Origin: Mycobacterium sp. 3519A
GTDB taxonomy: Bacteria > Actinomycetota > Actinomycetes > Mycobacteriales > Mycobacteriaceae
DNA: 64,000 nt
NCBI RefSeq assembly: GCF_900240945.1
Contig: NZ_OESG01000012.1
Location: forward strand, 1,054,001-1,118,000
Reading direction: 5' to 3'
Shown here: one piece after another, positions 1 to 64,000 of the stretch
Layout: every line of letters starts with the position of its first letter
Numbering within the stretch: the stretch's first letter is position 1
Position numbers and translations under genes: made by a program
Notes under the pieces: generated by a model
The model's database searches: none
What the model saw: only the letters and a program-made list of their open reading frames with translations
Told to the model about the DNA's origin: nothing

Positions 1-953
1 GCCACCCGCTTACCGGTGAGGTCCACTGACGAGTCCCACTGCGCCGAATGAATGCTGATGCCGGAGAAGGAATCTCGCCCCGACACGTCGGGCCACCGGG
101 GGCGGTTGAGATAACCCGCGGCGGTGACCACGACACGGGCGTAGCTGACGTCGCGATTGCCGTCCGCATCGACGGCGTGAACCTGCCACTGCCTGCGGTC
201 CTCGTCCCACCTCAGGGCCTCGACCTCGGTGCGGAACCGGGTGTGCTCGCGCAGGCCGTACTTGTCTGCCAGCGACACCAGGTACGCCTGATACTCCGCG
301 CCCTGCGGGTAGTAGCTGGTCCATTCGGGGTTCACGTCCCGTGACAACGAGTAATAGGCCGATGGCGTATCGACGCCGATACCGGGATACGTGGTGGTCA
401 GCCACGTACCTCCGACCTCGTCGTTGCGGTCGAAGATCTCGAACTCCACCCCGGCATCGGCCGCCGCCAGTGCGGTGATCATGCCCGCCAGTCCCGCGCC
501 GACGATCGCGACCGTGAGTGCCTTCGGGATCGGCGCCGTGCGCGGCAGCGTCGGCTGGGACAGCTGGAACCCACCCTGCTCGAGCAGCAGCGGGATGAAC
601 TCATCGGCGACCTCCGAGCCAAGGGCCACCGGCGCGATTTTGGCGAAGAGTTCGGGGTTGTCCGGCGCGACTGAACCGACTGCACGGGGCGCCCCCTCGA
701 CCGCCTTCGCCAAGGCCTTAACCAAGGCCTCCACCAGAGCCTCGGCGGTGTCAGGATCGGTGACCCCGGCGCGCTCGGGCGGATCGGGAACATGCGAGAT
801 CTTGGGCCCGAACACGTCGACAACCGACGGATCGCCGGTCAATTGCGCAAGCACGGCGACCAGCACGCCAGGGTCGGCTTCGCGGAGATTGACCCGCAAC
901 TCCCCTGCGTCGACTTCGATCTCCGCAGCGCAGGCGGTGGGGACTGTAGCCAT
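1..953 (-). CDS. Baeyer-Villiger-type flavin monooxygenase (partial, C-terminus off window)
   Basis: Read on the minus strand from ATG at 953, the frame is open to the left edge (317 codons visible). Residues 1-145 are a helical N-terminal extension. A Rossmann FAD motif GAGLAG follows at 152-157 (VAIVGAGLAGMITALAAA). The BVMO fingerprint FxGxxxHxxxWD appears as FSGISIHSAQWD at 296-307. A long N-terminal extension before the FAD domain is known from 4-hydroxyacetophenone monooxygenase-type enzymes. The family inserts oxygen next to a ketone to give an ester or lactone, using NADPH and O2. The gene is divergent from the acyl-CoA ligase operon across about 100 bp, which suggests co-regulation. 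Substrate unknown; the NADPH-binding half lies outside the window. Confidence 0.88.
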   Translation of the reverse strand, partial: MATVPTACAAEIEVDAGELRVNLREADPGVLVAVLAQLTGDPSVVDVFGPKISHVPDPPERAGVTDPDTAEALVEALVKALAKAVEGAPRAVGSVAPDNPELFAKIAPVALGSEVADEFIPLLLEQGGFQLSQPTLPRTAPIPKALTVAIVGAGLAGMITALAAADAGVEFEIFDRNDEVGGTWLTTTYPGIGVDTPSAYYSLSRDVNPEWTSYYPQGAEYQAYLVSLADKYGLREHTRFRTEVEALRWDEDRRQWQVHAVDADGNRDVSYARVVVTAAGYLNRPRWPDVSGRDSFSGISIHSAQWDSSVDLTGKRV

Positions 954-1040
954 GCACCGAGTATCAAAGCCGCCGGGCATTTCGCCGACGGCGTCTTCCT
1001 CTCAGCGGGACATGATCGGCCGTCCATCCGCGGCGGTGCA

Positions 1041-1053
1041 TAGTGTTCGGTGC
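1041..1053 (+). promoter_or_regulatory. -10 element of the leaderless acyl-CoA ligase promoter
   Basis: TAGTGT at 1041-1046 matches the mycobacterial TANNNT -10 element and lies 7 nt before ATG 1054, so transcription would start at or next to the start codon. On the other strand GATACT lies 6 nt before the monooxygenase ATG at 953, so both divergent genes may be leaderless. Confidence 0.55.
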
Positions 1054-2646
1054 ATGCAGCCGGAACTGGACAGCGTGGTCGCGCAGGCGCGCAGCCACAC
1101 GCTCGGCGACATTCCTCGCCGCTCTGCCCGCAGGCAACCCGACAAGATCGCGATCATCGACGGCGACGTGGTGCTGACGTTCGCCGAATTCGACGACCTG
1201 GTGGACCGAGCGGCGGCGGCATTGGCTGACAACGGGTTCCGACCAGGCGATCGCATCGCCCTGTTGTCACACAACTGCTGGCAGTACGCCGTCATCGCGT
1301 TCGCCACCGCACGCGCGGCGGTCGTGCTGGTCCCGATCAACTTCATGCTCACCGGTGAGGAGATCGCGTTCATCCTCGGTCACAGCAAGGCGACCGGCTT
1401 CATCGTCGAGGACGACCTGATCCCGACGGCCGAGCAGGCGATGACTCTCGGCGGCAGGGTCGAGACGAAGGTCGCACTGTCGGGTCGTGGCCAGTCCGCC
1501 GTGAGTGGCTGGGACGATTTCGCGCAGTGGCTGGCCACCACGAGCGCCGCACCCCGCCCGCACATCGAGGACGACCAGCTGCTGCGGCTGATGTACACCA
1601 GCGGCACGGAATCGCGGCCGAAGGGTGTGATGCACACCAGTCGCAGCCTGATGTGGCAGTACATCAGCACGATCGTCGCCGGCGAGATGTCGGGCGACGA
1701 CGTCGAGGTGCACTCGCTACCGCTGTACCACTGCGCGCAGCTGGACAACTTCTTGGCCACCGACATCTACCTCGGCGCCACCAGCATCATCCTGCCGCGG
1801 CCGGAACCCGAGCTGGTGCTTCGGGCCATCGCGCACCACGGCGCGACGAATTATTTTGCACCGCCGACGGTTTGGATTTCTCTGCTGCGCTCCCCCGTTT
1901 TCGACGAGGTCGACCTGTCGAGTCTTCGCAAGGGTTACTACGGCGCGTCACCGATGCCGAGAGAGATTCTGGCCGAGATGCGTCGGCGACTGCCGAATCT
2001 GCGGTTGTGGAACTTCTACGGCCAAACGGAGATGGCACCGCTGGCGTCGGCCCTCGGCCCCGGCGAGCAGGACGACCATGCCGGCGCAGCCGGACGACCG
2101 GTGGTCAACGTCGAGACGACGATCCTCGACGACGCCGACCACCCCGTGCCGACGGGCACCGTCGGCGAGATAGCGCACCGCAGCCCACATCTCATGCTCG
2201 GCTACCTCGATGATCCCACCAAGACGGCCGAGGCATTCAAGGGTGGCTGGTTCCACTCGGGTGACCTCGGCTACTACGACGAGCACGGCCTGCTGCACGT
2301 GGTCGACCGCAAGAAGGACATGATCAAAACCGGCGGCGAGAACGTGGCCAGCCGCGAGGTCGAAGAAGTGCTGTACCGCCACAACGGTATTCACGAAGCC
2401 GCGGTCTTCGGACTTGCGCATCCGGTCTGGGTGGAAACGATAGTCGCTGCGGTGGTACCACGCGACGGAGTCACGCTGACTGAGAACGAGGTGCTGGCCC
2501 ATTGCCGGGAGCACCTCGCCGGCTTCAAGACACCCAAGCGGGTGTTCTTCGTCGATGCCCTGCCCAAGAACCCCAGCGGCAAGCTGCTCAAGCGCGATCT
2601 GCGCGAACGCTTCAGCCTCGAATCGGCGACTCACTCAGGGAAATGA
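1054..2646 (+). CDS. AMP-dependent acyl-CoA synthetase (FadD-type)
   Basis: 530 aa. Member of the ANL adenylating family, which activates a carboxylic acid with ATP and CoA. Visible motifs: P-loop YTSGTESRPKG (residues 181-191), YGQTE (322-326), the hinge region with SGDLGYYDEHG and DRKKDMIKTGGEN, and the C-terminal catalytic lysine in PSGKLLKRD (about Lys510). The reading frame stays open upstream to 391, but that part is antisense to the monooxygenase; ATG 1054 sits just after a -10 element and gives normal family length. The stop overlaps the next gene by 4 nt. It probably makes the CoA ester of the acid produced by the neighbouring dehydrogenases (inference). Confidence 0.92.
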   Translation: MQPELDSVVAQARSHTLGDIPRRSARRQPDKIAIIDGDVVLTFAEFDDLVDRAAAALADNGFRPGDRIALLSHNCWQYAVIAFATARAAVVLVPINFMLTGEEIAFILGHSKATGFIVEDDLIPTAEQAMTLGGRVETKVALSGRGQSAVSGWDDFAQWLATTSAAPRPHIEDDQLLRLMYTSGTESRPKGVMHTSRSLMWQYISTIVAGEMSGDDVEVHSLPLYHCAQLDNFLATDIYLGATSIILPRPEPELVLRAIAHHGATNYFAPPTVWISLLRSPVFDEVDLSSLRKGYYGASPMPREILAEMRRRLPNLRLWNFYGQTEMAPLASALGPGEQDDHAGAAGRPVVNVETTILDDADHPVPTGTVGEIAHRSPHLMLGYLDDPTKTAEAFKGGWFHSGDLGYYDEHGLLHVVDRKKDMIKTGGENVASREVEEVLYRHNGIHEAAVFGLAHPVWVETIVAAVVPRDGVTLTENEVLAHCREHLAGFKTPKRVFFVDALPKNPSGKLLKRDLRERFSLESATHSGK

Positions 2647-3752
2647 TGTTCACAGGACGAATCGCACGCTTCGACGAACCCGGTACACCGTTCGAGATCC
2701 AGACCGTCAGCCTGCCAACGGTGCGCGCGGGCGAGATCCTCGTGAGGGTGAGCCGCGCCAACATCTGCGGCTCCGACGTGCATGCCTGGCACGGCACGTT
2801 CGCCACCCGTGGGCTGGGAGGACAGCTGCCAACTGTGCTCGGCCACGAAATGGTCGGCGCCGTCGCGGCTCTCGGGGACGGCGCGGTCACCGACTCCAGC
2901 GGCAAGCCGCTGAAAGAAGGCACGCGGGTGGTATTTCCCTACTTCTTCTGTTGCCATCGGTGCCGAAACTGTCTGGCGGGCAGGCGCAACGCCTGCCTGA
3001 ACCTGACGATGGCCATGCTCGGACGTGCCGACGAGCCGCCCTATTTCGTCGGCGGGTACGGCGACTACTTCCTGCTGCCAGCAGGCGCCGTGGTTTACAC
3101 CGTGCCTGACAGTGTCCCCGACGACATCGCCGCCGGTGCGAACTGTGCTCTATCACAAGTGATGTACGGCCTCGAACGAGTAGACCTGCAACTCGGGGAG
3201 CATGTCGTCGTGCAGGGTGCAGGCGCATTGGGCCTGTACGCCGTCGCGCTCGCCAAGGCGCGCGGTGCGGCCAATGTCGTTGCCATCGACGGTGTACCCG
3301 AACGGCTCGAACTGGCAACGGCGTTCGGCGCCGACTCCGTCATCGACATCGCCGAGGTGGCTACTCCGAAGGAGCGGGCGAAACTGGTGCGCAAGCTGAC
3401 GGACGGGCAGGGCGCCGACGTCGTCGTCGAGGTGGCGGGTCACCCCTCGGCCATCGACGAGGGCCTGACAATGCTCGGTCAGTTCGGCCGGTATCTCGAG
3501 ATCGGCAACATCAACATCGGCAAGACGTTCGAGTTCGACCCGTCACGGTTCGTATTCGCCAACAAGACCATGGTCGGCGTCTCACTCTACGATCCCGCGG
3601 TGCTGTCGCGGGCGCTGACGTTCCTCGAACAGCACCGCGACAGGCTGCCTTTGGATCGCCTTGCCGCAGCGCAATACCCGCTGGACGACATCAACGAGGC
3701 GTTCGCCGCTGCCGTCGGCAAACGCGACGTCCGCGCCAGCATCGTCCCCTGA
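2643..3752 (+). CDS. Zinc-dependent alcohol dehydrogenase (MDR family)
   Basis: 369 aa from ATG 2643 (a second ATG follows at 2646). The catalytic zinc site shows as NICGSDVHAWHG (Cys42) and GHE (67-69). Structural-zinc cysteines lie in CCHRCRNCLAGRRNAC. The Rossmann motif is GAGALGLYAVALAKARGA, so NAD(P) is the likely cofactor. Medium-chain dehydrogenases of this type oxidise secondary or primary alcohols. The ATGA overlap with the ligase stop implies translational coupling. In context it could supply the ketone for the divergent monooxygenase or oxidise an omega-hydroxy acid; sequence cannot decide which. Confidence 0.9.
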   Translation: MMFTGRIARFDEPGTPFEIQTVSLPTVRAGEILVRVSRANICGSDVHAWHGTFATRGLGGQLPTVLGHEMVGAVAALGDGAVTDSSGKPLKEGTRVVFPYFFCCHRCRNCLAGRRNACLNLTMAMLGRADEPPYFVGGYGDYFLLPAGAVVYTVPDSVPDDIAAGANCALSQVMYGLERVDLQLGEHVVVQGAGALGLYAVALAKARGAANVVAIDGVPERLELATAFGADSVIDIAEVATPKERAKLVRKLTDGQGADVVVEVAGHPSAIDEGLTMLGQFGRYLEIGNINIGKTFEFDPSRFVFANKTMVGVSLYDPAVLSRALTFLEQHRDRLPLDRLAAAQYPLDDINEAFAAAVGKRDVRASIVP

Positions 3753-3767
3753 CACCGGAAGCAGGCC

Positions 3768-5189
3768 ATGCACAACTACGACCGCACAACGCTGTTCATC
3801 GACGGGCAATGGGTGACACCGGACGGCGATGACGCCATCGAAGTAGTCGACCCCGCCACCGAGCAAGTCATCGGCACGGTGCCCAGCGGCACGGCGGCCG
3901 ACGTCGACGCCGCCGTTGCCGCCGCACGTCGCGCGTTCGATCCGTCGATATCCGTCGCCGACCGGCGTGACCGCGTCGCCGGCGTGCTCGACGCGATGGA
4001 GAAGCGCCTCCCTGATATCGCCGAGACGATCACCGCCGAGATGGGCGCACCCGTGCGCATCGCGCAGTCGGTGCAGACGCAGGTGCCGATGGCGGTGGCG
4101 CGAGGCTTCGCAGAGGTCCTCGGACGGTTCGAATTCGAAGAACGCGTTGGCAATTCGCTGGTGGTGCGGGAACCGTACGGGGTGGTCGGCGCAATCACAC
4201 CGTGGAACTATCCGCTCTATCAAGTGGTGGCCAAGGTGCTCCCCGCGATTGCGGCAGGCTGCACGGTGGTGCTCAAGCCGAGCAACGAAGCGCCGTTGTC
4301 GGTGTTCGAGTTCGTCGAGGCGCTCGGACAGGCGGGCCTGCCCGCCGGCGTGGTGAATCTCGTGTCGGGGCCGGGCCCGGTGATCGGCGAACGCCTCGCC
4401 GAGCACCCCGACGTCGATTTCGTGTCGTTCACGGGCTCCACCGGGGTGGGCGCACGCGTCGGTGAACTGGCGGGGCGGACGGTGAAAAAGGTCGCGCTCG
4501 AACTCGGAGGGAAATCCGCCAACGTCATCCTGGATGGCGCAGACCTGACAACCGCGGTGAAGGTAGGCGTCGGCAACGCCTTCCTCAACGGCGGTCAAAC
4601 CTGTATGGCGTGGACACGCATGCTGGTGCCGCAATCGCGCTACCGCGAGGCGCTCGACCTGGTCGAGTCGGCGGTGGCCAAGTACACCGTCGGCGATCCA
4701 TGGGATCCGGCCACCCGCATCGGCCCGTCGGCGTCGTCGTCGCAGTGCGACAGTGTGCGCGGTTATATCGAACGGGCCCAGCGGGACGGGGCGCGGCTGC
4801 TCACCGGCGGCGCCGAAAAGGTCTGCGACGTCGGCTATTTCGTCGCCCCCACCGTCTTCGCCGACGTCGATCCGGATTCGGAACTGGGCCAGGAGGAAGT
4901 GTTCGGCCCGGTGCTGGCCGTCATCCCGTTCACCGACGAGGACGACGCGCTGCGGATCGCCAACGGAACGCGCTACGGACTGTCGGGCGCCGTCTGGGCG
5001 AAAGACGTGGACGCCGCCGTCGGATTCGCCCGCCGCGTGCAGACCGGGCAGCTCGACATCAACGGAGGGGCCTACAACCCAATCGCGCCGTTCGGCGGCT
5101 ACAAGAAGTCCGGCGTCGGCCGTGAACTCGGCCGGGCCGGCTTCGAGGAGTTCCTGCAGACCAAGTCGCTTCAGCTGCCTGCGTCATGA
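3768..5189 (+). CDS. NAD(P)-dependent aldehyde dehydrogenase
   Basis: 473 aa, full family length. Motifs in order: TPWNYPLYQVVAK (oxyanion Asn), KPSNEAP, FTGSTGVG (cofactor loop), the general-base glutamate in LELGGKSAN, nucleophile Cys279 in NGGQTCMAW, and EEVFGPVLAV. It oxidises an aldehyde to an acid. The start is supported by a GAAGCAGG ribosome-binding site. It follows the alcohol dehydrogenase by 15 nt and overlaps the next gene by 4 nt (ATGA), so alcohol to aldehyde to acid to CoA ester can be encoded within one transcript. Substrate not deducible. Confidence 0.94.
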   Translation: MHNYDRTTLFIDGQWVTPDGDDAIEVVDPATEQVIGTVPSGTAADVDAAVAAARRAFDPSISVADRRDRVAGVLDAMEKRLPDIAETITAEMGAPVRIAQSVQTQVPMAVARGFAEVLGRFEFEERVGNSLVVREPYGVVGAITPWNYPLYQVVAKVLPAIAAGCTVVLKPSNEAPLSVFEFVEALGQAGLPAGVVNLVSGPGPVIGERLAEHPDVDFVSFTGSTGVGARVGELAGRTVKKVALELGGKSANVILDGADLTTAVKVGVGNAFLNGGQTCMAWTRMLVPQSRYREALDLVESAVAKYTVGDPWDPATRIGPSASSSQCDSVRGYIERAQRDGARLLTGGAEKVCDVGYFVAPTVFADVDPDSELGQEEVFGPVLAVIPFTDEDDALRIANGTRYGLSGAVWAKDVDAAVGFARRVQTGQLDINGGAYNPIAPFGGYKKSGVGRELGRAGFEEFLQTKSLQLPAS

Positions 5190-5971
5190 CCGCAACCCCG
5201 AACCCCCTCCGCGTCGACACGGACGGACCGACCCAGCTCTGGACGATCAACCTGGCGGAGGTCGGCAACGCGATCACCGACAAGGGCTTCATCACCGCCT
5301 TCGAGGCCGCTGTCGACGACGCCAACGCCGACGCCGCGATCGCCGCCGTCATCCTCACCGGTGCGGGCAAGATCTTCTCGGCAGGCGGCAACGTGAAGGA
5401 GATGGCTGACCGGCAAGGCATGTTCGGACTTGACGCAATCAGTCAGCGGCGCGCCTACGTAGACGGAATCCAACGGATCCCACGCGCATTGGGCCGACTC
5501 GAAGTCCCGTTGATAGCGGCGGTCAACGGCCCCGCCATCGGCGCGGGCTGCGACCTGGCGATGATGTGCGACATCCGCATCGCCTCCGAGCGTGCGTCGT
5601 TCGCCGAGAGCTTCGTACAACTCGGCCTCATTCCCGGCGACGGCGGCGCTTGGTTCCTGCCTCGGGCCATCGGATACGCGCGCGCCGCCGAAATGACCTT
5701 CACCGGTGATCGCATCGATGCCGCGACCGCGCTCGGCTGGGGAATGGTCAGCCGCGTGGTCCCCCACGACGAGCTGCTCGACGCGGCGCGTGGACTCGCC
5801 GACCGCATCGGTAAGAACCCTCCGCACGCGCTGCGGATGGCCAAACGGCTGCTACAGGAGTCGCAGTCCGGTTCGCTCGAATCGACATTGGGCATGGCCG
5901 CGGCCATGCAACCGTTGGCGCACGGCGACATTCAGCATCACCAGCGACTCGAACGGTGGCGGACCTCGTGA
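5186..5971 (+). CDS. Enoyl-CoA hydratase/isomerase family protein
   Basis: 261 aa crotonase fold. The oxyanion-hole region GGNVKEM and the GAGCDLAMMCDIRIAS block are present. Both acidic residues of true hydratases appear conserved: Glu in FAESFVQLG and Glu in AAEMTFTG. Hydration of a trans-2-enoyl-CoA is therefore the likely reaction, as step 2 of beta-oxidation after the downstream dehydrogenases. The start overlaps the aldehyde dehydrogenase stop (ATGA); the stop overlaps the next GTG start. Confidence 0.9.
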   Translation: MTATPNPLRVDTDGPTQLWTINLAEVGNAITDKGFITAFEAAVDDANADAAIAAVILTGAGKIFSAGGNVKEMADRQGMFGLDAISQRRAYVDGIQRIPRALGRLEVPLIAAVNGPAIGAGCDLAMMCDIRIASERASFAESFVQLGLIPGDGGAWFLPRAIGYARAAEMTFTGDRIDAATALGWGMVSRVVPHDELLDAARGLADRIGKNPPHALRMAKRLLQESQSGSLESTLGMAAAMQPLAHGDIQHHQRLERWRTS

Positions 5972-7113
5972 CGGCACCCACCATCTCATCCCGGCTCGTC
6001 CCGCCCGCTACAGTCAATCCAGCTGCGACGCAGGCGCTTCGCGCCGAGGTGCGCGAGTTCATTGCCGAACAGGTCTTCGCGCCGTCGGTGGACGCGTGGC
6101 TGACCGGCTGGGACGAGGAGTTCACCGCCGCTCTCGCGGCGCGTGGCTGGCTGGGCATGACGGTGCCGACCGAATACGGCGGGCACGGACGCTCGTTTCT
6201 CGAACGGTTCGTCGTGACCGAGGAGTTGCTGGCCGCCGGCGCACCCGTGGCGGCGCACTGGATCGCCGACCGCCAGATCGTACCGTCGCTGCTCAAATAC
6301 GGCACCGAACGGCAGAAGCGCGAATTCCTACCGCGGATTGTCCGCGGCGAGTGCTTCTTCGGCATCGGGATGAGCGAGCCGGATTCCGGTTCGGATCTGG
6401 CCAGCGTGCGCACCAAGGGCGTTCGGGTCGACGGGGGCTGGGCGTTGTCAGGCACCAAGGTATGGACGTCCGGGGCGCACCTCGCCCACGCCTTCATCGT
6501 CCTGGCCAGGACCGCACCGGTCGATCCGCAGAATCGGCACACCGGACTGAGCCAATTCATCGTCGATCTGCGCGGCGCGGGTGTCGATGTCCGGCCGATC
6601 GTGTCGATGAACGGTGCACACCACTTCAACGAGGTGATCCTCGACGAGGTGTTCGTGCCCGACGATATGGTCTTCGGCCAGATCGGCGCGGGTTGGCGTC
6701 AGGTGACCTCGGAGTTGAGTTTCGAACGTAGTGGACCCGAGCGGTTCCTGTCGACATTCATGGTGCTGGCCAACGCTGCTGAAGCCATGGCGGCACAACG
6801 TATTTCACGCGATCCGGATCTGGGTCGCCTGGTCGGCCGTATCGCCGGACTGCACCAGATGTCGACGGCGGTGGCGGGCGCATTGGAACGCCACGAACCT
6901 GCCGACGTGCCAGCGGCGGTGGTCAAGGTACTCGGCACCACCACGGAGGGCGACATCGCCGATTTCGCCGATCTGCACGCCGAAAGAAATGCGGATTCCG
7001 CGTATTCGAAACTCGTGTCCGCCGCGGTCGACCAGCGTCCCGGCTTCACTCTGCGGGGTGGGACCAACGAGGTACTGCGTGGTGTCATCGCCCGCGGGCT
7101 GGGGTTGCGATGA
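5968..7113 (+). CDS. Acyl-CoA dehydrogenase (FadE-type), first subunit
   Basis: 381 aa from GTG 5968; an earlier in-frame GTG at 5956 exists, but 5968 gives the GTGA overlap used throughout this operon. Flavin-binding segment: GIGMSEPDSGSDLASVRT, then LSGTKVWTSGAHLAHAF. C-terminal helix: GFTLRGGTNEVLRGVIARGL. This is the large, substrate- and FAD-binding type. A second, shorter dehydrogenase-like gene follows immediately. In mycobacterial cholesterol side-chain degradation such adjacent pairs form alpha2beta2 enzymes (FadE26-FadE27, FadE28-FadE29), so heteromer formation is the likely arrangement. Confidence 0.92.
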   Translation: MTAPTISSRLVPPATVNPAATQALRAEVREFIAEQVFAPSVDAWLTGWDEEFTAALAARGWLGMTVPTEYGGHGRSFLERFVVTEELLAAGAPVAAHWIADRQIVPSLLKYGTERQKREFLPRIVRGECFFGIGMSEPDSGSDLASVRTKGVRVDGGWALSGTKVWTSGAHLAHAFIVLARTAPVDPQNRHTGLSQFIVDLRGAGVDVRPIVSMNGAHHFNEVILDEVFVPDDMVFGQIGAGWRQVTSELSFERSGPERFLSTFMVLANAAEAMAAQRISRDPDLGRLVGRIAGLHQMSTAVAGALERHEPADVPAAVVKVLGTTTEGDIADFADLHAERNADSAYSKLVSAAVDQRPGFTLRGGTNEVLRGVIARGLGLR

Positions 7114-8141
7114 CGGTGTCGCCGGGCACTGGGGTCGACCAGGCGGTCATCGACATGATGGGCTCGGTCTTCGCGGAGTACCGGGAGCACCATGCGCGCT
7201 CCGATTCCGTGTCGTGTGATCGGCAATTGTGGAGTGCACTCGACGAACTCGGCCTCATTCGTCTCACCGGCGCCGAGGCGTCGGGCGGCAGTGGCGCGGG
7301 CTGGTACGAGTCGGCCGAACTCCTCTCGGCCGCGGTGCGCAACGGAGTGCGACTGCCGTTGGCGGAACACGATCTGCTGGCCTGCTGGCTGTTGGAGGCC
7401 AACGGGACGCCTGCGGACACGGCCATCCGCACCGTGTCGAAGGTCGACGCCAACGGCAGGGCGGCGGCAGTGCCGTGGGCGTCGACCGCCGACCGGGTCG
7501 TCGTCGTCTGGCGCGTCGGCGACGGGTATCGCGCCGCAGACGTCGACACCGACGCGCTGCGGATCACGCCGGGCGCCAACATGATCGGTGAACCACGCGA
7601 CAACCTCGAGGTGGACACCGAGACGTTGGTCGGCGAACCGGTGCCGGTCACCGTCGTGGCGCAACTGACGCTCAGATCAGCTCTGATCCGCGCAATTCAG
7701 GTGTGTGCGTCGCTTCAGGAGATTCTGGAGTTGTCTGTCGAGCACGTGACGTCGCGTGTGCAGTTCGGCCGCCCCCTTTCGAAGTTCCAGGCGGTGCAGA
7801 ACCAGGTCGCCGACATCGCGGCCGAAGCCGCGCTCGCGCGCGCCGCAACCGAAGCGGCACTGACCGCCGCCGTCAGCAGCGACTGGACGGCGCCGAACCT
7901 GGAATTCCTTATCGCCGTGGCACGATCATGCGCCGGCCACGCCGCATCCGTCGTAGTGCGCAACGCCCATCAGGTGCACGGCGCGATCGGTACCACCCGG
8001 GAACACCGATTGCACGAGTTCACCAGGGCGGCACTGGCGTGGCGCTCAGAGTTCGGCTCCGTCCGGCACTGGGACGCCAAGGTCGCAGATTCCGCGCTGG
8101 CCGCCGGTTCGGCGGGGCTGTGGAACCTGATCACCGGTTAG
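7110..8141 (+). CDS. Acyl-CoA dehydrogenase-like protein, second subunit
   Basis: 343 aa, shorter than a full FadE. The C-terminal domain is clear (RVQFGRPLSKFQAVQNQVAD and HQVHGAIGTTREHRLHEFTR), while the N-terminal and middle domains are divergent, with no recognisable flavin-contact EPxxGSD motif. This resembles the partner subunit of mycobacterial heteromeric FadE enzymes. The ATG overlaps the upstream stop by 4 nt. Function as partner is inference from adjacency and length. Confidence 0.88.
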   Translation: MTVSPGTGVDQAVIDMMGSVFAEYREHHARSDSVSCDRQLWSALDELGLIRLTGAEASGGSGAGWYESAELLSAAVRNGVRLPLAEHDLLACWLLEANGTPADTAIRTVSKVDANGRAAAVPWASTADRVVVVWRVGDGYRAADVDTDALRITPGANMIGEPRDNLEVDTETLVGEPVPVTVVAQLTLRSALIRAIQVCASLQEILELSVEHVTSRVQFGRPLSKFQAVQNQVADIAAEAALARAATEAALTAAVSSDWTAPNLEFLIAVARSCAGHAASVVVRNAHQVHGAIGTTREHRLHEFTRAALAWRSEFGSVRHWDAKVADSALAAGSAGLWNLITG

Positions 8142-8147
8142 TTCAGT

Positions 8148-8160
8148 TCCGCTGAGCGGA
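8148..8160. promoter_or_regulatory. 13-nt palindrome, possible operator
   Basis: TCCGCTGAGCGGA is a perfect palindrome around a central G. It lies just after the stop of the second FadE-like gene and 45 nt before the NTF2-fold gene. It is the only real gap (63 nt) inside the run of overlapping genes, so it may be an internal operator or short hairpin. No regulator can be assigned. Confidence 0.3.
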
Positions 8161-8204
8161 CAGAAGCCGTGTTAGGAGCGCCACAATGCGCTTGACTGCC
8201 CGCC

Positions 8205-8672
8205 ATGAGCAACGAGATCACGCTGTCCGAGATCCAGGAGTTCATCGCCGGGTTCTGGTACCACTACGACCAAGGCCATTTCGACGAACTCGCCGCCAGG
8301 ATCGGCGATGAGATGGAGTACGTGAGCCGGTCGGACTCGGGCGCCTGTCCGTTCGAGGAGTTGCTGGCGGCAGAATTGCACGGCGGCGCGGCCACGCTGG
8401 CCTGGCTCACCCAGCACCGCAACGAGAATCCCTACCCCCTTCGGCACCACGCCACCAATATCTTCCGCACCGGCATCGACGGACCCGTGACGAGGGTCCG
8501 CTTCTACCTGTACGTCAACCAGATCACCAACAACGTGCCTTTCGACGTCTCCAGCGGTGTCGTCGACGTCGGGATCCGGCGCGGGGACAGCGGTCTGGTG
8601 TTCACTTCGATGAATGTCGTGCTCGACGCCGAGGATTCGATCCCGTTCGCAGAGCACGCCGCCAACGCGTGA
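8205..8672 (+). CDS. NTF2-fold (SnoaL-like) protein
   Basis: 155 aa, single cone-shaped alpha+beta domain judged from length and pattern: N-terminal helices (LSEIQEFIAGFWYHYDQGHF), then strand-rich segments (VTRVRFYLYVNQITNN, DVGIRRGDSGLVF). Members act as small hydrolases, dehydratases or isomerases, or as beta subunits of ring-hydroxylating dioxygenases. No alpha subunit is adjacent, so a dehydratase, isomerase or binding role is more likely. A GTGA overlap couples it to the next SDR. The substrate pocket cannot be assigned. Confidence 0.75.
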   Translation: MSNEITLSEIQEFIAGFWYHYDQGHFDELAARIGDEMEYVSRSDSGACPFEELLAAELHGGAATLAWLTQHRNENPYPLRHHATNIFRTGIDGPVTRVRFYLYVNQITNNVPFDVSSGVVDVGIRRGDSGLVFTSMNVVLDAEDSIPFAEHAANA

Positions 8673-9535
8673 ACGCCGGCGACACGTTCGCGGGAGGCGT
8701 CGCGGTCATCACGGGTGCGGGCGCGGGTATCGGGGCGGGCCTGGCCCGGCACGCCAGCGCATTGGGCATGACGGTGGTGCTCGCCGACATCGACGGCGCC
8801 GCGGCCGCCGCACTCCGCGACGAACTCAATGCCGCAGGCGGCACCGCAGTCGACGCGCAATGCGATGTGCGCGAACCGGAGGCACTCGAGGCACTCGCCG
8901 AGCGTACGTACCGCGAACTCGGACCAGTCCGGTTGTTGGTCAACAACGCCGGCGTGGAGCAGTTCGGCTACCTGTGGGACACCCCGATCGCGAACTGGAA
9001 CAAAGTCGTCGACATCAACATCAGCGGCGTCTTTCACGGAGTGCGGGCATTTCTGCCCCGGATGATCGAGACCGGTTCACCGGCGTGGGTATGGAACCTC
9101 TCGTCGATCGGCGGGGTGGCCGTCGTCCCACTGCAGGCGCCCTACATCGTCAGCAAGCACGCGGTGCTGGCGCTGACCGAATGCCTGCATCTGGAGATCG
9201 CACACGCCGGCCACGACCACATCCACGTACAGGCGGTGCTGCCGGGCGCGGTCAAGTCGAACATCTTCGAGTCCGCGGGCGGCGTCACAGCAGGCGACGT
9301 CGCGGCGGCTGAGTCCCAGCGTGACGCCATGCTCGACATCAAGGCCGAAGCGATGGACCCCATCGAGGCCGCGAAGTTGGTGTTCGACCAGGCAGCCGAT
9401 GGCAGGTTCTACTTGCTCACCCAACCCGAGTATGTCGGATCGGCGATGACCGAGCGCGCCAATGTCCTTGCGGCGCAACGTGCGCCGCAGCTGCGAACCA
9501 AGCGGCGGTTCGACCCGGCGCAAAACCCGCGATGA
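8669..9535 (+). CDS. Short-chain dehydrogenase/reductase (SDR)
   Basis: 288 aa from GTG 8669 (GTGA overlap). Classical SDR features: TGAGAGIGAGLA cofactor motif near residue 15, LVNNAGVEQFG, catalytic Ser in NLSSIGGVAVV, and Tyr/Lys in YIVSKHAVLAL. Asp in VVLADIDG after the second strand suggests NAD(H) preference. It probably oxidises a hydroxy intermediate or acts as a 3-hydroxyacyl-CoA dehydrogenase in this pathway (inference). Confidence 0.9.
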   Translation: MNAGDTFAGGVAVITGAGAGIGAGLARHASALGMTVVLADIDGAAAAALRDELNAAGGTAVDAQCDVREPEALEALAERTYRELGPVRLLVNNAGVEQFGYLWDTPIANWNKVVDINISGVFHGVRAFLPRMIETGSPAWVWNLSSIGGVAVVPLQAPYIVSKHAVLALTECLHLEIAHAGHDHIHVQAVLPGAVKSNIFESAGGVTAGDVAAAESQRDAMLDIKAEAMDPIEAAKLVFDQAADGRFYLLTQPEYVGSAMTERANVLAAQRAPQLRTKRRFDPAQNPR

Positions 9536-10542
9536 GCGTTCCTCCGCTCGACCCCGACGCGGCGGCGCGCGTTGCGTCATTCGGCCCGATCGCACCGATG
9601 CGCCGGCGGGGGCTGGCCGCGGTCCGCGACGCCATCGAGAACGCACCGCTGCCGGACATGCCGGATATCGCGTCGGTGGAGAACTGCTTTGCGCCGGGAC
9701 CGGCCGGACCGATCCCGTTGCGGATCTACCGCCCTGGCGCGCAAACCGCGGCGCCCGTGTTGGTGTACTTCCACGGTGGCGGAATGGTGATGGGATCCAA
9801 CCATTCGTTCGAACCCCTCGCGAGGACTCTCGCGTCACTCACCGACGCCGCCGTGGTGGCGGTCGACTATCGGCTCGCACCCGAGTGCCCACCGCCTGCA
9901 CAGTTCGACGACGCGTATTCGGCGACGTCATGGATCGCCGACAACGCCGACCGTCTCGGACTCGACGCAACACGGCTCGCGGTCGTCGGCGACAGCGCAG
10001 GCGGTTCATTGGCGGCAGCAGTGGCACTCGCCGCACGCGACCACGACGGCCCGGCGATCTTCTGCCAAGTGTTGATCTACCCGGGCCTCGATCGAGACAT
10101 GGGGGCACAGTCGATCACCGAGTTGACCGACGCGCCCATGTTGTCCCACGACGACATCTGCTACATGCACGAGCTCACCGACGGCGCGGCGGGCGCGCCG
10201 CACGACGCTTACCGAATTCCCGCGTACGCCAGCGATCTGAAGGGGCTGCCGCAGGCGATTGTGGTGACCGCCGAATGTGACCCCATCCGCGACTGGGGGG
10301 AGCGTTACGCCAACCGGCTTCGCGACGCCAGGGTGCAGGTGAGCGTCACCCGTTATCCCGGTGCCTACCACGGCTTTTTGATGCGGTCGGACGCGACCGC
10401 GCGGGGCAGGCTGGCTGTGGCGGAGATATGTGCGCTGCTGCGGGCGAAATTCGACCATCCGCTCGACTTCGGCGATATCCGCGTCCCGATCACCGGTCAT
10501 CCCCCAGACCAGCGGCACCAACCCGAATCACAATTGGGCTAA
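9532..10542 (+). CDS. Alpha/beta hydrolase, HSL-type esterase/lipase
   Basis: 336 aa. Oxyanion motif HGGGM (VYFHGGGMVMGSN), nucleophile elbow GDSAGG and catalytic His in YHGFL define the hormone-sensitive-lipase family of carboxylesterases. It starts at ATGA overlapping the SDR stop. An esterase beside a Baeyer-Villiger monooxygenase is a common pairing, because the ester or lactone formed must be hydrolysed; that pairing is the best clue to its role. No signal peptide is visible, so it is probably cytoplasmic. Confidence 0.92.
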   Translation: MSVPPLDPDAAARVASFGPIAPMRRRGLAAVRDAIENAPLPDMPDIASVENCFAPGPAGPIPLRIYRPGAQTAAPVLVYFHGGGMVMGSNHSFEPLARTLASLTDAAVVAVDYRLAPECPPPAQFDDAYSATSWIADNADRLGLDATRLAVVGDSAGGSLAAAVALAARDHDGPAIFCQVLIYPGLDRDMGAQSITELTDAPMLSHDDICYMHELTDGAAGAPHDAYRIPAYASDLKGLPQAIVVTAECDPIRDWGERYANRLRDARVQVSVTRYPGAYHGFLMRSDATARGRLAVAEICALLRAKFDHPLDFGDIRVPITGHPPDQRHQPESQLG

Positions 10543-10570
10543 TCCAAGCCAGACCAAGAGGAGACACGAG

Positions 10571-11647
10571 ATGCTCACCGACGAGCGGCGAATGGAACTT
10601 TCGGACGTGCTGCGGCCCGCCGCGCCGCCGCGCGAGATCGACAACGTCTACACCGACGACCAGAAGGACCGCCTGCTGAATGTGGTCCGCACCCAGGGTC
10701 CGTGGAAGTTGATCATCGCCCAGCATTTCGCCTCCGCCGAGGAACTCATGGCGACGATGAGCGGCATGTTCCCCGAAGGTTTCGAGCCGTCGCTGGACCT
10801 GTTTCTCACCCCGACGTTTCGCGGTTACCTGGCCAACTACGGCACCGTGCTCTACCCGGAATTGCACGACGTGTTCTACAACGCATCCTTCCTCGAGATG
10901 GCCAAGAGTTACTGGGGCGCAAAGTACGCCAAGCCCGAGTTGATGTTGTTCAACATCAACGGTCCGTGCGCCAACCGCGATCCCGGCCATCTGGATTCGC
11001 CGAGCTTCCGCGGTGTGCGACATGAGAACGCGCCCACGTGGCTGTGCAGCGTGATGGGTAAGTCCGGCCTGTTCAGCGATTACCTGATCAAAATGGCGCA
11101 GGTGATCACGTGGTTCTCACTCGATGGCGGCAGCGGATTCACCTACTGGCCGGACGGTCCGCTCAAGGCTCCCAAGCGGATACTGCCACCCATCAACAAC
11201 CGCGGCGTCGTCGTACAGAACGAGATGATGGTTCATCGCGGCGAGGCCAATGGCCCACTGGAGCAACAGGTTCCGGCGGGTTTGGCTTTCGACACGGTGT
11301 TCGCAGGCGATCCGGCCGACCGCGACCACTGGTTGCTCAAGAACGGCGACGACGTGATCGCCCGCCACCACACCGACGAACTGCGCTTTCTGGTGCATTG
11401 GTCCGCCGAGGTGTTCTCCGACTTCGACGAGCTGAAGAAGAACATGGACGGATCCGACGACCTCACCCCCCACAAGGCGATCGACATGATGGTCGACGAC
11501 CTCCGCAAGAGGGGAATCAAACTCGATGTGCCCAGCGAGCCGTTGCACGATGCGTCGTTCATCGGCGCGCTCAATGCGGCCTACGATCTGGGTGGCCCGT
11601 CTTCTTATCCCGACGAAGCTCCGTTGAGCGCGTTCCAAATGTCCTGA
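10571..11647 (+). CDS. Unassigned 358-aa protein with HxD...H pattern
   Basis: The start at ATG 10571 has a good ribosome-binding site (AGGAGA). I do not recognise the family with certainty. Visible features: H140-L-D142 in PGHLDSPSFRG, H222 in MMVHRGEANG, then an arginine in ELRFLVHWS (about 272). This spacing resembles the 2-His-1-carboxylate iron site and 2-oxoglutarate-binding Arg of PhyH-type dioxygenases, but the resemblance is only at motif level. No transmembrane segment or signal peptide. It is the last gene of the plus-strand run, 28 nt after the esterase, so a catabolic oxygenation role is plausible. Confidence 0.6.
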   Translation: MLTDERRMELSDVLRPAAPPREIDNVYTDDQKDRLLNVVRTQGPWKLIIAQHFASAEELMATMSGMFPEGFEPSLDLFLTPTFRGYLANYGTVLYPELHDVFYNASFLEMAKSYWGAKYAKPELMLFNINGPCANRDPGHLDSPSFRGVRHENAPTWLCSVMGKSGLFSDYLIKMAQVITWFSLDGGSGFTYWPDGPLKAPKRILPPINNRGVVVQNEMMVHRGEANGPLEQQVPAGLAFDTVFAGDPADRDHWLLKNGDDVIARHHTDELRFLVHWSAEVFSDFDELKKNMDGSDDLTPHKAIDMMVDDLRKRGIKLDVPSEPLHDASFIGALNAAYDLGGPSSYPDEAPLSAFQMS

Positions 11648-11668
11648 CCGAATTGCGCGCGAGCCGGG

Positions 11669-12475
11669 TCAGCGGACGATGACCGAACTCGGCGTCCTTG
11701 GGGCGCCGAGCATGTCCCGATGCGACGGCGGTTTTCTGCCGCCCTCGTCGGTGATGCCGTAGCGGTCGGCCAGTTCGGCACCGATGACCGTCTGACCGTT
11801 CAACTCATCCAGGGCCGGGTCGCGCCACAGCGCATCGATCAAATAACCGGTGAATTGCGGGGTTTCGGCGTGCTTTGCGGTCTCGGCGAGGGCCTGCGGG
11901 TCGCGCGCAAAAGCGGCGCGCAGCTTCTCGGTCAGCAGGATGCCCATCCAGATCGACACCGTCGACACGCCGGTGTCGCGGAAGTCGACCGCCATATCGG
12001 CGGCGAGTTTGTCGATACCCGCCTTCTGCGCTCCGTACGCGGGTCCATGCATGTAGCAGACCGAACCCGGCGACGACGTGAAAGCAATCAAGCCGTGGCC
12101 GGCAGCGACCATGAGCGGTGCCGCATGCCACGAGGCTACGTACGCCGAGCGCAGTCCCACGTCGAGCACGTCCACTAATTCAAGCGGCTTGTCCCAGAAC
12201 GGCTTCGGGTTGACCAGCTCGTCATGGACGGCGGCGGCGTTGTTGACGAGCAGATCGAGTCGGCCGCTCTCGTCAGCGACCCTGGTGAACAGCGCGGCGA
12301 CGGCGTCGTCGTCGCGGTGGTCGAGTTGGACGGCGATGCCGCCCTGCGTCGCGGTCACTGTCCGCCCGGTCACGTACACGCGCCAGCCGCGGGCAAGCAG
12401 CGCATCGGCGATACCGCGGCCCGCGCCGCGGCTACCACCCGTCACCACTGCGACGGGTTGCTCTTCACCGGTCAC
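11669..12475 (-). CDS. Short-chain dehydrogenase/reductase (SDR)
   Basis: 268 aa from GTG 12475. Cofactor motif TGGSRGAGRGIA, LVNNAAAVHDE, Ser in FTSSPGS and Tyr/Lys in YGAQKAGIDKLAAD are in order. The long C-terminal part (DALWRDPALDELNGQTV) resembles DHRS1-like SDRs. A -10 hexamer TAACTT (minus strand, 12487-12482) is 6 nt before the start, so it is probably leaderless. It is convergent with the unassigned protein at 10571-11647. Substrate unknown. Confidence 0.88.
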   Translation of the reverse strand: MTGEEQPVAVVTGGSRGAGRGIADALLARGWRVYVTGRTVTATQGGIAVQLDHRDDDAVAALFTRVADESGRLDLLVNNAAAVHDELVNPKPFWDKPLELVDVLDVGLRSAYVASWHAAPLMVAAGHGLIAFTSSPGSVCYMHGPAYGAQKAGIDKLAADMAVDFRDTGVSTVSIWMGILLTEKLRAAFARDPQALAETAKHAETPQFTGYLIDALWRDPALDELNGQTVIGAELADRYGITDEGGRKPPSHRDMLGAPRTPSSVIVR

Positions 12476-12484
12476 CGGTAAAAG

Positions 12485-12772
12485 TTACCGCGCGATGCCT
12501 GCGGCCTCGTCGACAATCGGCAGTACGCCTTCGCGCGCCGCCGCCATGAGCGAGTCCCGCAGTGCCGAGCACGCGAGGAACAGCCCGCGTCCGTGGCCCG
12601 CGAGTTGATCGGCATCGCGGCGTTCAAGGCACCGTGCCGAAGCGTCCGCATTCCATTGCACGCTGGTCTGGTCCCAAGTGCTCTTGCGCGCCAGTACCTC
12701 GGCGCCGCACCGCCGGCATGTGACCGGCACCATCGGCGAGTCGGCGAGTCGGTTGTCGGGCCGCACGGCCAT
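12485..12772 (-). CDS. Small four-cysteine protein coupled to the Rieske oxygenase
   Basis: 95 aa. ATG at 12772 overlaps the Rieske gene's stop (TGATG), so it is translationally coupled. It has four cysteines: CRRC near residue 20, one in SARCLER and one in LACSAL. The segment RKSTWDQTSVQWN looks conserved and functional rather than random. I recall similar small proteins next to actinobacterial steroid oxygenases but cannot name a family. Zinc or Fe-S binding is possible. A longer frame reaching 12823 overlaps the Rieske coding region and is rejected as the start. Confidence 0.65.
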   Translation of the reverse strand: MAVRPDNRLADSPMVPVTCRRCGAEVLARKSTWDQTSVQWNADASARCLERRDADQLAGHGRGLFLACSALRDSLMAAAREGVLPIVDEAAGIAR

Positions 12773-13905
12773 CAGCGGCCGGCGGTCTTCGCCGCGATAT
12801 TCGCTTCGACCTCTTTCATCCACTGTTCGCGCGGTTGGGTGGTGTCGATCTCGAACTCGAAGCGGTCAACCATGTCGGGGGTCACGTCGGCGGCATCGAC
12901 ATAGAACTGCTCGTACCACCGACGCAGTTGGTAGACCGGGCCGTCCTCTTCCACCAACAACGGGTTGTCGATGCGGGCTTTGTTCTTCCAGATCTGCACA
13001 TCCTGCTCGAAACCCATCTTCACGAAGTCCCCTAGCCCGATCGCGGTCTGCGTGGCGAGCTCCGCGGGCAGCGCAGCCGACTTCTTGACGATGATTCCAT
13101 ATTGCAGCACAAAGGAATTCGCATCGATCGGATAGTGACAGTTGATCAGGATCGTATGGTGATCGATGTCGGTGTAGTGGTAGATCAGGTCGTCGATCAT
13201 GAAGGACGGCCCGTAGTAGGAAGCGACCGACGTGGTGCCGAGCATTTGACTCTCGCCCGGCTCTCCCAGATCCGGTCGCCCGGCACTGTTCATGTACTGC
13301 GTGGCCACATGCCCCTCGAAAATGTTCTTGAACTGTGTCGGCAGTGATCCGTGAATGTAGAAGAAGTGCGCCATGTCGACGACGTTGTCGATGATCTCGC
13401 GGCAATTGGTGTTGACGATGGTGGTGTACCAGTGCCAGTCGGTCCACTCGTCACTGCTGGCGCCTTCGATGCGGGGAATGGTGACGTCGTCGGGCGGCGG
13501 GTTGCCTTCAGGGTCGTTCCAGACGAACAGCATGCCGTCCTGTTCGAGCGTCTGCCATGTCGCGGTGCGCGCCAGCCGCGGGGTACGGCGCGCGTAGGGC
13601 ACTTTCTTGCATCGACCGTCACCGCCCCAACGCCAATCGTGGAATGGGCAGGCGATCTCATTGCCTTTGACGGTGCCCTGCGACAGGTCTCCCCCCATGT
13701 GGCGGCAATAGCCGTCAAGGACGTTGATCTTGCCGTCCTCCCCACGAAATACCACCAGCTTCTGCCCGAAGGCATTGACCTGGTGCGGCGTGCCGTCTCC
13801 GAAGTCGCGGACCAGCCCCAGACAATGCCATCCCCTGGCGAACCGGGTGGGTGTTGCAGCGGCCTCGATCTGCCGGATCTCGTCGGAATCGGTGTGCGAC
13901 GTCAT
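12772..13905 (-). CDS. Rieske-type monooxygenase, KshA-like (3-ketosteroid 9-alpha-hydroxylase oxygenase family)
   Basis: 377 aa. The Rieske [2Fe-2S] ligands are Cys67-His69 (YCRHMGGD) and Cys86-His89 (CPFHDWRW). The mononuclear iron site is NVVDMAHFFYIH, with Asn174, Asp177, His180 and His185. Length and motifs match KshA, which hydroxylates C9 of ketosteroids using electrons from the KshB reductase. No KshB-type reductase is in the window. The divergent KstD-like gene supports a steroid context, since KstD and KshA together open ring B. A non-steroid substrate remains possible. Confidence 0.88.
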   Translation of the reverse strand: MTSHTDSDEIRQIEAAATPTRFARGWHCLGLVRDFGDGTPHQVNAFGQKLVVFRGEDGKINVLDGYCRHMGGDLSQGTVKGNEIACPFHDWRWGGDGRCKKVPYARRTPRLARTATWQTLEQDGMLFVWNDPEGNPPPDDVTIPRIEGASSDEWTDWHWYTTIVNTNCREIIDNVVDMAHFFYIHGSLPTQFKNIFEGHVATQYMNSAGRPDLGEPGESQMLGTTSVASYYGPSFMIDDLIYHYTDIDHHTILINCHYPIDANSFVLQYGIIVKKSAALPAELATQTAIGLGDFVKMGFEQDVQIWKNKARIDNPLLVEEDGPVYQLRRWYEQFYVDAADVTPDMVDRFEFEIDTTQPREQWMKEVEANIAAKTAGR

Positions 13906-13972
13906 AACTCGGTTCTAGCAGTGACGATGTGGTTTGCGGGACGGACTGTTCCGCTCACCAGGAGATGGGGCG

Positions 13973-14007
13973 TTGATGAGGCGCAGGCGGTCCTAGTGTC
14001 GTGCCTC
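13973..14007 (+). promoter_or_regulatory. Promoter of the first KstD-like gene
   Basis: TTGATG (13973-13978) and TAGTGT (13994-13999) fit -35/-10 boxes with a 15-nt spacer; the -10 is 8 nt before GTG 14008. The 102-bp space to the divergent Rieske gene is the natural place for operators, but no consensus KstR site is present. Confidence 0.45.
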
Positions 14008-15711
14008 GTGACCGGTCTTCCCATGACGATTCCCGCTGCCCAGCCTGTCCGCGATTGCACGATCGATCTGTTGGTGGTGGGGTCGGGCACGGGCATGGCG
14101 GCCGCGTTGGCCGCCAGGGACGCCGGCATGAGCGTGCTGATCATCGAGAAGTCGACCCATGTCGGTGGGTCCACGGCGCGCTCCGGAGGAGCGCTGTGGC
14201 TGCCCGCCAGCCAAGTGCTGCGCGAGGGCGGTGCGGACGACAGCCGCCAGCGCGCGCAGGCCTATCTCGACGCCGTGGTCGCCGGATCAGCGCCCCGTGA
14301 ACGGTCGACGGCGTTCCTCGAGCATGTGGAAGCGACCGTCGACGTGCTACGGCGGACCACACCGATGAAGCTGTTCTGGGCTCGCGAGTACTCGGACTAC
14401 CACCCTGAACTGCCCGGCGGCAGCGCGGCGGGACGGACTTGCGAATGCCGACCGCTGGACACGTCGATCCTGGGCGAATATCTGTCGCGACTTCGCCCCG
14501 GCGTCATGGAAGTCACCATCCCGATGCCGACCACCGGCGCCGACTATCGCTGGCTGAACCTGATGTCACGGGTGCCGCGAAAGGGTGTCCCCCTCGTCTT
14601 CAAACGACTCGGCCAGGGTGTTGGCGGTCTGTTGATCGGACGCCGCTACGCAGCGGGCGGTCAGGCATTGGCGGCCGGACTGTTCGCGGGTGTGCTGCGT
14701 GCCGGGATACCGATTTGGACTCAGACCTCGCTGGTGCGACTCGTAGGCGACGGAGACCAGGTAACCGGGGCGGTCGTCGATCATGGCGGCGCCGAGATCA
14801 CCGTCACGGCTCGCCGCGGCGTTGTGCTCGCGGCGGGCGGGTTCGACCATCACATGGACATGCGACGGAAGTTTCAATCCGAGTCGCTGGGTGAGCATCA
14901 GAGCCTGGGGGCCGACACCAACACCGGCGACGCCATCCGCATCACCCAGGACCTCGGGGCGGGCATCGATCTGATGGATCAATCGTGGTGGTTCCCCGCA
15001 GTCGCGCCGTTGCCCGGTAAGGCACCAGCGGTGATGCTCGCCGAACGATCACTGCCCGGTGCACTGATAGTCGCCGCCAATGGCAACAGGTTCGCCAACG
15101 AGTCCTGCGACTACATGTCGTTCGGTCAACGGGTGCTCGAACTGGAACGGTCCGGCAATCCGGTCGAGCCGATGTGGATCGTCTTTGATCAGCGCTACCG
15201 CAATAGTTACGTGTTCGCCGCCGACCTGTTTCCACGTATGGCCATCCCGCAGGCTTGGTATGACGCCGGAATCGCCTGCCGGGCTGATAGTTTCAGCGAG
15301 TTGGCAGCGTTGATGGGAGTGCCGACGGGCCAATTCACCGAGACGATTCGGCGGTTCAACGAGGGGGCCAGTGCCGGTATCGATTCTGAATTCCACCGTG
15401 GGGACAGCGCATACGACCGTTACTACGGCGATCCGACTGTCACACCGAACCCCAATCTGCGCCCGCTGCAGAAGGCTCCGTTCTACGCGGTGAAGATGGT
15501 CCTTTCCGACCTCGGCACGTGTGGCGGGTTACGCGCCGACGATCGGGCCAGGGTGCTTCGGGAGGACGGTACGGCGATCGGGGGCCTGTACGCGATCGGC
15601 AATACGGCGGCGAACGCCTTCGGAACCACCTATCCCGGTGCCGGCGCGACGATCGCGCAGGGCTTGGTGTACGGCTACATCGCAGCCCGCGACGCGGCCC
15701 AGAGGAGTTAA
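14008..15711 (+). CDS. KstD-type FAD-binding dehydrogenase (3-ketosteroid delta-1-dehydrogenase family)
   Basis: 567 aa from GTG 14008 (ATG 14023 is an alternative). N-terminal FAD motif: LLVVGSGTGMAAALAARDAG, then EKSTHVGGSTARSGGALWLP. The C-terminal flavin segment GTTYPGAGATIAQG is the family signature. Members remove hydrogens at C1-C2 of 3-ketosteroid ring A. Divergent from the KshA-like gene and overlapping the PadR gene tail to tail by 4 nt. The upstream in-frame extension back to 13351 is antisense to the Rieske gene and is not coding. Confidence 0.88.
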   Translation: MTGLPMTIPAAQPVRDCTIDLLVVGSGTGMAAALAARDAGMSVLIIEKSTHVGGSTARSGGALWLPASQVLREGGADDSRQRAQAYLDAVVAGSAPRERSTAFLEHVEATVDVLRRTTPMKLFWAREYSDYHPELPGGSAAGRTCECRPLDTSILGEYLSRLRPGVMEVTIPMPTTGADYRWLNLMSRVPRKGVPLVFKRLGQGVGGLLIGRRYAAGGQALAAGLFAGVLRAGIPIWTQTSLVRLVGDGDQVTGAVVDHGGAEITVTARRGVVLAAGGFDHHMDMRRKFQSESLGEHQSLGADTNTGDAIRITQDLGAGIDLMDQSWWFPAVAPLPGKAPAVMLAERSLPGALIVAANGNRFANESCDYMSFGQRVLELERSGNPVEPMWIVFDQRYRNSYVFAADLFPRMAIPQAWYDAGIACRADSFSELAALMGVPTGQFTETIRRFNEGASAGIDSEFHRGDSAYDRYYGDPTVTPNPNLRPLQKAPFYAVKMVLSDLGTCGGLRADDRARVLREDGTAIGGLYAIGNTAANAFGTTYPGAGATIAQGLVYGYIAARDAAQRS

Positions 15712-16376
15712 TCCGACTCTTCGGCGGCCTTTTTCTCGATCTCGTACCAGTATTCCGGTGCGGGCCAAGGGATTTTGGTGGTGCCGTCCCCGGGCCGCGG
15801 CAAGGTCGCCTCCGCCTCGTCCAATTCTTTGATCATTTTCAAGGTCAGCTCGCGTTCGTTTGCGTAGTAGCGTTCGGCCCACTTCAGTGCCACCCGTGCA
15901 TACGCCCACGACGGGTCCGCGCCCGCCCATTTCGCGTCCTTGGCGGCATTGCGGTACATCTCGTCGGCATAGCCGAGGTGTTCCTGAAGGATCTCTTTCA
16001 GCCTGGCCGGATTGGTGAGATGGCCGAACGTCACGCGCAGCAGCGGGGTGTGCTTGAGCACGGGCGGATCGAGCGGCGCCTCGTTGGCCCACCGCGTCAC
16101 GGCGTCGACGCCGGCTTCGGTGATCTTGTACAGCCGGCGATTGCGGGTGCCTGCGCTGTTCTCGACTCGCGATGTCACCAATCCGAGTTGCTCCAGCTTT
16201 TTCAGCTCGGAGTAGATCTGGCTGTACGCCGGGCTGCCGTAGAAGAACCGCATGCTCCAGTCGATCCACTTTCGGATGTCGTAGCCCGAAAGCTCGTACT
16301 CGTAAGACAGCATGCCCAACAGCGCCCAACTGGTCGCCGTTAAGTTCGGCTTGCCCGGCTGATCGCTGTCTGTCAC
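15708..16376 (-). CDS. PadR-family transcriptional regulator
   Basis: 222 aa from GTG 16376. Winged-helix N-terminus: TSWALLGMLSYEYELSGYDI, then SQIYSELKKLEQLGLVTSR and RRLYKITEAGV. The long helical C-terminal half (LKEILQEHLGYADEMYRNAA onward) is the dimerisation/effector part of the larger PadR subclass. TAATCT (minus strand, 16388-16383) lies 6 nt upstream, so it is probably leaderless. It sits between the KstD-like gene and the divergent flavin-reductase operon, making it the likely local regulator. Effector unknown; PadR proteins are usually repressors relieved by aromatic or hydrophobic ligands. Confidence 0.88.
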   Translation of the reverse strand: MTDSDQPGKPNLTATSWALLGMLSYEYELSGYDIRKWIDWSMRFFYGSPAYSQIYSELKKLEQLGLVTSRVENSAGTRNRRLYKITEAGVDAVTRWANEAPLDPPVLKHTPLLRVTFGHLTNPARLKEILQEHLGYADEMYRNAAKDAKWAGADPSWAYARVALKWAERYYANERELTLKMIKELDEAEATLPRPGDGTTKIPWPAPEYWYEIEKKAAEESD

Positions 16377-16475
16377 TTCGCCAGATTAACAACCCAGGCC
16401 ACAGCTGATTTGTCACTCACCACTGGCCGGGACACTCCGTTGCGGGCGGGGCTGCGGCAGCGAAGGCTTGCGTCG

Positions 16476-16958
16476 ATGATGAGTTGCGCTCCCACACCGG
16501 CATCCATGCGCGACGTGCTCGGCCGATTCTGCACGGGAATTGCCGTGATCACCGCCAGCGACGGAATTCGACCGTACGGTTTCACGTGCCAGTCTGTGAC
16601 TTCAGTGTCGCTGGATCCGCCGTACATCTCGTTCTGTCCGGCACGGACGTCGAAGACTTGGCCCCTGATCCGCGAGATAGGTGCGCTGTGTGTCAACGTG
16701 CTCGCGCACGACCAGGGCCGCCTTTGTACACAATTCGCGGTCAGCGCGGCCGACAAGTTCCTCGGTGTCCGCTGGCGACCGGCGGCCAACGGCGCTCCGC
16801 TGATCGAGGGCGCCGTCGCCACCATCGAAGCCAATCTCGAGTTCGAGCACAGCGCCGGCGATCACACCATCGTGGTCGCCCACGTCACGAAATTACGCGC
16901 GTCAGATGACCGGCTCCCCTTGCTCTTCTACCGCGGTGGCTACGGCGGTTTGGCGTGA
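16476..16958 (+). CDS. Flavin reductase domain protein, HsaB-like
   Basis: 160 aa from ATG 16476, chosen because GAAGG lies 9 nt upstream; ATG 16506 is a shorter alternative. The segments VLGRFCTGIAVIT, FTCQSVTSVSLDPP and RPLIREIGALCVNVL-like text, plus DKFLGVRW and PLLFYRGGYGGL, closely follow HsaB, the reductase that supplies FADH2/FMNH2 to the HsaA ring hydroxylase in cholesterol catabolism. No HsaA-like oxygenase is nearby, so it may serve an enzyme encoded elsewhere. It overlaps the thioesterase start by 4 nt (GTGA). Confidence 0.85.
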   Translation: MMSCAPTPASMRDVLGRFCTGIAVITASDGIRPYGFTCQSVTSVSLDPPYISFCPARTSKTWPLIREIGALCVNVLAHDQGRLCTQFAVSAADKFLGVRWRPAANGAPLIEGAVATIEANLEFEHSAGDHTIVVAHVTKLRASDDRLPLLFYRGGYGGLA

Positions 16959-17530
16959 GCATTCACGAGATGCTGGCCGCGTCGGTGCGTCGCCTCATCG
17001 ACGTCACCATCCGCACAGACGTCTCGGCGGCGACGATCGCCGCGGCCAAACGTGATGTCGATACGGCCACGGCACGGCTGAGCGAGTCGATGCTGCCGGG
17101 GTCATTCGGTGTCCAGACCGATTCGGACGGGCGTTCCCGCGCGTTGGGCAACGTCATGATCGGCGCACGCAATCCCGTCGCGCCGCCCTTGGTCATTCAC
17201 CACAGTGCCGACGGCACCGTGCACACTGACTTCGCCCTCGGCGCAGCATACGAAGGACCACCCGGTCATGTTCACGGCGGCGTCTGTGCCCTGATTCTGG
17301 ACCACGTGCTTGGTGCCACCGCTCATCGGCCGGGCAAACCCGCCTACACCGGCACGCTCACGCTGCGGTACCTACGCGGCACACCCCTCGGACAATCGCT
17401 GCGCGCGGAGGCGCACGTCGACCGGATCGAGGGATCGAAGACATTCGCAATCGGGCATATCGCTGACGAAAACGGCGTCACCGTTCAGGCTGAGGGCGTG
17501 TTCATCCATCCGAGAAGGGCGCAGGTTTGA
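16955..17530 (+). CDS. Hotdog-fold (PaaI-type) acyl-CoA thioesterase
   Basis: 191 aa from GTG 16955. The hotdog core is visible as AAYEGPPGHVHGGVCALILD followed by TLTLRYLRGTPLG. The GHVHGG motif is typical of THEM4/PaaI thioesterases. It would hydrolyse a CoA thioester, perhaps to recover CoA from dead-end intermediates. It is coupled to both neighbours by 4-nt overlaps; the downstream gene begins with TTG inside its stop. Confidence 0.82.
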   Translation: MSIHEMLAASVRRLIDVTIRTDVSAATIAAAKRDVDTATARLSESMLPGSFGVQTDSDGRSRALGNVMIGARNPVAPPLVIHHSADGTVHTDFALGAAYEGPPGHVHGGVCALILDHVLGATAHRPGKPAYTGTLTLRYLRGTPLGQSLRAEAHVDRIEGSKTFAIGHIADENGVTVQAEGVFIHPRRAQV

Positions 17531-19065
17531 CGACCTGGGACGATGAGACCGACGTGATCGTTGCCGGCTCCGGCGGTGGGCTGGTGGGCGCATACACCGC
17601 GGCCCGCGAGGGACTGTCGGTCATGGTGCTGGAGGCCAGCGACCAGTTCGGCGGCACCACCGCGTACTCCGGCGGGGGTGGCATGTGGTTCCCGTGCAAT
17701 CCGGTGCTGCGCCGCGCGGGCAGCGACGACACCCTCGACGACGCGTTCGCGTACTTCCATGCCGCAGTCGGCGACCGCACCCCGATCGAACTGCAACGCG
17801 CATACGTCTACGGCGGCGCCGACCTGATCGCCTACCTGGAAGACGACGCCCACTTCGAGTTCGACGTGCTGCCGTGGCCGGACTACTACGGCAAGCTGCC
17901 GCACGCGCGCCTCGACGGGATGCGGCACACCGTGTCCAAACCCCTTCGCGCCGAACGCCTCGGCGACCTCGCTGACCGGATCCGCGGCCCGCTGGACCGC
18001 GAACGCCTCGGCGCGCCGGCGCCCAAATACCTCAGCGGCGGCCGGGCGCTGATCGGGCGGCTGCTGTCGGCGATCACCTCTTATCCGCACGCCTCGGTGC
18101 ACCTGAACAGCCCACTGGTCGAGTTGGTGAGCGCCGGCGGCCGCGTCGACGGCGCCGTCGTCTCCCACGACGGCCGCCGCCGCGCGATCCGCGCCCGCCG
18201 CGGAGTGCTGCTGGCGACAGGCGGTTTCGAGAACAATCCGGCGTTGCGGGAGCGGTTCGGCGTACCCGGCGACGTCCGGGACACGATGGGCGCGCCCGCC
18301 AATCTGGGGCTGGCGCTTCAGGCGGGCATCGCCGCGGGGGCGGCGACGGATCTGATGGACCAGGCGTGGTGGTCCCCGGGATTGCAGCACCCCGACGGAC
18401 GGTCGGCGTTCGCGCTGTGGTTCACCGGCGGCATCTTCGTCGATCAGGACGGCAGGCGGTTCGTCAACGAATCGGCCCCCTACGACCGGATCGGCAAGGC
18501 CATCATCGACCAACTGGCAAGCGGCACAATGTCATTGCCGTTCTGGATGATCTACGACGACCGTGCCGGCGCCGTTCCGCCGGTGCAGGCCACCAACGTG
18601 TCGATGGTCGAGCCGCAACGCTACGTCGAGGCGGGGCTGTGGCACACCGCGGACACGCTGGGCGAGCTTGCAGCCAAAATCGGGGTGGACCCCGACAATC
18701 TGGTGCGGACGGTGAAGCGGTTCAACGAATTCGTCGCCGCCGGGGTCGATGACGATTTCGGCCGCGGCGACGAGGCTTACGACCGGGCGTTCTCGGGCGG
18801 CCTGCCACCGATGGTGCCCATTGACACCGCGCCGTACCACGCCGCCGCGTTCGGGCTGTCCGACCTCGGCACCAAGGGCGGACTGGTCACCGACAGCTGT
18901 GCCCGCGTGCTGGACACCAACGGCGACCCGGTCCGCGGCCTGTACGCCGCGGGCAACACCATGGCCGCGGTCAGCGGAACCGTCTATCCCGGCGGCGGCG
19001 TCCCGATCGGCGCGTCGATGTTGTTCAGCCACTTGGCCGCACTCGACATGGCAACTGGAATCTGA
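17527..19065 (+). CDS. KstD-type FAD-binding dehydrogenase, second copy
   Basis: 512 aa with a TTG start (TTGA overlap with the thioesterase stop). FAD motif: VIVAGSGGGLVGAYTAAREG, then GGTTAYSGGGGMWFP. The end segment GTVYPGGGVPIGASM is the flavin-contact region. It is more compact than the copy at 14008-15711 and diverges from it throughout, so it is a paralogue and not a duplicate. Mycobacteria often carry several KstD-like enzymes with different ring specificities. Specific substrate not assignable. Confidence 0.87.
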   Translation: MTTWDDETDVIVAGSGGGLVGAYTAAREGLSVMVLEASDQFGGTTAYSGGGGMWFPCNPVLRRAGSDDTLDDAFAYFHAAVGDRTPIELQRAYVYGGADLIAYLEDDAHFEFDVLPWPDYYGKLPHARLDGMRHTVSKPLRAERLGDLADRIRGPLDRERLGAPAPKYLSGGRALIGRLLSAITSYPHASVHLNSPLVELVSAGGRVDGAVVSHDGRRRAIRARRGVLLATGGFENNPALRERFGVPGDVRDTMGAPANLGLALQAGIAAGAATDLMDQAWWSPGLQHPDGRSAFALWFTGGIFVDQDGRRFVNESAPYDRIGKAIIDQLASGTMSLPFWMIYDDRAGAVPPVQATNVSMVEPQRYVEAGLWHTADTLGELAAKIGVDPDNLVRTVKRFNEFVAAGVDDDFGRGDEAYDRAFSGGLPPMVPIDTAPYHAAAFGLSDLGTKGGLVTDSCARVLDTNGDPVRGLYAAGNTMAAVSGTVYPGGGVPIGASMLFSHLAALDMATGI

Positions 19066-19077
19066 GAGGAACTGACT

Positions 19078-19884
19078 ATGGCAGCGCTCGCGCGATTCTC
19101 GGACCGTCGCGTCCTTGTCACCGGCGGCGGCTCGGGCATCGGGCAGGCGACCGTGCTGCGGATACTCGACGAGGGCGGGCGGGTGGTGGCCGCCGATATC
19201 AGCGAGCCCGGACTGAAGGACACCGTCGCCAAGGCGCAGCACCACGGCGACCGACTGAGCACCGTGGTCGTCGACGTCGCCAGCGAGCAGTCCGTCGCCG
19301 AGGGGGTCGCCGAGGCGGTGCGGCGACTCGGCGGTCTGGATGCTTTGGTCAACGCGGCCGGCATACTTCGTTCGGCGCATTTCCTCGACACCACCCTGGC
19401 CGACTTCGAGCAGGTGCTGCGGATCAACCTCATCGGCACGTTTCTGGTGATCCGCGCCGCGCTGCCCGCCCTGCGGGAAGGCAACGATCCCGCGGTGGTC
19501 AACTTCAGCTCGACCTCGGCATCCTTCTCGCATCCGTACATGTCGGCATACGCCGCGTCCAAGGCGGGCGTTCAGGCGATGACGCACGCGTTGGCGCTGG
19601 AGTTCGTCAAGGAGCGGATCCGGTTCAATTCGGTTCAGCCGGGCTCGATTTCGTCGGGGATGACCGACGGTACCGGCGAGTCCAAACAGAGCATCGGACC
19701 GGGATTGCCTGCCGATGCGGACTTCTCGTTGTTCGGCAAGATCACGCCGCTGCTGCCCCTCGAGGACGGCGGGATGTTCGCCAACCCGGACGCCGTCGCA
19801 GCCGTCGTTGCGATGCTGGCCTCGTCGGACGCCTATTTCGTCACCGGAACCGAGGTCCGTGTCGACGGCGGCACCCACATGTAA
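19078..19884 (+). CDS. Short-chain dehydrogenase/reductase (SDR)
   Basis: 268 aa, ribosome-binding site GAGAGGA just upstream. TGGGSGIGQATV cofactor loop, VVAADISE (Asp, NAD preference), ALVNAAGIL, catalytic Ser in FSSTSAS and Tyr/Lys in YAASKAGVQAM. Position between a KstD-like gene and a DapB-like gene suggests a hydroxysteroid or related alcohol dehydrogenase (inference). Confidence 0.88.
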   Translation: MAALARFSDRRVLVTGGGSGIGQATVLRILDEGGRVVAADISEPGLKDTVAKAQHHGDRLSTVVVDVASEQSVAEGVAEAVRRLGGLDALVNAAGILRSAHFLDTTLADFEQVLRINLIGTFLVIRAALPALREGNDPAVVNFSSTSASFSHPYMSAYAASKAGVQAMTHALALEFVKERIRFNSVQPGSISSGMTDGTGESKQSIGPGLPADADFSLFGKITPLLPLEDGGMFANPDAVAAVVAMLASSDAYFVTGTEVRVDGGTHM

Positions 19885-19894
19885 ATTGCTGCCA

Positions 19895-20938
19895 ATGAGC
19901 AAACCCTTGCGCGTCATCCAGTGGACCACCGGCAACATCGGACGGCGCTCGCTGCACGCGATCATCGGGCGCGACGACATGGAACTCGTGGGCGTGTACG
20001 CGCACGGGGCCGACAAGGTGGGCGTCGACGCCGCCGAGTTGTCCGGTTGGCCGGAGCCCACCGGCATCACCGCCACCAACGACATCGACGCGCTGCTCGC
20101 GCTGCGGGCCGACGCGTGCTGTTACAACCCGCTGTGGCCCAACATCGACGAGTTGGCCCGATTGCTCGAATCCGGCGTCAACGTGTGCTCCAGCGCGGCG
20201 TGGATCACCGGCGGCAAGCAGTCACCGGAAGACCTGGATCGCATCCGAAAGGCCTGCGAGAAAGGCAATTCCACGATCTTCGGCAGCGGCGCACATCCAG
20301 GGATGACCAACCTGGTCGGCATGGTGCTGAGCGGTTCGTGCGAGCGGGTCGACGAGATCCGCATCACCGAGTCGGTCGACTGCTCGACCTATGAATCGGC
20401 TGGCACGCAGACGGCGATGGGCTTCTCGCAGGATCCCGACACCCCCGGACTCGCCGAGAGCGTGCGGCGCGAAAGCGAGGTGTTCGCCGAGTCGGCCGCG
20501 ATGATGGCCGACGCGATCGGCGCCCGACTCGACAGGATGACGTTCGACGTCACCTTCACGGCCGCGACAGGTGACACCGACCTCGGCTTCATGCAGATTC
20601 CGGACGGCACCGTGGCCGGCGTGATGGGTTACCACCGCGGGTGGGTCGGTGACCGCAACGTGGTGAGCGTCGGCTTCAACTGGACCATGGGCGACCACGT
20701 CACGCCGCCGAAACCGCTGGAGCACGGCCACGTGATCCAGGTGTTCGGGCTGCCCAACATGCGCACCGTGCTGCACTGCCTGCCGCCGAAGGACTGGACC
20801 GAACCCGGATTCATGGGACTGGGCATGATCTACACCGCCCTGCCGGTCACCAACGCGGTGCCCGCCGTCGTGGCGGCGCCGCCGGGGATCGTCACGCTCA
20901 AGGACCTGCCGCCGGTCGCAGGCCGGTTCGCGGGCTAG
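19895..20938 (+). CDS. DapB-like NAD(P)-binding protein
   Basis: 347 aa; ATG 19895 is 10 nt after the SDR stop. The N-terminal Rossmann motif QWTTGNIGRRSLHAI resembles the dihydrodipicolinate reductase N-domain, but the protein lacks that enzyme's substrate motif and is much longer. Such proteins are abundant in mycobacterial steroid and lipid gene sets and have no settled reaction. A GSGAHPGMTNL loop and a beta-rich C-terminal domain (VVSVGFNWTMGDHV) are visible. It ends the plus-strand run. Redox role likely; substrate unknown. Confidence 0.78.
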   Translation: MSKPLRVIQWTTGNIGRRSLHAIIGRDDMELVGVYAHGADKVGVDAAELSGWPEPTGITATNDIDALLALRADACCYNPLWPNIDELARLLESGVNVCSSAAWITGGKQSPEDLDRIRKACEKGNSTIFGSGAHPGMTNLVGMVLSGSCERVDEIRITESVDCSTYESAGTQTAMGFSQDPDTPGLAESVRRESEVFAESAAMMADAIGARLDRMTFDVTFTAATGDTDLGFMQIPDGTVAGVMGYHRGWVGDRNVVSVGFNWTMGDHVTPPKPLEHGHVIQVFGLPNMRTVLHCLPPKDWTEPGFMGLGMIYTALPVTNAVPAVVAAPPGIVTLKDLPPVAGRFAG

Positions 20939-21562
20939 CTAAAACCGTTGAACCAGTTTGGCTTTGCCGGGACCATCCAGGTCGTCCAGCGCGGCGCGGC
21001 GACCCGCCATCGCCATCAGCACCGCCTCACCGCTGCCCCGCGCCTGGGGCCCCTTGCCGTACGCCCAGTCGACATCGGTGGCGATCAGACGCACCCCCCG
21101 AACCCGCGCGGCGCCGAGCAGACGCGGCGCCCACATGGTGAAATCCAATGCGATGCGCAAGGATTCGGCGGGGATGGTGCGCGGGATCCCGAGCGGCCTT
21201 CGGATGTCCTGCTGGTGGATCATCCCGTCAGTGAGTGCGATCTTGCCGCCGAAACCCGCCGTCAGCCCCTGCGGCACCGCATATCGGCGCATCAACGCGG
21301 TCAACTCGTCCGGTGAGGCGTCCGCATATTCCGCGACCAGGACCGCGTTGGTTCCACCGCGAGTCACCAGTCCCTTGGCCATTCGGCGGAGTAGTTGTCC
21401 GCGGCTCAGCGGGTCGTAGCCGATGACGTGCGCGACGACATCACGGACCCGCCAGCGCTCGCACAGCGTCGGGCTGTCCCACTGCTGCGGCGTAAGGTGC
21501 TCCAAAAGTGTTGCGAACTCCTCGCGTTCGGCACGTGCCCGCTGCATGACGTCCGACGTCAT
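20939..21562 (-). CDS. DinB/mycothiol-dependent isomerase-like protein (TIGR03083 type)
   Basis: 207 aa from ATG 21562 (ATGA overlap with the upstream SRPBCC gene). The N-terminal four-helix pattern (EREEFATLLEHLTPQQWDSPTLCERW) and metal-site His in RDVVAHVIGY, plus DGMIHQQDIRRPLG, match the actinobacterial DinB-like/maleylpyruvate isomerase N-domain group. Some members use mycothiol. Third gene of an ArsR-controlled operon; function unknown. Confidence 0.8.
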   Translation of the reverse strand: MTSDVMQRARAEREEFATLLEHLTPQQWDSPTLCERWRVRDVVAHVIGYDPLSRGQLLRRMAKGLVTRGGTNAVLVAEYADASPDELTALMRRYAVPQGLTAGFGGKIALTDGMIHQQDIRRPLGIPRTIPAESLRIALDFTMWAPRLLGAARVRGVRLIATDVDWAYGKGPQARGSGEAVLMAMAGRRAALDDLDGPGKAKLVQRF

Positions 21563-22035
21563 CGGCGGAACAGGCCGGCATAGCGGCAAAGGTACAGCGG
21601 CCAGCCCGCGTCCCCGTCGACGCCTGCGGCCACGGACTGCCAGCCGTCGCCGTGCCGTTCGATGTGCCGGTGTTCCAGTTCGACGCGGGTGCGCTCGTCG
21701 GTCTCGGCGATGAACCGGACCTCGACTTCACTGGTCCGGCTCAGGTCGGTCTCCACCTGCCACGTCGGCCCGATGTCCCAGGTGAATACGACGCGGTTCG
21801 GCGGTTCGAAGGTGACGATGCGGGCCCACTTGCAAAGGCTGCCGTCCTCGCCGCGGTCGTAGATGTGCCCGCCGACGTGGGGCTCGAACACCGTCTCGGC
21901 GATGGGCACGCTCAGCAGGTTGTGCTCGCGCGGCTTGAAGTCACCGAACCTCTCGGTGAACACGCCGAATGCCCGCTCGATCGGGGCGTCGACGACCACG
22001 TGATGACGGACGGTCAGCGGCTGCGCTCGAGTCAC
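21559..22035 (-). CDS. SRPBCC (START/Bet v1-like, AHSA1-type) protein
   Basis: 158 aa from GTG 22035, overlapping the ArsR stop (GTGA). Features: HHVVVDAPIERAFGVFTERF, GGHIYDRGEDGSLCKWARI, FEPPNRVVFTWDIG and a C-terminal GWPLYLCRYAGLF. AHSA1-like domains bind hydrophobic ligands in a deep cavity. ArsR-SRPBCC pairs are widespread in actinobacteria and the SRPBCC partner is usually the regulated gene. A longer frame to 22194 overlaps arsR and is rejected. Confidence 0.85.
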   Translation of the reverse strand: MTRAQPLTVRHHVVVDAPIERAFGVFTERFGDFKPREHNLLSVPIAETVFEPHVGGHIYDRGEDGSLCKWARIVTFEPPNRVVFTWDIGPTWQVETDLSRTSEVEVRFIAETDERTRVELEHRHIERHGDGWQSVAAGVDGDAGWPLYLCRYAGLFRR

Positions 22036-22355
22036 GATTGGTCTCCTTCCAGACGTTCGACGGTGTGCTTGAAGCCCGCCAGTGCCTGCGCCCAGAACCG
22101 GTCGAGGTCGGCCCGCAGCGCCTCCAGCCCGGACGGGTCCAGTTGGTAGACGCGACGCGTGCCGACGGCGTGGTCGCGTACCAGCCCGGCGCATTTCAGC
22201 ACCTTGAGATGTTGCGATACCGCGGGCCTGCTCACCGGCAGGTGTCTCGCGAGGTCACCGACCGCCATCGGGCCGTGCGCGAGGTGTTCCACGATCGACC
22301 GCCTGGTGCGGTCGGCCAGCGCCACCCAGGCGTCGGTCTCTTGGTAAGTGGACAC
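22032..22355 (-). CDS. ArsR-family winged-helix repressor
   Basis: 107 aa from GTG 22355. Helix-turn-helix: LARHLPVSRPAVSQHLKVLK; dimer/wing: GTRRVYQLDPSGLEALRADL. No metal-binding cysteine pair is present (single Cys in LKCAGLV), so it is probably not a classical metal sensor. The GTG is 7 nt after a TAACTT -10 that lies inside a perfect inverted repeat, which points to autoregulation. The ATG at 22391 would put the operator inside the coding region and is less likely. Confidence 0.87.
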   Translation of the reverse strand: MSTYQETDAWVALADRTRRSIVEHLAHGPMAVGDLARHLPVSRPAVSQHLKVLKCAGLVRDHAVGTRRVYQLDPSGLEALRADLDRFWAQALAGFKHTVERLEGDQS

Positions 22356-22359
22356 GAAC

Positions 22360-22377
22360 GGTAAGTTACTACTTACC
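22360..22377. promoter_or_regulatory. ArsR operator overlapping the leaderless -10
   Basis: GGTAAGTTACTACTTACC is a perfect 7-bp inverted repeat (GGTAAGT / ACTTACC) with a 4-nt spacer. The minus-strand -10 TAACTT (22368-22363) lies inside it. A third GGTAAGT half-site occurs at 22343-22349, just inside the gene. Binding here would block RNA polymerase directly. Confidence 0.7.
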
Positions 22378-22395
22378 GATGCCGGGCGCAACGGG

Positions 22396-22707
22396 TCAGA
22401 GCGGCGGCGAGTCGATCATGACCAGTTCGGCGAGACCGCTGATGGTCAGTCCGCGCATCAGCACCGAGTTGGCGATGAGACGAATCCGGTCGGCCTGGCT
22501 GTACAACACGTTGATGGCTGCGCTGTCGAGATATTCGACCGCGGTCATGTCGACCGTCAACGGCACACCGCCTGCGGCCGCCGCTGCTGCGGAACTCGTC
22601 AGCGCCTGTTTGAAAGCGTCGATATTGCTCAGGTCGATTTCGCCTGCGGCCGTGAGGATCGGACTCCCGTCACGCTGGCTGGTGTCGAGGGTGAGTGGCG
22701 TCGGCAC
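22396..22707 (-). CDS. STAS-domain anti-sigma factor antagonist
   Basis: 103 aa with GTG 22707 directly overlapping the phosphatase stop (TAGTG). It has the RsbV/SpoIIAA layout: LTAAGEIDLSNIDAFKQAL and the phosphorylatable serine in VEYLDSAAINVLYSQ. In partner switching, the dephosphorylated STAS protein binds an anti-sigma kinase and frees the sigma factor. The cognate phosphatase and kinase domain are both in the upstream gene, so the three parts form one switch. Confidence 0.9.
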   Translation of the reverse strand: MPTPLTLDTSQRDGSPILTAAGEIDLSNIDAFKQALTSSAAAAAAGGVPLTVDMTAVEYLDSAAINVLYSQADRIRLIANSVLMRGLTISGLAELVMIDSPPL

Positions 22708-25214
22708 TATGCGATCCTGGCGGTCAGGTGCACGGTGGTGCCGTCGGCGTCGGAATTGATGGCGACCTCCTCCATGAGGCCACGCATCAGCGCGATGCCT
22801 CGTCCGCGTGTCGAATGAGCAACCAGCTCAGGCGTTTTCCACGAGCCGGTGTCGGCGATGGTCAAGTGCACCCGGTCGACCATCGAGGTCGCGTTCATCC
22901 GGATGGTGCCGCCGGGACTGTCGCGGTGACCGTGTTCGATCGAGTTCGCGACGGCCTCTCCTGCCGCGACCAGTAGGTCCATGCTCCGGTCCGGAGGCAC
23001 CTTCGCCTCTGTCAGCCAGCGGCGCAGAGCCGCGCGGGCGGGTGCGAGTTCGCTTGTCTTGGCCGGGAATTCGAGGTCCAGCGGGCCGGGTTGGCGGTAG
23101 AGCAGAACCACCACGTCGTCCTGATAGCCCTCACTGGGCGCGACCGCGGACATGATGTGGTTGGCCAGCTCATCCAGCGTCGCGGTCCGGCAGTCGCGAA
23201 CCACCTCGGCGACGCGGGAGATTCCGGCGTCGACCCCTGCTTTGCGGCGTTCGACGAGCCCGTCGGTGTACAGCAGCAAAGTCGCGTGCGGCGGAATGGT
23301 GACGCGGGCTTCGGGGCGCGACCAATTCGGGCGCACCCCAAGGGCAATGGTGTGGCCGTCCTCGAGCATCCGGGTGGTGCCGTCGGATTCGACGATGATC
23401 GGCGGCGGGTGCCCGGCGCTGGAGTACACCAATTCACCGGTATCCGGGTCGAGCACCGCGCAGACCACCGTCGTACATCGGGCGCCGGGCAACCGGGCGG
23501 CGAAGCGGTCCATTCCCGTCAGTGCGGCGCCCGGGCTCGGATCGCCGAACAGCAGGGCCCGGCAGCCGCTGCGCACCTGCCCCATCACGGTGGCCGCGGC
23601 AAGCCCATGGCCGACGCAATCGCCGACGATCAGCGCGATGCGGCCGTCCTCCAGATCGACGATGTCGTACCAGTCACCGCCCACCTGAAGGGGTCGACTG
23701 GCCGCCTGATAGCGCGCCGCGAACCCGCCGGGCGGCTGCGCGGGGCCGAGGATGGCGTGCTGCAGGGCCAGCGCGGTCTCGCGCTGCTTGTCGACCTGGT
23801 GCACCCGCTGCAGGCCCTGGCCGAGGCGTCCGGCCAACACCGTCAGCAATGTCTGGTCTTCGAGGGTGAACGGGCGTTGCTCGGCCAGGTCGATCCAGAC
23901 CACCAGCACGCCCTCTGGATGTTGCAGCGCAATGCCGGCGGCCCCCGGCGTCAAGACGTAGGGGCTGAGGTGGTCACCTTCCCTTAGTTGGTCGAGCGTC
24001 CGCCGGGTCTGCGCAGGCAAGTCGGCCCAGTTCACGTCTTCGCCGACCGACACGACATGCGGCGTGCCGTCGGAGGTCTCGCCCGGGTTTCGGAACGTGA
24101 CGGCCAGTACGCGACGGGCCCGCCACAGCCGGCGCAGTTCTTCCGCCGCCGCGTGTACCGCCTCCTCGACGGTGTCGGCCTGGGTGAGTTCCTGGTTCAG
24201 CGCATGCTCGCGACCGGCCGCCAGCGCCAGGGCGATCGCCGCATGCCGCGCGAAATCGTTGACCAGGTCCAGGTAGTCGTTGCCGAACGGCGATTGCTGC
24301 GGCTGGCGGGCGACGGCGATGACGCCGAGCGCGGTGCCGTCGGCGATCAGCGGGATGACGATCGCCGAGCGCTGCCCGACATCGGTGAACCCCTCGATCG
24401 GGTACTCGAAGGAATCCGTGATCAGCGGCAGGCCCCGACGCGCGACACCGCCGGTGGTGGAGCCGTCCATCGGCACCTGCTGGCCGATCACCTGCGAGGA
24501 GTACCGGCCCGCTGTCGCGGCGACGACCAGGGTGTCGACCTGGTCCGCGGGCAGGTCGGGCTCCTTGGGCACCAGCAGGATGGCCTGTTCGGCATCGGCC
24601 AGTTCGAGCGCCCGATTGACGATGAGTTGCAGTGGCCCGGTCTGCGGATCGCCGGACAGCAGCGCGGTGGTGATCTCGCGACTGGCGCTGGTCCATTTGG
24701 CCGCTTCCCGTTCGCGCTGGAAGAGTCGCGCGTTGTCGATGGCCGCCGCCGCGGCGGTCGCCAGGGCCCGCACGGCGCTCTCCTGGGCGTCGGAGAAGGT
24801 CCGGCCGGGCCGGTCGTCGGCGAGGTAGAGGGTGCCGAAATCGGCTCCGCGCACCGTGATCGGTATTCCGAGCAGTGCGCGCAGCGGCGGGTTGCCTGCT
24901 TCGATATGTGCACTCACGTCGTCGAGGCGCAGGCCGTCGCCCACCTGCAGCTGACCGAGGCGACGAGCGGTCTCGTCGTCGATCCCCGCGTGCACGCCCG
25001 CGCTGAGCGAGCCGTCGGCCGCACGGATGCCCAGCACCCCGTAACGGGCACCGGTCAGGTCGATGGCCGCGTTGACGATGCGCTTCAACGTCACATCGAG
25101 GTCCAGATCGGAGCCGATCTCGACGATCGCCCGCACCAGTTGCTCCAACTGTTCGCGAGCGGCCCTCAACTCGTCGAGTTGGTCGTGCTCACCGCGGTCG
25201 GCCTCGCTGGTCAC
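22707..25214 (-). CDS. GAF-GAF-GAF-SpoIIE phosphatase-HATPase regulator
   Basis: 835 aa from GTG 25214 (GGAG 5 nt upstream). Domains in order: a short coiled coil (15-30), GAF at about 30-165, GAF at 185-335, a third GAF-like region at 345-485, SpoIIE/PP2C at about 500-690 (GGDWYDIV, GDCVGHGLAAATVMG) and an RsbW-like ATPase at 705-835 (AGEAVANSIEHGH, ADTGSW, GRGIALM). The first two GAFs read like the DosS/DosT sensor front end (LRLDDVSAH, LGIPITVRG, FGTLYL, FSDAQE), but the short insert that carries the heme-binding His in DosS is missing. It would dephosphorylate the downstream STAS protein and may also phosphorylate it, setting sigma-factor activity in response to an unknown signal. Confidence 0.9.
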   Translation of the reverse strand: MTSEADRGEHDQLDELRAAREQLEQLVRAIVEIGSDLDLDVTLKRIVNAAIDLTGARYGVLGIRAADGSLSAGVHAGIDDETARRLGQLQVGDGLRLDDVSAHIEAGNPPLRALLGIPITVRGADFGTLYLADDRPGRTFSDAQESAVRALATAAAAAIDNARLFQREREAAKWTSASREITTALLSGDPQTGPLQLIVNRALELADAEQAILLVPKEPDLPADQVDTLVVAATAGRYSSQVIGQQVPMDGSTTGGVARRGLPLITDSFEYPIEGFTDVGQRSAIVIPLIADGTALGVIAVARQPQQSPFGNDYLDLVNDFARHAAIALALAAGREHALNQELTQADTVEEAVHAAAEELRRLWRARRVLAVTFRNPGETSDGTPHVVSVGEDVNWADLPAQTRRTLDQLREGDHLSPYVLTPGAAGIALQHPEGVLVVWIDLAEQRPFTLEDQTLLTVLAGRLGQGLQRVHQVDKQRETALALQHAILGPAQPPGGFAARYQAASRPLQVGGDWYDIVDLEDGRIALIVGDCVGHGLAAATVMGQVRSGCRALLFGDPSPGAALTGMDRFAARLPGARCTTVVCAVLDPDTGELVYSSAGHPPPIIVESDGTTRMLEDGHTIALGVRPNWSRPEARVTIPPHATLLLYTDGLVERRKAGVDAGISRVAEVVRDCRTATLDELANHIMSAVAPSEGYQDDVVVLLYRQPGPLDLEFPAKTSELAPARAALRRWLTEAKVPPDRSMDLLVAAGEAVANSIEHGHRDSPGGTIRMNATSMVDRVHLTIADTGSWKTPELVAHSTRGRGIALMRGLMEEVAINSDADGTTVHLTARIA

Positions 25215-25320
25215 AAATCTCCATCATCGTTGCTGGGCCCCGGTCGTGCGGGCGATCGCGCTCAAACCGACACCCCGGCCCGCAGGTTATGTACCCACCG
25301 GACGGCCTGCCCACCCAGAT

Positions 25321-26157
25321 CTAGTCGGCCAACTCCACCGCGACGCCGACGGCGCCGCCCCCGACGTGGACCGCCAACACCGGGCCCATGTCGGTGACCA
25401 CCAGCGACTCGAGCTGGGGCAACCGCGTCGTCAGCGCGGCACCGATCTCGTCAGCGGCGTCGTGATTGTCGACGTGGTGTACCGCGACGGCGGCCTGGCG
25501 CTGCCCGATAGCCTCCGCGACCCGGTCGACCATCGCGGCGTGCGCCTTGGTGACGGTGCGGATCCGCTGGTCCAGCACGAGACGTCCGTCGACGTCCAGA
25601 CACAGCAGCGGTTTAAGCGACAACGCGGTGCCCAATCGCGATGCACCCTTGCTGATCCGGCCGCTGCGCCGCAGATTGTCCAGCCGGTGCACGACGACGA
25701 ACACGTGTCCTCGGGACTGCGCCGAACGGGCGGCGGCTTCAACGGCATCCAGGTCGGCACCGTTGCCTGCCGCGCGTGCCGCCGCCATCGCGACGAAACC
25801 AACCCCCATCGCCGCCGACCGCGAGTTGACCACCCGCACCTGCGCACCGAAGTCGCGCGCGGTCTGCACCGCTGAGCTGAACGTAGACGACAGCGCGGCG
25901 GAAAGGTGGACGGCCACAACGCCGTCTCCCCCACTGTCGGTCAGCGCCTGCCGGTAGACCTCGGCGAGTTCGGCGGGCGTGGCGCCCGCCGTCGTGACGC
26001 GCGGCCGGTCGTGGATGTCATAGGGTACGTCGTCGATGCCGTCACGCAGATCGGTTCCGTCGACCAGGACGTGTAACGGCACCTGCCGGATGTCGAATTG
26101 CTTGAGCTCATCTGGCCCCAGGCGGCACGACGAGTCGGTGACGACGATCACGGACAT
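25321..26157 (-). CDS. DegV-family fatty-acid-binding protein
   Basis: 278 aa. [11 protein letters not shown] start, [25 protein letters not shown] and [15 protein letters not shown] are DegV landmarks; the serines bind a fatty-acid carboxylate. Bacterial DegV/FakB proteins present fatty acids for phosphorylation by FakA; no FakA is nearby. Homologous in position to Rv2417c. It overlaps octT by 10 nt, so it belongs to the octT-gpgP-rsfS-nadD operon. Confidence 0.9.
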
Positions 26158-26870
26158 GAGACGCCCGCTTCGGCAAGCGCTTTCACCATCAGCTCGGCAA
26201 CCCTGCGGTGTGCCTCGAAGTTCCAGTGGATTCCGTCGGGGTTACCGCGGCCGCTCATGACTTCGTCCTCGACGGCGGCCTTGAGGTCTACGAGCGGAAT
26301 GTCATGCTGCCCGGCCCATTCGGTGATGGCGCGCACCGTTCCCTCGCGGCCGTGGTGCGCCTTGCCGTAGGTGTCGGCGATGTGGACCGAGGGCAGCGAC
26401 GCGACCACCGGAATACCAGGCCGGTTAAAATCGATTGCGCCGCGGGTCATCTCCAGGTATTCCACCGAGACGTGCGGCGGAAGGGCGGCGCGTGAGATCG
26501 GTGACACCCGCGGCTGCGCCCAGCCGTAGCCGTCGCGCACCCACCGCCGCAGCCACGCAGGCCGGATGTAGCGGATCATCTCGCGCAGCGCGGTGGGCAG
26601 CGGCGAGGGCAGCGAATCCATGCCGCCGGTCGCGAATATCACCGCACCCGCCCGGGGCAGCGCCGCCCACGCGCGAGGATCCTGGGTGGCCGCCCACCAG
26701 ACGTCGCGGCAAGTCCAGCCGATCCGCCCGATCACCTCGGCATCCCAACCCAGTTGAGCGGCAACGATATTCGGCCAGATCCGCGGATCGTCGGCGGGCA
26801 GACCACCGGTTGGCCCGTAGTAGGACAGCGAATCGCAGAAGACGAGAAGGGTTTTCTGGTCAGAGGACAT
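26148..26870 (-). CDS. octT: Diglucosylglycerate octanoyltransferase (SGNH hydrolase fold)
   Basis: 240 aa from ATG 26870. SGNH landmarks: FCDSLSYYG (nucleophile Ser), ATGGMDSL, and [12 protein letters not shown] at the C-terminus with the catalytic Asp and His. Position next to gpgP and the match to Rv2418c support OctT, which transfers octanoate to diglucosylglycerate, an early step of methylglucose lipopolysaccharide (MGLP) synthesis. It overlaps the gpgP end by 11 nt. The frame upstream of 26870 lies inside gpgP. Confidence 0.88.
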
Positions 26871-27528
26871 CGTTGGCGACCTGTGCCGAGGCGTTCCAGA
26901 CATCGAGTCGCCAGCGGATGTCACGCGCCTCGGCGTCGTTCGCCGAGTGTCCGGACAGCTGCACCCAACTGGCATTACCCATGCCGCCGAGCGCGGGCCA
27001 ATTGTCGACGGGCAGATCGAGCAGCGCGGCGGTCAACGCGGCAATCAGGCCGCCGTGCGCGACGAGCACCACCGGCCGCTCGGGATCGTCGACACCCCAC
27101 TCGGTCTGGTCGGCGATCAGTTCGGCCACCAGAGGCATGCTGCGGGCGGCGACGTCGACGCGACTCTCACCACCGTGCGGCGCCCAGCGGGCGTCGTCAC
27201 GCCACGCCAGCCGCGCGCCGGGGGCCGCGGCGTCGACCTCGAGGTGGGTCATCCCCTGCCAGTCGCCGAGATGCGTTTCGCGCAACCGGGTGTCGACGAG
27301 CACCGGCTGTCCGGACCGCTCCCCCAGCGCGACCGCGGTGTCCAACGCGCGGCGCAGGTCCGACGAGATGATCACCAGCGGTTGACGTTTCGCGAGCACT
27401 TCGGCGGCGGCCACGGCTTGGTCGCGGCCCAGATCGGACAAGTTGGTGTCGAGCTGGCCCTGCATCCGGCTGGTCGCGTTGTATCCTGTCTGACCGTGCC
27501 GCAGCATCACCAGCCGGCGCACCCTCAT
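26860..27528 (-). CDS. gpgP: Glucosyl-3-phosphoglycerate phosphatase
   Basis: 222 aa histidine-phosphatase (phosphoglycerate-mutase-like) enzyme. The catalytic motif LRHGQTGYN is near residue 9, the second Glu in [11 protein letters not shown], and the second catalytic His in [11 protein letters not shown]. Rv2419c, its positional counterpart, dephosphorylates glucosyl-3-phosphoglycerate to glucosylglycerate on the MGLP pathway. ATG 27528 overlaps the rsfS stop (ATGA). Confidence 0.9.
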
Positions 27529-27893
27529 GACGTCGCGTCCAGATCGACTGGCACCAGCGGACAGTCACGCCACAACCGGTCGAGCGCATAGAAGTCGCGT
27601 TCGTCCTGATGCTGGATGTGCACCACGATGTCGACGTAGTCGAGTAGCGTCCATCTTCCTTCGCGGGTGCCTTCGCGACGGGCCGGCTTGTAGCCCGCGA
27701 GGCGCATCTTCTCCTCGACCTCGTCGACGATCGCGTTGACCTGACGCTCGTTGGACGCCGAAGCGATGACGAAGCAGTCGGTGATGACCAGTTGACCGGA
27801 CACGTCGATGACGACGACGTCCTGCCCGAGTTTGGCCGCGGCCGCCCGCGCCGCCACGCTCGCCATCTTCACGGCTTCGTCGGAGGCGCTCAC
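27525..27893 (-). CDS. rsfS: Ribosomal silencing factor RsfS
   Basis: 122 aa from GTG 27893 (GTGA overlap with nadD). Family core: [51 protein letters not shown] and [12 protein letters not shown]. RsfS binds uL14 on the 50S subunit and blocks subunit joining in starvation. The nadD-rsfS order is conserved in many bacteria. The longer frame reaching 28178 is antisense-like within nadD and rejected. Confidence 0.95.
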
Positions 27894-28528
27894 GAGTTTC
27901 CGTCCTTCGTCACGGCCGGTTGCCCGGCGTAGAGCTTGCGTTTGGCCACGTATTGCACGACGCCGTCGGGCACCAGGTACCAGATCGGCCTGTCCTCTTC
28001 GGCACGCTTGCGACAATCGGTCGACGAGATCGCGAGCGCGGGCACCTCGACCAGGCTCAGCGCGTCGGCGGGCAGTTCGGACAGCGCCGCCGAGATGTGC
28101 TTGCCGTCCAGTTCGTACCCCGGCCTGCTGACACCGACGAACTTCGCGATCGAGAACATCTCTTCCCAGTTCTGCCACGACAGGATCGAGGCCAACGCGT
28201 CGGCGCCGGTGATGAAGTACAGCTCGGCGTCGGGGTTGAGCGCCCGCAGGTCCCGCAAGGTGTCCTTGGTGTAGGTGGGCCCGCCGCGGTCGATGTCGAC
28301 CCGGCTCACCGTGAACCGCGGATTGGACGCGGTCGCGATCACCGTCATCAGATAGCGGTCCTCGGCGGCGGTGACCAAGCGATGCGGCTTCTGCCAGGGC
28401 TGGCCGGTCGGCACGAACACCACCTCGTCGAGCCCGAACAGGTCGGCCACCTCACTGGCCGCCACGAGGTGGCCGTTGTGGATGGGGTCGAACGTCCCAC
28501 CCATCACCCCGAGCCGCCGTGAATTCAT
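27890..28528 (-). CDS. nadD: Nicotinate-nucleotide adenylyltransferase
   Basis: 212 aa. Nucleotidyltransferase motif [12 protein letters not shown] near residue 10 and the ISSTDCRKR signature near the C-terminus. It makes deamido-NAD from nicotinate mononucleotide and ATP; nadE for the last step is at 42556-44598. TAAGCT (minus strand, 28542-28537) lies 8 nt before ATG 28528, so this is probably the leaderless promoter of the five-gene operon ending at DegV. Confidence 0.96.
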
Positions 28529-28570
28529 AAAGAGCCAGCTTACGGGAGCGCTTTGACGCCCACTTCTTGT

Positions 28571-28632
28571 GCCGAACGTGGGTTACCCGCACGCGTCGAG
28601 CGGCTGGAGCGTGACGGTAACCCACGTTCGGC
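28571..28632. repeat. 62-nt palindromic repeat, copy 1 (left edge of accessory cassette)
   Basis: Arms GCCGAACGTGGGTTACC and GGTAACCCACGTTCGGC pair perfectly (17 bp). Beyond two mismatches the stem continues with CACGC/GCGTG. The loop is 14 nt. A second copy at 35103-35164 has the same stem in opposite orientation. It follows the GntR gene stop on the minus strand by 6 nt, so it could act as a terminator, although there is no U-tract. Confidence 0.85.
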
Positions 28633-28638
28633 GGGAAA

Positions 28639-29388
28639 TCAGACCGACGAGAGCCGGTGCGAACCCAGCAGTTCGGACACCTCGAACGACGCCCGATCAG
28701 CGCGGTAGACGTCGCGGGCGTACTCCACACACCGCCCGGAGGCGTCCTCGGTGCGTCGGGTCAGCAGTGTGCCCGCCGATCCGGCGCGCACGCCGAGCTG
28801 CGAGCTGGATGCGTCGTCGAGCACGATCGATTCCAGCACCGCCGTCGAGCGGGCCAGATCGATGCCGTACCGGTTGCGCAGTACCGCCCACAGCGATCCG
28901 TCGTCGGAGACGTCGAGGATGCCCGGGGTCAGATCCGCGGGCAGGAACGTGGTCTCCAGGGCGAACGGCACATCGTCGACGGTGCGCAACCGGTGGAACA
29001 CGTTCACCATCGCGTGCTCGTCGAGCGCAAGGGCCATCCGCACCGCGGGCGTCGGATGTTGATGTTCGGCCCACAACAGGCGGGCGGCGGGCCGGTGGCC
29101 GAGACGCGACACCTCTTCGGAGAAGCTGCCGATGTGAAAGCGGACGCGTGGCTCCGCGACGAACGTGCCGCGGGGCGGCTTGCGGTAGACCACCCCTTCG
29201 CTTTCCAGCAGCGACAGCGCCTGGCGCGCGGTCATCCGGCTGACCCCGTGTTCTTCGGCCAATTCGCGTTCGGACGGCAACAAGGTATGGGGTCCGAGCT
29301 GGTCAGTGGCGATGCGGTCCCGCACCAAGGCGGCGATCGCGATGTAGCGCGGCGTCGCCGGCGGCCCGTTTCGTGCGGCGCGAGGCAT
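28639..29388 (-). CDS. GntR-family (HutC/UTRA) transcriptional regulator
   Basis: 249 aa from ATG 29388, chosen because TAAGCT (minus strand, 29401-29396) is 7 nt upstream; a TTG at 29415 would add 9 residues. N-terminal wHTH: LLPSERELAEEHGVSRMTARQ, then SEGVVYRKPPRGTFV. C-terminal UTRA ligand domain with LRTVDDVPFALETTFLP. HutC-type regulators bind TGGTCTAGACCA-like sites, and two such sites flank the promoter between this gene and the permease. It is therefore the likely repressor of the divergent operon and of itself. Confidence 0.9.
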   Translation of the reverse strand: MPRAARNGPPATPRYIAIAALVRDRIATDQLGPHTLLPSERELAEEHGVSRMTARQALSLLESEGVVYRKPPRGTFVAEPRVRFHIGSFSEEVSRLGHRPAARLLWAEHQHPTPAVRMALALDEHAMVNVFHRLRTVDDVPFALETTFLPADLTPGILDVSDDGSLWAVLRNRYGIDLARSTAVLESIVLDDASSSQLGVRAGSAGTLLTRRTEDASGRCVEYARDVYRADRASFEVSELLGSHRLSSV

Positions 29389-29420
29389 GCTTTGCAGCTT
29401 AACCGTATCCGCCAACCACC

Positions 29421-29432
29421 TGGTCTAGGCCA
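29421..29432. promoter_or_regulatory. GntR operator 1
   Basis: TGGTCTAGGCCA is a near-perfect 12-nt palindrome (one mismatched pair), close to the TGGTCTAGACCA-type site of HutC-family regulators. It lies about 20 nt upstream of the gntR -10, over its -35 region. Confidence 0.65.
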
Positions 29433-29459
29433 CTTGCTTGTAAACACCTTGTGACGGGG

Positions 29460-29489
29460 TTGACGATGGCGTGGGTCACATCCGATACT
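29460..29489 (+). promoter_or_regulatory. Promoter of the permease-kinase operon
   Basis: TTGACG at 29460-29465 and GATACT at 29484-29489 with an 18-nt spacer fit a SigA promoter. Transcription would start near 29496, just upstream of operator 2. Confidence 0.5.
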
Positions 29490-29503
29490 ACGGTTCAACC
29501 ACA

Positions 29504-29515
29504 TGGTCTATACCA
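29504..29515. promoter_or_regulatory. GntR operator 2
   Basis: TGGTCTATACCA shares TGGTCTA and CCA with operator 1 at 29421-29432 and is a 12-nt near-palindrome. It lies between the predicted start of transcription and the permease ribosome-binding site, a position suited to repression. Confidence 0.65.
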
Positions 29516-29528
29516 CCGGGAGGGAATG

Positions 29529-31031
29529 ATGACCGGTCCGAATTCGTCGGCGCGAAGCGACGCCGCTGACCTGGCCAAGTTCGGCTACCAAGAAGCCTTG
29601 GAGCGGCGCACGGGCAAGTTCGCCTCGTTCGCGGTGGCGTTCGCGTTCGTCTCGATCGCGACGGGCATCTTCACCACGTACGGATCGGTGCTGAACTCGT
29701 CGGGCCCGGCGGGCATCTGGACCTGGCCCATCGCCGTCGCCGGCCAACTCGCGGTGGCGTTGGTCCTCGGCGCACTGGCCGCCCGGATCCCGGTGACCGG
29801 TTACCACTACCAGTGGATGTCGCGGTTGGCGAACCCGGTGCTGGGCTGGATCCTCGGCTGGATCTCGTTCACGTTCCTGGCGATCGTGGTGGTCGCGGTG
29901 GACTACACCATCGCGTCGACGATCCTGCCGGTGCTGCTGAGCTATCAGGGCACCCCGACGATCGCGTGGCTGGTGACCGCACTCGTGCTGTTGATTCAGG
30001 CGTCTCTGGTGGCGCTGTCGACGCCCTGGGCGGAGCGCGTGAACAACACGTTCGTCTCCCTCGAACTTATCGGGATGGTGGCGCTGACGGTGCTGCTCCT
30101 CGTCGTCGCGGCGGTGCGCGGCGATATGGACTTCTCGAATCTGTCCAGCAAGGGCGCCGTGCCTGCCGAGGGCTACTGGAGCTTCGGCGGTCTGACCACC
30201 GCGGGCCCGTGGATGCTCGGCTTCTTGCTCGGCGCCTTCACGATCGTGGGTTTCGAGTCCGCGGCGAATCTGGCCGAGGAGACCAACGATCCGGAACGCG
30301 TTGTGCCGCGGGCGATGTGGCAGGCCGTGCTGGCGTCGGGTGTGCTTGGCTTCTTCTTCATCCTGGCCGTCACGCTGGCCGCGGGTGATCCCGTCGAATT
30401 GGCGAAGTCGGGCACGCCGATCGCCGACGTCATCGAGAAGACGTTGGGATCGGCCGTCTCGACGCTGTTACTACTGATGGTGGTGTTGGCCATTTTCGCG
30501 TGCGGGCTGGTCATCATGATCACCGGCGTGCGGCTCACCTGGGCGATGTCGCGAGACCAACGCTTCCCCGGCTGGCAGCAGTGGAACCAGATCTCGTCGA
30601 AGTTCCGCACGCCGCTGAAGGCCACTCTGCTGTATGTCGTTCTGGCCGAATTGATCCTGGCGGTCTTCTCGCAGTCGGAGACGGCGTTGTTCACCTTGTT
30701 CGGCGCGGCCACGCTGCTGCCCGCCGTGATGTACGCATCGACGGTGGCGCTGTATTTGATCAAGCGCAAGTCGCTGCCGGTCAGCGATAAGTTCAATCTC
30801 GGCGCCTGGGAGATCCCGGTGCTCGTGGTGGCGGTCGTGTGGCTGGTGTTCGAACTCGCGCTGTTCCGGGACGCGAGTTTCAAGCAGGCGTGGGCGTACG
30901 TCATCGTGATGGTGGTCATCGGCGCGATCTATCTCGGGTATCTGTTGGTCAGCCGAGGCAGGAAGGGGCTGTCGATGCCGGATATGCATTCGATCGACGC
31001 CGAACTCGAGGCGCAGGCCGCAAAGGATTGA
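29529..31031 (+). CDS. APC-superfamily amino acid/amine permease
   Basis: 500 aa from ATG 29529 (ATG 29526 also in frame); GGGAGG six nt upstream favours 29529. About 12 hydrophobic segments, beginning FASFAVAFAFVSIATGIFTT. The first helix carries the substrate-binding glycine pattern, and GFESAANLAEETNDP is the conserved APC loop after helix 6. APC permeases import amino acids, amines or related cations. Its association with an FGGY kinase is unusual. First gene of a four-gene operon under GntR control. Confidence 0.9.
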   Translation: MTGPNSSARSDAADLAKFGYQEALERRTGKFASFAVAFAFVSIATGIFTTYGSVLNSSGPAGIWTWPIAVAGQLAVALVLGALAARIPVTGYHYQWMSRLANPVLGWILGWISFTFLAIVVVAVDYTIASTILPVLLSYQGTPTIAWLVTALVLLIQASLVALSTPWAERVNNTFVSLELIGMVALTVLLLVVAAVRGDMDFSNLSSKGAVPAEGYWSFGGLTTAGPWMLGFLLGAFTIVGFESAANLAEETNDPERVVPRAMWQAVLASGVLGFFFILAVTLAAGDPVELAKSGTPIADVIEKTLGSAVSTLLLLMVVLAIFACGLVIMITGVRLTWAMSRDQRFPGWQQWNQISSKFRTPLKATLLYVVLAELILAVFSQSETALFTLFGAATLLPAVMYASTVALYLIKRKSLPVSDKFNLGAWEIPVLVVAVVWLVFELALFRDASFKQAWAYVIVMVVIGAIYLGYLLVSRGRKGLSMPDMHSIDAELEAQAAKD

Positions 31032-31033
31032 CC

Positions 31034-32473
31034 ATGCCGCACTTCCTGGCGATCGACCAGGGCACCTCGGGCACGAAGGCCATCGTGGTCGACGACGCCG
31101 GGCGGATCGTGTCGATCGCCGAAGTCGCGGTGCGACCGGAATATCTGGCGGGCGGCGGAGTCGAGCAGGATCCGGAAGCGTTGTTCGACTCCGTCGTCAC
31201 CGCTGGGCGAAAAGCGCTGGGAGAGGCAGGCGTACCGGTTGCCGCGGTGGCGCTCGCGAACCAGGGCGAGACGGTTTTGGCCTGGGATCGCGCCACCGGC
31301 CGTCCGCTCACCCCGGCCGTGGTGTGGCAGGACCGGCGCGCCGAGTCGGTCTGCACGCCGTTGGCCGCATCGGCGGATATCGTCGCGCAGCGCACCGGAC
31401 TGGTGCTCGACCCGTATTTCTCCGCGCCCAAGATGGCGTGGATCCGGGCCAACATGACCACCGACGGCGTGGTCACCACCACCGACACCTGGCTGGTACA
31501 CCGACTGTGCGGCGCGTTCGTCACCGATGCGTCGACGGCCAGTCGGTCGCTGTTGACGGCGCTGGACACCGCCCGGTGGGATGACGACCTCCTCGGCGTG
31601 TTCGGGCTGACCGGCGAGGCGCTGCCCGAAATCGTGGGCTGCGATCAAATCGTCGGCAGCACAGATGTTTTCGGTCCTACGATTCCGGTCGCCGGACTGA
31701 TCGTGGACCAGCAGGCGGCGCTGCTGGCGGAGAGTTGTTTGGACCCCGGCCAGGCCAAGTGCACGTTCGGGACGGGCGCCTTCTTGCTGGCCCAACTCGG
31801 CGGGAAGCCTGCCCGGTCGGCGTCGGGGTTGACCACCTCGGTGGCCTGGCGGCTACGCGACCTCACGTCGTATTGCGTCGACGGTCAGGTGTACACGGCG
31901 GCGTCGGCGGTGCGCTGGGCCGTCGACCTCGGCCTGCTTGCCGCTGCCGACGAAATCGATTCCACGGCAGCCGATTCCAGTGACGGAGTGATGTGTGTGC
32001 CCGCGCTGGCCGGCCTGGCCGCACCGTGGTGGGACTCGGCGGCCACCGCATCGTTCACCGGGATGACTCTGAGCAGCAAGCGCGGGCAACTGGTCCGCGC
32101 GCTGATGGAGGGCATCGCGGCGCAGGTGGCCGCGTTGGTCAACCTGGTTGCCACCGACCTCGGACAGCCACTGACGCGGCTTCGGGTCGACGGTGGGCTG
32201 ACCCAGTCCGCGGTGCTGATGCAGGCGCAGGCCGACCTGGCGCGGATTCCCGTCGACGTCTACCCGTCGCTGCACGCCACCGCACTGGGCGCCGCCGCGT
32301 GCGCGCGGTTGGCCCTCGAGCCGAGCCTGGACGCGGCGGACGCCGTCGGGGCGTGGACGCCACAGCACACCTACGAACCCGAGTGGTCGCCCGACCGCGC
32401 CGCCGAATTTCTGGCGCACTGGACGCGGGCAGCCGAATCGGTTCTGACGCAGAAGGAAACAACGACCCTATGA
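31034..32473 (+). CDS. FGGY-family carbohydrate kinase, glycerol-kinase-like
   Basis: 479 aa; ATG 31034 is 2 nt after the permease stop. The N-terminal FGGY phosphate-binding motif IDQGTSGTKAIVVDD and second-domain motifs GTGAFLLAQLGG and LRVDGGLTQSAVLMQAQADL are present. It has GlpK-like residues VWQDRRAES and GLAAPWWDSAA, but it diverges from true GlpK elsewhere. It phosphorylates a polyol, sugar or similar alcohol with ATP; glycerol is possible. The substrate must also suit an APC permease if the operon is one pathway. Confidence 0.87.
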   Translation: MPHFLAIDQGTSGTKAIVVDDAGRIVSIAEVAVRPEYLAGGGVEQDPEALFDSVVTAGRKALGEAGVPVAAVALANQGETVLAWDRATGRPLTPAVVWQDRRAESVCTPLAASADIVAQRTGLVLDPYFSAPKMAWIRANMTTDGVVTTTDTWLVHRLCGAFVTDASTASRSLLTALDTARWDDDLLGVFGLTGEALPEIVGCDQIVGSTDVFGPTIPVAGLIVDQQAALLAESCLDPGQAKCTFGTGAFLLAQLGGKPARSASGLTTSVAWRLRDLTSYCVDGQVYTAASAVRWAVDLGLLAAADEIDSTAADSSDGVMCVPALAGLAAPWWDSAATASFTGMTLSSKRGQLVRALMEGIAAQVAALVNLVATDLGQPLTRLRVDGGLTQSAVLMQAQADLARIPVDVYPSLHATALGAAACARLALEPSLDAADAVGAWTPQHTYEPEWSPDRAAEFLAHWTRAAESVLTQKETTTL

Positions 32474-33858
32474 GCACTCCCGACGTCTCCGACGTGGTTG
32501 TGGTTGGCGGCGGAATCGTGGGCTGCGCGATTGCCCGCGCCGTGGCAGGCACAAACCTGTCGGTGGCGCTGCTGGAAGCGCGCGCCGATGTCGGCGACGG
32601 CACCAGCAAGGCCAATACCGCGTTGCTGCACACCGGCTTCGATGCGACGCCGGGAACACTCGAATCGCGTTTGGTGGCACGCGGATACGACTTGCTGGGC
32701 GGCTACGCGGAGCAGACCGGTATCCCGGTCGAGCGCACCGGCGCGGTGCTGGTGGCGTGGACCGACGAGGAACGCGATGCGCTGCCCGCGTTGAAGGACA
32801 AGGCCGAACGCAACGGCTACCGCGACTGCGAGATCGTCACCGCCGACGAGGTGTACCGGCGGGTGCCCGACCTCGGCCCCGGTGTGTTGGCAGGGCTGAC
32901 CGTCCCCGGCGAGTCGATCATCTGCACCTGGACCACGAACCTCGCCCTGGCCACCGACGCCGTGCAACGCGGCGCGCACCTGTTGCGCAACGCACGGGTG
33001 ACGGGTGTGGTCGCCGCGGAGGGGTTTACGACGCTGCAGACGACCCGCGGTGACGTCCACGGTCGATGGGTGATCAACGCGGCGGGACTCGGCGCCGACC
33101 ATCTCGACGCAGAGTTCGGGCATCACCGCTTCACTGTGACGCCGCGGCGCGGCGAACTGCTGGTGTTCGACAAACTGACCAGGCCGATGGTGCCCCTGAT
33201 CGTGTTGGCGGTGCCGTCGTCCCGGGGCAAGGGCGTCCTGGTCAGCCCGACCATCTACGGCAACGTGATGGTGGGGCCGACGTCGGAGAACCTCGACGAC
33301 CGAACTGCCACAGGCACTTCCGAAGAAGGCTTCGACTTCCTGCTCAGCAAGGGGCGGGCGCTGATGCCGTCGCTGTTCGACGAGGAGACCACGGCGACGT
33401 ATGCCGGGCTGCGGGCGGCCATCGACCGCGACGACTACCTGATCGACGTCGACGCCGCGGCGCGTTACGTCCTGGTCGGCGGCATTCGCTCCACCGGCCT
33501 CACGTCGGGGATGGCGATCGCCGAGCATGTGCTCGGCCTGCTCGGTGACGCCGGGCTAGACGTCGCCGAGCGTGCGGATCTGCCTGCGCCGCCGCGGATG
33601 CCGAACATCGGCGAGGTCGGGGCGCGTCCGTATCAGGATTCCGCGCGCATCGCCGACGACCCCGAATACGGCCGCATCGTCTGCTTCTGCGAACGCGTCA
33701 GCGCGGGCGAGATCCGCGACGCGTTCCAATCCCCCATTCCGCCAGCCGATCTCGACGGGCTGCGGCGCCGCACCCGGGTGATGAACGGCCGCTGCCAGGG
33801 CTTCTATTGCGGCGCGCGGACAACCGAACTGCTGGCCGCGGGCGGTGGCGCCCGATGA
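32470..33858 (+). CDS. FAD-dependent oxidoreductase with C-terminal [2Fe-2S] BFD-like domain (GlpA-like)
   Basis: 462 aa, ATG overlapping the kinase stop. FAD motif VVVVGGGIVGCAIARAVAG, then DAO-fold segments (TSKANTALLHTGFD, VINAAGLGADHLD, GGIRSTGLTSGMAIAEHVLG). The C-terminal CFCERVS and GRCQGFYC supply four cysteines of a BFD-like [2Fe-2S] domain, as in GlpA of anaerobic glycerol-3-phosphate dehydrogenase. With the preceding kinase it could oxidise a phosphorylated polyol. Overlaps the next FAD gene by 4 nt, suggesting a two-subunit enzyme. Confidence 0.87.
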   Translation: MSTPDVSDVVVVGGGIVGCAIARAVAGTNLSVALLEARADVGDGTSKANTALLHTGFDATPGTLESRLVARGYDLLGGYAEQTGIPVERTGAVLVAWTDEERDALPALKDKAERNGYRDCEIVTADEVYRRVPDLGPGVLAGLTVPGESIICTWTTNLALATDAVQRGAHLLRNARVTGVVAAEGFTTLQTTRGDVHGRWVINAAGLGADHLDAEFGHHRFTVTPRRGELLVFDKLTRPMVPLIVLAVPSSRGKGVLVSPTIYGNVMVGPTSENLDDRTATGTSEEGFDFLLSKGRALMPSLFDEETTATYAGLRAAIDRDDYLIDVDAAARYVLVGGIRSTGLTSGMAIAEHVLGLLGDAGLDVAERADLPAPPRMPNIGEVGARPYQDSARIADDPEYGRIVCFCERVSAGEIRDAFQSPIPPADLDGLRRRTRVMNGRCQGFYCGARTTELLAAGGGAR

Positions 33859-35090
33859 GCGACGTGGCGGTCGCGATCGTCGGCGGCGGGCCGTCAGGGC
33901 TGACGGCCGCGGCGGCGCTGGCGCCGCAGGTCGACGGCGAGGTCCTTGTCATCGAACGCGAAGCCGAAACCGGTGGAATACCGCGTCACAGCGACCATCC
34001 CGGCTATGGGATGCGCGATCTGCGGCGCTTCATCTCAGGCCCGGCCTACGCGCGCAGGCTGACCGGGACGGCCAAGGATGTCGGCGCAGTGCTCGAGACC
34101 GAGGCGATGGTCACCGGATGGGCGGGCGAGCGCACGCTGCAGATCACCTCGCCGCGCGGCGTGCGGACCGTCACGGCTGACGCGGTGATCCTTGCCACCG
34201 GCGCGCGGGAGCGACCGCGGCCCGCGCGACTGATCCCCGGCGACCGGCCCGACGGGGTGTACACCACCGGTCAGTTGCAGAATCTTGTGCATCTGCACCA
34301 CGCGAAGGTGGGCACCCGGGCGCTGATCGTCGGTGCGGAACTGGTGAGTTGGTCGGCGGTGCTGACGCTGCGCGACGCCGGCTGCGCCACCGTCGCGATG
34401 GTGAGCGCGTATCCGAAGGCCGAGGCCTACACGGCTTTTCGGCTGCCGGGCCGGTTGCTGATGGCCGGGCCGGTGTTCACCTCCAGTCGGCTGGTCGGCA
34501 TTCACGGTAAGGACCGGGTGCACAGCGCGGTCGTCGAGGACGTCGTCACCGGTGAGCGGACCACGGTCGACTGCGACACCGTCGTCTTCACCGGAGACTG
34601 GATCCCCGATCACGAACTGGCCCGCACCGGCGGGCTCGCGATGGATGCTCAGACACGCGGCCCACTCGTGGATGCCGGCCTGCGCACGAGCCACCCGGGG
34701 GTGTTCGCGGTCGGCAACCTGCTACACCCGGTCGATACCGCAGACGGCGCGGCCCTGGATGGTCGCCACGTCGCGACAGCGGTGCGGCAGTGGCTGCGGG
34801 ATCGTGACGAGCCCGCCAAGGCTGTTCGGGTGCGCGTCGAGTCGCCGTTCAGATGGGTTGCGCCACAACTTGTTTCACCTGACGGCGGCGTCGCGGCGCG
34901 TGGCGACCTGTTGTTCTGGGTCGACGAGTACCGCAGGCTGCCCAAGCTGGTCGCGGTGCAGGACGGCCGGGTGATCGGGAGCAAACGCACGCCGTGGCCC
35001 GCCGCGCCAGGGCGGGTCTACCGGGCGCCGTGGTCGCTGGTGGCCGGTGCCGACCCGGACGGCGGCGACGTCACGGTGTCGCTGGCGTGA
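33855..35090 (+). CDS. FAD/NAD(P)-binding oxidoreductase, partner subunit
   Basis: 411 aa. Two nucleotide-binding folds: AIVGGGPSGLTAAAALA at the N-terminus and ALIVGAELVSWSAVLTLRDAG mid-protein, with the FAD-contact ATGARERPRPAR and GVFAVGNLLHP. The middle GxGxxS-type motif is altered (GAELVS). Such proteins pair with GlpA/OoxB-type flavoproteins (compare opine oxidase OoxA, HcnB). It ends the operon; the second palindromic repeat follows 12 nt later. Confidence 0.83.
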   Translation: MSDVAVAIVGGGPSGLTAAAALAPQVDGEVLVIEREAETGGIPRHSDHPGYGMRDLRRFISGPAYARRLTGTAKDVGAVLETEAMVTGWAGERTLQITSPRGVRTVTADAVILATGARERPRPARLIPGDRPDGVYTTGQLQNLVHLHHAKVGTRALIVGAELVSWSAVLTLRDAGCATVAMVSAYPKAEAYTAFRLPGRLLMAGPVFTSSRLVGIHGKDRVHSAVVEDVVTGERTTVDCDTVVFTGDWIPDHELARTGGLAMDAQTRGPLVDAGLRTSHPGVFAVGNLLHPVDTADGAALDGRHVATAVRQWLRDRDEPAKAVRVRVESPFRWVAPQLVSPDGGVAARGDLLFWVDEYRRLPKLVAVQDGRVIGSKRTPWPAAPGRVYRAPWSLVAGADPDGGDVTVSLA

Positions 35091-35102
35091 CGTCCTTCTT
35101 GC

Positions 35103-35164
35103 GCCGAACGTGGGTTACCGTCACGCTCCGGCGGCCTCAAGCGTGCGGGTAACCCACGTTCGGC
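35103..35164. repeat. 62-nt palindromic repeat, copy 2 (right edge of accessory cassette)
   Basis: It has the same 17-bp outer arms and CACGC/GCGTG inner stem as 28571-28632. The internal dinucleotide pairs (CG..AC) match copy 1 only when this copy is read in reverse complement, so the copies are inverted relative to each other. It lies between convergent genes (FAD oxidoreductase and VWA protein) and could terminate both. On the plus strand both copies are preceded by CTTCTTG. Confidence 0.85.
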
Positions 35165-35169
35165 GGGGC

Positions 35170-36612
35170 TCAGACCGGCAGTAGCGCGTCGATCACCGAG
35201 GCCAACTGCTTGGCCGACCGGCATTCGTGCATGGTGATGACGTCCTGATACCGCGGCACCGCCGAATCGCCGCTGCCCCACAGATGTCTGGGCTCGGGGT
35301 TGAGCCAGTGCGCGTGCCTGCTGGCGTTGACCATGTGGGCCAGCAGATCGGTCTCCGGGTTGCGGTAGTTGTTGCGGCCGTCGCCGAGCACCAACAACGA
35401 ACTGCGCGGCGACAGCACGTTCGGCCACTTCTCCATGAACGATACGAACGCGTGGCCGTAGTCGGAGTGCCCGTCGCGGGTGTACACCCCCGCCTCGCGG
35501 GTGATGCGCTGCACCGCAACCGCCAGATCGGCGTCCGGGCCGAACAACTCGGTGACCTCGTCGGTGGTGTCGATGAACGCGAACACCCGCACCCGCGAGA
35601 ACTGCTGGCGAAGCGCGTGCACCAGCATCAGCGTGAAATGGCTGAAGCCGGCCACCGATCCCGACACATCGCACAACACCACCAGTTCGGGGCGGGCGGG
35701 GTGCGGCTTCTTGAGCACGACGTCGATGGGCACACCGCCCGTCGACATCGACTTGCGCAGCGTCTTGCGCATGTCGATCTCCCCCGCGCGGGCCCGACGC
35801 CGCCGCGCGGCCAGCCGGGTCGCCAGGGTGCGCGCCAGCGGCTGCACCACCCGACGCATGTTGCGCAGCTGTTCGCCTGAGGCACGCAGGAATTCGACGT
35901 TCTCGGCCAGCTGCGGCACGCCGTACATCTGCACATGGTCGCGGCCCAACTGCTCGGCGGTGCGGCGCTTGGTCTCCGCCTCGACCATCTTGCGCAACTG
36001 CGCAATACGTTGCGCGGCAAGCGCTTTGGCGATCTGCTCCTGCGACGGCGTGGGCTCGTCGCCGTAGGGCGCCAGTAGACCCGCGAGCAGCCTGCCCTCG
36101 AGGTCGTCCAGGCTCATCGCCTTGAGCGCCTGATACGACGAGTACGACGGGCCCCGGCTGGACTGGTAGCGTCCGTAGGCCTCGACGATCTGCGCGATCA
36201 TCGCCGCCAACCGCTCGTCCATGTTGGCCAGATCGGCGTTCTCGCTGAGCATGTCGACCAGCGCGGCGCGCAGCGCCTCGATGTCCTCCGGCGGCAGGCC
36301 CTGGCCGTCGTCGGTGTCCTCGTCGTCCTCGAGCACCGTCTTGGCGCCCAACGCCGCAGGGAAGAACAGGTCGAACAGCGCGTCGTAGGTGTCACGGTGG
36401 TCGGAGCGCCGCAGCACCGCGCACGCGAAGCCCTCGCGCAACGCCTCCCGGTCACCGAGGCCCAACACGGACAGCACCCGTCCCGCGTCGACGGTCTCCG
36501 ACGGCCCGACCGAAATGCCTTGTTTGCGTAGCGCTTCCACGAACTCGACCAGGTGACCGGGAATTCCGTGGGGCGCCAGCGGCTGGGGCGGGCGGACGCG
36601 GCGGGCGGCCAT
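35170..36612 (-). CDS. VWA-domain (CoxE-like) protein
   Basis: 480 aa from ATG 36612, which overlaps the MoxR stop (TGATG). The C-terminal von Willebrand A domain has the metal site CDVSGSVAG (DxSxS) near residue 320 and VLGDGRNNYRNPE. The N-terminal half is helical and charged, with an acidic stretch (VLEDDEDTDDGQG). It is adjacent to a MoxR ATPase; such pairs act as metal-insertion or protein-remodelling chaperones. Counterpart of Rv2425c. Client unknown. Confidence 0.9.
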   Translation of the reverse strand: MAARRVRPPQPLAPHGIPGHLVEFVEALRKQGISVGPSETVDAGRVLSVLGLGDREALREGFACAVLRRSDHRDTYDALFDLFFPAALGAKTVLEDDEDTDDGQGLPPEDIEALRAALVDMLSENADLANMDERLAAMIAQIVEAYGRYQSSRGPSYSSYQALKAMSLDDLEGRLLAGLLAPYGDEPTPSQEQIAKALAAQRIAQLRKMVEAETKRRTAEQLGRDHVQMYGVPQLAENVEFLRASGEQLRNMRRVVQPLARTLATRLAARRRRARAGEIDMRKTLRKSMSTGGVPIDVVLKKPHPARPELVVLCDVSGSVAGFSHFTLMLVHALRQQFSRVRVFAFIDTTDEVTELFGPDADLAVAVQRITREAGVYTRDGHSDYGHAFVSFMEKWPNVLSPRSSLLVLGDGRNNYRNPETDLLAHMVNASRHAHWLNPEPRHLWGSGDSAVPRYQDVITMHECRSAKQLASVIDALLPV

Positions 36613-37511
36613 CAGTTCAGCCTCAGCTCCCCGGCCGCCTTCACCTGGTCGGACTGGTGCTTGAGCACCACGCCCAGCGTCGCCGCGATCACCTCGTCGT
36701 CGATGGTGTCCATGCCAAGGGCCAGCACCGTGCGGCCCCAGTCGATGGTTTCGGCCACCGACGGCAACTTCTTGAGTTGCATGCCGCGCAGTACGCCGAT
36801 GATCTTGACGAGTTCGGCGGCCAGATGCTCCGGCAACTCGGGCACCCGCGACAGCAGGATGCGGCGCTCGAGGTCGGGATCGGGGAAATCGATGTGCAGG
36901 AACAGGCATCGGCGCTTGAGCGCTTCGGACAGTTCCCGGGTGGCGTTGGAGGTCAGCACCACCAGAGGTGCGCGCTCGGCGGTGATGGTGCCGAGTTCCG
37001 GCACGGTGACCGCGAAATCGGAGAGCACCTCCAACAGCAGGCCCTCGATCTCGATGTCGGCCTTGTCGGTCTCGTCGATCAGCAGCACGGTGGGCTCGGT
37101 GCGCCGGATGGCGGTGAGCAGCGGGCGTGACAGCAGGAATTCCTCGCTGAAGACGTCCATCTTGGTCTGGTCCCAGTCACCGCCGGCCGAGCCGGCAGTC
37201 GAACTCTGCCCTGCCTGGATGCGCAGGATCTGCTTGGCGTGGTTCCACTCGTAGAGTGCACGCGCCTCGTCGACACCCTCGTAGCACTGCAGTCGGACCA
37301 GCCCGGATCCGGTGGCCTGTGCGACGGCGCGCGCCAACTCGGTCTTACCGACACCCGCGGGCCCTTCCACCAGCAGCGGCTTGCCCAGCCGGTCAGCGAG
37401 GAAAACCGCTGTGGCGGTGGCGGTGTCGGGCAGATAGCCGGTTTCGGCCAGCCGCCGCGCGACATCGTCGATGTCGGCGAACAGCGGCGCCGGGCGCGCA
37501 GGGACGCTCAC
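36612..37511 (-). CDS. MoxR-family AAA+ ATPase
   Basis: 299 aa from GTG 37511 with ribosome-binding site AAGGAG. Walker A GPAGVGKT (50-57), Walker B VLLIDETDKAD, sensor VLTSNATRELSEALKRRC and arginine-finger region follow in order. Positional counterpart of Rv2426c. It works with the downstream VWA protein (CoxD/CoxE-like pair). It is 9 nt after proA and probably co-transcribed. Confidence 0.93.
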   Translation of the reverse strand: MSVPARPAPLFADIDDVARRLAETGYLPDTATATAVFLADRLGKPLLVEGPAGVGKTELARAVAQATGSGLVRLQCYEGVDEARALYEWNHAKQILRIQAGQSSTAGSAGGDWDQTKMDVFSEEFLLSRPLLTAIRRTEPTVLLIDETDKADIEIEGLLLEVLSDFAVTVPELGTITAERAPLVVLTSNATRELSEALKRRCLFLHIDFPDPDLERRILLSRVPELPEHLAAELVKIIGVLRGMQLKKLPSVAETIDWGRTVLALGMDTIDDEVIAATLGVVLKHQSDQVKAAGELRLN

Positions 37512-37520
37512 ATGTGCTCC

Positions 37521-38768
37521 TTAAGCCGGGCGGGTGTGGCCGTCTCCCCACACAATCCACTTGGTTGACGTCAATTCGGGCAGACCCATCGGTCCGCGGG
37601 CATGCAGTTTCTGGGTCGAGATGCCGATCTCGGCGCCGAACCCGAACTGCTCACCGTCGGTGAACGCCGTCGACGCGTTCACCATCACGGCGGCGGCGTC
37701 GACCCGCTCGCTGAACCGTTGCGCCGCAGCAAGATTGGTCGCGACGATGGCTTCCGTGTGGCCGGTGCCGTATTCGTTGATGTGGTCGATCGCGGCGTCG
37801 ACACCGTCGACCACCGCCAGCGCGATGTCCATCGACAGGAACTCGGCGCGCAGTTCCTCCTCCGACGGATCGGTGTGCACGGTGACACCGGCGTCCTGCA
37901 GCGCCTTGGTCAGCCGCGGCACCGCGTGGTCGGCGATGGCCTTGTCGATCAGTAGCGACTCGGCGGCGTTGCAGACGCTCACCCGACGGGTCTTGGCGTT
38001 CAGCAGAATACGCTCGGCCACGTCGAGGTCTGCCGATTCGTGAACGTACACATGGCAATTGCCGACGCCGGTCTCGATGGTCGGCACCATCGCGTCGCGC
38101 ACCACCGCGTCGATCAGGCCGGCGCCCCCGCGCGGGATCACCACGTCGACCAGGCCCCGCGCCTGGATCAGATGCGTCACGCTGGCGCGGTCTTCACTCG
38201 GCAGCAACTGCACCACATCGGGATTGCGGTTCTCCAACTCCAGCCCATCGCGAAGCGCCTTCACCAGTGCGGCATTCGAGCGGGCCGCCGACGAACTACC
38301 GCGCAGCAGCACCGCGTTACCGGACTTCAGCGTCAACCCGAACGCGTCGACGGTCACGTTCGGCCTGCCCTCGTAGACGATGCCGACCACACCCAGCGGC
38401 ACGCGCTGCTGACGCAACTGCAGACCGTTGGGCAGGGTGCGGCCGCGCAGCACCTCACCGATCGGGTCGGGTAGGCCCGCCACCTGACGCAGGCCCGAGG
38501 CGATGCCGTCGATGCGGTTCGGGTTCAACGCGAGCCGATCGAGCATCGCGTCCGGGGTGCCTGCCGACTTTGCCGTCGCCAGATCTTCGGCATTGGCGTC
38601 CAGGATGGCGCCCGCGTCGCGCAGCAGATTGTCGGCCGCGGCGTGCAGCGCGGAATTCTTCGTCTCGGTACTCAGCGTGGCCAACTCACGGGCGGCGACG
38701 CGGGCCCGACGCGCCGCGGCGTGCACCTGCTCACGCAGGTCGGAGACCGCTGGTGCCTGCACACTCAT
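37521..38768 (-). CDS. proA: Gamma-glutamyl phosphate reductase
   Basis: 415 aa. Aldehyde-dehydrogenase-like fold with [20 protein letters not shown], catalytic Cys in [10 protein letters not shown] and GTGHTEAI. Second step of proline synthesis (glutamyl-5-phosphate to the semialdehyde). proB lies separately at 50224-51324, as in M. tuberculosis. TACGCT (minus strand, 38780-38775) is 6 nt before ATG 38768, so it is probably leaderless. Confidence 0.97.
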
Positions 38769-38829
38769 CGACCCAGCGTATCGGACATGCCCGAACCGCT
38801 CGACGGGTGTCAGGTCGACCGGGCTGGGC

Positions 38830-38843
38830 TAGCGTTGAGGCTT
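38830..38843 (+). promoter_or_regulatory. -10 element of rbsK
   Basis: TAGCGT (38830-38835) lies 8 nt before ATG 38844. The proA -10 on the other strand is 50 nt away, so the two divergent genes share a 75-nt promoter region. Confidence 0.5.
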
Positions 38844-39716
38844 ATGGTGACGCGGGTCTGTGTGGTGGGCAGTGTCAACGCCGATCTCACGTTCACCGTG
38901 GATACGTTGCCCCGCCCGGGGCAGACCGTGCTTGCGTCGTCGCTGGCGTCGGCGCCAGGCGGTAAGGGCGGTAACCAGGCGGTCGCGGCGGCCCGAGCGG
39001 GCGCGTCCGTGCAGCTTGTGGCGGCGCTCGGCGCGGACGCCGCGGCCGAGCAGTTGCGCGCCCACCTCCGCGACAACGAGGTGGGCCTGGACGGCGTGGT
39101 CACCGTGCCGGGGCCGAGCGGGTCGGCGGCGATCGTCGTCGACTCGGCGGCCGAGAACATGATCGTGGTGGCGCCCGGCGCCAACGCGCATCTGACGGTG
39201 ACCTCCCCCGACATTCGCGCGGTCATCGCCGACAGCGACGTGGTGCTGCTGCAACTCGAGATCCCGATCGCGACGGCGATTGCGGCCGCAGGCGTCGCGC
39301 GGGCCGCCGACGCGGTGGTGATGCTCAACGCATCGCCGGCGGGTGCCCGGCCCCACCAGCTGCTGGCGCTGTCCGAGCTCGCCGACGTGGTCGTGGTCAA
39401 CGAGGCCGAGGCGCGGGAATGGCATTGGCCGGTACCGCATTTGGTGATCACTCGCGGTGCGCGCGGGGCCAGCTACCTGGGTGACGACGAGCGTTTCGAC
39501 GTGCCGGCGCCTGCCGTCGAGGCCGTCGACACCACCGGAGCAGGCGATGTGTTCGCCGGCGTGCTGGCCGCCGGATGGCTGGACGGCCACGAGGATGCGC
39601 TGCGCCGAGCCTGCGCGGCAGGCGCATTGTCGACGCTGGTGCCGGGCGCGGGTGATTGCGCGCCCTACGCGGAGGCCATCGACGACGCAGTAGCCGACAG
39701 AGAAAGGCAGTTATGA
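38844..39716 (+). CDS. rbsK: PfkB-family sugar kinase, ribokinase-like
   Basis: 290 aa. N-terminal PfkB signature (PGGKGGNQAVAAARAGA) and C-terminal DTTGAGDVFAGVLAAG with the catalytic Asp and anion hole. Position between proA and nadE matches Rv2436 (RbsK). Ribose is the expected substrate, but there is no ribose transporter here and other PfkB substrates are possible. It overlaps the downstream crotonase gene by 4 nt. Confidence 0.88.
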   Translation: MVTRVCVVGSVNADLTFTVDTLPRPGQTVLASSLASAPGGKGGNQAVAAARAGASVQLVAALGADAAAEQLRAHLRDNEVGLDGVVTVPGPSGSAAIVVDSAAENMIVVAPGANAHLTVTSPDIRAVIADSDVVLLQLEIPIATAIAAAGVARAADAVVMLNASPAGARPHQLLALSELADVVVVNEAEAREWHWPVPHLVITRGARGASYLGDDERFDVPAPAVEAVDTTGAGDVFAGVLAAGWLDGHEDALRRACAAGALSTLVPGAGDCAPYAEAIDDAVADRERQL

Positions 39717-40534
39717 CGTCAAGCACGCCGCGTCCACCGGAGGGCGACTGGCTCGGCACGCCGTATCTGCGCTTCACCCGCGAGGGGCCGTTCGGGGTGT
39801 GCACGCTGGACCGCCCGCAGGCCCGCAACGCGATGACGCCCGCGATGTACTTCGGCATCCGGTACGCCGTCCGGCATGTCGACGCCGACCCCGACCTGGC
39901 GGGGCTGCTGATCACCGGTACCGGCGACGTTTTCGCGCCGGGCGGCGACATGGGCGGCGGCGACGGTTCGGACAACTGGCTGACGTTCGGGTCGGCGCTC
40001 GGCATGGACGCCACGCCGTTCGAGACGCTGCGGCAGTCCGTGAAGCCGGTGGTGTCCGCCGTCAACGGACTGTGCCAGGGCGGCGGACTGCAGATCGCGC
40101 TGTGCAGCGACATGGCCGTGGTCAGCGACCGCGCGACGTTCCGCATCCCCGAACTGTTCCGCGGTATCGCCGACACCTACTACAGCCAGATGCTGGCCCG
40201 ACTGATCGGGCCGGTGCGGACCCGCGACCTGATGTTCACCGGTAGGACGCTGACCGCCGCCGAGGCGCAGGAGTGGGGCATGGTCGCGCGGGTGGTGCCG
40301 CACGACTCGCTGCTCGACGAGGCCCGCGACGTGCTCGGCCAGTGCTGCCGGACGGCGCCTGCGGCACGCAGCGTGGTGAAGTCCAGCCTGGACAACTACA
40401 TGGGGTTGTTCGACCGCATCGGCATGCAGGCCAGCTACTCGTCGCCGGAGGCGTTGGAAGGCTTCCGCGCGTTCAAGGAGCGCCGTTCGCCCGACTGGGT
40501 GCACCCGGACCTGCGCACCGACGGCCGCCTCTAG
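39713..40534 (+). CDS. Enoyl-CoA hydratase/isomerase family protein
   Basis: 273 aa; ATGA overlap with rbsK. Crotonase features: APGGDMGGG (oxyanion hole), LCQGGGLQIALCSDMAV, and IPELFRG with the first catalytic Glu. The second position (RTRDLMFTG) has Asp where enoyl-CoA hydratase has Glu, so the exact reaction may differ. Coupling to a sugar kinase is odd and probably not one pathway. A strong hairpin follows the stop immediately. Confidence 0.87.
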   Translation: MTSSTPRPPEGDWLGTPYLRFTREGPFGVCTLDRPQARNAMTPAMYFGIRYAVRHVDADPDLAGLLITGTGDVFAPGGDMGGGDGSDNWLTFGSALGMDATPFETLRQSVKPVVSAVNGLCQGGGLQIALCSDMAVVSDRATFRIPELFRGIADTYYSQMLARLIGPVRTRDLMFTGRTLTAAEAQEWGMVARVVPHDSLLDEARDVLGQCCRTAPAARSVVKSSLDNYMGLFDRIGMQASYSSPEALEGFRAFKERRSPDWVHPDLRTDGRL

Positions 40535-40535
40535 C

Positions 40536-40588
40536 GCGATTTCGGTGTGTCTGGTCGCGCGCGGCGCTACTAATCACACCGAAATCGC
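40536..40588. terminator. 14-bp perfect hairpin after the crotonase gene
   Basis: GCGATTTCGGTGTG (40536-40549) pairs perfectly with CACACCGAAATCGC (40575-40588) around a 25-nt loop, followed by AAAAGGGG and no U-run. It starts 2 nt after the crotonase stop, where a terminator is expected, and separates that gene from the metal-sensor operon. Confidence 0.6.
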
Positions 40589-40595
40589 AAAAGGG

Positions 40596-40621
40596 GATAG
40601 TACAGATTCTGCTGTACTATC
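40596..40621. promoter_or_regulatory. Operator of the CmtR-like repressor
   Basis: GATAGTACAG and CTGTACTATC form a perfect 10-bp inverted repeat with a 6-nt spacer. The right arm contains the -10 TACTAT (40615-40620), 7 nt before GTG 40628. The layout implies autorepression of the sensor-transporter pair. Confidence 0.75.
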
Positions 40622-40627
40622 GCGTCC

Positions 40628-40933
40628 GTGCAGGTTGCCACACGCATCGACGCCCTCGCCCGGTTCGGCTACGCGCTGTCCGACGCGACTCGAACCAAAA
40701 TCCTGCTGACGCTGCGCGACGGCCCTGGCTATCCGTCGGAGTTGGCCACCCAGATCGGGGTGTCGCGGCAGATCCTGTCCAACCACCTGACCTGCCTGCG
40801 TGGCTGTGGGCTGGTGGTGGCCCAGCCGGAGGGCCGCCGCACCCGCTACGAGTTGGCCGATCCGCGGATCGCGCACGCGCTCGACGACCTGGTCGGCCTG
40901 GTGCTCGCCGTCGACCCGAACTGCTGCTCATGA
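40628..40933 (+). CDS. ArsR-family metal sensor, CmtR-like
   Basis: 101 aa from GTG 40628. HTH: LATQIGVSRQILSNHLTCLR. Cys56 and Cys60 (TCLRGCG) and Cys99-Cys100 at the C-terminus match the Cd(II)/Pb(II) ligands of M. tuberculosis CmtR (Cys57, Cys61, Cys102). This makes a soft-metal sensor the likely role. It overlaps the downstream transporter by 4 nt, and its operator is directly upstream. Confidence 0.88.
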   Translation: MQVATRIDALARFGYALSDATRTKILLTLRDGPGYPSELATQIGVSRQILSNHLTCLRGCGLVVAQPEGRRTRYELADPRIAHALDDLVGLVLAVDPNCCS

Positions 40934-41535
40934 CGGTCGACGTGCGGCGCGCGACGCTGCGGCGGCGGATCCGGCTGCTGGTCGCCGCCACCATCGCCTA
41001 CAACGTGCTTGAAGCGGTGATCGCAGTGTCCGAGGGCGCGCGCGTGTCCTCGTCGGCGTTGATCGGCTTCGGCCTGGACTCGGTCGTCGAGGTGTCGTCG
41101 GCGGCGGCGGTCGCCTGGCAGTTCTCGGCAAAGGATCCCGAGACCCGGGAGCAGGCCGCGTTGCGGTTCATCGCATACTCGTTTTTCGCGCTCGCTGCCT
41201 ACGTCGCCGTCGACGCGGTGCTGACGCTGTGCGGTGTCCGCGAGCCTCGGCCGTCGCTGGTCGGCATCGTGCTCGCGGCGGCGAGCCTGGTCGTCATGCC
41301 GGTGCTGTCATTGGCGCAACGCCGCGCCGGCCAGGAGTTCGGATCGGTGTCGGCAGTTGCGGATTCGAAGCAGACGCTGCTGTGCACCTACCTGTCCGCG
41401 ATCCTGCTTGCGGGTCTGCTGTGCAACAGCCTGTTCGGCTGGTCGTGGGCCGATCCTGTCGCTGCACTCGGCATCGCCGCGATCGCGGTGCGCGAAGGCA
41501 TCAACGCGAAACGCGGTGACCCATGCTGCCGTTGA
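40930..41535 (+). CDS. Cation-diffusion-facilitator-type transporter
   Basis: 201 aa, about five to six membrane segments, without the long cytoplasmic C-terminal domain of classical CDFs. The helix-2 metal motif is GFGLDSVVEV (Asp50, Glu54). The helix-5 HxxxD position reads Q148-TLL-C152. The C-terminus ends in CCR. Co-transcription with a CmtR-like sensor suggests Cd/Pb (or Zn) efflux. The Cys in place of Asp fits a softer metal (inference). Confidence 0.82.
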   Translation: MTVDVRRATLRRRIRLLVAATIAYNVLEAVIAVSEGARVSSSALIGFGLDSVVEVSSAAAVAWQFSAKDPETREQAALRFIAYSFFALAAYVAVDAVLTLCGVREPRPSLVGIVLAAASLVVMPVLSLAQRRAGQEFGSVSAVADSKQTLLCTYLSAILLAGLLCNSLFGWSWADPVAALGIAAIAVREGINAKRGDPCCR

Positions 41536-41806
41536 TCTCACTGACACTGTTCCCGGCGTTCGGATTCGGTTGGCGCAGTTGGGAACGGAATGGTTCGCCG
41601 GTGTCGGCTTCGTCGTCGCGGTGATCGGACATGGGCGGTGCGCAATCCGATCTTCACCGCGATGATCGTGTTCGGCTTCGGATTCGCTTTGATTACACCG
41701 AATCCGGTGGCGATCGCCGGGTTCGGGGTGATGGCGGCGACGATCGAGTTGCCGCGACTATCTGGCAAATGTCGGCCGCTTCGTTCCCGGGGTGGGCCGC
41801 GTCTAG
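41523..41806 (+). pseudogene. Decayed isoprenylcysteine-methyltransferase-like (ICMT/NnrU-type) membrane protein gene
   Basis: Pieces of one membrane protein appear in different frames. ATG 41523 gives an N-terminus (LPLISLTLFPAFGFGWRSWE); another frame gives EWFAGVGFVVAVIGH; a third gives WAVRNPIFTAMIVFGFG and IAGFGVMAATIELP; then YLANVGRFVPGVGRV ends at TAG 41804-41806. VRNPIFTAM is the core of the ICMT-like family (usual R-x-P-x-Y/F-T/L). At about 94 codons the remnant is roughly half the usual length, so internal deletions and frameshifts have occurred. No intact product can be made. The TAG doubles as part of the next gene's -10. Confidence 0.75.
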
Positions 41807-41816
41807 ACTGCCGGGC
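41804..41816 (+). promoter_or_regulatory. -10 element of the PEBP gene
   Basis: TAGACT (41804-41809), 7 nt before ATG 41817; leaderless arrangement. Confidence 0.5.
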
Positions 41817-42356
41817 ATGCCGTTGCTAGGAAAGCTGCTCCGCCGGTTGCGCGCGAGTGAGGCCCGCAGTCCGCTGTCCAGTCCGGAGTATTCCGGTGCC
41901 GCCGCGCTCGATGTCACCAGCCCGGCGTTCACCGACGGCGCCGCGATCCCGCAGAAGCACGCGGGAAAAGGCGTCGGCGACAACGTATCCCCCGCGCTGC
42001 ACTGGACCGGCGTGCCCGCTGACGCCAAGCAGTTGGTGCTGATCATGGACGATCTGGATGTGCCGATGCCCAAACCGCTGATGCACACCATCGCGCTGCT
42101 CGAACCGGATCGGGAAGGACTCGGCGAAGGCGAACTGACACCGGGCACCGCCGGGGTGCGGCTGGTCAAGGCGTTCGGGGACACCTATGTCGGCCCGCGT
42201 CCGATTCCCGGTCACGGGCCGCACCACTACCGGTTCTCGGTGCTCGCACTCGACCAGCGGATCGGCGACGACGTCGCCGACCACAACGCATTGCTCTCGG
42301 CGATGGCGGGTCACGTCGTCGCGCGCGGCGCTCTGACGGGCACCTACGAACGCTGA
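41817..42356 (+). CDS. YbhB/YbcL (PEBP-like) family protein
   Basis: 179 aa. PEBP landmarks: VSPALHWTGVPADAKQLVLI (the DPDxP-like loop reads DDLDVPMP), GHGPHHYRFSVLALD (ligand-site GPHRY motif) and the C-terminal MAGHVVARGALTGTYER. Bacterial PEBPs are small soluble proteins with an anion-binding pocket and no clear general function. No signal peptide; cytoplasmic. Confidence 0.9.
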   Translation: MPLLGKLLRRLRASEARSPLSSPEYSGAAALDVTSPAFTDGAAIPQKHAGKGVGDNVSPALHWTGVPADAKQLVLIMDDLDVPMPKPLMHTIALLEPDREGLGEGELTPGTAGVRLVKAFGDTYVGPRPIPGHGPHHYRFSVLALDQRIGDDVADHNALLSAMAGHVVARGALTGTYER

Positions 42357-42369
42357 TCGGATAGCGCGC

Positions 42370-42382
42370 TAGCGTGGGTTAG
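42370..42382 (+). promoter_or_regulatory. -10 element of the 58-aa membrane protein gene
   Basis: TAGCGT (42370-42375), 7 nt before GTG 42383. Confidence 0.45.
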
Positions 42383-42559
42383 GTGGCACGCAAGCAGACG
42401 AACAGCAAGCAGGAAGCAAGCTGGCTCTGGACGCCGTTGATCATCGGCCTGGTCATCGGAGTCGCCGTGGCAGCATCCACCGGGCAGTGGTGGTGGTCGA
42501 CAGTCGGAGTGCTCGCGGGTTCGGCTTTGGGCTGGGTCGGCTACGCCAGATCGCGTTAG
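42383..42559 (+). CDS. Small membrane protein, 58 aa
   Basis: GTG 42383 to TAG 42559. Basic N-terminus (MARKQTNSKQEA), then two hydrophobic helices: WTPLIIGLVIGVAVAA and WWWSTVGVLAGSALGWVG, ending ARSR. This is the pattern of a two-helix inner-membrane protein with positive ends inside. Coding is supported by a well-placed -10 and by the fit between PEBP and nadE, with a 4-nt tail-to-tail overlap with nadE. Function unknown. Confidence 0.65.
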   Translation: MARKQTNSKQEASWLWTPLIIGLVIGVAVAASTGQWWWSTVGVLAGSALGWVGYARSR

Positions 42560-44598
42560 TCCTCGGGCACCTCGCGCTCGATCTCGTCCAGCCAGACTCG
42601 GGCCGACATGTCCGACGGCGCCCGCCAGTCACCGCGAGGCGACAACGATCCGCCGTGCGAGACCTTCGGCCCGTTCGGCAGCGCCGAGCGCTTGAATTGG
42701 GAGAACGAGTAGAAGCGCTGTGCGAACACCTGCAGCCAGTGCCGAATCTCCTTCAGCGAGTAGGCCGGTCGCTTCTGGTCGGGGAAACCGACGGGCCAGT
42801 CGCCGCGTTCGGCGTCGCTCCACGCATGCCACGCCAGGAACGCGACCTTCGACGGGCGGAACCCGAACCGCAGCACCTGGAACAGTGAAAAGTCCTGCAG
42901 CACATACGGGCCGACCTTGGATTCGCTGCTCTGGATCTCCTCGTCCTCGCCTGCCGGGACCAATTCCGGGCTGATCTCAGTGTCGAGGACCGACTCCAGC
43001 ACGTCGTTGACGGTGTCGTCGAACTGCTTCGACGAGATCACCCAGCGGATCAAGTGCTGGATCAGTGTCTTGGGCACGCCGCCGTTGACGTTGTAATGCG
43101 ACATCTGGTCGCCCACACCGTAAGTGGACCAGCCAAGGGCGAGTTCCGATAGGTCGCCGGTGCCGAGCACGATGCCGCCACGCTGGTTGGCGAGCCGGAA
43201 CAGGTAGTCGGTGCGCAGACCCGCCTGCACGTTCTCGAACGTGACGTCGTAGACCTTCTCACCGCGCGCGAACGGATGATCCATCTCCTTGAGCATCAGT
43301 TCCGCGGTGGCCTTGATGTCGATGGTCTCGAACGTCACACCGAGCGCCTCGGCGAGTCGCGTCGCGTTGCTCTTGGTGCGTTCCCCCGTGGCGAAGCCCG
43401 GCAGCGTGAACGCGAGAATGTCGCTGCGCGGCCTGCCTTCCCGGTCCATCGCACGGGCGGCGACGATTAACGCGTGGGTGGAGTCCAACCCACCGGACAA
43501 TCCGAGCACCACCTTCGGATAATCCAGCGCCCGCAGCCGTTGCTCGAGACCGGCGACCTGGATGTTGTAGGCCTCGTAGCAATCCTGTTCCAGGCGTTGC
43601 GGATCCGCGGGCACGAACGGGAACCGCTCGATCTCGCGGCGCAATCCGATGTCGCCGCTGGGCGGGTCGAGCTGAAATTCGATGCGGCGGAACGATTCCG
43701 CGGTGATGCCGTGGTGCAGGCGGTTGTCGTCGAAGGTGCCCATCCGAAGCCGCTCCGCGCGCAGCAACTCCAGATCGACATCGGCGACCGAACGCTGGTC
43801 GCCCAGCGCGAACCGCTCCGACTGGACCAGGCACACGCCGTTTTCCCACACCATCGTCTGACCATCCCACGCCAGGTCGGTGGTCGATTCGCCCTCGCCC
43901 GCCGCGGCGTAGACGTAGGCGGCCAGGCACCGCGACGACGCCGACCGCGCCAACAGGCAGCGGTCTTCGGCGCGGCCGATGGTGATGGGGCTGCCGGACA
44001 GGTTGGCCAACACCGTCGCACCCGCCAGTGCCGCCTGCGCGCTGGGCGGGATCGGCACGAACATGTCCTCGCAGATCTCGACGTGCAGCACGAAGCCGGG
44101 TAGGTCTGTTGCGGTGAACAACAGGTCGGGCCCGAACGGCACGTCGGCCTCCCCGATCCTGATCGCGCCGCGCATCGCGTCGCCTGCCGCCATCTGGCGT
44201 CGCTCGTAGAACTCCCGGTACGTCGGCAGGTACGACTTCGGCACCACGCCGAGGATCCGGCCGCGGTGGATCACCACGGCGGTGTTGTAGATCCGGTGCT
44301 GATATCGCAGCGGCGCACCGATCACCAGCACCGGCATCAGTTCGGCCGATGCGACGACGACGTCGAGCAGCGCGTCCTCGACCGCGTCCAGCAGCGCGTC
44401 CTGCAGCAGGATGTCCTCGATCGAGTAGCCGGACAGCGTCAGCTCGGGAAACACCGCCAGCGCGACGCTGTCGTCATGGCAGGCCCTGGCCACCCGCACG
44501 ACCGACTCGGCGTTGGCCGCGGGATCGGCGATGCTCGTGTGGTGGGTGCACGCCGCCACTCGCACGAACCCGTGGCGATAAGCCGAATAGAAATCCAT
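42556..44598 (-). CDS. nadE: Glutamine-dependent NAD+ synthetase
   Basis: 680 aa, the long two-domain form. N-terminal glutaminase (nitrilase fold) with catalytic Glu52 (FPELTLSGYS), Lys121 (PKSYLPTY) and Cys176 (EICEDMF), identical in number to M. tuberculosis NadE. C-terminal ATP-pyrophosphatase domain with SGGLDSTHALI. It amidates deamido-NAD+, the last step of NAD synthesis. Positional counterpart of Rv2438c. Confidence 0.97.
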   Translation of the reverse strand: MDFYSAYRHGFVRVAACTHHTSIADPAANAESVVRVARACHDDSVALAVFPELTLSGYSIEDILLQDALLDAVEDALLDVVVASAELMPVLVIGAPLRYQHRIYNTAVVIHRGRILGVVPKSYLPTYREFYERRQMAAGDAMRGAIRIGEADVPFGPDLLFTATDLPGFVLHVEICEDMFVPIPPSAQAALAGATVLANLSGSPITIGRAEDRCLLARSASSRCLAAYVYAAAGEGESTTDLAWDGQTMVWENGVCLVQSERFALGDQRSVADVDLELLRAERLRMGTFDDNRLHHGITAESFRRIEFQLDPPSGDIGLRREIERFPFVPADPQRLEQDCYEAYNIQVAGLEQRLRALDYPKVVLGLSGGLDSTHALIVAARAMDREGRPRSDILAFTLPGFATGERTKSNATRLAEALGVTFETIDIKATAELMLKEMDHPFARGEKVYDVTFENVQAGLRTDYLFRLANQRGGIVLGTGDLSELALGWSTYGVGDQMSHYNVNGGVPKTLIQHLIRWVISSKQFDDTVNDVLESVLDTEISPELVPAGEDEEIQSSESKVGPYVLQDFSLFQVLRFGFRPSKVAFLAWHAWSDAERGDWPVGFPDQKRPAYSLKEIRHWLQVFAQRFYSFSQFKRSALPNGPKVSHGGSLSPRGDWRAPSDMSARVWLDEIEREVPED

Positions 44599-44641
44599 GC
44601 CTCAATGTTGCCCGAAAACGGATCGGGGTATGCAAAAGCCC

Positions 44642-45181
44642 ATGAGTGACGTCGCTGTGCTGGTCATAGACATGTTGAACACGTATGCGCACGAGGACGC
44701 CGAGGTGCTGGCAGACAATGTGGCCAAGATCGTCGATCCGCTGGCCGGGCTCATTTCGCAGGCCCGAGACCGCGACGACGTGGATGTGATCTACGTCAAC
44801 GACAACTTCGGCGACTTCACCGCCGATTTCGACGACATCGCCGAGGCGGCGTGCACCGGAGAGCGCCCCGAGTTGGTGACACCGATCGCGCCCGACGAGG
44901 CCAGCAAGCGCCTGCTCAAGGTGCGGCACAGCGCGTTCTACGCCAGCTCACTGGACTATCTGCTCGGCCGGCTGGAGGCCAAGCGGCTGATCCTGACCGG
45001 CCAGGTCACCGAACAGTGCATTCTCTACACCGCGCTCGACGCCTACGTGCGCCATTTCGAGGTCATCGTGGCGCCCGACGCCGTCGCGCACATCGATCCC
45101 GAACTCAGCGATGCCGCGCTGACGATGATGAACAAGAACATGCACGCCGAGATCGTGCCCGCTGGGAAGTGCCTGAAGTAG
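44642..45181 (+). CDS. Cysteine hydrolase, isochorismatase-like family
   Basis: 179 aa from ATG 44642; ATG 44630 (with GGGG upstream) is an alternative adding four residues. Catalytic triad is visible: Asp10 (VLVIDMLNTY), Lys93 (LLKVRHSAF) and Cys126 (QVTEQCILYT). Members include nicotinamidases, isochorismatases and N-carbamoyl hydrolases. It is divergent from nadE, so a nicotinamidase-type role is tempting, but the nicotinamidase metal motif (DxH) is not evident. Substrate open. Confidence 0.85.
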   Translation: MSDVAVLVIDMLNTYAHEDAEVLADNVAKIVDPLAGLISQARDRDDVDVIYVNDNFGDFTADFDDIAEAACTGERPELVTPIAPDEASKRLLKVRHSAFYASSLDYLLGRLEAKRLILTGQVTEQCILYTALDAYVRHFEVIVAPDAVAHIDPELSDAALTMMNKNMHAEIVPAGKCLK

Positions 45182-45215
45182 GTTTCACGCCACTGCGCGC
45201 GGGTAGGCGTTACCC

Positions 45216-47636
45216 GTGGTCACACGCGACCGGATCGCCGAACCCTGGGGCGGCCGAACGCCGTACGGACGAGGCGAACGGTGGCCGACCCGCGTCGACA
45301 CCTACCTGACCGACGACGCCGTCGACCATTGGGCGCAGTCGGCCTCCGTATTGCATTCCAACGGTGACGGCATGGACATCGCGGTGAAAGACGGCCGCAT
45401 CGTCGGTGTACGCGGACGCGCCGACGACCGGGTCAACCACGGCAGGCTCGATCCGAAGGATCTCTACGGCTGGCAGGCCAACGCCGCACCCGACCGCCTC
45501 ACCGCCCCGATGGTCCGGCGCCACGGCGAACTCGTCGAAACCGATTGGGACACCGCGATGGACGAGATCGTCGAGCGCAGCAAGGCGTTGCTCGACGGGT
45601 TCGGACCCGGGTCGTTCGGCTTCTACACCTCCGGTCAGTTGTTCCTCGAGGAGTACTACACGTTGGGCGTCATCGCTCACGGCGCGATCGGCACCAACCA
45701 CGTCGACGGCAACACCCGCCTGTGCACCGCCACCGCCGCGGAGGCGCTGAAGGAGTCATTCGGCTGCGACGGGCAACCGGGCTCCTACACCGACATCGAC
45801 CACGCCGACGTGATCGCGCTGTACGGCCACAACGTCGCCGAAACCCAGACCGTGCTGTGGATGCGGATGCTGGACCGGTTGGCGGGGGAGAATCCGCCTG
45901 CCCTGGTGTGCGTCGACCCGCGGCAAACGCCGGTCGCCTGGCACGCCACCGTCCACCTGGCGCCGCTGCCGGGAACCAATGTGGCGTTGATGAACTCGCT
46001 GCTGCACGAGATCGTCCGCAACGACTGGGTCGACGACGAATATGTCGCCGCGCACGCCGTCGGTTTCGACGAACTACGCAAGCGGGTCGACGAATTTCCA
46101 CCCCAGCGGGCCGAGGATATCTGCGGCGTGCCTGCGGGTGATATCCGCGAGGCCGCGCGACTCATCGGCACGGCGACCGCGTTGACGTCGACTGTGCTGC
46201 AGGGCTTCTACCAATCGAACCAGGCCACCGCGGCGGCGGTGCAGGTCAACAACATTCACATCCTGCGCGGCATGCTTGGCCGGCCAGGATGTGGGGTGCT
46301 GCAGATGAACGGTCAGCCCACCGCCGAGAACACGCGAGAATGCGGCGCAGACGGGGACCTCGCTGGTTTTCGCAACTGGTCCAACGACAGCCACATCGCC
46401 GAACTCGCCGAACTGTGGAACATCGAGCCCATGCAGATACCGCACTACGCGCCGCCGACCCATGCGATGCAGATGTTCCGTTACGCCGAGCAGGGCACGC
46501 TGCGACTGCTGTGGGTCAGTGCCACCAACCCGGCGGTGTCGCTGCCCGAATTGGCCCGCGTGCGAAGCATTCTCGCGCAGGAGCGATTGTTCCTGGTGGT
46601 GCAGGACATCTTCCTGACGGAGACCGCCGAACTCGCCGACGTGGTGCTGCCCGCCGCGGCGTGGGGCGAGAAGACCGGCACGTTCACCAACGCCGACCGC
46701 ACAGTTCACTTGTCGGAGAAGGCGGTCGACCCGCCAGGGCAGGCCAGGCCCGATCTGGACATCTTCCTCGATTTCGCGCATCGGATGGATTTCCGGGACA
46801 AGGACGGGGCTCCCCTGCCGAATTGGAAGGATGCCGAGTCGGCGTTCGAGGCGTGGAAGCGATGCAGCGCGGGACGGCCGTGTGACTACACCGGGCTCAG
46901 CTACGCCAAGCTGCGGGGTTCGGGTGGAATCCAGTGGCCCTGCAACGACGAGAATCCTGACGGGACCGAACGGTTGTACGCCGACGGCACGTTCCTGGCG
47001 CAACCCGACTACTGCGAGGCCTACGGCAAGGACCTGATCACCGGCGCGCCACTGGAACCCACCGAGTACCGGGCGATGAACCCCGACGGCAAGGCCATCA
47101 TCAAAGCCGCCGAGTACCTGCCACCGCACGAACTTCCGAGGAGCGACCGCCCGTTCGTGTTGATCACCGGGCGCACGGTGTACCAGTTCCACACACGCAC
47201 CAAGACCGGGCGCGCGCCGCAACTGCGCGACGCCGCGCCGGAAGTGTGGGTCGAGGTGTCGGAGTCTGACGCATCCCGGTTGCAGATCCACGAAGGCGAT
47301 GTGACCGAGGTGTGCACCGCACGCGGCACGGTGTCAGCCAAGGCGCGAATCAGCGGGATACGCGAAGGCGTGCTATTTCTGCCATTCCACTACGGCTACT
47401 GGGACAGCCGCGACGGTATGAACCGTGACCGGGCGGCCAACGAGCTGACCATCACCGACTGGGACCCCTGCTCGAAGCAACCGATCTTCAAAACCGCTGC
47501 TGCACAACTACGCCGGGTCGCCGACGGGGCCGGCCCCGCACCCGCGCCGACGACCGCGGCGGCCAAACCGGTGACCGGCGACGTGCCGGACACCGTCGGC
47601 GGTCCGGACGCCGAAGTGACCGAGTCGGAGGGTTGA
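45216..47636 (+). CDS. Molybdopterin oxidoreductase lacking the N-terminal [4Fe-4S] ligands
   Basis: 806 aa from GTG 45216. Overall fold of the DMSO-reductase family (formate dehydrogenase/nitrate reductase type): GFYTSGQLFLEEYYTLG, TNHVDGNTRLCTATAAEAL with Cys170 in the Mo-ligand position, CVDPRQTP, GCGVLQMNGQP, FLTETAELADVVLPAA and a C-terminal MopB domain (VEVSESDASRLQIHEGDVTE). The N-terminal Cx2Cx3C...C that normally binds FS0 reads Ser44, His47, Asp51 and Asp79 (SVLHSNGDGMD, GRLDPKDLYGW), so no cluster can form there. Cytoplasmic (no Tat signal). The electron route and substrate are unknown; a helical partner gene follows after 1 nt. Confidence 0.9.
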   Translation: MVTRDRIAEPWGGRTPYGRGERWPTRVDTYLTDDAVDHWAQSASVLHSNGDGMDIAVKDGRIVGVRGRADDRVNHGRLDPKDLYGWQANAAPDRLTAPMVRRHGELVETDWDTAMDEIVERSKALLDGFGPGSFGFYTSGQLFLEEYYTLGVIAHGAIGTNHVDGNTRLCTATAAEALKESFGCDGQPGSYTDIDHADVIALYGHNVAETQTVLWMRMLDRLAGENPPALVCVDPRQTPVAWHATVHLAPLPGTNVALMNSLLHEIVRNDWVDDEYVAAHAVGFDELRKRVDEFPPQRAEDICGVPAGDIREAARLIGTATALTSTVLQGFYQSNQATAAAVQVNNIHILRGMLGRPGCGVLQMNGQPTAENTRECGADGDLAGFRNWSNDSHIAELAELWNIEPMQIPHYAPPTHAMQMFRYAEQGTLRLLWVSATNPAVSLPELARVRSILAQERLFLVVQDIFLTETAELADVVLPAAAWGEKTGTFTNADRTVHLSEKAVDPPGQARPDLDIFLDFAHRMDFRDKDGAPLPNWKDAESAFEAWKRCSAGRPCDYTGLSYAKLRGSGGIQWPCNDENPDGTERLYADGTFLAQPDYCEAYGKDLITGAPLEPTEYRAMNPDGKAIIKAAEYLPPHELPRSDRPFVLITGRTVYQFHTRTKTGRAPQLRDAAPEVWVEVSESDASRLQIHEGDVTEVCTARGTVSAKARISGIREGVLFLPFHYGYWDSRDGMNRDRAANELTITDWDPCSKQPIFKTAAAQLRRVADGAGPAPAPTTAAAKPVTGDVPDTVGGPDAEVTESEG

Positions 47637-47637
47637 C

Positions 47638-48117
47638 ATGAAACTCGCGCTCGCGCTGCGGGAGTTGCACCGGTCGGAGGCAGGCCTGGCCCGGTCGTTG
47701 GACGCGATCGCCGCACGGCACCACAACGACCACGGAATCCATCACGTGGCCCGCGACCTGGCCGTGTGGTCCCGCGAGCACGTCGAGTTGATATCCGACA
47801 TCGGCAGACGGTACGGAGTGCGGTTACGTGCGAACCCGCGGACGACGACCCTCGCGGAGCCGGTCCAGGAGTGGATCAGCGATCGCCTCGGCCGCAGGCC
47901 GGAACCGGCCCTGCTGTTGCTGGCCGACCTGCGCAGGCTGCACCGGCTTGCCGCGGGCGTATCTGTGGACTGGGAGCTGTTGGCGCAGGGCGCGCAGGCG
48001 GCCAAGGACGACGAACTGCTGGCGCTCACGCAGCGCTGTCATCCGCAGGCGCTGCGCCAGATGCGTTGGGCGAACGCGATGCTGAAGGAGTTGTCGCCGC
48101 AGGCCCTCGCGAACTGA
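47638..48117 (+). CDS. Helical protein of unknown function, coupled to the molybdoenzyme
   Basis: 159 aa; ATG is 1 nt after the oxidoreductase stop. Almost all-helical by composition. His-rich segment AARHHNDHGIHHVARDL near residues 26-42, then HVELISDIGRRYG and a C-terminal QALRQMRWANAMLKEL. The pattern recalls a ferritin-like or four-helix bundle and could bind metal, but no family motif is recognised. Tight coupling suggests a dedicated partner or maturation factor (inference). Confidence 0.65.
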   Translation: MKLALALRELHRSEAGLARSLDAIAARHHNDHGIHHVARDLAVWSREHVELISDIGRRYGVRLRANPRTTTLAEPVQEWISDRLGRRPEPALLLLADLRRLHRLAAGVSVDWELLAQGAQAAKDDELLALTQRCHPQALRQMRWANAMLKELSPQALAN

Positions 48118-48217
48118 CGACGTCGGCTGCTGTTGGTCTGTGGTTCGCCTGCGCGCACCGCGCATTTTGATCGGATCGCGCATCGTGAGACCACACCACC
48201 CAACTCCGGAGGTCATC

Positions 48218-48703
48218 ATGAACAAGCCTGCTGCTCAACGTCGTTCACGTTCCTTGCTGCCTGAACTGTCCGGTCTGCTCAGCACCCTTCCTTCGTTCGC
48301 CGATCTGCGTCCGCTGTTGGACGGCCGTGTGTTGCGGATCGAGGACGAGCACAAGGACGGCCGCTATGAGGTGCGCGCCGAACTTCCCGGCGTCGACCCG
48401 GTCGAGGACATCGAGATCACGGTCCACGACGGCCGGCTGACCATCAGGGCCGAGCGCAGACCGGCCGGTGAATCCGCCGGTCGCTCCTTCACCCGGACGG
48501 TCGCGCTACCTGCGGGCGCCTCAGAAGACGAGATCACCGCCAGCTACGACCGGGGCATCCTGACCGTGTCCGTCTCGCTCACCCAGGACAGCCCAGCCCA
48601 GAAGCCGGTCGAGGTCATGGAGACGATCTCCGCCGACGACGTGCAGCCGGCGCTGGAGGCCGGCGAACACCAGGAGCACACCGAGCAGCACCAACCCGCC
48701 TGA
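48218..48703 (+). CDS. hspX: Hsp20/alpha-crystallin small heat-shock protein, HspX-like
   Basis: 161 aa from ATG 48218 with ribosome-binding site CGGAGG. The N-terminus SLLPELSGLLSTLPSFADL and the crystallin domain start DGRYEVRAELPGVDPVEDI follow M. tuberculosis HspX/Acr closely; GILTVSVSL is the end of the core. Acr is an ATP-independent chaperone of dormancy controlled by DosR. No DosR-type palindrome is seen in the 100 bp upstream. The acidic, His/Gln-rich tail after residue 140 is longer than in HspX. Confidence 0.88.
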   Translation: MNKPAAQRRSRSLLPELSGLLSTLPSFADLRPLLDGRVLRIEDEHKDGRYEVRAELPGVDPVEDIEITVHDGRLTIRAERRPAGESAGRSFTRTVALPAGASEDEITASYDRGILTVSVSLTQDSPAQKPVEVMETISADDVQPALEAGEHQEHTEQHQPA

Positions 48704-48714
48704 GCCGGATCGCC

Positions 48715-48727
48715 TAGCCTGGGAGAC
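48715..48727 (+). promoter_or_regulatory. -10 element of the sirtuin gene
   Basis: TAGCCT (48715-48720), 7 nt before GTG 48728; leaderless arrangement just after the hsp20 stop. Confidence 0.5.
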
Positions 48728-49564
48728 GTGGAGGCACCGGAACTCGTCGCGCTGCTGCGTGGGCGGCGTGTTGCGGTGCTCACCGGCGCGGGAATGTCCA
48801 CCGACTCCGGCATCCCCGACTACCGGGGCCCGGACTCACCGCCGAGCAATCCGATGACGATCCGCCAGTTCACCTCGGACCGTGCGTTTCGGCAGCGGTA
48901 CTGGGCGCGCAATCACGTCGGCTGGCGGCACATGGACCAGACGCTGCCCAACGCAGGCCACCGCGCGCTGGCCGCGCTGGAACGTGCGGGAGTCGTCGCG
49001 GGCGTCATCACCCAGAACGTCGACCTGCTGCACACCAAGGCAGGCAGTCGCATCGTGATCAATCTGCACGGCACCTACGCGCAGGTGGTCTGCCTCGATT
49101 GCGGGCACGGTATGACGCGCGCCGCGCTCGGCGAGATGCTCGATGCCGCCAACCCCGGCTTCATCGAACGCGCCGAGAAGGTCGGCGGCATCGCCGTCGC
49201 ACCCGACGCCGACGCGGTGGTGGACGACACCGCGTCCTTCGTGATCGTCGACTGCCCGGTGTGCGGCGGCATGCTCAAGCCCGACATCGTCTACTTCGGC
49301 GAGAACGTCCCGAAAGACCGTGTGGACGTGGCGTATTCGCTTGTCGACGGCGCCGACGCGCTGCTGGTCGCCGGCTCGTCGCTGACGGTCTACTCCGGAT
49401 ACCGGTTCGTCCGGCACGCCACGGCGCTCGGCATGCCGGTCGCGATCATCAACCGCGGCCCCACCCGCGGCGACGCGCATGCGACGGTGAAGATCGACAG
49501 CGGCTGCTCGGAAATGCTGGCGCTGCTGGCCGACGAACTGCCCACGGTTGCGAGTTCGGCGTAG
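48728..49564 (+). CDS. Sir2-family NAD-dependent protein deacylase
   Basis: 278 aa from GTG 48728. NAD-binding motif LTGAGMSTDSGIPDYRG (18-34), TQNVDLLH, catalytic His in LHGTYAQ, and the zinc site CLDC...CPVC. The sequence between is typical of SIRT4-like (class II) bacterial sirtuins. The Ala-Tyr/Arg pair typical of class III desuccinylases is not evident. It removes acyl groups from lysines with NAD. The next gene starts directly after its stop. Confidence 0.92.
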   Translation: MEAPELVALLRGRRVAVLTGAGMSTDSGIPDYRGPDSPPSNPMTIRQFTSDRAFRQRYWARNHVGWRHMDQTLPNAGHRALAALERAGVVAGVITQNVDLLHTKAGSRIVINLHGTYAQVVCLDCGHGMTRAALGEMLDAANPGFIERAEKVGGIAVAPDADAVVDDTASFVIVDCPVCGGMLKPDIVYFGENVPKDRVDVAYSLVDGADALLVAGSSLTVYSGYRFVRHATALGMPVAIINRGPTRGDAHATVKIDSGCSEMLALLADELPTVASSA

Positions 49565-50227
49565 ATGACCGACGACGACGCCAACTGGTTGCAGTCGCTG
49601 CTGGAGCGCAAGCGACCCGATCCTGGACCGGTCGCCGGGCGGTGGGCGCTTGGCGTCGGCGACATGGTGGCGGATCACCCGCTGACACCGGACAGACTGC
49701 ACTGGCTGGCCCGCAAGCTGAACCACTTCGGCGGGGTGGCGATCAGCGAGGACGGAGTGGAATTCGATGGCGACCACGTCAAGTGGTCCGATGTCACCGA
49801 GATCCGCACCCGCAGCCTGATCGAGTATCTGTTCACCGGCGGCGTGGACAAGCAGGTAGACAAGCTGCCGCTGCCGTGGTTTCCATTCCGCGGCAAGGTG
49901 ATCCAGGCGATCTCGCGAGCAGCCTTGACGCTGTTGCTCGCCGCGGCCAAGCAGCAACTCGAGGGCGGCGCGCTGGAAATCCGGATCCCCGCCGAGGTTC
50001 ACCACCGCGGCTTGCTCGGCACCCGTGAGCTGGCGCCGGGGATGCTCGCCGCCGTGGTGCTGGCGGATCCGGTGGTGCGTCAGTGTTTTGAGGCGACGGC
50101 CGAAGCCCATGGCGTCACGGTGTGCCCCGCCGAGGACGATGTGATGGCCGACGCCGACCGCCGCGCCGAGCAGATCAAGTCGCTGCTGGCCACGGTGCAG
50201 GCCAAGATCGACAGGCTGACGCCCTAG
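49565..50227 (+). CDS. Conserved hypothetical protein, 220 aa
   Basis: ATG follows the sirtuin stop with no gap. No recognised domain. Soluble; strand-rich middle ([21 protein letters not shown] resembles a PH-like strand pair), one amphipathic helix ([18 protein letters not shown]) and a C-terminal coiled-coil-like helix ([18 protein letters not shown]). It overlaps proB tail to tail by 4 nt. Function unknown. Confidence 0.72.
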
Positions 50228-51324
50228 ACGGCGACCAGATCGTCGGCGTGCACGGCGGGGCGGCGCATGTCCGCGGGCAGATCCGAGGTCGACCGGCCCA
50301 GCATGGTGGCCAACTCGTTGTGGTCGTAGGCCACCACCCCGCGGGCCACCATGGTCGCGTCCTGTGAGCGCAACTCGACGACGTCGCCGCCGTAGAACCG
50401 CCCGGACACCGCGGTGATGCCGGCGGGTAACAGCGAACGGCGTTGCCGCACAACCGCTCGCACCGCGCCGTCGTCCAACGTCAGCGCGCCTGCCGATTCG
50501 GCCGCGTAGCGCACCCAGAACCTGCGCGCTGACATGCGTTCGGCCCGCGGTGCGAACACCGTGCCCACCGACGCGTCGGCCAGCGCGGTCGCCGCGTCCG
50601 CCGCGGCGGCCAACAACACCGGCACGCCTGCGTCGGAGGCCAACAGCGCCGACGACAACTTCGACGCCATCCCGCCGGTGCCCAGATGGCTGCCGCGGCC
50701 GGCCACCACACCGTCGAGATCGGCGGGGCCGTCGACCTCAGGGATGAAGCGCGCGTTGCCTTTTCGCGGATCCGAGTCGTAGAGGCCGTCGATGTCGGAC
50801 AGCAGCACCAGCGCGTCGGCGCCCACCAGGTGCGCGACCAACGCCGACAGCCGGTCGTTGTCGCCGAACCGGATCTCGTTGGTGGCCACCGTGTCGTTCT
50901 CGTTGACGATCGCGACCGCATGCAATGCCCGCAACCGGTCCAGCGTGCGCTGCGCGTTGGTGTGCTGCACCCGCATCGAGATGTCGTGGGCGGTCAGCAG
51001 CACCTGACCGACGGTGCGTTCATACCGGGCGAACGCCGCGCTCCACGCGTTCACCAGCGCCACCTGCCCGACGCTGGCCGCGGCCTGCTTGGTGGCCAGA
51101 TCGGTGGGCCGCTTGGACAGCCGCAGCGGTTCGATACCCGCCGCGATCGCGCCGGATGACACGATCACCACGTCGGAGCCCGCCTTCATGCGGCCCTCGA
51201 TCGCGTCGGCCAGCACGGCCAGCCTGCTCGCGTCGAACACACCTGCCGGGGTGGTCAGCGCGGTGGTGCCGATCTTGATGACGACGCTGCGCGCGGTGCG
51301 GATGGCATCCCGATGCTGGCTCAC
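50224..51324 (-). CDS. proB: Glutamate 5-kinase with PUA domain
   Basis: 366 aa from GTG 51324 (GTGA overlap with obg). Amino-acid-kinase domain: [48 protein letters not shown]-terminal PUA domain ([20 protein letters not shown]). First step of proline synthesis, normally feedback-inhibited by proline. The obg-proB order matches M. tuberculosis. Confidence 0.97.
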
Positions 51325-52766
51325 GAGTCACCGCCAGGGCGTCGCCGCTCGCGCCGCGCGGCCTTGCGCTCGGCGGCGCCGACACGGTCCGTCTGCTCCA
51401 ACCGCGCGTCTGTGCCACGGCCGGACAGCGTGACATCCACCCCCGCCGGGGTCTGCGGCTCCCAGTCGAACGTCACGTCGCCGATCGTCACCGCGCAACC
51501 CGGCTTGGCGCCGAGGCGCAGCAGTTCGTCCTCGACACCGAGGCGGGCCAACCGGTCGCCCAGATATCCGACGGCCTCGTCATTGTCGAAATCGGTTTGG
51601 TTGACCCAGCGTTCGGGCCGGACGCCGCGCACCACGAAGCCGCCCTGGCCGTCGGGTTCGACGGTGAACCCGCTCTCGTCCACCGGGACCGGCCGGATCA
51701 CCGGCCGCCGCGGCACCACGGGCGGCTGCGCCGCGCGGTACGCCTCGACCATGTCCCACAGCGCGAAGGTCAACGGCCGCAAGCCCTCTCGGGACACGGT
51801 CGACACCTCGTACACCGGCCAGCCGAAGCGCCGGGCGATCTCGTCGCGGACGAAATCAGCCAACTCACGCGCGTCGGGCACGTCGATCTTGTTGAGCACC
51901 ACCGCGCGTGGGCGTTCGGCGAGATCACCGAGCGTAAGGTCGCCCTGCAGCGTCGGGGTGTAGGCGGCCAATTCCGCTTCCAGCGCCTCGATGTCGGACA
52001 CCGGGTCGCGGCCGGGTTCCATCGTCGCGCAGTCGACCACGTGCACCAGCACCGCGCAACGCTCGATGTGCCGCAGGAAATCCAGACCGAGGCCGCGGCC
52101 TTCGGATGCGCCGGGAATCAGGCCGGGAACGTCGGCGACGGTGAAGGTGTGCTCCCCCGCGGACACCACACCGAGGTTGGGCGTCAGCGTGGTGAACGGA
52201 TAGTCGGCGATCTTCGGTTTGGCCGCGGAGATCGACGACACCAGCGACGACTTGCCCGCCGACGGGAAGCCGACAAGACCGACGTCGGCGACCGTCTTGA
52301 GTTCCAACGTGAGGTCGCGGACCTGGCCCTTCTCGCCGAGCAACGCGAAGCCCGGCGCCTTGCGCGCCCGCGACGCCAGCGCGGCGTTGCCAAGGCCGCC
52401 GCGGCCACCCGCGGCCGCTTCGAACCGGGTGCCCGCCCCGACCAGGTCGGCGAGCAGCCTGCCGTTCTCGTCGAGCACGACGGTGCCGTCGGGCACCTTC
52501 ACCTCGAGGTCGGCGCCTGCGGCGCCGTCGCGGTTGCTGCCCGCGCCCTGCTTACCGGAGGGCGCGACGATGTGCGGGTGGAAATGGAAGTCGAGCAGGG
52601 TGTGCACCTGCGGGTCGACGACCAGGATGACGCTGCCGCCGCGGCCGCCGTTACCGCCGTCGGGTCCGCCGAGCGGCTTGAACTTCTCGCGGTGCACTGA
52701 CGCGCACCCGTTACCCCCGTTACCGGCCCGCGCGTGGATCACGACGCGGTCTACGAACCGGGGCAT
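51321..52766 (-). CDS. obg: Obg/CgtA GTPase
   Basis: 481 aa. Glycine-rich Obg domain at the N-terminus ([26 protein letters not shown]), then G1 [10 protein letters not shown], switch region [11 protein letters not shown]3 [11 protein letters not shown]4 NKIDVPD, and the C-terminal OCT domain (about 350-440). Ribosome-associated, essential, links 50S maturation to nucleotide levels. Downstream of rpmA by 83 nt, in which a hairpin lies. Confidence 0.97.
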
Positions 52767-52789
52767 TGGGCTTCCTTTCCATGTCGAAA

Positions 52790-52836
52790 TCTACGTTTTG
52801 CAGAGAAAGTGCGAGAGGCCAGCTGCAAAACGTCGA
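52790..52836. repeat. Hairpin between rpmA and obg
   Basis: ACGTTTTGCA (52793-52802) pairs perfectly with TGCAAAACGT (52824-52833); after one mismatch the stem extends by ATC/GAT. The loop is 21 nt. It lies between the rpmA stop and the obg start within one operon, so it may attenuate transcription or be a processing site. No U-run follows on either strand. Confidence 0.55.
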
Positions 52837-52849
52837 TCCCGACGCGGAA

Positions 52850-53116
52850 CTAGGCCTCCTGAGGCTGCGGTCGCACCACGCTGACGATCTTGCGGCCGCG
52901 CTTGCTGCCGAAGGTGACCGCACCGGGGGCGGTCGCGAACAGCGTGTCGTCGCCCCCGCGGCCGACGTTCACGCCGGGGTGGAAGTGCGTGCCGCGCTGA
53001 CGGACGATGATCTCGCCGGCCTTGACGATCTGGCCGCCGAATCGCTTGACGCCGAGCCGCTGGGCGGCTGAGTCGCGACCGTTGCGTGAGCTGGAAGCGC
53101 CCTTCTTGTGTGCCAT
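52850..53116 (-). CDS. rpmA: 50S ribosomal protein L27
   Basis: 88 aa, standard length, beginning [16 protein letters not shown] with the conserved GVKRFGGQ and [16 protein letters not shown]. It sits near the peptidyl-transferase centre. There is no N-terminal cleavable extension of the Firmicutes type. It follows rplU by 48 nt. Confidence 0.98.
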
Positions 53117-53164
53117 TGGTGGACCCCTACGCTAGTTCTTGTCGGTTCTTCGCCTGACGGCTCA

Positions 53165-53476
53165 TCACTTGATGCCGGTGACCTTGAGGACCGTCAGCTG
53201 CTGGCGGTGACCCTGCCGCTTGTGATAGCCGGTCTTGTTCTTGAACTTGTGGATGCGGATCTTGGGACCCTTGGTGTGCTCGAGCACCTCGCCGGTGACG
53301 GCGACCTTCTCCAGGTCCTTGGCGGCACTGGTGACCTTCGCGCCATCCACCACGAGCGCCACGGGCAGCGAGACGGATGCGCCGGCCTCGGCGTCGAGCT
53401 TCTCGACCTTGACCACGTCACCGACGGCGACCTTGTACTGCTTGCCGCCTGTCTTCACGATTGCGTATGTCGCCAT
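53165..53476 (-). CDS. rplU: 50S ribosomal protein L21
   Basis: 103 aa from ATG 53476 (GAGGAA upstream). [14 protein letters not shown] start and [13 protein letters not shown] end are characteristic. The longer frame to 53542 is leader sequence. First gene of the rplU-rpmA-obg-proB operon. Confidence 0.98.
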
Positions 53477-53586
53477 CGTTCCTCTTCGTCTCTGGGCGCG
53501 CGGCACCTGCGGTGCGCTCGCGATGCTTGGGTGCGGAACCACGTCGGGCCCGCTGTCGTCGGCGTCAGCCGTAAGACAACTGGTCC

Positions 53587-53616
53587 AGGGTACGTGAGGC
53601 CCGCCTACAGGGTCAA
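53587..53616 (-). promoter_or_regulatory. SigA-type promoter of rplU-rpmA-obg-proB
   Basis: Minus strand: TTGACC (53616-53611) and TACCCT (53592-53587), 18-nt spacer. The start of transcription would be near 53580, giving a leader of about 100 nt before rplU. Unlike many genes here, this one is not leaderless, which leaves room for autogenous control. Confidence 0.6.
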
Positions 53617-53627
53617 ATCACCGCAGG

Positions 53628-56324
53628 TCAGCCGTCATGGCTGGGCGGACCGGCCGGGCGCGCGGCGGCGCGACGCCGATGGCGGCCGCCGGTCACCACC
53701 GCGGCAGGCTGGGCGCGGACCTCGGCGTCGTCGCCGGAGTCGTCCTCGTCGTCGGAATCCTCGTCGTCGGAGTCGTCATCCGAATCCTGGTCGTCGGAAT
53801 CCTCGTCTGAGTCCTCGTCGTACTCGTCGGAGTCGCCGTTGATGACCTCGATGTCGTCGTCGATGTCCTCGTCCTCATCGTCGGCGTCCAGGTCGATCTC
53901 GTCGGACTCGTCCTCGTCCTCGTCGTCCGCCGAGTCGTCCTCCTCGTCGTCGAAGTCCTCGTCGTCGAGCTCCTCCTCGTCCTCCGACTCGACGAACGCG
54001 CCGATGGTGTCGGGTTCGAGTTCGGTGACGTCCTCGGTGGTCGTCGTGTCGTCGGCCTCGACGTCGGTGTCCTCGTCGTGCTCGTGCTTGCCGTTGGCCG
54101 CGGCCATCGCCTTGAACATCGGGTGCTCGCCCGCGGGATGCGGCGGCACCTTCGCGACCGCGACGTCGTCGGCCTTGGCGCCCTTCTTGCCGCGCTTACC
54201 GCGCCGACCGCCGGTGTCGGACTTGCGACCGGTCGCCGACACGGAGTCGACCGGATCACCGTGCAGCAGGATTCCGCGGCCCGCGCAGTGCGTGCACTGC
54301 GTGGAGAACGCTTCAATCAGCCCGGTGCCCAACCGCTTTCGGGTCAGCTGCACCAGCCCCAGCGACGTCACCTCGGACACCTGGTGGCGGGTGCGGTCAC
54401 GGGCCAGTGCCTCGGTGAGCCTGCGCAGCACCAGATCTCGGTTCGATTCCAGCACCATGTCGATGAAGTCGATGACCACGATGCCGCCGATGTCGCGCAG
54501 CCGCAGTTGGCGCACGATCTCCTCGGCCGCTTCGAGGTTGTTGCGGGTGACCGTCTGCTCCAGGTTGCCGCCGGAACCGGTGAACTTGCCGGTGTTGACG
54601 TCGACGACCGTCATCGCCTCGGTGCGGTCGATGACCAGCGTGCCGCCCGAGGGCAGCCACACCTTGCGGTCCATCGCCTTGGTCAGTTGCTCGTCGATGC
54701 GGTGCACCGCGAACACGTCTGGACCGTCGGGAGCAGGATCGTACTTCGTCAACCGCGGAACCAGCTCGGGCGCAACCGAATTCACATAGTCGTTGATCGT
54801 GGTCCAGGCGTCGTCGCCGGACACGATGAGCCCGGAGAAGTCCTCGTTGAACAGGTCGCGGATCACCTTGACCAGCACGTCGGGCTCTTCGTAGAGCGCG
54901 ATGGCGGCGCCGGCCTTCTTCTCGGTGGTCTCGGCCGCCTTGGCTTCGATCTCGGCCCACCGCTTCTGCAGGCGCTCGACGTCGGTGCGGATGTCCTCTT
55001 CTTTGACGCCTTCGGACGCGGTGCGGATGATCACGCCCGCGTCGGCGGGCACCACCTCCCGCAGGATCTCCTTGAGCCGCTGCCGTTCGGTGTCGGGCAG
55101 CTTGCGGCTGATGCCGGTCGAGGAGGCGCCGGGTACGTAGACCAGGTAGCGGCCTGCCAGCGACACCTGCGTGGTCAGCCGGGCGCCCTTGTGTCCGACC
55201 GGGTCCTTGCTGACCTGCACCACGACGTAGTCGCCGGGCTTGAGCGCCTGTTCGATCTTGCGGTTCTGCCCGCCGAGGCCGGCGGCCTCCCAGTTCACCT
55301 CGCCTGCGTAGAGCACGCCGTTGCGGCCGCGGCCGATGTCGACGAAGGCGGCCTCCATCGACGGCAGCACGTTCTGCACGATGCCGAGGTAGATGTTGCC
55401 GACCAGGCTGGCCGACGCGGCGGAGGTGACGAAATGCTCGACGACGACGCCGTCTTCGAGCACCGCGATCTGGGTGTAGCGCGCGCCTTCGTGCGGCGGT
55501 TCGGTGCGGACCTTGTCGCGCACGACCATCGTCCGCTCGACGGCTTCGCGGCGGGCCAGGAATTCGGCCTCGCTCAGGATCGGCGGACGGCGCCGTCCGG
55601 CGTCACGTCCGTCGCGGCGGCGTTGCCGCTTGGCCTCCAGCCGGGTGGACCCGCTGATGCCCTGGATCTCGCCGTTGTCCTTGTCGGATTTGTCCTTGCC
55701 GGTCCGCGGCGCACGCTCGTGGACGACGGTGTTGGGCGGATCGTCGGGTGAACCGGCGTCGTCGTTGTCGTCACCGGAGCCCGACTTGCGGCGGCGGCGA
55801 CGCCTGCGACGGCGGGTCGCACCCTCGGTGCCGGTGTCGTCGTCGCCGGTGTCCTCGTCGGACTCGTCGCCGGACTCGTCGTCCTTGGCGTCGGCCTGGG
55901 TGTCGCCGGAATCGCTGTCGTCGTCATCGCCGCCCTGCTCGCCGCGACCACGCCCGCGGCCTCGGCGGCCACGGCGGCGGCGCCTGCCCGCGGGCCGCTC
56001 CCCCTGATCGTCGTCGGCGTCGGGGCCGCCGTCGTCGTCCTCGTCGTCGTCCTCGTCGGCGTCCGAGTCGTAGTCCCGTTCGACGGGCTGCGGCGCCATG
56101 AACAGCGGCAGATAGTCGGCGCGCTCAGGCTCGGGTGCGTTGTCGAGAATGAGCCGCGACTCGGGCTCTTCTTCGGCGACCTCGGCCGGTGACTCCGCGT
56201 CGTCGGCCGTGTCATCGGCAGGTTCGGCGGGCGCGTCGATCAGCGTTACTTGCTGATCCTCGCCGGGCTGAATCTCGTCTGAAAGCTCTTCGGTATGGGC
56301 TGAAACATTCTCACTGTCGGCCAC
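53628..56324 (-). CDS. rne: Ribonuclease E/G family endoribonuclease
   Basis: 898 aa from GTG 56324 (GAGGAG upstream). Residues 1-250 are a disordered, acidic then basic, N-terminal tail. The S1 domain begins near 300 (NIYLGIVQNVLPSMEAAFVD). The catalytic core contains VDVNTGKFTGSGGN and GGIVVIDFIDM with its Mg-binding aspartates, and the Zn-link CTHC near 675. Residues about 690-870 are an Asp/Glu-rich tail made of repeated DDED/DSDD-type units. This N- and C-extended layout is typical of actinobacterial RNase E, the core of mRNA decay and rRNA processing. Confidence 0.96.
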   Translation of the reverse strand: MADSENVSAHTEELSDEIQPGEDQQVTLIDAPAEPADDTADDAESPAEVAEEEPESRLILDNAPEPERADYLPLFMAPQPVERDYDSDADEDDDEDDDGGPDADDDQGERPAGRRRRRGRRGRGRGRGEQGGDDDDSDSGDTQADAKDDESGDESDEDTGDDDTGTEGATRRRRRRRRRKSGSGDDNDDAGSPDDPPNTVVHERAPRTGKDKSDKDNGEIQGISGSTRLEAKRQRRRDGRDAGRRRPPILSEAEFLARREAVERTMVVRDKVRTEPPHEGARYTQIAVLEDGVVVEHFVTSAASASLVGNIYLGIVQNVLPSMEAAFVDIGRGRNGVLYAGEVNWEAAGLGGQNRKIEQALKPGDYVVVQVSKDPVGHKGARLTTQVSLAGRYLVYVPGASSTGISRKLPDTERQRLKEILREVVPADAGVIIRTASEGVKEEDIRTDVERLQKRWAEIEAKAAETTEKKAGAAIALYEEPDVLVKVIRDLFNEDFSGLIVSGDDAWTTINDYVNSVAPELVPRLTKYDPAPDGPDVFAVHRIDEQLTKAMDRKVWLPSGGTLVIDRTEAMTVVDVNTGKFTGSGGNLEQTVTRNNLEAAEEIVRQLRLRDIGGIVVIDFIDMVLESNRDLVLRRLTEALARDRTRHQVSEVTSLGLVQLTRKRLGTGLIEAFSTQCTHCAGRGILLHGDPVDSVSATGRKSDTGGRRGKRGKKGAKADDVAVAKVPPHPAGEHPMFKAMAAANGKHEHDEDTDVEADDTTTTEDVTELEPDTIGAFVESEDEEELDDEDFDDEEDDSADDEDEDESDEIDLDADDEDEDIDDDIEVINGDSDEYDEDSDEDSDDQDSDDDSDDEDSDDEDDSGDDAEVRAQPAAVVTGGRHRRRAAARPAGPPSHDG

Positions 56325-56618
56325 GTATTCTCCTCAAGCCCCCGGGCGCGTCGTGTGTGACGCGGCCACGCGAGGGCTCTCGCTCTTGTCCCCGGGCTAC
56401 TGCTCCCGAGCTTGTTATGGTCTCGCCCCGAGGGGTCCCTGTGGGAACCGTCTCGGTGCCGGTCTGAATGATGGCTGGACGGTCGGCGCCGCACCGCGGT
56501 CGCGATGGTCGCGCACGTCGAAGTCTTCATTCGGGCATCCACCCCGCTTAACAGGACGGCTACCCGAGGCCAGTATCCCACATCACGCGGGCCAGACCGA
56601 CCAGGCTGGACCAGCGGG
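56325..56618 (-). other. Long rne 5' leader / intergenic region (294 nt)
   Basis: No gene is supported here. It is GC-rich and carries several short inverted repeats (for example CCCCGGG near 56388-56399 and CCCGAGG/CCTCGGG-type pairs). Long 5' leaders of rne are targets of RNase E autoregulation in other bacteria, so this may be a regulatory UTR. No confident -10/-35 pair was found. Confidence 0.4.
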
Positions 56619-57029
56619 CTATTTGCCAGGGAACCAGAGTTCGATCTCGCGGGCCGCCGACTCCGCCGAATCGGAGCCGTGCACCAGGTTGTCCTGGGTG
56701 ATAAGTGCCAGGTCACCGCGGATTGTGCCGGGGGCGGCCTTCTCCACCGGGTCGGTGCCGCCCGCAAGCTGACGGAACGCGGCGATCGCTCGCGGACCCT
56801 CCACGATCGCGGCCACCACCGGCCCCGAGGTGATGAACTCCAGCAGCGACCCGAAGAACGGCTTGTCCTCGTGCTCGGCGTAATGCTTGCGGGCGAGGTC
56901 GTCCTCGACGTTCTTGAGTTCCAGCGCCGCGATGCCCAGGCCCTTGCCTTCGATCCGGCTGAGGATCTCTCCGATGAGGCCACGCTGCACGCCGTCGGGC
57001 TTGATCAAAACGAGGGTCCGCTCAGTCAC
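56619..57029 (-). CDS. ndk: Nucleoside diphosphate kinase
   Basis: 136 aa from GTG 57029. [28 protein letters not shown] and the active-site His in [12 protein letters not shown]. It transfers the gamma phosphate between nucleotides. TAGGCT (minus strand, 57042-57037) lies 7 nt before the GTG, so it is probably leaderless; the -10 overlaps the end of the upstream gene. Confidence 0.97.
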
Positions 57030-57039
57030 GGCCGACAGC

Positions 57040-57423
57040 CTAGTCGGACGGTGGCTGTTGGCCCGGCAGCAGGCCACGCTTCTGGCGGCGCAGCACCTCG
57101 GCGCGCAGGTATGCGATGAACAGCCACACCGCGGCGAAGATCAACCCGATGAAGCCGACCGCGCCGTGCAGCAGCCACCCCGCGATCAGCACCACCTGGA
57201 CACCGACGTTGACCCAGATGGCCCATGGCCTGCGCTGCACCCCGCACAGCAGCACCAGCACCACTGCGAAGCCGATCAGGTAGCCGGCGCTGCGCGGGGT
57301 GAGCCCCTGATCCGCGGCGGCCACCACCGGCAGCGCCAGCAGCACCACGATGGCCTCGAGGATCAGGGTGCCCGCCATGACGCCGCGGAAGCTCTTCCAC
57401 GGGTCCGGTTGTTCGGAACTCAT
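57040..57423 (-). CDS. DUF4233 membrane protein
   Basis: 127 aa with four hydrophobic segments ([71 protein letters not shown]) and a basic C-terminus. It always follows folC in mycobacteria (Rv2446c position). ATG 57423 overlaps the folC stop (ATGA). Function unknown. Confidence 0.87.
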
Positions 57424-58826
57424 TGCGGGTCCTTCCCGAACAGGGTGCGGGCCGCCCCCGCGGTGACGACCGATCCGGTGATCACCACACCCGCGCCGCT
57501 GAACCCCTCGCCCTCGTTGCCGGACTCCTCGACCAGCGCGGTGGCGGTTTCGATCGCGTCGGGCAGCGTGGCTGCCGTGATGACGCGCTCGGGCCCGAAC
57601 CGTTCCTCGGCCCGCAGCGCCAGCCCTTCGACGTCGAGCGCGCGCGGGGATCCGTTGTGCGTCACCACGATCTGGTCGAAGGCAGGCTCCAGGGCGGCCA
57701 GGATGCCGTCGACGTCCTTGTCGGCCATCACCGACACCACGCCGACCAGGTAGCGGAAGTCGAACTCCTCCTGCAGGGCCTGCGCGAGAGCGGCGGCACC
57801 GGCGGGGTTGTGTGCCGCGTCGATGAAAACCGTTGGCGCCGTGCGCATCCGCTCCAGTCGGCCGGGGCTGCTGGTGGCCGCGAAACCCGCACGCACTGTG
57901 TCGATGTCGAGCTGACGGTCGGCCCCCGCACCGAAGAACGCCTCGACCGCCGCCAGCGCCACCACCGCGTTGTGGGCCTGGTGTTCACCGTGCAGCGGGA
58001 TGAAGATGTCCGAATAGCGACCGCCGAGACCCTGCAACTCGAGCAGTTGACCGCCGACGGCGACCTGCCTGCCGAGCACGGCGAATTCCGAGTCTTCCCG
58101 TGCCACCGCGGCGTCGGCTCGAACCGCCTGCGCCAGAAGCACTTCCATCGCCTCAGGCAGCTGCCTGCCGATGACGGCGACGGTGTCGGTGGGCACCAGG
58201 TCGTCGGCCTGCTTGGTGATGATGCCGGCCTTCTCACCCGCGATCTGGGCGATGGTGTCGCCGAGATAGTCGGCGTGGTCGACGCCGATGGGGGTGATCA
58301 CCGCGACCGGGGCGTTGACGACGTTGGTGGCGTCCCAGCGCCCACCGAGGCCGACCTCGATCACGGCGACGTCGACAGGCGCGTCGGCGAACGCGGCGAA
58401 CGCCATCGCGGTGACGACCTCGAACTTGCTCATCGCGGGTCCGCCCGCGGCTTCGGACTGCTGGTCGACCAGGTGGACGAACGGCTCGATCTCCTGGTAG
58501 GTCGCGACGTAGGAGGCCGGGCTGATCGGCCTGCCGTCGATCGATATCCGCTCGACGGCGGACTGCAGGTGCGGGCTGGTGGTGCGGCCGGTGCGGCGAC
58601 TGAACGCGGTGAGCAGCGAGTCGACCATCCGCGCCACCGACGTCTTACCGTTGGTGCCCGCGATGTGGATCGAGGGATAGCCGCGCTGCGGCGAGCCGAG
58701 CAGTTCCATCAACGCGGAGATCCGGGTGGTGCTCGGTTCGATTTTCGTTTCCGGCCAACGCTGATCGAGCAGATGCTCGACCTGCAGCAGGGAGGCGATT
58801 TCGTCCGGCGTCGGGACGTCGGTCAT
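57420..58826 (-). CDS. folC: Folylpolyglutamate synthase/dihydrofolate synthase
   Basis: 468 aa from ATG 58826 (ATGA overlap with valS). P-loop [18 protein letters not shown] near residue 55, [25 protein letters not shown] and [12 protein letters not shown] are the Mur-ligase-family landmarks. It adds glutamates to folates and may also make dihydrofolate. The longer frame to 59363 lies inside valS and is not used. Confidence 0.96.
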
Positions 58827-61474
58827 TTGAGGGAAGCCAGCCTCGCCGTGATGCGGTCCACTTCTTCGCGGGCCACCTGCTGGCGGGCGCGGATCTTCTC
58901 GACGACGTCGGCAGGCGCCTTGGCAAGGAACGCGTCGTTGCCGAGTTTGCCTGTGGTGCCCTTGAGTTCCTTCTCGGCGGCGGCCAGATCCTTCTCGAGG
59001 CGGCGCCGTTCGGCGGCGACGTCGACGGTGCCGGAGGTGTCCACCTCGACGACGACCGTGGCCTGTGACAGTCGCACCTCCACCTGCGCCGACGGGCTGA
59101 ACGAGTCGTCGCTCTCGGTGAGCCACGCCAGCGACCGCACTGCGGGGACCTGCGCGGTGAGGTCGGCGGATTCGATGCCCGACAGCCGGGCCGGGACCCG
59201 CTGCCTGTCGTTGAGACCCTGGTCGCTGCGGAACCGGCGGACCTCGGTTATCAGTTTCTGCATATCGGCAACACGTTGCGCGGCAACGGGATCCAGCGTG
59301 AAGCCGGACGGCTGCGGCCAGTCGGCAATCACGATCGATTCCTCGCCGGTCAGCGTCTTCCACAACACCTCGGTGACGAACGGCATCACCGGATGCAGCA
59401 ACTTGAGCAGCGTGTCGAGCACGGCCGCCAGCACTGCGGTGGTGTGTTGCGCACCGTCGGCCAGTTGGACCTTGGCGAGTTCGACGTACCAGTCGCAGAA
59501 CTCGTCCCAGGCGAAGTGGTACAGCGCCTCACAGGCCCGGCTGAACTCGTAGGCGTCGAACGCCGAATCCACCTCGGTGCGAACCTGTTCCAGCCTGCCG
59601 AGGATCCACCGGTCGGCGTCGGTCAACGCGGCGGTGTCGGGCAGCCCGGCGGGAGCGGCGCCGTTCATCAACGCGAACCGGGTGGCGTTGAACAGTTTGG
59701 TGGCGAAGTTGCGTGACGCGCGGGCGTGGTCCTCACCGATGGTCAGGTCGCCGCCGGGACTGGCGCCGCGGGCCAGCGTGAAGCGCAGCGCGTCGGCGCC
59801 GAACTGCTCGACCCAGTCCAGCGGGTCGATGCCGTTGCCGCGCGACTTGCTCATCTTGCGGCCGAACTCGTCGCGAATCAGACCGTGCAGGAACACGTTT
59901 TGGAACGGCACCTGCGGTCCGCGCGCACCGTCGAGGGTGATGGCGGGGTCGTCGCCGACGAACGTGCCGAACATCATCATGCGTGCGACCCAGAAGAACA
60001 GAATGTCGTATCCGGTGACCAGTACCGACGTCGGATAGAACTTCGCCAGGTCGGCGGTGTGATCGGGCCAGCCCATGGTGGAGAACGGCCACAGCGCCGA
60101 CGAGAACCAGGTGTCGAGGACGTCGGGGTCCTGTTCCCAGCCCTCCGGCGGGGTCTCGTCGGGTCCGACGCAGACGGTTTCGCCGTTGGGGCCGTGCCAG
60201 ATCGGGATGCGATGGCCCCACCAGAGCTGGCGTGAAATGCACCAATCGTGCATGTTGTCGACCCAGGCGAACCACCGCGGTTCCAGGCTGGGCGGGTGAA
60301 TCACGGTGTCGCCGTTGCGCACCGCATCGCCCGCGGCCTTCGCCATCGACTCGACCTTGACCCACCACTGCAGCGACAGCCGCGGTTCTATCGGCTCACC
60401 GCTGCGCTCGGAATGGCCGACGCTGTGTAGGTAAGGCCGCTTCTCGGCGACGATGCGGCCCTGCTCGGCCAGCGCCTCGCGGACCTTGATGCGCGCCTCG
60501 AAGCGGTCGAGGCCGTCGAATTCGGTTCCGGTGTCGGCGATCCGGCCCTTGGTGTCCATGATCGACGGCATCGGCAGCTGATGGCGCAGCCCGATCTCGA
60601 AGTCGTTCGGGTCGTGCGCAGGCGTGACTTTCACTGCGCCGGTACCGAATTCGGGGTCGACGTGGGCGTCGGCGACGATCACGATCTGCCGGTCGATGAA
60701 GGGGTGGGGCAGCGTCGCGCCGACCAGGTAGCGGTAGCGGTCGTCGTCGGGATGCACGGCGATCGCGGTATCGCCGAGCATCGTCTCGACCCGGGTGGTG
60801 GCGACCACGATGTGCGGTTCGCTGTCGTCGAGTGAGCCGTACCGGAACGACACCAGCTCGCCCTCGACGTCCTCGTATTTGACTTCCAGGTCGGAGATCG
60901 CGGTCTCCAGGATCGGCGACCAGTTGACCAGGCGTTCGGCCTGATAGATCAGCCCGGCGTCGAACAGCCGCTTGAAGATGGTCCGGACCGCCCGCGACAG
61001 GCCGTCGTCCATGGTGAACCGGTCGCGGCTCCAGTCGACGCCGTCGCCGAGCCTGCGCATCTGACCGGCGATGGTGCCGCCGGAATCGCGCTTCCAGTCC
61101 CACACCTTTTCGATGAACAGTTCGCGGCCGAAGTCCTCTTTGGTCTTGCCGTCGATGAGCAGTTGCTTTTCCACCACGCTCTGGGTGGCGATGCCCGCGT
61201 GGTCCATGCCGGGCAGCCACAACACTTCGTAGCCCTGCATCCGCTTACGGCGGGTCAGCACGTCCATCAGCGTGTGGTCCAGCGCATGCCCCATGTGCAG
61301 GCTGCCGGTCACATTCGGCGGCGGCAGCACGATCGAGTACGGGGGTTTACCGCTGGCCGCGTCGGCCTTGAAGTAGCCGGCGCTGACCCAGCCCTCGTAT
61401 AACTGCGACTCCACCGCGCCCGGATCCCACGACTTGGGCAGGGCTTCGGCAGAAGGATGGGAGCTGGCGGTCAC
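58823..61474 (-). CDS. valS: Valyl-tRNA synthetase
   Basis: 883 aa from GTG 61474. Class I signatures: [18 protein letters not shown] (HMGH) and [12 protein letters not shown]; an editing domain lies between; the C-terminal coiled coil ([18 protein letters not shown]) is typical of ValRS. TAGAAT (minus strand, 61487-61482), a strong -10, is 7 nt upstream. It heads the valS-folC-DUF4233 operon. Confidence 0.98.
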
Positions 61475-61510
61475 CCCGGCAATTCTAGGGAGACAGCGCG
61501 AACAGTCGTA

Positions 61511-61545
61511 AAAGGCCCCGACACGCCGCGAAAACGGGGCACTTT
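61511..61545 (-). terminator. Terminator downstream of the DUF937 gene
   Basis: Minus strand: a GCCCCG...CGGGGC stem with outer AAAG/CTTT pairing and a one-base bulge, followed by CCTTTTAC. This is the only hairpin in the window with a U-rich tail, placed between the DUF937 stop and the valS promoter. Confidence 0.6.
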
Positions 61546-61566
61546 GCGTCTGCTCGGCGGGAAAAG

Positions 61567-62178
61567 CTACTTCTTGCCGCCGCCGAGCAGCCCGCCGAGG
61601 ATCTCCCCGATCGGGTTGCCCTGATTGCCGCCGCCACCGCCGCCGCCGAGCACGCTGCCGAGGATGCTGCCCAGCGGGTTGTTCCCGCCTCCGCCGCCGC
61701 CCGCGCCGCCGAGGATGCTGCCAAGCACGTCGCCGAGGCCGCCGCCGCCAGCAGAGGCCTGCGGTGCTGAGCCCTTGGACAGCTGCTTGCCGAGGTAGGC
61801 CAGCACGATCGGCGCGAGGATGGGTAGCAGTTTCTTGATCAGATCGCCACCGCCCGCGCCCTGGCCCGCTAGCGCGGAGGCCACCGCGTTGCTGTCGTTG
61901 CCGCCGAAGATCTTCGCGACGTACTGGTCGCCCTGTTGTTCGTCGACTGCGTCGACGCTGACCCCGCCGTCGAGCAGGCCGCTGGTGCCCTGCTGTGCGA
62001 CGGCGGACTCCAGGTCGCTGGAATCAATCTGGTCGGCGTGCACGTTCTCCGCCACACCGCCGACGAGCGCGGGCACCAGCGTGCGAATCGCGTTGTTCAC
62101 TTCGCCTTCGTCGGCGCCGATCTTGTTCGCAATCTCCGATACCGGGATCTGGGCATACAAATCGTCTAGATCAGCCAT
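61567..62178 (-). CDS. DUF937 (YidB-like) protein with glycine-rich tail
   Basis: 203 aa. The N-terminal helical DUF937 domain begins [20 protein letters not shown] and includes [20 protein letters not shown]. Residues about 140-203 are repeats of G-rich LGSILGG-type units ending GGGKK. There is no signal peptide. The tail resembles a low-complexity or assembly region. Function unknown. Confidence 0.85.
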
Positions 62179-62262
62179 CGCATATCCGCCTTCGTCGTTG
62201 AAAGTCGCGGTGCCGACACTAGTCGGTCTGATCTTGACGCACAGGAGTTCTGCGCGGGCCGA

Positions 62263-63549
62263 TCAATTCAGCCGGGTGGTCTCCAACGTCACTCCGGCGC
62301 CGGGGAATCGCGCCAGCAACGCATCGCCCATCGCGGCGGCCGGGGTCAGCACACCACGCAGGTCCGAGAGCCGGTCGCGGTCCAGCGCAAGCGCCAATCC
62401 GCTCTCTCCCAGCAACACCGACGTGGCCTTGTAGCCGGGGTCGCCCTGCTGCGACATGACCGACCGGTAGCGCGCGCCGGTGGTTGTCGTCGTGTAGGTC
62501 TCGACGGTGTAGTGGCCCTGTTCGCGGGTGCGTTCGCTGGGGCCGGTGCCCGGTTTCGGGGCGATCCGTTCGATGACCTTGTCCGGCACCTTGTTGAAGT
62601 AGCGTCCGCCCAGCGCCATGGTCGCGGTGTTGCCGACGGTGACCATTGCGGCGGCGACGGGCGCGGCGATCGACTTGCCGAGGCTCATCTGCTCGGCGTA
62701 CTCGAACCGCCTGCCGTACGCATAGTCCAGTAATGCGTTGGAGCGCCGGACAATTCGGGTATTGGCGGCGGCCATCACGAACGCCCCGGTCCAGTAGCCG
62801 TCCAGTTCGGGCGCGATCTCCCTGCCACGCCGCCAGCGCGCGTCGGGCTGCGCGCCCAGTTCCGGTTCCGCGCTGCGGTCCGGGGTCAGCGTGTACGGGT
62901 CGGTCATCAACCGTCGCGCCTCCGGATCGGAGGACGCCGCGCGCATCAGTTCGATCATCGACGCGACGGTGCCGCCGGACACCCCGCCCGCGAACGAGCG
63001 CACCACCATGTTGGTGTCGGTCAACTGACCCTCGCCGTTCTCGGCGGCGCGTCGATACAACGCGAAGACGGTGAGATCCGAAGGGATGGAATCGAATCCG
63101 CACGAGTGCACGATCCGGGCGCCGGTGTCGATGGCCTGCTTGTGATACAGATCGATGCTCTCCCGGATGAAGAGGCCCTCCCCGGTCAGGTCGGCGTAGT
63201 CGGTGCCTGCGGCGGCGCATGCGGCGACCAACGGCAGCCCGTACTTGAGGTAGGGACCGACGGTGGTCACCACCACCTGGGTCCGCGCGGCCATCGCATT
63301 CAGCGTCGACGGTTGCGAGGCGTCCGCCGAGATCAGCTCCCAGGTCTGCGCCTTCTCCCCCAGCGTGTCCCTGACCGCGAGCAATTTGTCGTGCGACCGG
63401 CCCGCCAGCGCGATGCGGGCGTCACCTCCCGCCCTGGCCAGGTACTCCGCGGTCAATTTGCCGACGAAGCCGGTGGCGCCGTACAGGACGATGTCGAATT
63501 CACGCTGCTTGTCTGAATGTCGCCGGCCGGGCGGCTCCGGTGCGTTCAT
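62263..63549 (-). CDS. Saccharopine dehydrogenase-like / trans-acting enoyl reductase family protein
   Basis: 428 aa. NADP-binding start IVLYGATGFVGKLTAEYLAR, ALAGRSHDKL, VVTTVGPYLKYGLPLVAACA and HSCGFDSIPSDL are family landmarks. Relatives include the trans enoyl reductase of phenolphthiocerol synthesis; this copy sits at the Rv2449c position next to valS. It probably reduces a lipid-type double bond, but the partner is unknown. Confidence 0.88.
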   Translation of the reverse strand: MNAPEPPGRRHSDKQREFDIVLYGATGFVGKLTAEYLARAGGDARIALAGRSHDKLLAVRDTLGEKAQTWELISADASQPSTLNAMAARTQVVVTTVGPYLKYGLPLVAACAAAGTDYADLTGEGLFIRESIDLYHKQAIDTGARIVHSCGFDSIPSDLTVFALYRRAAENGEGQLTDTNMVVRSFAGGVSGGTVASMIELMRAASSDPEARRLMTDPYTLTPDRSAEPELGAQPDARWRRGREIAPELDGYWTGAFVMAAANTRIVRRSNALLDYAYGRRFEYAEQMSLGKSIAAPVAAAMVTVGNTATMALGGRYFNKVPDKVIERIAPKPGTGPSERTREQGHYTVETYTTTTTGARYRSVMSQQGDPGYKATSVLLGESGLALALDRDRLSDLRGVLTPAAAMGDALLARFPGAGVTLETTRLN

Positions 63550-63590
63550 GACGCCTACGCTAATCCAGCGTCGGGGAAAGGATGCCGCCC

Positions 63591-64000
63591 ATGCTCGACG
63601 GCGCCATGATCGTCTGGTTCGCGCTGACCACGGCGAGCGTGGTCTTCGTGGTCGCCGATTCGGTCACCAACGGCGTCACCAGTTGGGTACAGCGCACCGC
63701 CTGGATCCTGGTGACGGTCTACACGGGACCGGTCGGCCTGTTGTGCTACCTGCTGGCCTGCCGCAGACCGTTGCCGGGAACCCACGCCGCCTTCACGTCG
63801 GCGACGTGGAAGCAGGCGCTGAACAGCGAGATGCACTGCCTGGCGGGCGACGCCACCGGCATCGTCGTGGCGGCGTCCATCCTTCCGGTATTCGGACTGA
63901 CCAACGGCTGGGACGCCACCGTCGAATATTTGGCGGCGTTCGCCTCGGGCCTGCTCATCTTCCAGGCGCTGATGATGGTCGGCATGTACGACGGCAACTA
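63591..64000 (+). CDS. DUF4396 membrane protein (partial, runs off right edge)
   Basis: 136 codons visible from ATG 63591; GGGGAAAGG about 10 nt upstream favours this over ATG 63582. Hydrophobic segments: AMIVWFALTTASVVFVVAD, AWILVTVYTGPVGLLCYLL and a third near residues 85-105. The motifs YTGPVGLLCYLLACRRP, WKQALNSEMHCLAGDATGI and EYLAAFASGLLIFQALMM match DUF4396. The His-Cys pair in the second motif may bind metal. Role unknown. Confidence 0.8.
   Translation, partial: MLDGAMIVWFALTTASVVFVVADSVTNGVTSWVQRTAWILVTVYTGPVGLLCYLLACRRPLPGTHAAFTSATWKQALNSEMHCLAGDATGIVVAASILPVFGLTNGWDATVEYLAAFASGLLIFQALMMVGMYDGN

Follow-up and report, generated by a model that had tools for sequence, protein, structure and literature searches.

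FS0, the N-terminal [4Fe-4S] cluster of Mo-bisPGD enzymes, is usually regarded as required for electron transfer. TorA and BisC do without an N-terminal [4Fe-4S] cluster, and in DorA and TorA electrons are delivered directly to the pterin/Moco from a docked partner. Pyrogallol-phloroglucinol transhydroxylase is a DMSO-reductase-family enzyme with net non-redox chemistry; it and acetylene hydratase exemplify Mo enzymes of the non-redox or internally balanced kind. Arsenite oxidase AioA has [3Fe-4S] at FS0, and AioA and the iodate reductase IdrA both retain the cluster plus a partner subunit of their own. The accessible part of PMC10100899 describes several DMSO-reductase-family enzymes as lacking FS0, DorA among them being without the N-terminal [4Fe-4S] cluster; its Ser-coordinating group includes DorA, TorA, BisC and pyrogallol-phloroglucinol transhydroxylase, and IdrA is given [3Fe-4S] instead of [4Fe-4S] at FS0. 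Insertion of Moco needs FS0 in NarG and DmsA, and when the FS0 cysteines of NarG are substituted neither FS0 nor Moco is inserted, according to the excerpt available of PMC10609526. For mycobacteria, the available portion of PMC7816997 describes MSMEG_4206 (NasN), the assimilatory nitrate reductase of M. smegmatis, as a protein of 1351 aa with extra domains and as the only one of the nitrate reductase candidates tested that supports nitrate assimilation.

The enzyme considered here is encoded in a window of 64,000 nucleotides (the whole stretch of DNA analysed). The gene, its residues of interest and the gene that follows it are:

45216..47636, + strand: gene for a putatively FS0-less molybdopterin oxidoreductase of the H/D type, 806 aa, GTG start
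45345..45347, + strand: Ser44, first FS0 cysteine position; Ser, Ala or Thr across the clade
45354..45356, + strand: His47, second FS0 cysteine position; one exception, Ser in L091
45366..45368, + strand: Asp51, third FS0 cysteine position; invariant in the H/D-type genes examined
45429..45431, + strand: Arg72; in the H/D type 55/55 (alignment A2, described below) and 46/47 (class sample), variable in the Cys type
45450..45452, + strand: Asp79, fourth FS0 cysteine position; Asp, Gly or Glu, with Gly in the Cys-type sister
45456..45458, + strand: Lys81, the conserved Lys two residues after the fourth cysteine position, kept
45459..45461, + strand: Asp82, specific to the H/D clade; Gly in the Cys type
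45723..45725, + strand: Cys170, Mo ligand by alignment
46335..46337, + strand: Arg374, aligned with NapA Arg354
47638..48117, + strand: ORF159, a partner of 159 aa predicted to form a four-helix bundle, starting 1 nt past the stop codon of the enzyme gene

The ORF translation and the DNA codons read ...QSA-S44-VL-H47-SNG-D51-...-GRL-D79-P-K81-D82, with Ser44 encoded by tcc, His47 by cat and Asp51 by gac. As an earlier note on this DNA had claimed, S44, H47, D51 and D79 fall in the alignment on the four N-terminal FS0 cysteines of D. desulfuricans NapA. C170 aligns with the Cys of the NapA segment RLCMASA, and Arg374 with an arginine that we take to be an active-site residue of NapA. No export signal was seen by eye in the enzyme, which is therefore probably cytoplasmic.

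Pfam finds PF00384 (186.6 bits, cut-off 24) and PF01568 (93.5 bits, cut-off 26.8) in the window enzyme and no match to the Fe4S4 domain PF04879; its domains and Mo-ligand residue place it in the Mo/W-bisPGD (DMSO reductase/MopB) superfamily. Of 26 NCBIfam families that match, the 25 shown all score below their cut-offs. Formate dehydrogenase alpha, TIGR01591, scores highest (455 of 666.25 bits); the nitrate reductase models fall far short of theirs (NasC 388.6/1100, NapA 281.2/930.55, haloarchaeal NasA 357.8/1000), and also below cut-off are the bisC_fam model for type III DMSO/TMAO reductase (TIGR00509, 108.7 against 1017.55) and arsenite_ox_L (162.7 against 359.05). The NapA, NarB and NasA nitrate reductases are Cys-ligated and FS0-bearing, whereas the window enzyme lacks all four FS0 cysteines. 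The residue after the Mo-Cys is Met in NapA and His, a catalytic residue, in FdhF (chain 7qv7), but Thr171 here, and the Thr171/Met difference from NapA means that the substrate may differ. DorA, TorA and BisC are FS0-less Mo-bisPGD enzymes, as is proposed for the H/D type, but their Mo ligand is Ser; the H/D type has Cys and retains the FS0 loop with His and Asp. Pyrogallol-phloroglucinol transhydroxylase, too, is Ser-coordinating in the accessible part of PMC10100899, and the window enzyme differs from it in having Cys. NasN is a mycobacterial member of the same superfamily but longer (1351 against 806 aa); relatives of the window enzyme in open frames of about 1150-1500 codons, with about 34-39% identity, have cysteines wherever the match reaches the FS0 positions and are probably of the NasN kind. 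By title and abstract opening, the literature on FS0 loss or cysteine replacement contained no description of the H/D clade, nor, at the same level, did that on FS0-less enzymes, a ferritin-like partner or MSMEG_2237. Loss of FS0 by His/Asp exchange within the Cys-ligated NapA/NarB-like branch is not described in the literature searched; the known FS0-less members are Ser-ligated and belong to other branches.

Conservation was followed in three samples. The query and its 120 best homologues out of 7967 matches (n = 121) all have H47, D51 and C170 (121/121 each), with Ala 70 times and Ser 51 times at position 44, and Asp (112), Glu (5) or Gly (4) at position 79. The named members of this set are mostly mycobacterial, and wider samples were therefore taken. 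The 80 named loci, those ranking best among 591 relatives, have H47 in 79 cases and D51, R72, K81, D82, C170 and R374 in all 80, with position 79 divided between Asp (41) and Gly (39). The gene with Ser at 47 is that of Nocardia xishanensis, which is without an adjacent ORF159. The third sample comprised 394 genomes of the class, searched with a cut-off of 1e-180 and two candidates scored per genome: 62 genomes gave a match, one each, namely 47 of the H/D type (the window's own included), 10 of the Cys type and 5 of a third kind, and with these settings no genome of the 62 holds both types. H47, D51, K81, D82, C170, T171, Q367 and R374 are found in all 47 H/D-type genes, as are R168, T173, Q363, N372, E375, R653 and H659; H725 is found in 46, the remaining one reading X, and A172 is Ser in two. 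Position 79 in these genes is Gly in 27, Asp in 19 and Glu in one, and position 44 is not fixed. The clade signature is H47-D51-D82, and S44 and D79 are incidental. The expectation of the earlier note that S/H/D/D would be conserved as a clade holds for H47 and D51, together with D82, which it overlooked, but not for S44 and D79, which vary; its statement that the Mo-ligand Cys170 remains is confirmed in every H/D-type gene of the three samples (121/121, 80/80, 47/47). Between the window gene and L031, dN is 0.0315 and dS 0.2187 (dN/dS about 0.14). One genome (G268) carries two H/D-type copies, L113 and L143, on different contigs, with the motifs HHANGDAMD and LHSNGDAYD.

A cysteine-bearing sister branch stands beside the H/D type. 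The motif C-x-L-C-S-N-G-C occurs in L018, L019, L123 and L125 and in a gene fragment in L071. In the Cys-type set, the 120 best matches listed with L019 as query, C44, C47, C51, Gly79 and Gly82 are each found in all 120 and C53 in 113; PF04879 is given for 120 of these 120, against none of the 120 best H/D-type matches. More distant relatives (L128, L129 and L133, 37-40% identity) have all four FS0 cysteines. Since the sister has Gly79 throughout its best 120, the fourth cysteine was probably lost before the H/D type arose. The claim that four cysteines were replaced is accurate with respect to NapA; with respect to the enzyme's own branch, three canonical cysteines were replaced, plus usually C53. 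The motif of the sister sequences L219-L226 and P0241-P0360 is unusual: it mostly reads C-x2-C-x3-C-x-C, and Gly takes the place of the canonical fourth cysteine. The altered FS0 of AioA and IdrA may be compared with that of this three-cysteine clade, whose cluster may be 3Fe-4S, or 4Fe-4S using C53.

The types were compared in alignment A2, with 55 H/D and 23 Cys rows and two outgroups left out. The only positions that separate them at at least 90% conservation within each are 47, 51, 82 and 323 (Leu/Val); positions 44, 53, 72 and 88 shift between the types too, less cleanly, and R168, C170, T171, Q363, Q367, N372 and R374 are identical in all 78 rows. As far as sequence can tell, the two types differ nearly as if nature had exchanged FS0 and left the enzyme otherwise unchanged. 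Homologues keeping the four cysteines in the same context were what the earlier note said would refute its reading: in the sister clade, which shares the downstream gene, three of the four canonical cysteines are retained, but not all, and being a separate clade it sharpens the finding of FS0 loss rather than refuting it. In Streptomyces sp. DH24 an intact H/D-type gene has, some kilobases upstream in the same locus, a fragment of the Cys type (L071:2130-3970, covering query residues 2-288 and split over two frames), which looks as though one type took the place of the other. The source genome of the window also has a molybdopterin oxidoreductase gene with an in-frame TGA and a cysteine FS0 motif (L203, G000:C13:208425-210002), behind an open frame that by eye resembles the end of a SelB-like factor; it is perhaps a selenocysteine formate dehydrogenase.

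The FS0 columns were excluded from both trees. The first, made by a quick method with no bootstrap and with the long outgroup branches and L125 flagged as unsure, has the 55 H/D rows on one side of a branch with SH-aLRT 96 and the Cys rows on the opposite side, together with the four-cysteine outgroup. The second, from the class sample, includes the window gene in two rows (Q and L001) and puts the H/D rows and the third kind on one side (54 rows, SH-aLRT 98), with the third kind nested inside the H/D rows beside L216-L218. The three states need two changes on this tree, the minimum possible, and when the tree is rooted on the outgroup, H/D would derive from Cys and the third kind from H/D. 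The H/D sequences make up a single actinobacterial clade, in which, by the tree, D79 would have replaced Gly and not Cys directly. The third kind (L227-L231, five genomes of one genus) has Gly for H47, Arg for K81 and Leu for R374, has lost Q367, H659 and H725, and C170 in three of the five, and has a diverged ORF159. It is likely a pseudo-enzyme lineage and is an internal control showing real decay, unlike the H/D type, in which decay is ruled out by residue retention, by dN/dS and by the contrast with this group. That the substitutions are clean and not decay, as first proposed, is upheld by their clade-wide spread, the intact Mo-site residues and the low dN/dS.

ORF159, in operon-like position, adjoins the enzyme gene in 78 of the 80 named loci (best 80 of 591), and in the class sample a small helical-bundle gene follows both types in 55 of 57, including 9 of the 10 Cys-type genes. 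Because the Cys type has it too, ORF159 did not arise to replace FS0. No Pfam family was accepted for it. Its predicted model would place it by fold in the ferritin-like superfamily; hhalign against a mycobacterial bacterioferritin gives a probability of 0.2%, and in a Pfam scan of 63 ORF159 members no ferritin family was among the 25 of 27 families listed, which included IntS14_C in 8 members and DUF2383 in 6 (best E 2.6e-4). A PDB profile search gave weak matches, the best to 8qae (sc-apCC-6-SLLA, E 0.0042), then to MJ0754 (0.058). Mapping of diiron ligands onto bacterioferritin was dropped, as no sequence alignment was found, and no ligand is therefore claimed. An apparent natural fusion of enzyme and ORF159 in Saccharomonospora sp. 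CUA-673 (L107) was rejected: ORF159 does not begin and end in one frame there, and a frameshift accounts for the long frame. Starts of ORF159 homologues were taken as the nearest start before the match, and their lengths are rough.

No wider conserved neighbourhood was found beyond the pair in 54 of the 80 named loci, only loosely recurring genes; alcohol-dehydrogenase-like and SDR-like families, named by eye, occur in 8 of 23 genus groups each, in varying places. The neighbourhood cluster containing the enzyme mixed several frames and was left out. In the window an isochorismatase-like hydrolase gene (44597-45181) precedes the enzyme gene; it is found in most mycobacterial loci with a nadE neighbour, though not in L033, and has no match in the loci of other genera. 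An Hsp20 gene (48140-48703) lies between ORF159 and a Sir2-type gene, likewise in L031; no match to it was seen in the remaining mycobacterial loci that have both ORF159 and Sir2, and L047 has a weak match upstream. Small cysteine-rich proteins of about 135 aa are encoded near the pair in four genus groups (L080:17451-17855 and L144:11420-11827).

The explanation we favour, with confidence about evenly divided, is that an old actinobacterial clade of Cys-ligated NapA/NarB-like Mo-bisPGD enzymes has lost the FS0 [4Fe-4S] cluster and is still catalytically competent, with a repacked pocket and electrons passing directly to Moco; the absence of the cluster is itself read from sequence alone. The fourth cysteine would have gone first, leaving Gly79, with C53 perhaps standing in; C44 would then have become Ser, Ala or Thr, C47 His and C51 Asp, Asp82 and Arg72 becoming fixed alongside these changes. 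The H47/D51/D82/R72 set most likely occupies the vacated cluster pocket and makes it rigid, and Moco would still be inserted and held, although in NarG substitution at FS0 blocks Moco and cluster loss here might therefore cost Moco too. The reaction is probably that of the cysteine-bearing sister, given that the two types share the active-site residues checked; it is most likely the reduction of an oxyanion or an N- or S-oxide. By analogy with DorA and TorA, electrons would reach Moco directly via the pterin/Lys81 face from a docked partner, for which ORF159 is the prime candidate; if the enzyme is redox-active, direct delivery to the pterin is the likeliest route on that analogy.

The main rival, unlikely though it is, holds that the enzyme carries out non-redox or internally balanced Mo chemistry (hydration, transhydroxylation or isomerisation), for which FS0 would be dispensable. 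It takes that rank because FS0 was lost without active-site change: in A2 the FS0 positions changed and the examined active-site positions did not, and beside the gene no conserved redox partner of known kind was seen, only ORF159 recurring strongly (54 of the 80 named loci). Active-site identity with the sister is no proof of redox chemistry, and an electron-free reaction would explain an easy loss of FS0 equally well.

Rather improbable is a His/Asp/Asp pocket that holds a single metal ion (Fe, Zn or Mn), as a structural element or an electron relay. H47 and D51 stand on two cluster-ligand positions, D82 is one residue from the conserved Lys81, and fixation of all three in 47 of 47 genes exceeds the needs of plain pocket filling; but the co-fixed R72 fits a salt-bridge network equally, Asp79 is Gly in 27 of the 47, and the H/D-type gene L091 has Ser at 47. 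An elaboration that seems quite doubtful would have one metal ion, bound by H47, D51 and D82 and by D79 in the genes that have it, stand in for FS0 in electron relay as well as in Moco insertion, with the co-encoded, ferritin-like ORF159 feeding it as a dedicated metalloprotein donor; we know of no such electron-delivery scheme in the superfamily.

It is very unlikely that the H/D type is a pseudo-enzyme or a Moco/pterin-binding scaffold without catalysis. That the lineage can decay is seen from the nested five-genome group, which lost H47, K81, R374, H659 and H725, and C170 in three of five, and in which ORF159 diverged; the 47 H/D-type genes, however, all keep R168, C170, T171, T173, Q363, Q367, N372, R374, E375, R653 and H659, and the dN/dS between window gene and L031 argues the same way. 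An Fe-S cluster held by no cysteine is unusual, and a cluster still bound here, through non-cysteine residues or cysteines elsewhere, is hardly credible: none of the 55 H/D rows of A2 has a cysteine at 44, 47, 51, 53 or 79, even if, in the available excerpt of PMC10609526, NarG naturally has a His among its FS0 ligands. A sequencing error or local frame artefact, a possibility raised at the outset, is excluded for practical purposes, since genomes from many genera, sequenced independently, agree at these residues.

Genes named nitrate reductase or selenocysteine-containing dehydrogenase include the H/D type, and such a function cannot be assumed for them; the conserved, uncharacterised partner protein ORF159 is flagged as well. 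The H/D clade would be a natural exception to the NarG rule on FS0 and Moco insertion and is worth examining as such. With the Cys type it forms a matched natural pair, two related branches in culturable actinobacteria with identical active-site residues and a difference almost only at the cluster site, which makes testable both the insertion of Moco into a NapA-like fold without FS0 and the path that electrons may take to Moco.
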